This document shows, piece by piece, positions 1-22,853 of a stretch of DNA of 22,853 bases. Source of the stretch: a virus; IMG/VR virus record IMGVR_UViG_3300017959_000027, positions 1 through 22,853 of that record; one strand, written 5' to 3'. The stretch's first letter is position 1, and every line of letters starts with the position of its first letter. The notes below the pieces were generated by a model that saw only the letters and a list, made by a program, of their open reading frames with translations, did not search any database and was not told where the DNA came from. A program made the position numbers and the translations under genes.

Positions 1-306
1 CAGGCGCTCGGCATCCTGGAGGAGTCATCCCTGTCGACGCCGACACTCTACGGCTCGACGATTCTTCCCGCGCCGGGGGCGCCCGAGCCGATCGGCGTGT
101 CCAACCAGCGCATGATGCAGGCCATGGGCGATGCCCAGGTGTACGAGGCGCTGGGAGCGTGCAGCTGCACTGGAACATGCGGCTGCGGGACGAGTGCGCC
201 AGCCGCCGCACTCTCGGACATCGCGGATTCGGTACCGGGCGGCTGGGTCACGCTCGGCGTGGGGGCGTTCCTGGTGTGGCACTTCATGAAGAAGCGGAGG
301 CGGTGA
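1..306 (+). CDS. Small C-terminally anchored membrane protein, 5' end outside the window
   Basis: The frame is open from base 1 to a TGA at 304-306, so the start lies upstream and 101 residues are visible. The middle has QAMGDAQVYE, the MGD motif shared with many neighbours, then a Cys/Gly-rich patch (ACSCTGTCGCG, four cysteines). The end is a single hydrophobic segment (WVTLGVGAFLVWHF) followed by MKKRRR, so the C-terminus should face the positive (inside) face of a membrane. The next gene starts on the last base of this stop codon, which implies translational coupling. No enzyme motif is seen. It is probably a virion membrane protein, inferred from the cluster. An internal ATG at 97 could start a 69-residue form, but the upstream frame is open and of the same character. 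Confidence 0.7.
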   Translation, partial: QALGILEESSLSTPTLYGSTILPAPGAPEPIGVSNQRMMQAMGDAQVYEALGACSCTGTCGCGTSAPAAALSDIADSVPGGWVTLGVGAFLVWHFMKKRRR

Positions 307-491
307 TGTCCATGTACTGGTCCGGCGGTGCCGGTTGCGTAGCCGTCGGGAAGGGCCCTTCCGAACAATGTCCCTGCGATGGTTGCCGCCGATTCACCGA
401 AGACCAACGCGCGCTGGATGCCCTGCCCGGTGGACGGTTCGCGCGAATACTGCTCGGAGCGCTTGCCCTCGGCATGTACAAGCGTCGATAG
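306..491 (+). CDS. 61-residue Cys-rich small membrane protein
   Basis: The ATG at 306 overlaps the preceding TGA by one base. The frame is longer upstream, but this start gives an N-terminus (MSMYWSGG) like the M-S-Y starts nearby. The protein has a cysteine cluster (EQCPCDGCRR) near residues 20-30, then a short C-terminal hydrophobic segment (ARILLGALALGMY) ending in KRR. The layout matches the other small anchored proteins of the block. The cysteines could form disulfides or bind metal, which cannot be decided from sequence alone. Function unknown. Confidence 0.6.
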   Translation: MSMYWSGGAGCVAVGKGPSEQCPCDGCRRFTEDQRALDALPGGRFARILLGALALGMYKRR

Positions 492-495
492 ATCC

Positions 496-786
496 ATGCG
501 CTACTCGGTCTACAACTATGATCGGCACGCCTTCGACTACTACGAGGCGCCGGGGGCAGGCGGAACCCATGCCGGTTCACCCCCGGTCCCTCGAGCGATG
601 GGCGAGATCGGTGCGACGGCCGAGCGCGCCGCATGGAAGCTGCCAGCCTCCGCTCGGAAGGTCGGCACGGGCTTTCTGCCCCAGGGCAGGATCGCCAGCC
701 TTGGCGGGGCGGATGGCTCGTGGGATCCGACCACGCTCCTCGCCTACGCAGCCATCGCCTACGTCGCATGGAGGACACTTCGATGA
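496..786 (+). CDS. 96-residue small membrane protein with Tyr-rich N-terminus
   Basis: I chose the ATG at 496 because it lies 5 bases after the previous stop and gives MRYSVYNYDRHAFDYYEAPG, a Tyr-rich leader like its neighbours. An ATG at 379 in frame would overlap the previous gene heavily. At about residue 35 is RAMGEIG, a variant of the MGD motif. The C-terminus is a hydrophobic helix (TLLAYAAIAYVAWRTLR) with a basic end. No Shine-Dalgarno sequence is obvious, so it probably depends on coupling to 306-491. It overlaps the next gene by 4 bases (ATGA). Function unknown; likely part of the virion membrane set. Confidence 0.65.
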   Translation: MRYSVYNYDRHAFDYYEAPGAGGTHAGSPPVPRAMGEIGATAERAAWKLPASARKVGTGFLPQGRIASLGGADGSWDPTTLLAYAAIAYVAWRTLR

Positions 787-1517
787 GCTATCTCAGATCA
801 AGGGGGACGCGAAGATACGCGCTGCGGCGACCGCTTGGCGACGACACGACGGGTGGCTGCACGTTCGATATCAGCGCCCCGGGCTGGATGAATTGCCCGG
901 ATACCACGGTCAGCACCTGCGTTGATCAGGCGAATGCGGCCACCGCGCCTTTCGATGCCAAGGTAAATGATGTCGCCCAGAACTGGCAGCCCACAGGTTT
1001 CTACACTGCGAGTGACATCCGCTCGATTGTGAGCTCGGTCATGGCGACGATCACTCAGGCCCAGGCGCTGGTCGACCAAGCCGCCAAAGAGCCCAACGCA
1101 TCGCAGGACAGCGTCATGCGGGCGACCGACGATCTGTCCAACGCCGGGAAGAGGTCGCTCGACTACCTTCAGGCGGCGAACCAGGCCGATGCGCAGGGGA
1201 CGCGCGCCATCAACGCCGTGGGGCTCAAGCGCTGGGTGACGGACTCGCTGGGCGCGGCCTCGAACGCCATGGGCACGGCCATGGTGATTGGTTGCATCAC
1301 GCCGTGGTGGGTCGGAGCACTGGCCGCGTTCCAGTCCGCGTTCGACAAGGCGTGGACAGTGGTCAAGGCCGTGGTCGGCACCTTGCTGCAAATCGGCGAG
1401 GACGCCCTGACGGTTGTCGACCATCTGCAGGACATCTACAACGTGCTCAAGTGGGGCGCGCTGGCCCTCGGCGCCTACTGGCTATGGACCAACGTCGTGG
1501 AGCCCGAGATCCGATGA
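783..1517 (+). CDS. 244-residue membrane protein with basic leader and GDD motif
   Basis: It starts at an ATG inside the end of the preceding gene (ATGA overlap). The N-terminus MSYLRSRGTRRYALRRP is strongly basic and is followed directly by LGDDTTGG, the fullest form of the leader seen across this block. Residues about 25-45 hold three cysteines (GGCTF, MNCPD, STCVD). Residues about 70-145 are Ala/Gln/Asp-rich and probably helical. Three hydrophobic stretches follow: around TAMVIGCITPWWVGAL, around AWTVVKAVVGTLL, and a C-terminal helix (LKWGALALGAYWLW). It is larger than its neighbours and may be a multi-spanning or membrane-active virion protein. No enzyme motif is visible. Confidence 0.75.
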   Translation: MSYLRSRGTRRYALRRPLGDDTTGGCTFDISAPGWMNCPDTTVSTCVDQANAATAPFDAKVNDVAQNWQPTGFYTASDIRSIVSSVMATITQAQALVDQAAKEPNASQDSVMRATDDLSNAGKRSLDYLQAANQADAQGTRAINAVGLKRWVTDSLGAASNAMGTAMVIGCITPWWVGALAAFQSAFDKAWTVVKAVVGTLLQIGEDALTVVDHLQDIYNVLKWGALALGAYWLWTNVVEPEIR

Positions 1518-2068
1518 GCCGGCCCGCATCCAAGGCGTTTCTCAACGCACTGCGCGTGTCACGTCGTAGAGACGATGCCGAGCAGGCCATTGCTAAATAC
1601 AAGGAGTTTCATCGCTACGATCCAAAACAGATCGGCGAATTTCCGGCGTCATTCCGCATCCCGGAGCGCGTGTACCGCGCTGGTGCGATGAAGTTCGTCT
1701 GCTACCGCTCGGGCAAGATCGACCCCGAGACGCTGAGGAAGCCCCGCAAGCCAGTCAACTACATCCACGACCACGATGCAGGAGTGACCTGCTACCTCCC
1801 TGGACCAGGGGATGCCGAGGGTCCTCGGGTGGATGTGCCGCGCCAGTTCGTCGATGTCCCGGCCCTGACGCGGCTGGGGCACTGCCTTGGGTTCTGTTAC
1901 CAGGATGCTGACGGCGAGGAACAAGAGGGCGAGGGACGCGAGCCCCTGCCCGATCTCTACACCACGCCGGATGGCAAGTGCCTTCTGGTCATCCAGTCCA
2001 GGAAGACCGTCCTGGCCATGATGTGGGGCGGGGCCCTGGGCGTGTACGCGCGCGGAATCGATGGATGA
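1514..2068 (+). CDS. Conserved-looking hypothetical protein, 184 residues
   Basis: The ATG overlaps the preceding TGA by 4 bases. The N-terminal third is basic and helical (LRVSRRRDDAEQAIAKYKEF), followed by FHRYDPKQIGEFPASFRIPE and a beta-rich middle (MKFVCYRSGK; VNYIHDHDAGVTCYLP). The end (KCLLVIQSRKTVLAMMWGG, then GVYARGIDG) has a beta pattern closing on a Gly-Ile-Asp. I recall phage proteins with this arrangement (FH..DP near the start, a Tyr-Ile-His-Asp core, a terminal Gly-Ile), but none with a known function, and I cannot check. No signal peptide or clear membrane helix. It ends 3 bases before the next ATG. Confidence 0.75.
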   Translation: MSRPASKAFLNALRVSRRRDDAEQAIAKYKEFHRYDPKQIGEFPASFRIPERVYRAGAMKFVCYRSGKIDPETLRKPRKPVNYIHDHDAGVTCYLPGPGDAEGPRVDVPRQFVDVPALTRLGHCLGFCYQDADGEEQEGEGREPLPDLYTTPDGKCLLVIQSRKTVLAMMWGGALGVYARGIDG

Positions 2069-2071
2069 CAC

Positions 2072-2485
2072 ATGCCCGTTGTCGCTGAGCCATCCATCCC
2101 AACCTCGCTGATGCCGATGCTGATCGCCGCGATTCTGGCGCTGGCAGGCGTCATCGCCTACCTGTTCCGCTACTACAGCAAGCGCGCGGAGGAGCACGGA
2201 AAGGAGCGCGAGACATGGGCCAAGGAGCGTGAGGCGTGGGCGGCAGAGCGCGCGCGCCTAGAGCGCTTCCAGATCGACCTCCGCGCCGAATACGGGGCGA
2301 AGTATCACTCGACGCTCGAGACGCTCTACAAGGAGGCCCGCGAAACCGAGGCGCTCGCTCGGCGCGAATACGCCGAGAACATGGAGAGCGTCGCACAGAA
2401 GGCGGCCGAGGCCTCCAGTAAGGTTGCAGCGGTCATGGACAAGATCTACGACTACCTCATCCGGCCGCGAAGGACCCCACACTAG
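2072..2485 (+). CDS. Membrane-anchored coiled-coil protein, 137 residues
   Basis: Residues about 13-33 form a single N-terminal transmembrane helix (LMPMLIAAILALAGVIAYLF). The remainder is a long, highly charged helix rich in Glu/Lys/Arg/Ala (EEHGKERETWAKEREAWAAE and onward) that looks like a coiled coil to about residue 125, ending in a basic tail (IRPRRTPH). This architecture fits a virion or cell-envelope scaffold. An i-spanin-like lysis protein also has an N-terminal anchor plus coiled coil, but no embedded or adjacent lipoprotein partner is visible, so I do not call it a spanin. It is a separate cistron, 3 bases after the previous stop. Confidence 0.75.
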   Translation: MPVVAEPSIPTSLMPMLIAAILALAGVIAYLFRYYSKRAEEHGKERETWAKEREAWAAERARLERFQIDLRAEYGAKYHSTLETLYKEARETEALARREYAENMESVAQKAAEASSKVAAVMDKIYDYLIRPRRTPH

Positions 2486-2497
2486 AAGGAGTTGGCC

Positions 2498-2725
2498 ATG
2501 CCACCCAGGAAGTTCCCCGAGGGCAGTAGCGTCGTGAATGCGAGGGTGGAGGCGGCTTGCCTCCGGGCAATCGACTCCTGCATGGCAGTGGGCAGATCGG
2601 CCGACCGTCTGGCCACCGAGCTCGACCACATGAACCCGAGCTCGGGCATCATCCGGCTGCCGGTGGAAGAGGATGACAGCCTCGTGGTGGCGGTGAAGGA
2701 AGCCCGAGAGGTGGCGAAGCCGTAG
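2498..2725 (+). CDS. 75-residue soluble hypothetical protein
   Basis: A strong ribosome site, AAGGAGTT at 2486-2493, lies 4-5 bases before the ATG at 2498. A TTG at 2492 lies inside the ribosome-site spacer and is not a credible start. The product begins MPPRKFPEGSSVVNARVEAA and contains DSCMAVGRSADRLATELDHM. It appears helical with no membrane segment, and ends KEAREVAKP. It is the last gene of the first plus-strand run, before the structured intergenic region 2726-2862. Function unknown. Confidence 0.65.
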   Translation: MPPRKFPEGSSVVNARVEAACLRAIDSCMAVGRSADRLATELDHMNPSSGIIRLPVEEDDSLVVAVKEAREVAKP

Positions 2726-2731
2726 AACGGC

Positions 2732-2747
2732 GGGCCCTTGCGGGCTC
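2732..2747 (+). terminator. Small GC hairpin after 2498-2725, possible terminator
   Basis: GGGCCC (2732-2737), loop TTGC, GGGCTC (2742-2747) form a 6-bp stem including one G-U pair, 6 bases after the stop codon. No T-tract follows (CCCCTCC), so an intrinsic terminator is only a weak reading. It could also be a 3'-end stabiliser. Confidence 0.3.
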
Positions 2748-2781
2748 CCCTCCGAACTTTATCCCCAGCCGGTAGGTATGG

Positions 2782-2816
2782 CCGCCGTACTAGCGCGCTT
2801 GCTCGCGTTCCGGCGG
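2782..2816 (+). other. Two-tier stem-loop in the intergenic region before the Arg-rich gene
   Basis: CCGCCG (2782-2787) pairs with CGGCGG (2811-2816). Inside it, AGCGCG (2792-2797) pairs with CGCGTT (2804-2809, one G-U) around a 6-base loop. That makes 12 pairs separated by an asymmetric internal loop. The element lies in the 137-base gap 2726-2862, the longest non-coding gap of the left half, upstream of a gene with no good ATG. It could be a leader or regulatory RNA, a terminator, or a protein-binding dyad. Nothing else in the gap is recognised. Confidence 0.4.
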
Positions 2817-2862
2817 TCTGGGCATCCGGGGCAGCGGGATGCGTGGACAGGATACCGCATAG

Positions 2863-4425
2863 TTGGAAGAGTTCCAGAGTCAAGAAACTCCAAATAGGGG
2901 GTTGACTAAAGTTGGTGATGCGCGCGGTGTCGATCTCGTGCCCATCCTCTTCGTCAACGGCAAGCGTCGCGGGTTGCGGATCCGTGGCAGCGCGGCGGTG
3001 AGCAACCCGGTGCGGCGGAGGCGACGCAATCCGGCCCAGATGATCCCGCTCACGCACCAAGGCGTCCGCGATCTTCGACCGGGCGCGAGCGTGCGCAAGC
3101 GCAAGGGATCGCGGTGGGGGCGACGCAATCCGGCCCGCCGTAAGCGTCGCCAGCCGGCCGCACTTGCCCGCTATTGGGCCAAGCACGGCACCCGCACCCG
3201 GCGGCGCCACCGCATGCCCAAGGGGCTGAGGGACTACTGGGCGAAGAAGCACGGCAGCAAGACCCGCCGCCGCCATCGGCGCCGGCTGAAGAGCAATCCA
3301 TCCCGCAGGAGACACGCAATGGCCAAGGGGTCGAAGAAGCGAAGCGCCGCCATGAAGCGGTACTGGAGGGCCCGCAAGCGCGCCGGCAAGGTGGGCGCGT
3401 TGGGCCGCACCAAGCGTCGGCGTGCGCGCCGCACCGGCTCGAAGCGCCGGGGACGCGCCCGGAAGGTGTACCACGCGCGGAAGTCCCGGCGGCGGCGCAG
3501 GCGCACGGTTCACACCATGGTGCATGGCGTACGTGTGACCCGACGCAGCCAGCGGCGCCGCAAGGGGCGTCGCGCCACCAAGCGGATGTCCTCGCGGCGG
3601 ATGCACATGCTGCTCGGCCCGGAGGCCGCCACCGTCCGGATGAACCCCGGACGCCGGCGCCGGAAGCGGCGTCGGTCGCGCCATAGCGGCTACACTGTGC
3701 GTCGCAGGCGTCGGCATCACCGCCGCTCACACCGGTCGCATCGCCGGAGGTCCTACCGGCGCTACCGCCGGAACCCCGGCATTGGGGACATCTTCACCGA
3801 GCTGAAGCGGGTCATCCCGGTCGCGATCTCGTTCGTGGCCAACCGGATGGTCGTGAACAAGTTCGGCCCGATGCTTCCAGTCGTGTCCTCGCTGGGCACG
3901 CTGCAGGGCCCCGTGCTGTCCGTGGGCTCTCTGCTGCTGACCAACTTCGCCACCAAGAAGGTGGGCGCGCTGGCCAAGCATCGCGAGGCGGCCATGATGG
4001 GCGCCGGGTTCCAGGTCCTGGCCTCGCTGTGGACCGCGTTCGCTCCGGCCAGCATCCAATCGGCGGTCGGCGACTACGTCAACATGGGCGACTACGTGGC
4101 CGTGGGCGCTGCCCCGCCGCTGAACGAGCGCATCACCATGTCCGACTACGTGGCGGTGGGCGCCGACGGCGTGGAGCAGGAGCTCGGCATGGGCGTGGAG
4201 GAGGAACTGGGCGTCGACGAGGAGCTCGGGAACGTGCTGCTGGGCGGCTTGCCGGGCCCTACCAGCGGCTCCATGGCCATGATGAAGCCGGTGCCATCCC
4301 AGGCGTTCATCCAGCCGATTCCCGCAAGGAGCTTCACGAAGGGCATCCCTGGCGTGACGCCAGCGTTTGATGCTTCTGCGGATCTGTACGCGGGCATCTT
4401 CGGCAAGTTCGGCGGCGGCGGCTGA
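2863..4425 (+). CDS. Arg-rich DNA-condensing core protein with hydrophobic and acidic C-terminal part (520 residues)
   Basis: Residues about 50-305 are extremely Arg/Lys-rich, with repeated RRNP motifs (RRRRRNPAQ, GRRNPARRK, YRRNPG) and repeated basic modules headed by an aromatic pair (ARYWAKHGTRTRRRHR near 102, RDYWAKKHGSKTRRRHR near 123, KRYWRARKRAGK near 165). This resembles protamine or adenovirus-core-like DNA condensers in composition. Residues about 315-400 are hydrophobic or amphipathic (VIPVAISFVANRMVVNKFG; LSVGSLLLTNFATKK). Then comes GDYVNMGDYVAVG, echoed by MSDYVAVGADG, and an acidic Glu/Gly tail. The start is uncertain: TTG at 2863, TTG at 2902 and GTG at 2938 are in frame, and no ATG precedes the basic region. 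I infer that it packs the genome and contacts the virion membrane or shell. Confidence 0.75.
   Translation: MEEFQSQETPNRGLTKVGDARGVDLVPILFVNGKRRGLRIRGSAAVSNPVRRRRRNPAQMIPLTHQGVRDLRPGASVRKRKGSRWGRRNPARRKRRQPAALARYWAKHGTRTRRRHRMPKGLRDYWAKKHGSKTRRRHRRRLKSNPSRRRHAMAKGSKKRSAAMKRYWRARKRAGKVGALGRTKRRRARRTGSKRRGRARKVYHARKSRRRRRRTVHTMVHGVRVTRRSQRRRKGRRATKRMSSRRMHMLLGPEAATVRMNPGRRRRKRRRSRHSGYTVRRRRRHHRRSHRSHRRRSYRRYRRNPGIGDIFTELKRVIPVAISFVANRMVVNKFGPMLPVVSSLGTLQGPVLSVGSLLLTNFATKKVGALAKHREAAMMGAGFQVLASLWTAFAPASIQSAVGDYVNMGDYVAVGAAPPLNERITMSDYVAVGADGVEQELGMGVEEELGVDEELGNVLLGGLPGPTSGSMAMMKPVPSQAFIQPIPARSFTKGIPGVTPAFDASADLYAGIFGKFGGGG
3021..3136 (+). repeat. 17-base direct repeat encoding the RRNPA motif
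   Basis: GCGACGCAATCCGGCCC occurs at 3021-3037 and again at 3120-3136, 99 bases (33 codons) apart in the same frame. Both copies encode Arg-Arg-Asn-Pro-Ala. Identity at the nucleotide level suggests recent internal duplication or slippage within the Arg-rich gene. Confidence 0.7.
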
Positions 4426-4442
4426 TCCAGGGCGCCGGTAGA

Positions 4443-4478
4443 CCGAGTTCACGAGATCGACACCGAGTTCACGAGTTG
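4443..4478 (+). promoter_or_regulatory. Tandem CCGAGTTCACGAG repeat upstream of the first capsid candidate
   Basis: CCGAGTTCACGAG occurs at 4443-4455 and 4463-4475 with a 20-base period (two helical turns). The second copy extends to GTTCACGAGTTG (4467-4478), which recurs exactly at 5217-5228 before the next structural gene. The element lies in the 132-base gap 4426-4557. Periodic spacing and recurrence suggest a protein-binding or promoter element for structural genes. No sigma70-type boxes are clear. Confidence 0.45.
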
Positions 4479-4497
4479 TGGCTGGCGGTCCCAGCCA
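4479..4497 (+). other. Perfect 7-bp hairpin before the first capsid candidate
   Basis: TGGCTGG (4479-4485), loop CGGTC, CCAGCCA (4491-4497) directly follows the tandem repeat. It could terminate the Arg-rich transcript or structure the 5' leader of 4558-5133. There is no T-tract. Confidence 0.4.
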
Positions 4498-4557
4498 GGT
4501 GACAGCGGAAATTCGTCCTCCGTCGCCGAATCAAACGTACCACAAAGGAACTCTTCG

Positions 4558-5133
4558 ATGCCTCGTCTCCACGGCTACCGTGAGCGGCTCCATCAGCCGC
4601 TCTGGGATACCCTGGTGCGCTCCACGGGCGCCCCGGCCACCCCCATCGTGAACAGCACCAAGCTGTTCGGCAACGCCAACATCGGCAACCTGGCGCTGAC
4701 CAACCTCCAGACCGCCGGCCAACTCGCGTCGGATCAGACCTACGTGATCCTGGCCCTGCGCTGCTTCATGTTCTTCGACGGGCCGAACCGTCGGGACAAC
4801 TACTTGAACGTGACATCGCAGCTGTTCTGGACGCTGGTCGTCGGCACCAAGCCGATGTTCCAGGCGCCGTGCTGGTACTACCCGGCGGGCGGCGGCGTGT
4901 GGGGCTTCGACTCCACCGCGTCGATCTTCTCGCACGGCACCCCGGAGCAGGCGTCGATCCTGAAGCTCGCGAGACCGATCATCGTGCCCGTCCGGCAGAA
5001 CTTCGCCGCCCAGGCGGACTTCTTCGCGATCGGTACGACGAGCGCCCTCAACGGCCTCAACGCCGCCGATCCGGACGACATCCTGAACATACTTTTTATG
5101 TTGGATGGTCTTCAGACGAGGGACGTTCAGTAA
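4558..5133 (+). CDS. Candidate major capsid protein (single jelly-roll-like), 191 residues
   Basis: The ATG at 4558 follows AAAGGAAC at a suitable distance. The sequence alternates in a beta-rich pattern with many aromatics: TYVILALRCFMFFDG (about 61-75), LFWTLVVGTKPMF, APCWYYPAGGGVWGFD (about 103-118), PIIVPVRQNFAAQADFFAIG (about 140-160) and a terminal LDGLQTRDVQ. There is no membrane helix and no enzyme motif. Compact size, beta content, lack of a signal peptide, its own regulatory gap and its place in a virion-protein block make it the best capsid candidate. Membrane-containing viruses of the P23-77/SH1 type use two short adjacent single-jelly-roll capsid proteins, which this pair resembles in layout. 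The fold assignment is my inference; a spike or vertex protein is the alternative. Confidence 0.6.
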   Translation: MPRLHGYRERLHQPLWDTLVRSTGAPATPIVNSTKLFGNANIGNLALTNLQTAGQLASDQTYVILALRCFMFFDGPNRRDNYLNVTSQLFWTLVVGTKPMFQAPCWYYPAGGGVWGFDSTASIFSHGTPEQASILKLARPIIVPVRQNFAAQADFFAIGTTSALNGLNAADPDDILNILFMLDGLQTRDVQ

Positions 5134-5137
5134 CCGA

Positions 5138-5156
5138 GGGCAGTTCGATACTGCCC
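5138..5156 (+). terminator. Perfect 7-bp hairpin just after the capsid candidate
   Basis: GGGCAGT (5138-5144), loop TCGAT, ACTGCCC (5150-5156) begins 5 bases after the stop codon at 5133. No T-run follows, so it is either a weak or factor-assisted terminator or a 3' stabiliser for an abundant messenger. Confidence 0.4.
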
Positions 5157-5216
5157 CGTCGCCCGGGTATCCGCAAGCCCGATCTGCCCTGACCGGCTCG
5201 TCGGGCCCCAAATCGC

Positions 5217-5228
5217 GTTCACGAGTTG
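5217..5228 (+). promoter_or_regulatory. GTTCACGAGTTG element upstream of 5298-5930
   Basis: This is an exact 12-base copy of 4467-4478. It lies 81 bases before the ATG at 5298, against 91 bases for the other copy relative to 4558. Similar spacing before two structural genes supports a shared promoter or regulator site. Confidence 0.45.
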
Positions 5229-5297
5229 CCACCGCCGAGGATTCCTCGACGTGACCCACCCCGGCTGGACCGGGTGAACCCCGCAAGGGAGAGCGAC

Positions 5298-5930
5298 ATG
5301 CCACAGCAACTGGACCCTGGAGCCGCCGCCGCCCTACGATCCCACAAGGGCGCCATCATGGCGCTCCAGAACACCGTCAACCAGCTCATCGCGCAGGTCA
5401 ACGCCCTGCAGACGAAGCCGGACACGGTCTGGGACGAGATCAACAAGATCCCGGGTAGATGGATCGAGTCCACGCTCTCGGGCGAGGTGACGTTCACCAT
5501 CTCCGATCTGGGCAAGCGATCCACGCCGGTCATCATCACGGTATCGCAGGATGGTCCGTTCATCCAGACGCACTACCCTCTGGTGCTCTGGTTTCCCAGC
5601 GCGCCCGACAACGCCACCAACTTCGGTTTCTGGCGCCCGGTTTCGACCTTTCCCCTGCCGACACAGGTCGTGAGCACCGACATCATCGATCTGCAGTACG
5701 AGATCGTGGACGGCGGCTCGCAGCGGCAGTTCCAGAACGCGCCACGCGGCCCCCTCTTCTCGAGGCCGGACAACGTCGTGCCCCTGCCCTCACCGGTGCA
5801 GTGGGCGCCCAACGCCACCTTGAACTTCGTGCCGATCTACCAAGCCATCACCTTCAATGGCTCGCCGGTTCCACCGACGGTGGGCACGCTCCACGTCGAC
5901 TTCCCCGGCTTCCGCATCGTGAACCTCTGA
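5298..5930 (+). CDS. Candidate second capsid or spike protein with N-terminal coiled coil, 210 residues
   Basis: The ATG at 5298 has AAGGGAG upstream; the longer frame to 5226 begins at TTG and is unlikely. Residues about 10-40 are helical with a heptad-like pattern (IMALQNTVNQLIAQVNALQ), suggesting oligomerisation. The rest is beta-rich: GEVTFTISDLGKR, TPVIITVSQDGPF, PLVLWFPSAPDN, IIDLQYEIVDGGS and a last strand GTLHVDFPGFRIVNL. A helical stalk followed by a beta domain would suit a trimeric spike or penton protein, or the second of two capsid proteins. No membrane helix. The stop overlaps the next start by one base. Confidence 0.6.
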   Translation: MPQQLDPGAAAALRSHKGAIMALQNTVNQLIAQVNALQTKPDTVWDEINKIPGRWIESTLSGEVTFTISDLGKRSTPVIITVSQDGPFIQTHYPLVLWFPSAPDNATNFGFWRPVSTFPLPTQVVSTDIIDLQYEIVDGGSQRQFQNAPRGPLFSRPDNVVPLPSPVQWAPNATLNFVPIYQAITFNGSPVPPTVGTLHVDFPGFRIVNL

Positions 5931-6466
5931 TGACGTACATGTCGCCACGCGACTTCGCTGCATGGCAGCGCGCGCACGGGCTCACCCCCTACAGGCGTCG
6001 CGGAGCCATGGGCGATGTCGCGGCGGATGTCACACCGACCGATCTGGTCGCCCAGGTCAATCGGTTCGGTCCAGGTGCGCCATCGGCCTATCAATTCGTT
6101 ACCACGCCGTTCACCGCGCCGGTGGCCGTCCTGGGCATCACGCTGCTACCGATTAGCATCGGCCTTGCCACCACGGCCCTGACGATCTACCAGCGGCGAG
6201 CGACCGATGCGTACAATCAATTCCACGATGCGGGATCCGAACAGGCCATCGCCGACGCAAATGCGGGATTTGCCGACCCGGTTGGCTTCGTGACTTCCCA
6301 TCTTGGACAGGTCACCCAGACGCTCCAGGCCTTCGCTGACTCTCTCGGGATCCCGGCCGCCGTGAGCGGCTCGACCGCCAGTCCCGAGGCGGGACTTTCC
6401 ACTGGCACGCTGATGCTGATTGGCGGGATCCTAGCGGTATGGTGGATCATGGAGCGCGAGCAATGA
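5930..6466 (+). CDS. 178-residue membrane protein with MTY leader and MGD motif
   Basis: The ATG shares its first base with the previous stop. The leader MTYMSPRDFAAWQRAHG continues through TPYRRRGAMGDVAADV, so basic residues precede MGD. A hydrophobic segment follows at about 65-88 (VAVLGITLLPISIGLATTAL), then a helical Ala/Gln-rich part, and a C-terminal segment GTLMLIGGILAVWWIM ending EREQ. It probably spans the membrane twice. It is translationally coupled to the next gene (ATGA). A virion membrane role is inferred from the leader and position. Confidence 0.7.
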   Translation: MTYMSPRDFAAWQRAHGLTPYRRRGAMGDVAADVTPTDLVAQVNRFGPGAPSAYQFVTTPFTAPVAVLGITLLPISIGLATTALTIYQRRATDAYNQFHDAGSEQAIADANAGFADPVGFVTSHLGQVTQTLQAFADSLGIPAAVSGSTASPEAGLSTGTLMLIGGILAVWWIMEREQ

Positions 6467-7065
6467 CCGCCGCCATCACCACCCAAGAGGTCCAGAAGGC
6501 CGCCGCTGAGCTCGCCACGATGCGAAGCAGCTTGGCCTCGTGGCTCAAATACCGAGCGCTCAACGATCAGGTCACGGCCGGCACTGCCAAGGTGCGCAAG
6601 CCTTTGGCCTATGCGCAGCGTGTGGTGGCGCAGCGCGACATGGCCATCGAGCAGGACTTGGCCACCAAGCTGTCAGTGCTCCTGGCGGCGCTCATGCCCG
6701 GACAGACGCTCCCCGCCGCCGATCTGTCGGTCAATCCCGCCGGCGCGGTGCAGTTGGCGCAGATCGCGCTGGCTGGCCCCTCTATGCTTTCGAGCCCGTC
6801 GCCGACCGGCGGCATCTTCGGTGCGGGTGGGCACCCATGGCTGTGGCCGGTGCTCATCGTCGGCGGGCTCCTTTTGGTGGCCACGACCGCTATCACGAGC
6901 GCGGCGGACGTGGCCAAGGATCAGGAAGAGAAGGCGTGCATCGAGTCCGGCGCCTGCACGGACTACGGGTTCTGGCTGAAGGCGGGCGGCGTCCTGGTAC
7001 TGGCGTGGTTCGCGTGGGAGAAGCTCGGCGTCAAGCACGCACTGGAAAAGAAAGGGAGGTCGTGA
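6463..7065 (+). CDS. 200-residue two-helix membrane protein
   Basis: It starts at ATG 6463, overlapping the previous TGA by 4 bases. Unlike its neighbours it lacks the M-S-Y leader. The N-terminal half is helical and soluble-looking (MTAAITTQEVQKAAAELATM; LATKLSVLLAALMPGQTLP). The C-terminal half has two hydrophobic helices, PWLWPVLIVGGLLLVATTA (about 124-142) and AGGVLVLAWFAWEKLG (about 173-188), with a short Cys-containing loop between them (ACIESGACTDYG). It ends in a basic tail, HALEKKGRS. Function unknown. The 24-bp inverted repeat begins 3 bases after its stop. Confidence 0.7.
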   Translation: MTAAITTQEVQKAAAELATMRSSLASWLKYRALNDQVTAGTAKVRKPLAYAQRVVAQRDMAIEQDLATKLSVLLAALMPGQTLPAADLSVNPAGAVQLAQIALAGPSMLSSPSPTGGIFGAGGHPWLWPVLIVGGLLLVATTAITSAADVAKDQEEKACIESGACTDYGFWLKAGGVLVLAWFAWEKLGVKHALEKKGRS

Positions 7066-7067
7066 TC

Positions 7068-7194
7068 GATCCCGCCTGAGGTCGCTCGTCGATGCAAGTC
7101 GGCGTGACGAGAGCGCCGTGGTCTCCTTTCCCACGTCGAACCTCAAACCCCGGAAAAGGCGTCGACCCAGCGACGGGCGACCTCAGGCGGGATC
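7068..7194. repeat. 24-bp inverted repeat with 79-base loop; possible structured RNA
   Basis: The left arm 7068-7091 and right arm 7171-7194 are complementary over 24 bases with a single T/G discrepancy, which would be a G-U pair in RNA. The loop (7092-7170) can form three short helices of its own: GGCGT 7101-7105 with GCGCC 7113-7117, GTGG 7118-7121 with CCAC 7131-7134, and GTCGA 7135-7139 with TCGAC 7162-7166. The result is a multi-branched, cloverleaf-like shape on a long base helix. It fills the gap between two membrane-protein genes. The right arm ends 15 bases before the next ATG, whose ribosome site is poor. Confidence 0.75.
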
Positions 7195-7209
7195 CCACGA
7201 AAGCACACC

Positions 7210-7539
7210 ATGAGCTACCAGCGTTATCGCAAGCGTCTCCCATTGCAGCCCATGGGCGATGTGGTCGGCACCATCGGGACGGTGCTCGACGTCGCCAGCG
7301 ATCCGGCCATGCCCGAGATCGTCTGTCGCATCCAGCAGCTCCAAGCCATCGACCGAGGCCAACCAGTGGGCGTCTGCGCCGAGACGCCGCCGGGCATCGG
7401 GATGCCCTGGATGCAGAACGTCCTGCCCGTGCTGCGCGGCTACGTCTACGCTCAGCAGAACAAGTGGGTATATCCGGTGGCCGTGCTCGCCGCCATCGGC
7501 ATCCCTATGTGGATCGGCTACGAACTGGGGAGGAAGTGA
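7210..7539 (+). CDS. 109-residue small membrane protein with MSY leader and MGD motif
   Basis: The leader MSYQRYRKRLPLQPMGDVVG is a compact, clear example of the shared signature. A region with two cysteines follows (EIVCRIQQLQ; GVCAETPPG), then a C-terminal hydrophobic helix (WVYPVAVLAAIGIPMWIGY) and the end ELGRK. The ATG at 7210 is preceded only by CGAAAG as a weak ribosome site, immediately downstream of the long inverted repeat, so translation could be influenced by that structure. Likely virion membrane protein by context. Confidence 0.7.
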   Translation: MSYQRYRKRLPLQPMGDVVGTIGTVLDVASDPAMPEIVCRIQQLQAIDRGQPVGVCAETPPGIGMPWMQNVLPVLRGYVYAQQNKWVYPVAVLAAIGIPMWIGYELGRK

Positions 7540-7541
7540 CC

Positions 7542-7883
7542 ATGAAGACCTCAACACTCTTGCTTCTCGGAGCTGCTGCTGCTGGCTACTACTTCTACAA
7601 GAAGAACGCGGCTTCACAGACGGCGCCGGCAGCGGCCTCAACCGCAGCGGTGACCGCGACCACGCCCGCCTCCTCGGGCGATGATGCGTCACCCGAAGAT
7701 ATCGCTGCGGCGACTGATGCCTCCCAGGTCGGGGCCAACGCCATCGTCCCAGCCGTGGTCATCGTGCAACCCGATGACAGTTACGACTCGTACGGGCCCT
7801 GGGGATGGGGACCGTCCTGGGGGAGTTTCGGGGGCGGTGGACGTCATCATGGCGGTGGCGGGCACCACGGGGGTCACCACTGA
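7542..7883 (+). CDS. 113-residue protein with N-terminal anchor and Gly/His-rich tail
   Basis: The ATG at 7542 has a good ribosome site (GGGGAGGAAG). The N-terminus is a hydrophobic helix (TSTLLLLGAAAAGYYFYKK), the reverse of the C-terminal anchors nearby. It could be an uncleaved signal anchor. A low-complexity Ala/Thr/Ser linker follows (to about residue 50), then VPAVVIVQPDDSYDSYGPWG and a tail very rich in Gly and His (GGGGRHHGGGGHHGGHH). The tail could bind divalent metal. It is presumably displayed on one side of the membrane. The stop overlaps the next start by one base. Confidence 0.65.
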   Translation: MKTSTLLLLGAAAAGYYFYKKNAASQTAPAAASTAAVTATTPASSGDDASPEDIAAATDASQVGANAIVPAVVIVQPDDSYDSYGPWGWGPSWGSFGGGGRHHGGGGHHGGHH

Positions 7884-8488
7884 TGTCGTACATGCGAGAT
7901 CCGGACCGCGCGACACGCGGCGTGCGGGCGATCGCATCAGCTGACAACTCGCCCAGGCGACAGGCACACCAGTTGCGGCGGATCCATGCGACGCAGTCCA
8001 GGGATCGCGCCATGGCGAGCATCGCGCGCGGGGCGCTGGGACTGGTGGCCATGGACCCAGGGGCAGCAGGTGGGGGCGTTGCCAGCAGTACTCCATCCGG
8101 GACGTACAAGATCGGCTTTACGCCCGGCGCGACGTACACCTCGTTCACCACATCGACGAACATCACCCCGCAGCCGCCGCCCGTGTACACCGTGTCGGGC
8201 GACGGCCTGGTTCCGCACCCGCAGCCGATCGATCCGCGCGCACTCTTGCCACCACCGACTCCTGCACCGCCATCGGCTTCCGCGGATGCAGGAGGCGGGG
8301 GTGGCGTGAGCAATGTCGGAGTGGCCATGGGCCCGGCGTCTTCGCCGATCCCTCCGATACCCCCGCTTGACATAGGCGAACCGCCCGTGACGGCGCCAGC
8401 GAGTGACAACACGATGCGGAACGTTCTTATCGCGGGAGGCGCCGCAGTCGCTGCCTATTTCTTGTTCTTTCGCAAGAGGTCGTCGTGA
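7883..8488 (+). CDS. 201-residue Pro/Ser-rich protein with MSY leader and C-terminal anchor
   Basis: The ATG overlaps the preceding TGA by one base. The leader MSYMRDPDRATRGVRAIA is followed by a long basic helix and GALGLVAMDPGAAGGG, where AMDP stands in the place of MGD. The middle is a Pro/Gly/Thr/Ser-rich low-complexity stalk (for example PQPPPVYTVSGDG). The C-terminus is one hydrophobic helix, NVLIAGGAAVAAYFLFF, with the basic end RKRSS. This stalk-plus-anchor form fits a virion surface or membrane protein. It overlaps the next gene by 4 bases. Confidence 0.65.
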   Translation: MSYMRDPDRATRGVRAIASADNSPRRQAHQLRRIHATQSRDRAMASIARGALGLVAMDPGAAGGGVASSTPSGTYKIGFTPGATYTSFTTSTNITPQPPPVYTVSGDGLVPHPQPIDPRALLPPPTPAPPSASADAGGGGGVSNVGVAMGPASSPIPPIPPLDIGEPPVTAPASDNTMRNVLIAGGAAVAAYFLFFRKRSS

Positions 8489-8730
8489 CCTACGCGATGC
8501 GCAAGACACCGCGATCTTCGTTCATGCCCCGCCGCGACAGCATGGGTGACGACGCGACAGCCACCATCGTGTCGTCCGGCGTCATGTCGCCGCCCATCGT
8601 AACGCCAATCGTGCCGACCGTGGCCATGCCGCCGATCCCAGTTCCTGCGCCGGTCGGCTCGGGCCTGAGCCAGTACGTGCTTTGGGGCGGACTGGCCTAT
8701 CTGGCATACTGGCTCTGGTCCAAGGAGTGA
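8485..8730 (+). CDS. 81-residue small membrane protein with MTY leader and MGDD motif
   Basis: The start is GTG at 8485, overlapping the previous TGA (GTGA). The leader MTYAMRKTPRSSFMPRRDSM is basic and runs into GDDATATIV, one of the best matches to the shared signature. A Pro/Val-rich linker follows. The C-terminal segment SQYVLWGGLAYLAYWLW ends with SKE. No other motif is seen. Its last bases (AAGGAG at 8721-8726) serve as ribosome site for the next gene. Confidence 0.65.
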   Translation: MTYAMRKTPRSSFMPRRDSMGDDATATIVSSGVMSPPIVTPIVPTVAMPPIPVPAPVGSGLSQYVLWGGLAYLAYWLWSKE

Positions 8731-8733
8731 CCC

Positions 8734-9180
8734 ATGTCCTACTTCAAGCGCCTCCCGCCTTCCGCCCCTCGCCCCGCAGTCCGCAGACGTGGTCTTCTGG
8801 GCATGGGCGACTTCTCGGACTCCACCCAGTGCTCCGAGATCCCGCTGGGCGATCCATACCGCAAGCCCGGCAACTACTGCGCGACGCCCGATGGCGGGTT
8901 GACCACGTTCAACGCTGACGGGTCGACCTATCGCCAGCCGGGCTACGCGGTGGATCCGGATCCCGCCCACCCCGTCGGGACGACAGTGACTTCAGGTTCG
9001 ACATCGAGTTCGGACTCCGGCGTGACCGGTGTGCTCTCCAGCATCGCCAAGGCGTTCGGCGCTGGCTTGGCGCCGCAACCCACGGTGGTTGTGCCGCAGT
9101 CTGGAATGTCCACCGGCACGATGCTCGCCCTGGCCGGCGGCGCCGTGCTGCTCGTGGTCCTTTTGTCGCGGCGGAGTTGA
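8734..9180 (+). CDS. 148-residue small membrane protein with MSY leader and MGD motif
   Basis: The ATG at 8734 follows AAGGAG at a 7-base spacing. The leader begins MSYFKRLPPSAPRPAVRRRG and reaches GMGDFSDSTQCSEI. A soluble part with two cysteines follows (QCSEIPLGD; GNYCATPDG), then a Ser/Thr-rich stretch, a short amphipathic helix (GVLSSIAKAFGAGL) and a C-terminal membrane helix TMLALAGGAVLLVVLL ending SRRS. The membrane helix resembles that of 9192-9458 (TMLLIGG...). A virion membrane role is inferred. Confidence 0.7.
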   Translation: MSYFKRLPPSAPRPAVRRRGLLGMGDFSDSTQCSEIPLGDPYRKPGNYCATPDGGLTTFNADGSTYRQPGYAVDPDPAHPVGTTVTSGSTSSSDSGVTGVLSSIAKAFGAGLAPQPTVVVPQSGMSTGTMLALAGGAVLLVVLLSRRS

Positions 9181-9191
9181 AGGAGGGCCTC

Positions 9192-9458
9192 ATGGCGTAC
9201 ATGCGCAACGACCTCATCAGCCGCACCGGGTACTCGGGCGTGGGCGGATGGCTCGATACGCTCATCAGTGATGCGGGCTCCGTGCTGCAGATCTATGGCT
9301 CGACCCAGCAAGCCAAGGGCGCGGCGGCGCAGAGTAGCCAGGACTTACAGGCGGCGCTGGCAGCGCAGCAGCAGGGATCCAGCACGACCACCATGCTGCT
9401 CATCGGGGGGCTGGCGGTGGGGGCGTTCCTGCTGCTGAGGCGGAAGAAGAAGGAATAG
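9192..9458 (+). CDS. 88-residue small membrane protein with MAY leader
   Basis: The ATG at 9192 has AAGGAGGG upstream; the in-frame start at 9177 overlaps that site and the previous stop, so it is rejected. The leader MAYMRNDLISRTGYSGVGG is a divergent form of the M-x-Y-x-R signature without MGD. The middle is Ala/Gln-rich and helical (QDLQAALAAQQQG). The C-terminus is TTMLLIGGLAVGAFLLL followed by RRKKKE. It is the last gene of the left structural block; a minus-strand gene ends 4 bases beyond its stop. Confidence 0.7.
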   Translation: MAYMRNDLISRTGYSGVGGWLDTLISDAGSVLQIYGSTQQAKGAAAQSSQDLQAALAAQQQGSSTTTMLLIGGLAVGAFLLLRRKKKE

Positions 9459-9462
9459 CGCT

Positions 9463-9756
9463 TCACCACTCGGTGGAGCAGAGGAATCCGCGACCGCTCG
9501 ATAAGGCCCATTCGGATGCCGTCTTGGTGGCCTTGTCGTCCCAGCCCCGGTCATTCACATTGCGGATTGTGATCAACTTGTCGCCGGGTACTTCGGTCCA
9601 CTCATCGATCGACCAGCCTTCCTGCTCGAACGTGGCTCCGTAGTGTGCCTCGACGACGCGCTGGGCGTCCCCGAGACAGCGGGCGACCACCGTGTCGGTG
9701 TGGTTCGTGAATACGCGGAGACCGCGTTGCGCTCCCTCGTAGACGCTCTCGTTCAT
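9463..9756 (-). CDS. 97-residue hypothetical protein, single-gene minus-strand cassette
   Basis: The start at 9756 is set by the strong site AAGGAGTTC (9761-9769, complement). The product (MNESVYEGAQRGLRVFTNHT at the start) looks like a small alpha/beta domain: VVARCLGDAQRVVEAHYG helix, then a strand-rich LITIRNVNDRGWDDKATKTA, ending FLCSTEW. No membrane helix and no recognised family. It is convergent with the structural block and divergent from 9820-10011, so it has its own control region. Confidence 0.65.
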   Translation of the reverse strand: MNESVYEGAQRGLRVFTNHTDTVVARCLGDAQRVVEAHYGATFEQEGWSIDEWTEVPGDKLITIRNVNDRGWDDKATKTASEWALSSGRGFLCSTEW

Positions 9757-9807
9757 CCTTGAACTCCTTTCGAGCGGAAAGGCTATCCGATCACGGTGCC
9801 ATCCGGC

Positions 9808-9819
9808 TACCATGACGAC
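9808..9819 (+). promoter_or_regulatory. Leaderless-type -10 element for 9820-10011
   Basis: TACCAT (9808-9813) matches TANNNT and is separated from the ATG at 9820 by exactly 6 bases, the spacing expected when transcription starts on the start codon. No Shine-Dalgarno sequence is present. No consensus -35 box is visible. The same geometry recurs at 14205 and 17426. Confidence 0.45.
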
Positions 9820-10011
9820 ATGGCAAACGAAGTCGAATCAGTGGTCATCGGCAAGGTGGTCTCCTACCTGCGCAAGGAGGCCGCAGCGTTCGATGGCGTG
9901 ATCACGGAAGGAGAGGCGCTGGGCGAGGATGTGCGCTGGGCAAAGGTGAAGCGGATGTCCGTGAACGCCATGGCCGACCGCATCGACCGCGGCGACTGGA
10001 AGGCGGAGTAG
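9820..10011 (+). CDS. 63-residue hypothetical protein
   Basis: ATG 9820 is preferred over GTG 9796 because a TANNNT element sits 6 bases before it, which fits leaderless expression. The product starts MANEVESVVIGKVVSYLRKE and ends KVKRMSVNAMADRIDRGDWK. It appears mainly helical with no membrane segment. Function unknown. It is the first gene of a plus-strand operon continuing through 10016-10552, 10557-12353 and 12357-12965. Confidence 0.6.
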   Translation: MANEVESVVIGKVVSYLRKEAAAFDGVITEGEALGEDVRWAKVKRMSVNAMADRIDRGDWKAE

Positions 10012-10015
10012 GCGC

Positions 10016-10552
10016 ATGTCGCGAGGCCTGCACATCGACCTATCCGACCCCCGCGTACAGCAGATGCTGGGCCCTCTTGCCAGTGGAAAGCGCGAGGTGG
10101 TGCAGCTGGCCGGGGATGCGCCGGACCCCACTGGCCTGACCGACCACACCGGCCTCCAGTCCACCCATAGCCTCACGGCAGGCAAGCAGGAGGTGGTGGT
10201 GGTGTTTGGGGACCTGCTGCTCACCCTGGATGTCTACGCTTTGCCCGGAGAGCCAATGCGGGTCCAGATCATCTGCCCTCGGTGCCACAAGCACTCGACC
10301 ATCCGGGGGGATCGGAAAAAGATCGAGTACGAGGCGAGGTCCTTGAACCCGCAGGCACGCCGGATCCATCTCTTGGCGAGTTCGGTTGCCGAGTTGGCGG
10401 CGATCTCCATGTTCGGTCGGCTGTCCGTCGAGCCCTTCGAATGCGCCTGGGAACTCGGCGACGCCAAGCATGTGGCCGGCGCGCTGCACACCGGGGCATC
10501 GCTTTGCCGGTTGCGGCTGGTCATAGAGGACAACCGTGCCAGGGAGGTCTGA
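10016..10552 (+). CDS. 178-residue protein with a CxxC metal-site-like motif
   Basis: It begins 4 bases after the previous stop. The N-terminal half has beta patterning (KQEVVVVFGDLLLTLDVYAL). VQIICPRCHKHSTIRGDRKK near residue 85 carries CPRC-x-KH, which looks like half of a zinc knuckle. A matching second CxxC is not seen; single cysteines occur later (FECAWE, SLCRLRL). The C-terminal part is strand-rich. Function unknown. It could be a DNA-binding or structural protein. Confidence 0.65.
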   Translation: MSRGLHIDLSDPRVQQMLGPLASGKREVVQLAGDAPDPTGLTDHTGLQSTHSLTAGKQEVVVVFGDLLLTLDVYALPGEPMRVQIICPRCHKHSTIRGDRKKIEYEARSLNPQARRIHLLASSVAELAAISMFGRLSVEPFECAWELGDAKHVAGALHTGASLCRLRLVIEDNRAREV

Positions 10553-10556
10553 GGCC

Positions 10557-12353
10557 ATGCCATCGCACGAACGAGAGCTCGAAGACTACATCCTGCAGGG
10601 GATGGCCCACGCGATCTGGAGTCACGCCTTCATCCAGTGGGCTGCCAACGTCGAGCCACCGCCCGAGCTTCCGCCGAACTCGGACTGGACTGATGTCACG
10701 CCCCCGACCCCGCCGGGCGCGATGGCGGCCGCCAAGGACTTCGCGCACGGGATCAGGGAGTTCAACAATCTGCGTCTGTATCCCATGGCCCAGATGTTCC
10801 TGGCGACGCGTCGCTACGCGCAACCACGCCGGAGTTCCGTTCGGACCACCGAAGCAGATCAGGCGTTCCAGTTCGGCGAAGAGGTGGCAATGTCGTGCCT
10901 GGGCACGCTCGAGGTCCCCGAGATCGCGCAGTACAAGCTCCCCCAGATGAAGGCGATGCTCGACGATGATGGGCAGGCGCTGAGTTGGGACGAGGGCTGG
11001 ACCTGGGCGGGACGACCCGAGCCGACGGACAACCCGCAGTGGCCCGCCTCGTCGGTACAAAGCCTGATGTTCGACAGCCACAGGTACACCGACAAGCAGG
11101 CCAAACGATGGGCGCAGGATCACGGGTTCAAGTACGGGAGCTTTGAGACCAGCGCCAACTATCACCGACTTCGCCAGTTCGATCCCGGCTACGGACAGCC
11201 CTGCCGGACCATCGAGTTCGGTCACGGGATCAAGGCCATCGTGTGCGCCACGCGCAATCCTTCCGGCCAACCGCTCGGCATCGAAATTCTGGTGATGGAA
11301 GACGATCCGAAGATCCAGACTAGATTGGCGCGGATGCTGAAGCAGATGCTTACGAACCCACACATGATCTTTGCCGACAACGTGGGAGCCGCAATCGCCG
11401 ATCTGGAGGTCCACGAGTTCGGACTTGTCATCAGCGATCTCTCGGTGTTGGGTAGCCGTAGCGGCCTTGATCTCTTCGAGCACATCAAGACACACTATCC
11501 GCAACTCGTCGATCATTTCGTCTTCTTCACCGACGACGAGCGGGCTCAGCGGGCTCATTATCGCTACCTGCAGAAGGGCGGCGCGACCACGGAAGATCTG
11601 AAGCGCGTGATCCGCGCGCCCACTCCTGGACAGGCAACCCGAGCCGCGACGCAGATGCCACTCGACGCGTTCGCGAGCACCGTGCTGGCACATGCTCAGC
11701 GCATCCGGCGCACCGATGATCCCCAGGGTCGCGCGATCGGCCGATATGGTCATAAGGTGTTTGTCGCCGCGCTGTGGCGCGATCTGAGCCATGATCCCCG
11801 GATCCAAGCGATGGGGCTGTCAGGGTTCAAGCGCTCTCTATGGGAGTCGCATCGTGCGGGACTGCTCGAGCTCGCGCGTGCGGACCTCGTCGGTGCCATG
11901 AATGACACGGAGGTGGTCCAGTCCGAGATCGCGCAAGGCAACGCGACGTTTCATTTTGTCGTGGATCCGAAGTCGCTTCCCGCCGCAGTCACTCCCGTGC
12001 CTGCCTTCGTCGCGCCGCGTCTCGACGACTTTTCACAGATCGTGCTTCAGGCGCTCCCCGGGATTCGACAGCACATAGGCGCCTCCGGTCGCCCCGCAGG
12101 ACGGTTCGGTGACGACAAGGTCTTCATCGCGGCCGTGTGGCGGCAGATCAAGGGCGACCCGCGCCTCGGAGGCATGACCATGGACCAGTTCAAGCGGAAT
12201 CTCATACGCGCGCAACGTAATAGAATGCTGAATCTGGCACGCGCCGATCTGGTCGGCGCGATGGATGGTGCTGAGGTCGCACAGTCCGAGATCGAGGATC
12301 TCGGCGCAAGTTTCCACTTCGTCCTGGACCCCAACGCCCGCAGCTCTTATTGA
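10557..12353 (+). CDS. Multidomain protein: phage-type domain, response-regulator receiver domain and duplicated C-terminal domain (598 residues)
   Basis: The ATG at 10557 has AGGGAGG 9 bases upstream. Residues 1-150 are an unrecognised helical region. Residues about 165-230 (SVQSLMFDSHRYTDKQAKRW, then HGFKYG, NYHRLRQFDP, IEFGHGIKAIVC) resemble a module I know from phage and prohead-protease-associated proteins. Residues about 242-350 form a receiver domain: acidic cluster E248-D249-D250, phosphoacceptor candidate D294 in VISDL, T325 in FFTDD and K340 in LQKGG, in the correct order and spacing. Two related domains of about 100 residues follow (about 371-470 and 491-591), each with GR(Y/F)G..KVF(V/I)AA(L/V)W, FKR and LARADLVGAM ending in FHFV. 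These look helical/winged-helix-like. A regulator or sensor role is inferred. Confidence 0.75.
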   Translation: MPSHERELEDYILQGMAHAIWSHAFIQWAANVEPPPELPPNSDWTDVTPPTPPGAMAAAKDFAHGIREFNNLRLYPMAQMFLATRRYAQPRRSSVRTTEADQAFQFGEEVAMSCLGTLEVPEIAQYKLPQMKAMLDDDGQALSWDEGWTWAGRPEPTDNPQWPASSVQSLMFDSHRYTDKQAKRWAQDHGFKYGSFETSANYHRLRQFDPGYGQPCRTIEFGHGIKAIVCATRNPSGQPLGIEILVMEDDPKIQTRLARMLKQMLTNPHMIFADNVGAAIADLEVHEFGLVISDLSVLGSRSGLDLFEHIKTHYPQLVDHFVFFTDDERAQRAHYRYLQKGGATTEDLKRVIRAPTPGQATRAATQMPLDAFASTVLAHAQRIRRTDDPQGRAIGRYGHKVFVAALWRDLSHDPRIQAMGLSGFKRSLWESHRAGLLELARADLVGAMNDTEVVQSEIAQGNATFHFVVDPKSLPAAVTPVPAFVAPRLDDFSQIVLQALPGIRQHIGASGRPAGRFGDDKVFIAAVWRQIKGDPRLGGMTMDQFKRNLIRAQRNRMLNLARADLVGAMDGAEVAQSEIEDLGASFHFVLDPNARSSY

Positions 12354-12356
12354 GGC

Positions 12357-12965
12357 ATGGTGTACACACGCGTCAAAAGGTTCGCCCTCGGCGCTACGCC
12401 GGTGGACGCCGAGCCACCACAGGTCGGGCGTCCGCAGCCGCCGATCTATCCGCTGCAGATCGGCGCACACGGGGGATGGCTCGAAGTACGTGCCACGTCG
12501 GCGGATGGTTCTTGTGGTGTCCATGGCTACCCGTGCAAACATCCCGGGGTGGACGTTGCTGGGTCCGCCGGGACCTCCGTCGTGGCCCCAGAGAGCGGCA
12601 CCGTTGTTGCCGTAGGCAGCGGCTTGGCTGCACCATTCGTCGGCTACGGGCCCTGGTTCGTCATCATCCAGGGCGATGACAGCGGAAAGTTCCATCTCCT
12701 GGCGCACCTTGAGCCTGCGACGGCTTCGATGGCTCCGATGGGGGCGCAGGTTGTGGCAGGGGACCAAGTGGGCGTGACGAGCTCGGCCAACCACACCCAC
12801 TGGGAAGTGCGGGATAAGCCTGTGCCAGACTTCGCGGCGGGCGAGGACAACTTCTCGAACAACACAGACCCGCTGGGCTGGCTGTCAGGTGCCTCGATGG
12901 GGCTCGTCGGGACTGCGCTCCTGGTCGGCGGCGCCGCCCTGTTCCTGTGGCTGCTGTTCAGCTAG
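12357..12965 (+). CDS. M23-family peptidoglycan endopeptidase with C-terminal membrane anchor (202 residues)
   Basis: M23 zinc-peptidase motifs are visible: H62-P-G-V-D66 (zinc ligands), H117 in FHLLAHL and H146-T-H148 in NHTHWEV. These enzymes cut peptide cross-links in bacterial cell walls. The N-terminus MVYTRVKRFALG matches the M-x-Y-x-R leader of the virion membrane proteins at the left, and the C-terminus is a hydrophobic helix (VGTALLVGGAALFLWLLF). Together these suggest a lytic enzyme anchored in the virion membrane for entry. Lysis of the host from inside is the alternative. It follows the receiver-domain gene by 3 bases and overlaps the convergent 12958-13176 gene by 8. Confidence 0.85.
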   Translation: MVYTRVKRFALGATPVDAEPPQVGRPQPPIYPLQIGAHGGWLEVRATSADGSCGVHGYPCKHPGVDVAGSAGTSVVAPESGTVVAVGSGLAAPFVGYGPWFVIIQGDDSGKFHLLAHLEPATASMAPMGAQVVAGDQVGVTSSANHTHWEVRDKPVPDFAAGEDNFSNNTDPLGWLSGASMGLVGTALLVGGAALFLWLLFS

Positions 12966-13176
12966 TCCGGCAGCCGGTGCCCGGCTTGCAGCTGAAGTAG
13001 CACCCATCGTAGTAGACCTGGACGTTCAGGTTCGCCGCGATGCGGCGCTTCCGGCAGCAGACCGTGCGGATGGGGCGTCGCCTGGGGTTGCGGATGGTGA
13101 TGCCGCGCCCGTCGCCGAGCTCGACGCGGTAGCGAAGCGCGGAACGGAACGGGGCGCGGTAGAGGTGGACCGTCAC
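12958..13176 (-). CDS. 72-residue basic Cys-containing hypothetical protein
   Basis: I start it at GTG 13176, overlapping the ThyX stop by 4 bases (GTGA). The product begins TVHLYRAPFRSALRYRVELG and has a very basic centre (RNPRRRPIRTVCCRKRRI) and a Cys-bearing end (YYDGCYFSCKPGTGCRTS), five cysteines in all. It may bind nucleic acid or metal; nothing specific is recognised. It is the last gene of a three-gene minus-strand operon, and its 3' end overlaps the M23 gene on the other strand. Confidence 0.55.
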   Translation of the reverse strand: MTVHLYRAPFRSALRYRVELGDGRGITIRNPRRRPIRTVCCRKRRIAANLNVQVYYDGCYFSCKPGTGCRTS

Positions 13177-13943
13177 GGGCGCTCGCCGTCGAAAAGGCTC
13201 ATCGTCCGAGGGAAGCGCTCGGCCAAGATGTCGTGCACCGCGTTGGCGTACTGCCGGATCTCCCATTGCGCATTCGGCGCCATCCGTAGCGTGAGGAACG
13301 CGAGCCAGTTGCGGAGCACGGCCGAGGCGCGCATCCGCGAGTAGCGCCCGACAGGCAGATGGACGCGGGCCAGTTCCTTCGGCACGCCGGCCGCGAGGGC
13401 GAGGCGATACAGCCGCTCGTCAGCGGCATATGCCTCGCGCAGCTGATCAAGATAGATCTCAGCGTTCTGCTCTGTCATGTCAGCGGCGCCCGCGATGCGT
13501 CCGGCCTGCTTGTTGGTCTTGCTGTTGAGCATCAGGCGCTCGACCGTCGGGATGTAGTTCACGTCAGGTAGCGGAGTGTACCGCGCGCTCATCTCGTTGT
13601 ACGACTGCGTGCGATGCCGGTGCCATTCGCGGAACACAAGGATCGGCGCCTCCACCTCGACGATCGCCCCTGCCATCTCGAATGGTGTGGCGTGCTTATT
13701 GTCGTAGAGGAATGCGAGGAATTTCTCGTCGCCGTGCTCGGCCTCCACGAGCCCGTGCTCCGGGCATCGGTACGCCATGCCGATGCCCTCCCGGTTCCCT
13801 GCGACCACCGCACCGCAATGCGGGCATAGCGGCCCCCAACCGAGGAACCCCTTCCCGGTCGACATGCGCGCAGCCTCAACGATCCGCTCGTCGGATCCCC
13901 ACGTCTCGATCAACTCGACGCTACCGTGATCGAGGATCTTCAC
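13173..13943 (-). CDS. thyX: Flavin-dependent thymidylate synthase ThyX
   Basis: ThyX makes dTMP from dUMP using FAD, NADPH and methylene-tetrahydrofolate. The signature RHRTQS (R109-S114) followed by YNEMSARY is intact. The C-terminal RNWLAFLTLRM...AQWEIRQYA region is typical of the family. The GTG start at 13943 overlaps the upstream gene's stop (GTGA). The length, 256 residues, is usual to slightly long. The extra length is an N-terminal insertion at about residues 37-64 with C40, C43, C60 and H63 (CPHCG ... YRCPEHG), which looks like a zinc ribbon. Co-transcription with a DUF3310-like gene fits thymidine nucleotide supply during viral replication. Confidence 0.95.
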   Translation of the reverse strand: MKILDHGSVELIETWGSDERIVEAARMSTGKGFLGWGPLCPHCGAVVAGNREGIGMAYRCPEHGLVEAEHGDEKFLAFLYDNKHATPFEMAGAIVEVEAPILVFREWHRHRTQSYNEMSARYTPLPDVNYIPTVERLMLNSKTNKQAGRIAGAADMTEQNAEIYLDQLREAYAADERLYRLALAAGVPKELARVHLPVGRYSRMRASAVLRNWLAFLTLRMAPNAQWEIRQYANAVHDILAERFPRTMSLFDGERP

Positions 13944-14143
13944 TTGGCCACCGCCTCTCTGCGCGTGATCTCACGATCGAGGTACCAGCGCGCCTTCTTC
14001 AGATCCTCGAGACCAGCCCTCGCCGCGTGGCGTAGGATGTACTTGACGACGTTCCCGAGACAGAACCCGAGGTCGAAGTCCTCGATGATCCGCATGACGG
14101 TGTCGCCGCGATAGTGAGCCGGGTTGACCGGATCGTCGGGCAT
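13940..14143 (-). CDS. DUF3310-like small protein, nucleotide metabolism context (67 residues)
   Basis: NPAHYRGD at residues 7-14, FCLGNVVKYILRHA (about 27-40) and EDLKKARWYLDREI (about 46-59) match the short phage family DUF3310. In phage T7 such a domain is part of the gp1.7 nucleotide kinase; this protein is the bare domain without the rest of a kinase, so kinase activity cannot be claimed. The start at 14143 is supported by AAGGAGTTC (14147-14155, complement). Its stop overlaps the thyX start. Divergent from 14217-14444. Confidence 0.85.
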   Translation of the reverse strand: MPDDPVNPAHYRGDTVMRIIEDFDLGFCLGNVVKYILRHAARAGLEDLKKARWYLDREITRREAVAK

Positions 14144-14204
14144 GTCGAACTCCTTTCCGCTTTCCGCTGTCACGTTACTCGATCCATACCGCCTTCGGCT
14201 ACGG

Positions 14205-14216
14205 TACTCTCGCTCC
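14205..14216 (+). promoter_or_regulatory. Leaderless-type -10 element for 14217-14444
   Basis: TACTCT (14205-14210) matches TANNNT and ends exactly 6 bases before the ATG at 14217. No ribosome site precedes the gene. No clear -35 box. The gap 14144-14216 also serves the divergent thyX operon. Confidence 0.45.
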
Positions 14217-14444
14217 ATGGCGAAGCGAGTCACGGTCCCGCTGGGTCACCGCCCCGCAATGCGGGTGCCGGTAGGTGGAGCGACGTGCGCCAACTGTAAG
14301 TTCTACTCGGTGCATGGTGGGAGGTACGGCACCTGCGGGGAGCCCAACTACCGGGCGTTTTACGGCACCCGGCTGATCCCCTGTCCTCCCAGCGAGTTCT
14401 GCTCCGATTGGTACGAGCCGGCCGTTCCGCTTCCGCCCTGCTGA
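14217..14444 (+). CDS. Small Cys-rich protein, probable metal-binding or Fe-S-type fold (75 residues)
   Basis: The cysteines are spaced as CANC (about 24-27), GTCGEP (about 40), IPCPPSEFCSDWYEP (about 56-64) and a terminal cysteine. The C-x2-C...C...C-S-D-W-Y pattern resembles small phage proteins with a high-potential-iron-sulfur-like or zinc-binding layout; which metal cannot be told. The N-terminus (MAKRVTVPLGHRPAMRVPVG) is basic. The ATG at 14217 lies 6 bases after a TANNNT box, favouring leaderless translation over the longer in-frame start at 14124, which would overlap the divergent gene. Confidence 0.65.
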   Translation: MAKRVTVPLGHRPAMRVPVGGATCANCKFYSVHGGRYGTCGEPNYRAFYGTRLIPCPPSEFCSDWYEPAVPLPPC

Positions 14445-14455
14445 GGAGTTGTGGC

Positions 14456-14857
14456 ATGGTGGTGGGCATGAAGATCGAAGGAACTCCAGTGCTGGTGTTC
14501 GACAACGAGGGCGAGTACACGCCCGAGAGTATGGCGCGCCTCCTCGCCGGGCCCGGTTTTGGCGGCGCTCGCGATCGCCCCTACGATGGTCAACCGTGGA
14601 CCGCGCATGGCGAGCGCGGGAGACAGATTGTCGCCGGTCTGACGATGCGGGACATCGGCGACTGCATCGCTCGAGGGGCCGTTCTTTCGGGATTGGACGA
14701 TGAGACGCCGAACATCGACCGGACCGCAGTGATCCAGGCCGCCCTCGTCGAGATCGAGAAGATGATGGGCATCTACCCGAACGTGCCGGATGGGCCAGTG
14801 CGGATCCCAACGCTGACCATCGGCGTTCCTTCAGATCCGTCCAAAGACGCTTCGTGA
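14456..14857 (+). CDS. 133-residue hypothetical protein
   Basis: GAGGAGTT (14443-14450) precedes the ATG at 14456; a second in-frame ATG at 14468 (MKIEG) is possible but worse spaced. The sequence has a beta start (KIEGTPVLVFDNEGEYTP), then a Gly/Arg-rich loop, then a conserved-looking helix run LTMRDIGDCIARGAVLSG and DRTAVIQAALVEIEKMMG. The last segment is Pro-rich. No membrane helix; family not recognised. It overlaps the next small gene by 4 bases (GTGA). Confidence 0.65.
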   Translation: MVVGMKIEGTPVLVFDNEGEYTPESMARLLAGPGFGGARDRPYDGQPWTAHGERGRQIVAGLTMRDIGDCIARGAVLSGLDDETPNIDRTAVIQAALVEIEKMMGIYPNVPDGPVRIPTLTIGVPSDPSKDAS

Positions 14858-15012
14858 AGATCACGTACCACAAGCCGGCCGCCCGGGGCGTCGACCAACT
14901 GATGTACGTCGGTGACGACGCGGCCGTGGAGAGCGCGACAGGTGGCCTATCCACGCCGGTCAAGATCGCGATCGCTGCCGTAGCGGCGTGGTTCCTCTTC
15001 TGGAGGAAGTGA
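14854..15012 (+). CDS. 52-residue small membrane protein with leader and VGDD motif
   Basis: This short gene starts at GTG 14854 inside the end of the previous gene and stops at TGA 15010-15012, overlapping the next ATG by one base. The product starts MKITYHKPAARGVDQLMY and continues VGDDAAVESATGG, the same basic leader plus GDD layout as the left block. It ends in a single hydrophobic helix (KIAIAAVAAWFLFW) and RK. Overlaps on both sides and the matching architecture make it credible despite its length. It is a structural-type protein stranded among accessory genes. Confidence 0.6.
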   Translation: MKITYHKPAARGVDQLMYVGDDAAVESATGGLSTPVKIAIAAVAAWFLFWRK

Positions 15013-15533
15013 TGACCCGCCGCTTCATCCGTTACATGGCCGCCACCGACTCCTCCCCCATCGGGATGTTGGCGCTGGGGTACCTGAGTGGCCTGCTCCG
15101 CATCGCTCCGGTTCGGGTCGGGTCCATGACAGGTGGCCTGTCTGGCCGATGGGAGCACTACGCGCAGCTTCTGGCCACGCCCATGACCGAGGACTACGTG
15201 AACGTGGTGTGCTGCCAGCCCGAGCGATGGGCCTGGGAGCAGCGTGTGACGATGCCCACGCGGTGTCCAGACGGAACCGTAGATCCCGCTGGCGAGATCG
15301 GAAGCCGCCGCGTGGAGCTCTACACGGAGGGCAAGCACAACGTACTTCTGACGGATTGGATGCCCCATGGCGCGCTGCAACTTGCCGCTGGTCTGCGATA
15401 CGAACAGATCGTGGTCGCGAACGCTCCATCGCTGGACTACTGGTCAGCCGCCCGCGCCAACGGCATAACCCCCTGGCTCATTCCGTTACCCGTCACCGAC
15501 CACGAGGTCTTGCGCTCCGTGGTCATGCCGTAG
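15012..15533 (+). CDS. 173-residue hypothetical protein, possibly glycosyltransferase-related
   Basis: It starts at ATG 15012, coupled to the previous stop. The N-terminus MTRRFIRYMAATDSSPIGML, then LALGYLSGLLRIAPVRVGSM, looks like a first beta-alpha unit of a Rossmann-like fold. It is followed by EDYVNVVCCQPERWAWEQRV, TEGKHNVLLTDWMPHGA and a late YEQIVVANAPSLDYW. The overall pattern reminds me of short phage glycosyltransferase-like proteins, but no diagnostic motif is present and 173 residues is short. A nucleotidyltransferase at 18925 would fit a sugar-modification theme. Function unproven. Confidence 0.6.
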   Translation: MTRRFIRYMAATDSSPIGMLALGYLSGLLRIAPVRVGSMTGGLSGRWEHYAQLLATPMTEDYVNVVCCQPERWAWEQRVTMPTRCPDGTVDPAGEIGSRRVELYTEGKHNVLLTDWMPHGALQLAAGLRYEQIVVANAPSLDYWSAARANGITPWLIPLPVTDHEVLRSVVMP

Positions 15534-15560
15534 CATTCCACTGACAAGAAGGAGTTCGAG

Positions 15561-16013
15561 ATGGCTGAGTACCGAATCGTCTTCCCGCGATGGAACGAGG
15601 ACATCGCCACCCACAAGCGGACGCTCGTCCACATCCCTTGCGATCCGGGGGTTGAACTCAAGCGCGGAGACGTTCTCACGATCCTCCGGGAGGACGAGCG
15701 CTCGGGCATGCGCGTGGAGATCATTGAAGCCGGCCGGGTTCGGTTGGTCGACAGTCTGACGCCTCTTCCAGGGCCTGCTGCAGCAGCCGCGCTCAATGAC
15801 ATGGCGCGACTCAATCTGATGCCACGCGTCGACGCGACGGCCGCAATCATCCAAGCAAGGATGGCCGACCTCGAGCCCGCCATCGCATCGTATCGTCAAC
15901 GCTGGGAGACCGCGAACCCCGATGTGCCGTGGGCCTCCAATCCAACCGTATGGCGCGTCGTGTTTCGCTACCTACCCGAGATGACGCCGCCCGAGTACGC
16001 GACGGCCGTCTAA
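15561..16013 (+). CDS. 150-residue hypothetical protein
   Basis: AAGGAGTTC (15549-15557) sets the ATG at 15561. The first 65 residues are strand-rich and look like a small beta-barrel (AEYRIVFPRWNED; VHIPCDPGVELKRGDVLTIL; MRVEIIEAGRVRLVD). A helical Ala/Met-rich region follows (ALNDMARLNLMPRV), then a C-terminal part with several Trp/Pro residues. No membrane helix and no catalytic motif. Function unknown. It ends one base into an alternative start of the next gene. Confidence 0.7.
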   Translation: MAEYRIVFPRWNEDIATHKRTLVHIPCDPGVELKRGDVLTILREDERSGMRVEIIEAGRVRLVDSLTPLPGPAAAAALNDMARLNLMPRVDATAAIIQARMADLEPAIASYRQRWETANPDVPWASNPTVWRVVFRYLPEMTPPEYATAV

Positions 16014-16042
16014 TGGCGGTTGTCGCCCAAGAAAGGAACAGC

Positions 16043-16753
16043 ATGAACACCGAGCAGGCCGAAGACGAGTTCTCCAAGAAGCGGCGCCTTGCCGCTTTGA
16101 CCACCGAGCTGGCTGCTGCTGTCACCACCGCCGCCGGGGCCATCGACGCCATGCGCCAGGCGGGTCTCAGCAGCAGGACCATCATCCGTCAGACGCTACA
16201 GGAATTGCGCCCAGTCTTTCCTCGCGAGATCGAGTTCCTTCAGGATGACTCGATGACTGAGGCCATGTCCGGGTTGATGGAACTACTGGAGGTCATCCTG
16301 CGGGGAGACGCCGAAGTGGCCGGTCGCCGCGTAATCGGGATGATGGAGGGAGATCCGATGTTCGCGGGCGTCGTCGCCAAGATGGAATCCGCCATCGACC
16401 GCTTCGGTACCTTGATCCCTGCTGGAACGCTTCCTCCGTCTCCCCCTTGTCCGAGCTGGGCCACCATCCAGCGCCTCTTCAAGGAGAACCCCTCCCCGTT
16501 GCCCGACCAGGCGCCCGCGATCGAGTGCGGGGTGATGCTTCGCGGCGTTCCGGTCACGCTGACCGGATCGCTCTCCGAGACCCCGGAGAGAGGACTCCGG
16601 CTCATGTCACCGGATCCGGCGCAGGAGCGGCCGATCCGACCTGGTACGCCGGTGAAGATGATCGAGCAGTTCTTCGACTACGAGGATGTCATGGTGGTCG
16701 CGGTGCGGCGCGCCGTGACCATGGAAACGCAGCGCATCATCCAGTCGTCGTAA
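16043..16753 (+). CDS. 236-residue hypothetical protein, helical N-terminal half
   Basis: I choose ATG 16043, which has AAAGGA at a 5-base spacing; ATG 16013, overlapping the previous stop, would add 10 residues. The N-terminus is a charged then Ala-rich helix (DEFSKKRRLAALTTELAAAV). The middle is helical (MTEAMSGLMELLEVILRG; RRVIGMMEGD) and the last 70 residues are more strand-like (IECGVMLRGVPVTLTGSLSE). No motif recognised. The 3' end overlaps the convergent gene 16737-17015 by 17 bases. Confidence 0.65.
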   Translation: MNTEQAEDEFSKKRRLAALTTELAAAVTTAAGAIDAMRQAGLSSRTIIRQTLQELRPVFPREIEFLQDDSMTEAMSGLMELLEVILRGDAEVAGRRVIGMMEGDPMFAGVVAKMESAIDRFGTLIPAGTLPPSPPCPSWATIQRLFKENPSPLPDQAPAIECGVMLRGVPVTLTGSLSETPERGLRLMSPDPAQERPIRPGTPVKMIEQFFDYEDVMVVAVRRAVTMETQRIIQSS

Positions 16754-17015
16754 TCTCTGCGTCGCAGTAGCACCTCTTGAAACGACACGCCCGGCCCTTG
16801 AGCGTGTACTGCCTACTCGTATCGAGGTCAGTGATGATGCCGTAGTCGCCTGGGCCTCTACTGTATCCTTCCGGCGTCCGGAGCTTGGCAGCGTCTTCGG
16901 CGCTGACGCGCAGCGCTACCCTCTCGCCGTTGAACATCGGCGTCAGATAGGGCGGTTCCAGCGGGATCTCGTACTTCACCTTGTCGGCCGACATCGGCCA
17001 TGGACCCATGATCAT
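16737..17015 (-). CDS. 92-residue hypothetical protein
   Basis: The ATG at 17015 overlaps the preceding gene's TGA by 4 bases. The product starts MIMGPWPMSADKVKYEIPLE and looks beta-rich (NGERVALRVSAEDAAK; DYGIITDLDTSRQYTLKGR), like a small SH3 or OB-type barrel. It ends with two cysteines (ACRFKRCYCDAEITTTG contains three in all). Function unknown. It is the second gene of a two-gene minus-strand cassette and overlaps the convergent plus-strand gene at its 3' end. Confidence 0.6.
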   Translation of the reverse strand: MIMGPWPMSADKVKYEIPLEPPYLTPMFNGERVALRVSAEDAAKLRTPEGYSRGPGDYGIITDLDTSRQYTLKGRACRFKRCYCDAEITTTG

Positions 17016-17419
17016 TCGTCATCCTCCTCGTCGTCTTCTTCGTCGTCCTCATCAGCGTGGTCTGCCTCGGCGCCATCCCCTCCGAACCGCTGGCCCAATT
17101 CCTCCACGACAGGCTGCTCGAGCGCGTAGGCGAGTTCGTCCGCGCGCCCTTGCAGATACGCGGCGTAGGCTGCATCTCCATCTCCGCCGGCGGCCTTGAT
17201 CTCGTCTTCGTTGGTCTTGATCCATTCCCGCTTGGCCTTGCCGCTCTCAAGCGGGGCGGCGGCTCGAGAGGCAGCCGTCAGGATCGTGTCGCGCAAGGGC
17301 GTACCCATGCGCACCATCTCCTCCGCGAGCGCCTCCTCGTCGATGTCGTTCTTGAGCAGGCGCTTCTCGCACCTCCCCTCCACGTAGAACTGCCAGTAGT
17401 CACCATGGATGGTTGCCAT
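17012..17419 (-). CDS. 135-residue protein with strongly acidic C-terminal tail
   Basis: It starts at ATG 17419, 6 bases after a TATGAT box on the same strand, with no ribosome site. The body is helical (DEEALAEEMVRMGTPLRDTI; EWIKTNEDEIKAAGG; ELAYALEQPVVEELGQRFGG). The last 18 residues are almost entirely Asp/Glu (EADHADEDDEEDDEEDDE). Such tails occur on DNA mimics, chaperones and phage scaffolding or single-strand-binding proteins; none can be assigned here. Coupled to 16737-17015. Confidence 0.7.
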   Translation of the reverse strand: MATIHGDYWQFYVEGRCEKRLLKNDIDEEALAEEMVRMGTPLRDTILTAASRAAAPLESGKAKREWIKTNEDEIKAAGGDGDAAYAAYLQGRADELAYALEQPVVEELGQRFGGDGAEADHADEDDEEDDEEDDE

Positions 17420-17431
17420 CGGGGGATCATA
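17420..17431 (-). promoter_or_regulatory. Leaderless-type -10 element for the minus cassette 17419-16737
   Basis: Reading the minus strand, TATGAT (17431-17426) is followed by 6 bases and then ATG at 17419. This is the third instance of the same spacing in the window. No -35 consensus is apparent. Confidence 0.5.
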
Positions 17432-17432
17432 C

Positions 17433-17459
17433 TTGACTTCGCCTCCCCTCGCGTATAGT
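17433..17459 (+). promoter_or_regulatory. Sigma70-like promoter for the 17470 operon
   Basis: TTGACT (17433-17438), a 15-base spacer and TATAGT (17454-17459) make the best promoter match in the window. The spacer is shorter than the usual 16-18, although a shifted ATAGTT gives 16. Transcription would begin within a few bases of the ATG at 17470, which has no ribosome site. It overlaps the divergent -10 region. Confidence 0.55.
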
Positions 17460-17469
17460 TTTGTAGAAC

Positions 17470-17673
17470 ATGTTGCGAACACCGGACACGGATGCGAACG
17501 ATGGCTCGGACGACGCGTCCGATCTATCGGTCGGCGTGCACACCCGGGTCTCACCAGCGGCCGACGATCTGATCAAGGAGAGGGCCCGTCAAGACGGCAT
17601 CAAGCCGGCTACCTGGGTCAGGATCAGGATCTACGAAGCGCTGGGGATTCTGAGGAGACGGGGGCGCAAGTGA
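17470..17673 (+). CDS. Ribbon-helix-helix (CopG/Arc-type) DNA-binding protein, 67 residues
   Basis: Residues about 20-60 have the ribbon-helix-helix pattern: a short strand VGVHTRVSP, helix ADDLIKERARQDG, turn, helix PATWVRIRIYEALGIL, then a basic end (RRRGRK). Such proteins bind DNA as dimers through the strand and act as repressors or antitoxins. The N-terminal 18 residues are acidic. The gene opens an operon next to a tightly packed divergent promoter, so autoregulation of that region is a reasonable inference. The frame overlaps the next gene by 4 bases (GTGA). Confidence 0.7.
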   Translation: MLRTPDTDANDGSDDASDLSVGVHTRVSPAADDLIKERARQDGIKPATWVRIRIYEALGILRRRGRK

Positions 17674-17999
17674 ACCGCCTGCCCCCCGGTCGTCGCCCGG
17701 CTGCTACCCAGCCCCGCCAGCAGGCTGCCTGGAGTCGGGGGACAGTCGACCGGGTGCCGTGCCCGCACTGCGGACGGCCCAACGACTTTCGCGAGCTCGA
17801 TGGGCAGCAGCTCCTTGATACTGGACACAAGGTGATCTGCCGGGGTGAGAACCCCGGTGAGGGCTGCGGTCAACTGATGGAGGTGGTGGCGATCCAGACG
17901 ATCAAGGTGCTGGCAGTCAGGCCGATTCGGGTGACGGATCAGCAGAACCGCCAAGCGCTCACCATGTCGCACGCGCAACTTCAGCGCTATCTCAAGTAG
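17670..17999 (+). CDS. Zinc-ribbon protein, 109 residues
   Basis: It starts at GTG 17670, overlapping the previous stop. A disordered basic N-terminus (NRLPPGRRPAATQPRQQAAW) precedes CPHCGRPNDF (about 31-34) and VICRGENPGEGCGQLMEV, giving a CxxC...C...C zinc-ribbon-like set with a wide second pair. The remainder (IQTIKVLAVRPIRVT) is strand-like and the end is helical. Coupling to a ribbon-helix-helix gene suggests a regulatory unit. A toxin role for a toxin-antitoxin pair is not supported by any motif. Confidence 0.65.
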   Translation: MNRLPPGRRPAATQPRQQAAWSRGTVDRVPCPHCGRPNDFRELDGQQLLDTGHKVICRGENPGEGCGQLMEVVAIQTIKVLAVRPIRVTDQQNRQALTMSHAQLQRYLK

Positions 18000-18042
18000 C
18001 GGTAGCTCAACTGGTTACGCCGTCCAACCCGCATAAAGGACA

Positions 18043-18264
18043 ATGACCAAGATGGACATCGAACTGACACCGGCGGAACTGTCCGCCATGGAGCTCCTTC
18101 AGATCGCAGATCGCGCCGCCGATGGAAATGGAATCGACAGCGGCAGGGCGCTGGCGCTCCTTCGCCACATCCAGTGGCAGGCCGACGAGATCGAGAAGAT
18201 CCGCGTGCGGCTCGACCCGTACCTGGATCAGGCGCACGGCAGTCCGGCCATCTCGCTGCACTGA
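18043..18264 (+). CDS. 73-residue helical hypothetical protein
   Basis: AAAGGA (18035-18040) lies 2 bases before ATG 18043 and 11 before ATG 18052, so the exact start is uncertain. The product is acidic and helical (MDIELTPAELSAMELLQIAD; ALLRHIQWQADEIEKIRVRL). No membrane helix or family is recognised. It follows the zinc-ribbon gene after a 43-base gap. Confidence 0.6.
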   Translation: MTKMDIELTPAELSAMELLQIADRAADGNGIDSGRALALLRHIQWQADEIEKIRVRLDPYLDQAHGSPAISLH

Positions 18265-18272
18265 GGCAACCC

Positions 18273-18632
18273 ATGGCGAATGAACACCGAACCGGGCCCA
18301 TTGGCTACAAGTATACCTGCGGCGTGCCCTCCTCCGCGTGCCGCGGCACCAAGATCTCAACATCCTCCGGGCTGACCTCGAGTTCGCAGGGACATGCGCA
18401 CGGGACGCCGGAGGAGGCGTTCCGTTGCCGATCGGGATGGCTCGTCTCTCAGGGGTACACCAAGATCGGAAGCCGGGCCTTCCAGCCGCCTCCGCACATC
18501 GGTGGCGGTGTCCTGGTGCTCACCAAGCCCTGCCGGTTCGGTGGTCGAATGCGCGGCGGCAAGGGTTCTCGTTACATGCCCAACGCCCCGCGTACCATCG
18601 GCCGGCGCGGTGGGAACGTCGTCGCCTACTGA
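18273..18632 (+). CDS. 119-residue Gly/Arg-rich hypothetical protein
   Basis: The ATG at 18273 lies 8 bases after the previous stop. The product is basic and low in hydrophobics: MANEHRTGPIGYKYTCG, PEEAFRCRSGWLVSQGYTKI, then GGGVLVLTKPCRFGGRMRGG and a Pro/Arg/Gly-rich end (NAPRTIGRRGGNVVAY). Four cysteines are spread along it. It could be nucleic-acid-binding. Codon-position GC looks like that of its neighbours, but the low-complexity sequence lowers confidence that it is expressed. Confidence 0.5.
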   Translation: MANEHRTGPIGYKYTCGVPSSACRGTKISTSSGLTSSSQGHAHGTPEEAFRCRSGWLVSQGYTKIGSRAFQPPPHIGGGVLVLTKPCRFGGRMRGGKGSRYMPNAPRTIGRRGGNVVAY

Positions 18633-18646
18633 TCACAAGGAGTTCT

Positions 18647-18922
18647 GTGCCCAAGCCCGAAACCGACATTGAGTACCATGTCACACTTAGGTGCCCGATC
18701 TTCCTGAAGCTCGGCGACAAGTTGGTCGGCGTCCGGTCATTCGATGCCAGGACCGAATGGGAACCCGGCTTTCTGGTCGACTCCATTGTCTTCCGCACGG
18801 ATCGGATCTGGATGCACGGCGGATCGGGTACCTTGCGCGAGGGCGTGAGTTTCAAGAGTGAACTCACGATCTCGCGCGACAACATCGCTGGCTTGGTCCC
18901 GCAGCCGTTCGTGGAGCGCTGA
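18647..18922 (+). CDS. 91-residue beta-rich hypothetical protein
   Basis: It starts at GTG 18647 behind AAGGAGTTC (18637-18645), a strong but tightly spaced ribosome site. The product is strand-rich (IEYHVTLRCPIFLKLGDKLV; GFLVDSIVFRTDRIWMHG; FKSELTISRDNIAGLVPQPF), consistent with a small beta-sandwich or barrel. No membrane helix. It is followed 2 bases later by the nucleotidyltransferase gene, so the two are probably co-translated. Confidence 0.65.
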   Translation: MPKPETDIEYHVTLRCPIFLKLGDKLVGVRSFDARTEWEPGFLVDSIVFRTDRIWMHGGSGTLREGVSFKSELTISRDNIAGLVPQPFVER

Positions 18923-18924
18923 GC

Positions 18925-19677
18925 ATGACGGACTCTATCGAAGTCATCATCCTAGCGCAGGGGGCGCAGCGGCGGCTGGGAAACCATGCAGGGCCCAGGC
19001 AACTCCTGCCGCTGCCAGCGTGCGGCGGCGCACCGATACTGTCGCGGACGCTGCGGCAACTAAGCGAGATCGGTTGCCCGGTGACGGTGATGGTGGTGGC
19101 CGAGTCCGCGTTCACTGATGCCCTGTTTCAGATCGCGAAGTGGCGGGTCTACACCACAAGCGTCGAGTTGCCGGTGCCGGGGAACTCCGCCCTCAAGGGG
19201 ATCGCTCGCTACCTTGAGCTCCGCGACGCCCAGGGGCGCCGCTACCAGCGCACCATCGTGCTCTTGGGAGATGTCGTGTACTCCTGGGACTGCCTGCTGG
19301 AGATCTGGGACATGTCCCAGGAGTACGGGTTCGTCGGCAGCCGGAATCTCTCCCTGTCGAAGGGCGATCTGTGGGGCGCCGGGTGGTCGAGGCCGTACGA
19401 AGACTGGATGCTGACCAACCTTCGCGACGCCTTGCTGCGACATCCCCCGTTCGACGACGATCCGGAACCCGGTCAACTCCGCCGGTGGATCAGCGGCATG
19501 CAACGCGGCGACCTCGCCGACCATATCGTGAAGCTTCGGCGGGCGGCCCACTACGCGGACGTGGACGACTACACCCACGACATCGACATCGCGCACGATC
19601 TGGTGCTCCTGCCCGAGTTGTCGGCGCTCGCCGCCACAGACGATGCTAAGCACGGCGTGATCTGGACCAACCCGTGA
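18925..19677 (+). CDS. Nucleotidyltransferase-like protein (MobA/GT-A fold), 250 residues
   Basis: The N-terminus VIILAQGAQRRLGNHAGPRQ, then LLPL...GGAPILSRTLRQL, matches the nucleotide-binding loop of NTP-transferases (LAAGxGxR ... PKxLL ... G.PIL.R.L), with Arg replacing the usual Lys in PRQLL. IVLLGDVVYS carries the family's metal-binding Asp. DDYTHDIDIAHDLV near residue 215 resembles the terminal D-I-D-T-x-x-D-L motif. Such enzymes activate sugars or cofactors as nucleotide conjugates. In a viral genome this suggests glycan or capsule-related modification. The substrate cannot be read from sequence. It keeps most key positions, so activity is plausible. Confidence 0.75.
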   Translation: MTDSIEVIILAQGAQRRLGNHAGPRQLLPLPACGGAPILSRTLRQLSEIGCPVTVMVVAESAFTDALFQIAKWRVYTTSVELPVPGNSALKGIARYLELRDAQGRRYQRTIVLLGDVVYSWDCLLEIWDMSQEYGFVGSRNLSLSKGDLWGAGWSRPYEDWMLTNLRDALLRHPPFDDDPEPGQLRRWISGMQRGDLADHIVKLRRAAHYADVDDYTHDIDIAHDLVLLPELSALAATDDAKHGVIWTNP

Positions 19678-19753
19678 GCTGGCAGATCTGGCCTCGATCA
19701 TCGGTTGGCATCGTCGTCATCTGGGGCTGACAGAATGCCAGGGGAAAGGCAAC

Positions 19754-20008
19754 GTGAAGATCACACAACACATCGATTTGGCGTTGTGGCCGTACCTGCG
19801 AAGCGGCGTCGCCTGCGCGGCGCTGATGGTCGTCTACTTCGTGGGCATCGGAGCCATCGCCCTGCTTGTACAACCACTCTGGCTCATGGTCGCATGCGAC
19901 GCCGTCGCACTGGCCTTCGCCATGCTGTCGATAGGCTCGCGCCATAGATACGCGCTGTGGAGAGATTCGCACGCTCGCACAAGTACGCGCCGGAGGGCCT
20001 CGCGATGA
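19754..20008 (+). CDS. 84-residue two-helix membrane protein
   Basis: It starts at GTG 19754 after GGGGAAAGG. Residues about 18-40 (GVACAALMVVYFVGIGAIAL) and 42-60 (QPLWLMVACDAVALAFAML) are two hydrophobic helices separated by a very short turn, a hairpin topology. The C-terminus is highly basic (RDSHARTSTRRRASR), so both ends probably face the cytoplasm. A holin would fit this size and shape, but no partner endolysin is adjacent and I rate that as speculation. It overlaps the methyltransferase-like gene by 4 bases. The 76-base gap before it shows nothing notable. Confidence 0.6.
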   Translation: MKITQHIDLALWPYLRSGVACAALMVVYFVGIGAIALLVQPLWLMVACDAVALAFAMLSIGSRHRYALWRDSHARTSTRRRASR

Positions 20009-21006
20009 ACGACATCATCACAGATCTACTCGGCAAGCGGGTCACCGTCAGCATGTGGATGACCAAGGGCTCCTCGCGGGACGCCGATGGCGACATGGTC
20101 CGGCTCATCACTGGGATCGTGCGGGCGATCGGGTCGGGGCCCGACTGTTTCATGGTGCTAGTGCAGACCGAGATCGCCCACAAGGGATCTCGCAAGGTCG
20201 GCGCGCTCACCATGTTCTCCATCGGCCCCAGGGGAGGTGTGGAAGTGGTGCCGGAGTCGGAGACCATGTTCAAGTATCGGCGCCTACAAGAACTGCTGCA
20301 CGCCGCGCAGATGCGCAAGGACGACTCGCTCCAGAAGGTCCACCTGGACGAGATGCAGGCCTTGTGGCCAGCGCTGTCCAAGGACGAGCAGTCGGTGACC
20401 GACAGGTGCACGAGAGCCCACGAGTACGTGTTTCAGTTCGCCAAGAGCGAGGACTACTACTACGACGCGGACGCCATTCGTGGGCCGCTTGCACCCAAGA
20501 CGCTTACAACCTTCGGCACCACGCGCCAATCCAAGGGTACCGATACGCTGGGCAAGGTGGCCTCCCACAACTGGGCGCGCGATGTCCCTGTGCGGAGGCC
20601 GAAGCTGGACGAGGATGGCGAGCACGCTGGCGCCAACAAGCGCTCGGTCTGGACGGTGCGCGATGCTGACCGCCTGAAGTTCGCCGAGGAGCAGGCGACG
20701 GTCTGGGCAGCGGTGGCTACCTACATCCGTGAACACCCCCACGGCAAGCACTCGGTCTGGCCCGTCACGCCCCAGCCGTACGCTGGTGCCCACTTCGCCA
20801 CCTTTCCGCCTGATCTGATCGAACCCTGCATCCTGGCCTGCTCGCGTCCTGGTGACCTTGTGCTGGACCCGTTCTTCGGCTCGGGGACCACGGGTCAGGT
20901 AGCCGAGAAGCACGAGCGGATCTGGATCGGGTTCGACATCAACCCCAAGTACGCCGAGCTCGCCAAGGAGCGCACGGCGCAACGCAGCTTGCCGCTGTCA
21001 CGGTAG
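20005..21006 (+). CDS. DNA methyltransferase-like protein lacking the DPPY catalytic half (333 residues)
   Basis: The ATG at 20005 has GGAGGG 8-9 bases upstream. Residues about 130-325 match the C-terminal half of beta-class N6-adenine/N4-cytosine methyltransferases: SVTDRCTRAHEYVFQFAKSE, YYYDADAIRG, SVWTV, GAHFATFPPDLIEPCI and the SAM-binding motif LDPFFGSGTTG (D288), with GFDINPKYAELAKER at the end. In that class the catalytic DPPY motif comes first. It is absent here and is replaced by an unrelated beta-barrel-like segment (residues 1-85, KRVTVSMWM; GDMVRLITGIVRAIG) and a helix. It may be a degenerate, fused, split or non-catalytic SAM-binding protein. Confidence 0.8.
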   Translation: MNDIITDLLGKRVTVSMWMTKGSSRDADGDMVRLITGIVRAIGSGPDCFMVLVQTEIAHKGSRKVGALTMFSIGPRGGVEVVPESETMFKYRRLQELLHAAQMRKDDSLQKVHLDEMQALWPALSKDEQSVTDRCTRAHEYVFQFAKSEDYYYDADAIRGPLAPKTLTTFGTTRQSKGTDTLGKVASHNWARDVPVRRPKLDEDGEHAGANKRSVWTVRDADRLKFAEEQATVWAAVATYIREHPHGKHSVWPVTPQPYAGAHFATFPPDLIEPCILACSRPGDLVLDPFFGSGTTGQVAEKHERIWIGFDINPKYAELAKERTAQRSLPLSR

Positions 21007-21018
21007 AAGGAGTTCGTC

Positions 21019-21429
21019 ATGGCGACCGAGTATCTATCCCCGTTCCATCTGTGCCCGCTTGCTCGTGTCGGATCGCTCATGTACTTCAGGCCACCTCCGC
21101 ACACCGACCAGCGTGTCCGCCTGGAGACCAACCGACAGATGCGAGACTACGTGGACAAACATCACCCGGGTGCCGCTCTGGCGCTGGGTACGGCCAGGCA
21201 GTTCATGGGCGAGACATGGCCCGGTCCCGCCAATCAGGTCATGATCGCGGTGTGTGACCGAGAGGACATCGAATCGGGCGGCGCGCTCGTTCTCGCCTTT
21301 ATCCTCGGGGGGATTGTCCCCAAGGGGGCCTCGATCCCTCCGGGGCACGATGCGGCGTCCGGATGTATTCCCTTCGACATGGAACATGCTTGGGCCGACG
21401 CCGAAGACAAATTCCCTCGCCGCAACTGA
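21019..21429 (+). CDS. 136-residue hypothetical protein
   Basis: AAGGAGTTC (21007-21015) precedes the ATG at 21019. The sequence mixes short strands and loops (YLSPFHLCPLARVGSLMYFR; NQVMIAVCDREDI) with one hydrophobic stretch, GALVLAFILGGIVPKG (about 88-103), that is borderline for a membrane helix. It ends with acidic/aromatic MEHAWADAEDKFPRRN. Family not recognised. It shares the ribosome-site cassette with the next gene. Confidence 0.65.
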   Translation: MATEYLSPFHLCPLARVGSLMYFRPPPHTDQRVRLETNRQMRDYVDKHHPGAALALGTARQFMGETWPGPANQVMIAVCDREDIESGGALVLAFILGGIVPKGASIPPGHDAASGCIPFDMEHAWADAEDKFPRRN

Positions 21430-21440
21430 AGGAGTTCATC

Positions 21441-22397
21441 ATGGCCGACCTCAAGATCGCCAAGCCAGCGACCGACGCCGAGAAGAAGACCCAGACCACC
21501 ACGGACACGTGGGAGTTCACGGCCGCGACCGCCAAGACCTGGCGCTCGCCGCCGTTCCAGCGCCCGCTCCGCGTGAATGACAAGGTCACGACCGCTGCTG
21601 CTGAGATCAAGGAGTCGGGCGGGGTCATCTCGGGCACCTTCACGATCGGGATCTTCGACAAGGAGCGCTGGCTCGTGGATGGCCAGCACCGCAGGGAGGC
21701 GTTCTACCTGAGCGGCTGCCCGACGGGTTATGTCGATGTGCGGATCATCCACTTCGATTCAATGGCGGACATGGCCGACGAGTTCGTGCGGGTGAACAGC
21801 CGCCTCGTGAACCTGAAGCCCGATGACATCGTGCGGGGGATGGAGGCGTCCTGCGAGCCGATCGCCAAGCTGCGGCGGAAGTGCTCCTACGTGGGCTACG
21901 ACAACGTGCGGCGCAACGAGCGCTCGCCGGTCATCGCCATGTCGCAACTCCTGCGCTGCTGGAACGGCTCGGCGAACGACACGCCCAGGACCGGAGGCGT
22001 GTCGGCCGCACAACTCGCGGAGCAATTCACCATGGACGACTGCGAACAGTTGATCCAGTTCATGGAGTGCGCGTTCACCGCCTGGGGCCGTGACCCGCAG
22101 AACAATCGGCTGTGGTCGAGCCTGAATTTGACCCTGTGCATGTGGCTCTATCGCCGGATCCACCTGACGGCGTACTCGGCGAAGACTCAGCGGGTGGACC
22201 GCGACCTCTTCACGAAATGCCTGATGACTGTCTCCGCTGCGGAGATCTATGTGGCGTGGCTCATGGGTCGCCAACTCTGCCCGCGTGACCTTGCTCCGGC
22301 ATACGGCAAACTCAAGGGATTGTTCTCGACACGGATCGAGAAGGAGACCGACAAGAAAGCGTATTTGCCTGCGCCATCCTGGACCTCGCACAGCTAG
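21441..22397 (+). CDS. DGQHR-domain (ParB/DndB-like) protein, 318 residues
   Basis: AAGGAGTTC (21429-21437) sets the ATG at 21441. The motif WLVDGQHRREAFYLSG (D80-G-Q-H-R84) is the DGQHR signature of a ParB-like nuclease/ATPase-fold family that includes DndB-type regulators. It is preceded by PFQRPLRVNDKVTTAAAEIK and followed by FVRVNSRLVNLKPDDIVRGM, both typical of the fold. The C-terminal 180 residues are helical. Viral members are common and mostly uncharacterised. Roles in DNA binding, in countering host DNA modification or in partitioning are all possible. No dnd genes are nearby. Confidence 0.8.
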   Translation: MADLKIAKPATDAEKKTQTTTDTWEFTAATAKTWRSPPFQRPLRVNDKVTTAAAEIKESGGVISGTFTIGIFDKERWLVDGQHRREAFYLSGCPTGYVDVRIIHFDSMADMADEFVRVNSRLVNLKPDDIVRGMEASCEPIAKLRRKCSYVGYDNVRRNERSPVIAMSQLLRCWNGSANDTPRTGGVSAAQLAEQFTMDDCEQLIQFMECAFTAWGRDPQNNRLWSSLNLTLCMWLYRRIHLTAYSAKTQRVDRDLFTKCLMTVSAAEIYVAWLMGRQLCPRDLAPAYGKLKGLFSTRIEKETDKKAYLPAPSWTSHS

Positions 22398-22410
22398 GGG
22401 AGCAACGATC

Positions 22411-22839
22411 ATGGCGAGGATCCCTGTCGACGAAGTCATCACCCATCTTCATGGGGTGGGCACGGAATACATCACAACCGACAAGGCCACCAAGCGCGTC
22501 ACCGGCGGCGGAATGGCAACGCTAGACATCGTTCGGCGAGCGGATGGGCAGGTGAGCGTGGACATCACATTCATGTTCCGGGGGTTCGAGTTCAGGGTGC
22601 CCCAGCAGGAGTGGGACAGGGTGATGGCGAGGATTCAGGGCCAGGATGGCGGGCACTTCGGTCGCGCGATCGATCTTCTTCAGGAGTGGTGCGGCAAGCG
22701 CGGTATCAAGATCGATGTTCGACAACAGACGCGATGCTACGTGTTTGCCAATCGCTTCCTCTATGCGGAACTCCCTCATGGCGAGCGGATGATGTTCGAC
22801 GGTCGTGAGTGGCACGTGGCTGAGAGGATCAAGTTCTGA
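22411..22839 (+). CDS. 142-residue hypothetical protein
   Basis: The ATG at 22411 follows GGGGAG at a usable distance. The product starts MARIPVDEVITHLHGVGTEY and has beta strands (MATLDIVRRADGQVSVDITF; MFRGFEFRVP), a central helix (EWDRVMARIQG) and a helix-strand end (FGRAIDLLQEWCGKRGIKID; YVFANRFLYAELPHG). No catalytic motif or membrane helix is visible and the family is not recognised. The stop overlaps the next start by one base. Confidence 0.65.
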   Translation: MARIPVDEVITHLHGVGTEYITTDKATKRVTGGGMATLDIVRRADGQVSVDITFMFRGFEFRVPQQEWDRVMARIQGQDGGHFGRAIDLLQEWCGKRGIKIDVRQQTRCYVFANRFLYAELPHGERMMFDGREWHVAERIKF

Positions 22840-22853
22840 TGACCGCCCGCAAG
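22839..22853 (+). CDS. Start of a further gene, cut by the window edge
   Basis: An ATG at 22839 overlaps the preceding TGA by one base and encodes MTARK before the window ends. The overlap is the same coupling style used through the window, which is the only support for calling it a gene. Confidence 0.35.

Follow-up and report, generated by a model that had tools for sequence, protein, structure and literature searches.

Analysis of a 22.9 kb IMG/VR fragment (here called the window, i.e. the whole stretch of 22,853 nucleotides that was analysed) revealed a genuine receiver (REC) domain embedded in a viral multidomain protein, P0001. Sequence comparison with related phage contigs indicates that this REC is one exchangeable cassette in a variable gene slot. 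With a probability of roughly 0.42 we regard P0001 as a phage orphan response-regulator-like adaptor, which would be gated by host phosphodonors and act via a tandem C-terminal domain (C-rep).

Table 1. Features of P0001 and its neighbours in the window, and module order of the protein in the same slot of relatives
Feature	Residues	Position	Strand	Evidence, remark or module order
P0001, multidomain protein with embedded receiver	598 aa	10557..12353	+	ORF call
Conserved upstream gene		10016..10552	+	borders the variable slot on one side
M23 peptidase with C-terminal hydrophobic tail		12357..12965	+	other edge of the slot
N-terminal helical domain (N)	1-148	10557..11000	+	common to all homologues
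B module (B), SVQS...HGFKYG...RTIEFGHGIKA	166-232	11052..11252	+	small alpha/beta unit
RNP linker motif	233-237	11253..11267	+	at module border
REC domain	242-355 (about)	11280..11621	+	PF00072, AlphaFold2, Foldseek PDB
Acidic (Mg-binding) pair	E248/D249	11298..11303	+	
Predicted phospho-acceptor	D294	11436..11438	+	
Conserved T/S	T325	11529..11531	+	
Conserved Lys	K340	11574..11576	+	15 residues past T325
C-rep 1		11661..11975	+	winged-helix-like
C-rep 2		12021..12338	+	same domain as C-rep 1; AlphaFold2 pLDDT 96.9
Window architecture				N-B-REC-Crep-Crep
L009 architecture				N-REC-Crep-Crep
L005 architecture				N-REC-insert-Crep-Crep
L004 architecture				N-REC-insert-Crep (L005 order with single C-rep)
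L006 architecture				N-REC-Crep-B (modules reordered)
L007 architecture				N-B-REC; REC C-terminal, without C-rep
L002 architecture				N-linker-Crep; without REC
L003 architecture				N-Crep; without REC

The initial annotation had listed six receiver landmarks, E248/D249/D250, D294, T325 and K340, and all six were found at these positions; E248/D249 form the canonical acidic pair and D250 is the customary third residue of the EDD motif. A search of whole P0001 with PF00072 gave E=2.7e-7 and 31.2 bits, which passed the curated cut-off of 30.2, and the isolated REC gave E=1.1e-8 and 35.6 bits. Because the HMM alignment on P0001 spans residues 244-317 only, the half containing T325 and K340 rests on AlphaFold2, Foldseek and family conservation. 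AlphaFold2 with an eight-sequence alignment predicted a (beta-alpha)5 fold with the strands beta1 to beta5 at residues 243-247, 269-273, 290-293, 321-324 and 337-338, and the helices alpha1 to alpha5 at residues 251-264, 276-285, 303-313, 329-333 (a short alpha4 of 5 residues) and 345-352. In this model the pocket residues directly follow the strands 243-247, 290-293, 321-324 and 337-338, with the acidic residues at pocket-forming strand ends, as would be expected of a receiver. Foldseek searches of the PDB returned receivers and response regulators over the whole domain, among them the FleR REC (7w9h; TMt 0.73, 2.9 A) and CheY (3rvr; TMt 0.71, 2.6 A). Profile search and predicted structure thus both bear out the receiver proposed earlier. 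For the whole protein the model had a mean pLDDT of 74.8 and a pTM of 0.32, so that the mutual placement of the domains is uninformative. A weak PADLOC match to PDC-M60B (E=6e-4, residues 242-297) corresponded merely to the REC region.

Five distinct RECs, including that of the window, were found in one gene slot of related 75-86 kb phage contigs (G004, a near-copy of G003, was left out of this count), which supports the viral coding of the receiver. The residues ED[D/E], D, S/T and K are kept in all five, with spacings of 46-47 (E-D), 31-32 (D-T) and 15-16 (T-K). In CheY the T-K spacing is 22, and the E-D and D-T spacings are close to the 46 and 31 of the P0001 REC. The shared T-K deficit of ~7 residues shortens alpha4 and speaks for one origin of the RECs, from which we infer that the domain was captured once by the virus group. 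A receiver in which any one of five conserved residues is missing is termed a pseudo-receiver (PMC12632262); this identity was ruled out, since acidic pair, D, T/S and K are complete in each of the five. Between the RECs of the close pair L004 and L005 we counted 10 synonymous differences and 1 non-synonymous difference (about 79 and 257 sites, respectively), and by this codon comparison the REC is under strong purifying selection in this pair; among more distant pairs the synonymous sites are almost saturated and say nothing about selection. Together, the intact pocket and the purifying selection, both read from sequence, strongly support receiver chemistry as the predicted activity of the P0001 REC. 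Exactly one REC of the P0001 family was detected per REC-bearing relative in a search with the family alignment, which was done because a genome search with PF00072 had overlooked the RECs of G003 and G004 owing to a lossy first filter.

With whole P0001 as query no match was obtained in IMG/VR, GenBank phages or plasmids. Relatives were reached solely via a conserved 191-aa protein encoded at 4558-5133 of the window, with eight contigs of 55-86 kb (G001-G008; 75-86 kb, G007 55 kb) obtained in this way. In seven of the eight the corresponding slot is occupied by a homologue of P0001, and the counterpart of gene 10016-10552 lies upstream of it. A homologue of the M23 peptidase follows directly in L002-L005 and lies farther downstream in L006; it was not found within the stretches of L007 and L009 that were examined. 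In the window the ORF of P0001 is continuous from the ATG at 10557 to the stop at 12353, the ATG lies 9 nt downstream of a GGGAGG Shine-Dalgarno sequence (10542-10547), and the intergenic gaps flanking the gene are 4 nt and 3 nt; with gaps of <=4 nt to both neighbours, co-transcription is likely.

The module shuffling among relatives (Table 1) rules out P0001 as a fixed new architecture. DNA similarity between the window and L002 ends at 10552 and returns at 12432, which delimits a variable island with conserved flanks; identity between the two amounts to 71% for the N domain, 83-86% for the neighbouring proteins and 99% for the 191-aa protein. The nearest relatives by flanking genes, L002 and L003, have no REC, so a recent gain or loss of the domain at this position is probable.

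Additional observations were made on the virus group. By eye, the 191-aa protein (63-99% identity across relatives) looks like a capsid candidate, and a larger protein resembling it is encoded at 33969-34715 (-) of G001. The window region 5930-9460, upstream of P0001, contains a run of small proteins, each with a terminal hydrophobic stretch and a basic tail, which suggests membrane-anchored, perhaps virion, proteins. Terminase_6 had no match in seven relatives, and the Pfam and PHROG matches listed for 88 ORFs of G008 lack terminase, portal and HK97 capsid families, although they include an integrase, lysins and a tail-spike-like protein; the group may possibly consist of non-tailed or very divergent phages. 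G001 encodes a DUF6094 methyltransferase fused with a SNF2/ResIII-type helicase at 67608-71051 (-) and, by eye, a Mom-like protein at 24184-24750 (+). Contig L061 (JADYYO010000342.1, 80,077 bp) of a Thermomicrobiales MAG encodes an N-domain homologue without REC and a 191-aa protein with 63% identity. A Thermomicrobiales host was considered from this contig and dropped, as contig and MAG may be mis-binned.

Matches of the N-terminal domain are confined to the P0001 virus group. The B module turned up at no locus other than the window, L006 and L007, apart from a partial match in the prohead protease-capsid (MCP) fusions L059 and L060 (38% over 48 aa). This weak resemblance to part of such fusions lends weak support to the previous description of the SVQS segment as a phage-type module. 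Where the N domain meets the variable cassettes, an N-P dipeptide, mostly as RNP, is present in every homologue, and P235 is invariant in the 8-member alignment; RNP occurred 6 times, compared with 0.55 in shuffles. RNP (or SNP/QNP) recurs in a very basic protein encoded at 2863-4425 of the window and in the same-slot proteins of L008 and L061. Such motifs could mark sites of processing, sorting or recombination.

Alignment of the two C-terminal copies showed 49% identity, in agreement with the duplication noted initially. The domain has the motif RADLV-AMD-SE-FHFV and was detected at 25 IMG/VR loci, some of them on contigs of P0001 relatives already counted. Very different phage proteins carry it (loci including L014, L017, L018, L020-L024, L026-L029 and L032-L034): it stands alone in L014 and L032 and is fused to helicase-like (L017), hydrolase-like (L020) and other proteins, all named by eye. 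Searches of C-rep members against Pfam gave no convincing family, and no Pfam output domain of a known family (OmpR, NarL, NtrC, LytTR types) was found in P0001. An AlphaFold2 model of C-rep from a 25-sequence alignment reached a pLDDT of 96.9. Its fold matches were mostly winged-helix/HTH proteins, led by PadR, Fur/PerR, TcpK, H1 and forkhead winged-helix proteins, none of them significant singly (best E=0.39 in the PDB and 0.14 among viral structures in BFVD). On this model C-rep is probably a winged-helix-like, previously undescribed domain. A search of 201 genomes from the phylum to which the L061 MAG belongs, run without a positive control, did not recover it.

The absence of a neighbouring kinase had also been pointed out, and no histidine kinase was found in eight relatives. 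Neither HATPase_c (PF02518, 12 records) nor HisKA (PF00512, 8 records) matched in the relatives, and both detected positive controls in cellular genomes. Since the genome profile search had missed two PF00072 RECs, 88 ORFs of the REC-bearing relative G008 (78.8 kb) were also scanned against all of Pfam; Response_reg was listed, and no kinase or Hpt. The same contig carries a gene for a dual-specificity phosphatase. As no viral kinase was found, phosphorylation of the REC, if any, would need the host or small phosphodonors; the protein may plug into host phosphorelays, as first proposed. Two-component response regulators have a cognate histidine kinase encoded nearby; none was found for P0001, and the window is a fragment, so that the protein can be called an orphan at most.

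In the adaptor reading, an intact classical receiver, captured once by the virus group, would serve as a swappable cassette in a protein made with the late genes (late operon). Because the virus group yielded no kinase, the REC would most likely take its phosphate from a host kinase or a small phosphodonor, and once phosphorylated it would alter nucleic-acid or partner binding by the linked tandem C-rep during infection. The REC fold, the pocket intact in five RECs, the selection in L004/L005, the single REC per genome, the lack of a detected kinase and the C-rep model, with winged-helix proteins leading its fold matches, all favour this reading. Four of the five RECs are joined to C-rep, which speaks for an output that acts on nucleic acid or on a partner; DNA binding by C-rep and a regulatory outcome would be further parts of this reading. 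Against it stand the REC without C-rep in L007 and the C-rep without REC in L002 and L003, by which the coupling is not obligate, the lack of a significant single fold match for C-rep, and the shortening of alpha4, which is part of the usual receiver output surface. A more elaborate version, a late-made and possibly virion-delivered regulator whose REC would read a host phosphorelay or acetyl-phosphate and switch tandem winged helices, is rather unlikely; in it the virus itself would bring a regulator gated by host state and assembled from exchangeable sensor and effector cassettes.

The position of the gene, next to a conserved gene and the membrane-tailed M23 peptidase and after membrane-tailed proteins, suits a virion part equally well. 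P0001 may thus be a virion or assembly component in which REC, B and C-rep are exchanged interaction modules and receiver chemistry is incidental or a conformational switch. We consider this possible, if somewhat improbable: fibre-like repeat proteins (by eye) lie near the slot in L061, L062 and L009, the B module is weakly shared with prohead protease-capsid fusions, and the gene, with its modules shuffled among relatives, diverges faster than its neighbours, but pure scaffolding would need neither the full set of phosphotransfer residues nor strong purifying selection on the REC. An intact pocket without a cognate kinase would also fit a decoy or sink, in which the REC would bind a host histidine kinase or Hpt, or draw phosphate from it, and rewire host signalling with no transcriptional output of its own. 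The REC of L007, a C-terminal domain with no output module, agrees with such a function, and a phage protein, PIT4, is reported to perturb host two-component systems (PMC10714779). Yet C-rep is fused in most REC-bearing relatives and the late-type genomic position is unusual for a host-takeover gene, which makes a decoy unlikely. That the REC is a degenerate relic used only for its fold is very unlikely; the HMM alignment ending at residue 317, the short T-K spacing and the KP proline lost from four of the five RECs point that way, but the five defining residues are present in every one of them and a single non-synonymous change stands against ten synonymous ones in L004/L005.

Receivers that keep a complete phosphorylation pocket yet lack a kinase, within a modular viral protein, would offer a concrete case in which to test whether viruses read the two-component signalling of their hosts. 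Solving C-rep, spread as it is over many phage proteins, would annotate many phage genes of unassigned function.

Response regulators are listed among viral auxiliary genes in community studies (PMC9636769), and a search of open-licence articles for phage- or virus-encoded response regulators and histidine kinases returned no paper. A divergent receiver of jumbo phages, cREC, is tied to NAD/ADP-ribose (conflict) systems (PMC7824862). Like the P0001 RECs, cREC (PF20274) is a phage-encoded receiver-type domain with no histidine kinase partner; in contrast to cREC, the window genes that were scanned gave no NAD-processing family. Membership in cREC was ruled out, as PF00072 matches all five RECs (best 1.1e-8) and the cREC profile matches one of them weakly (E=0.0073). 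PHROG 731 and PHROG 5982, phage families of unassigned function with receiver-like regions, resemble P0001 in the REC region only (E=0.0011 and 3.3e-4, respectively). By fold comparison the topology of C-rep is similar to that of winged-helix proteins (PadR/LmrR, Fur/PerR, TcpK, linker histone H1, forkhead), from which it differs by a helical stretch separating the last strands, the lack of a Pfam family and the lack of a significant single match. With classical receivers (PF00072; FleR, RcsB, FixJ, CheY) the P0001 REC shares the fold, the acidic pair, the Asp, T/S and K; it differs in its T-K spacing of 15-16, its short alpha4 and its internal position in a phage protein. In contrast to classical response regulators, no cognate kinase gene was found for P0001, and its REC is linked to C-rep in place of a known output domain. 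The initial annotation knew of no described viral protein with this domain order, which is consistent with everything searched; its novelty does not extend to phage receivers, nor is the architecture fixed, since the REC is swappable. Viral and phage receivers as such are already known (PHROG 731 and 5982; jumbo-phage cREC), and it is the domain order of P0001 and its C-rep that appear undescribed.
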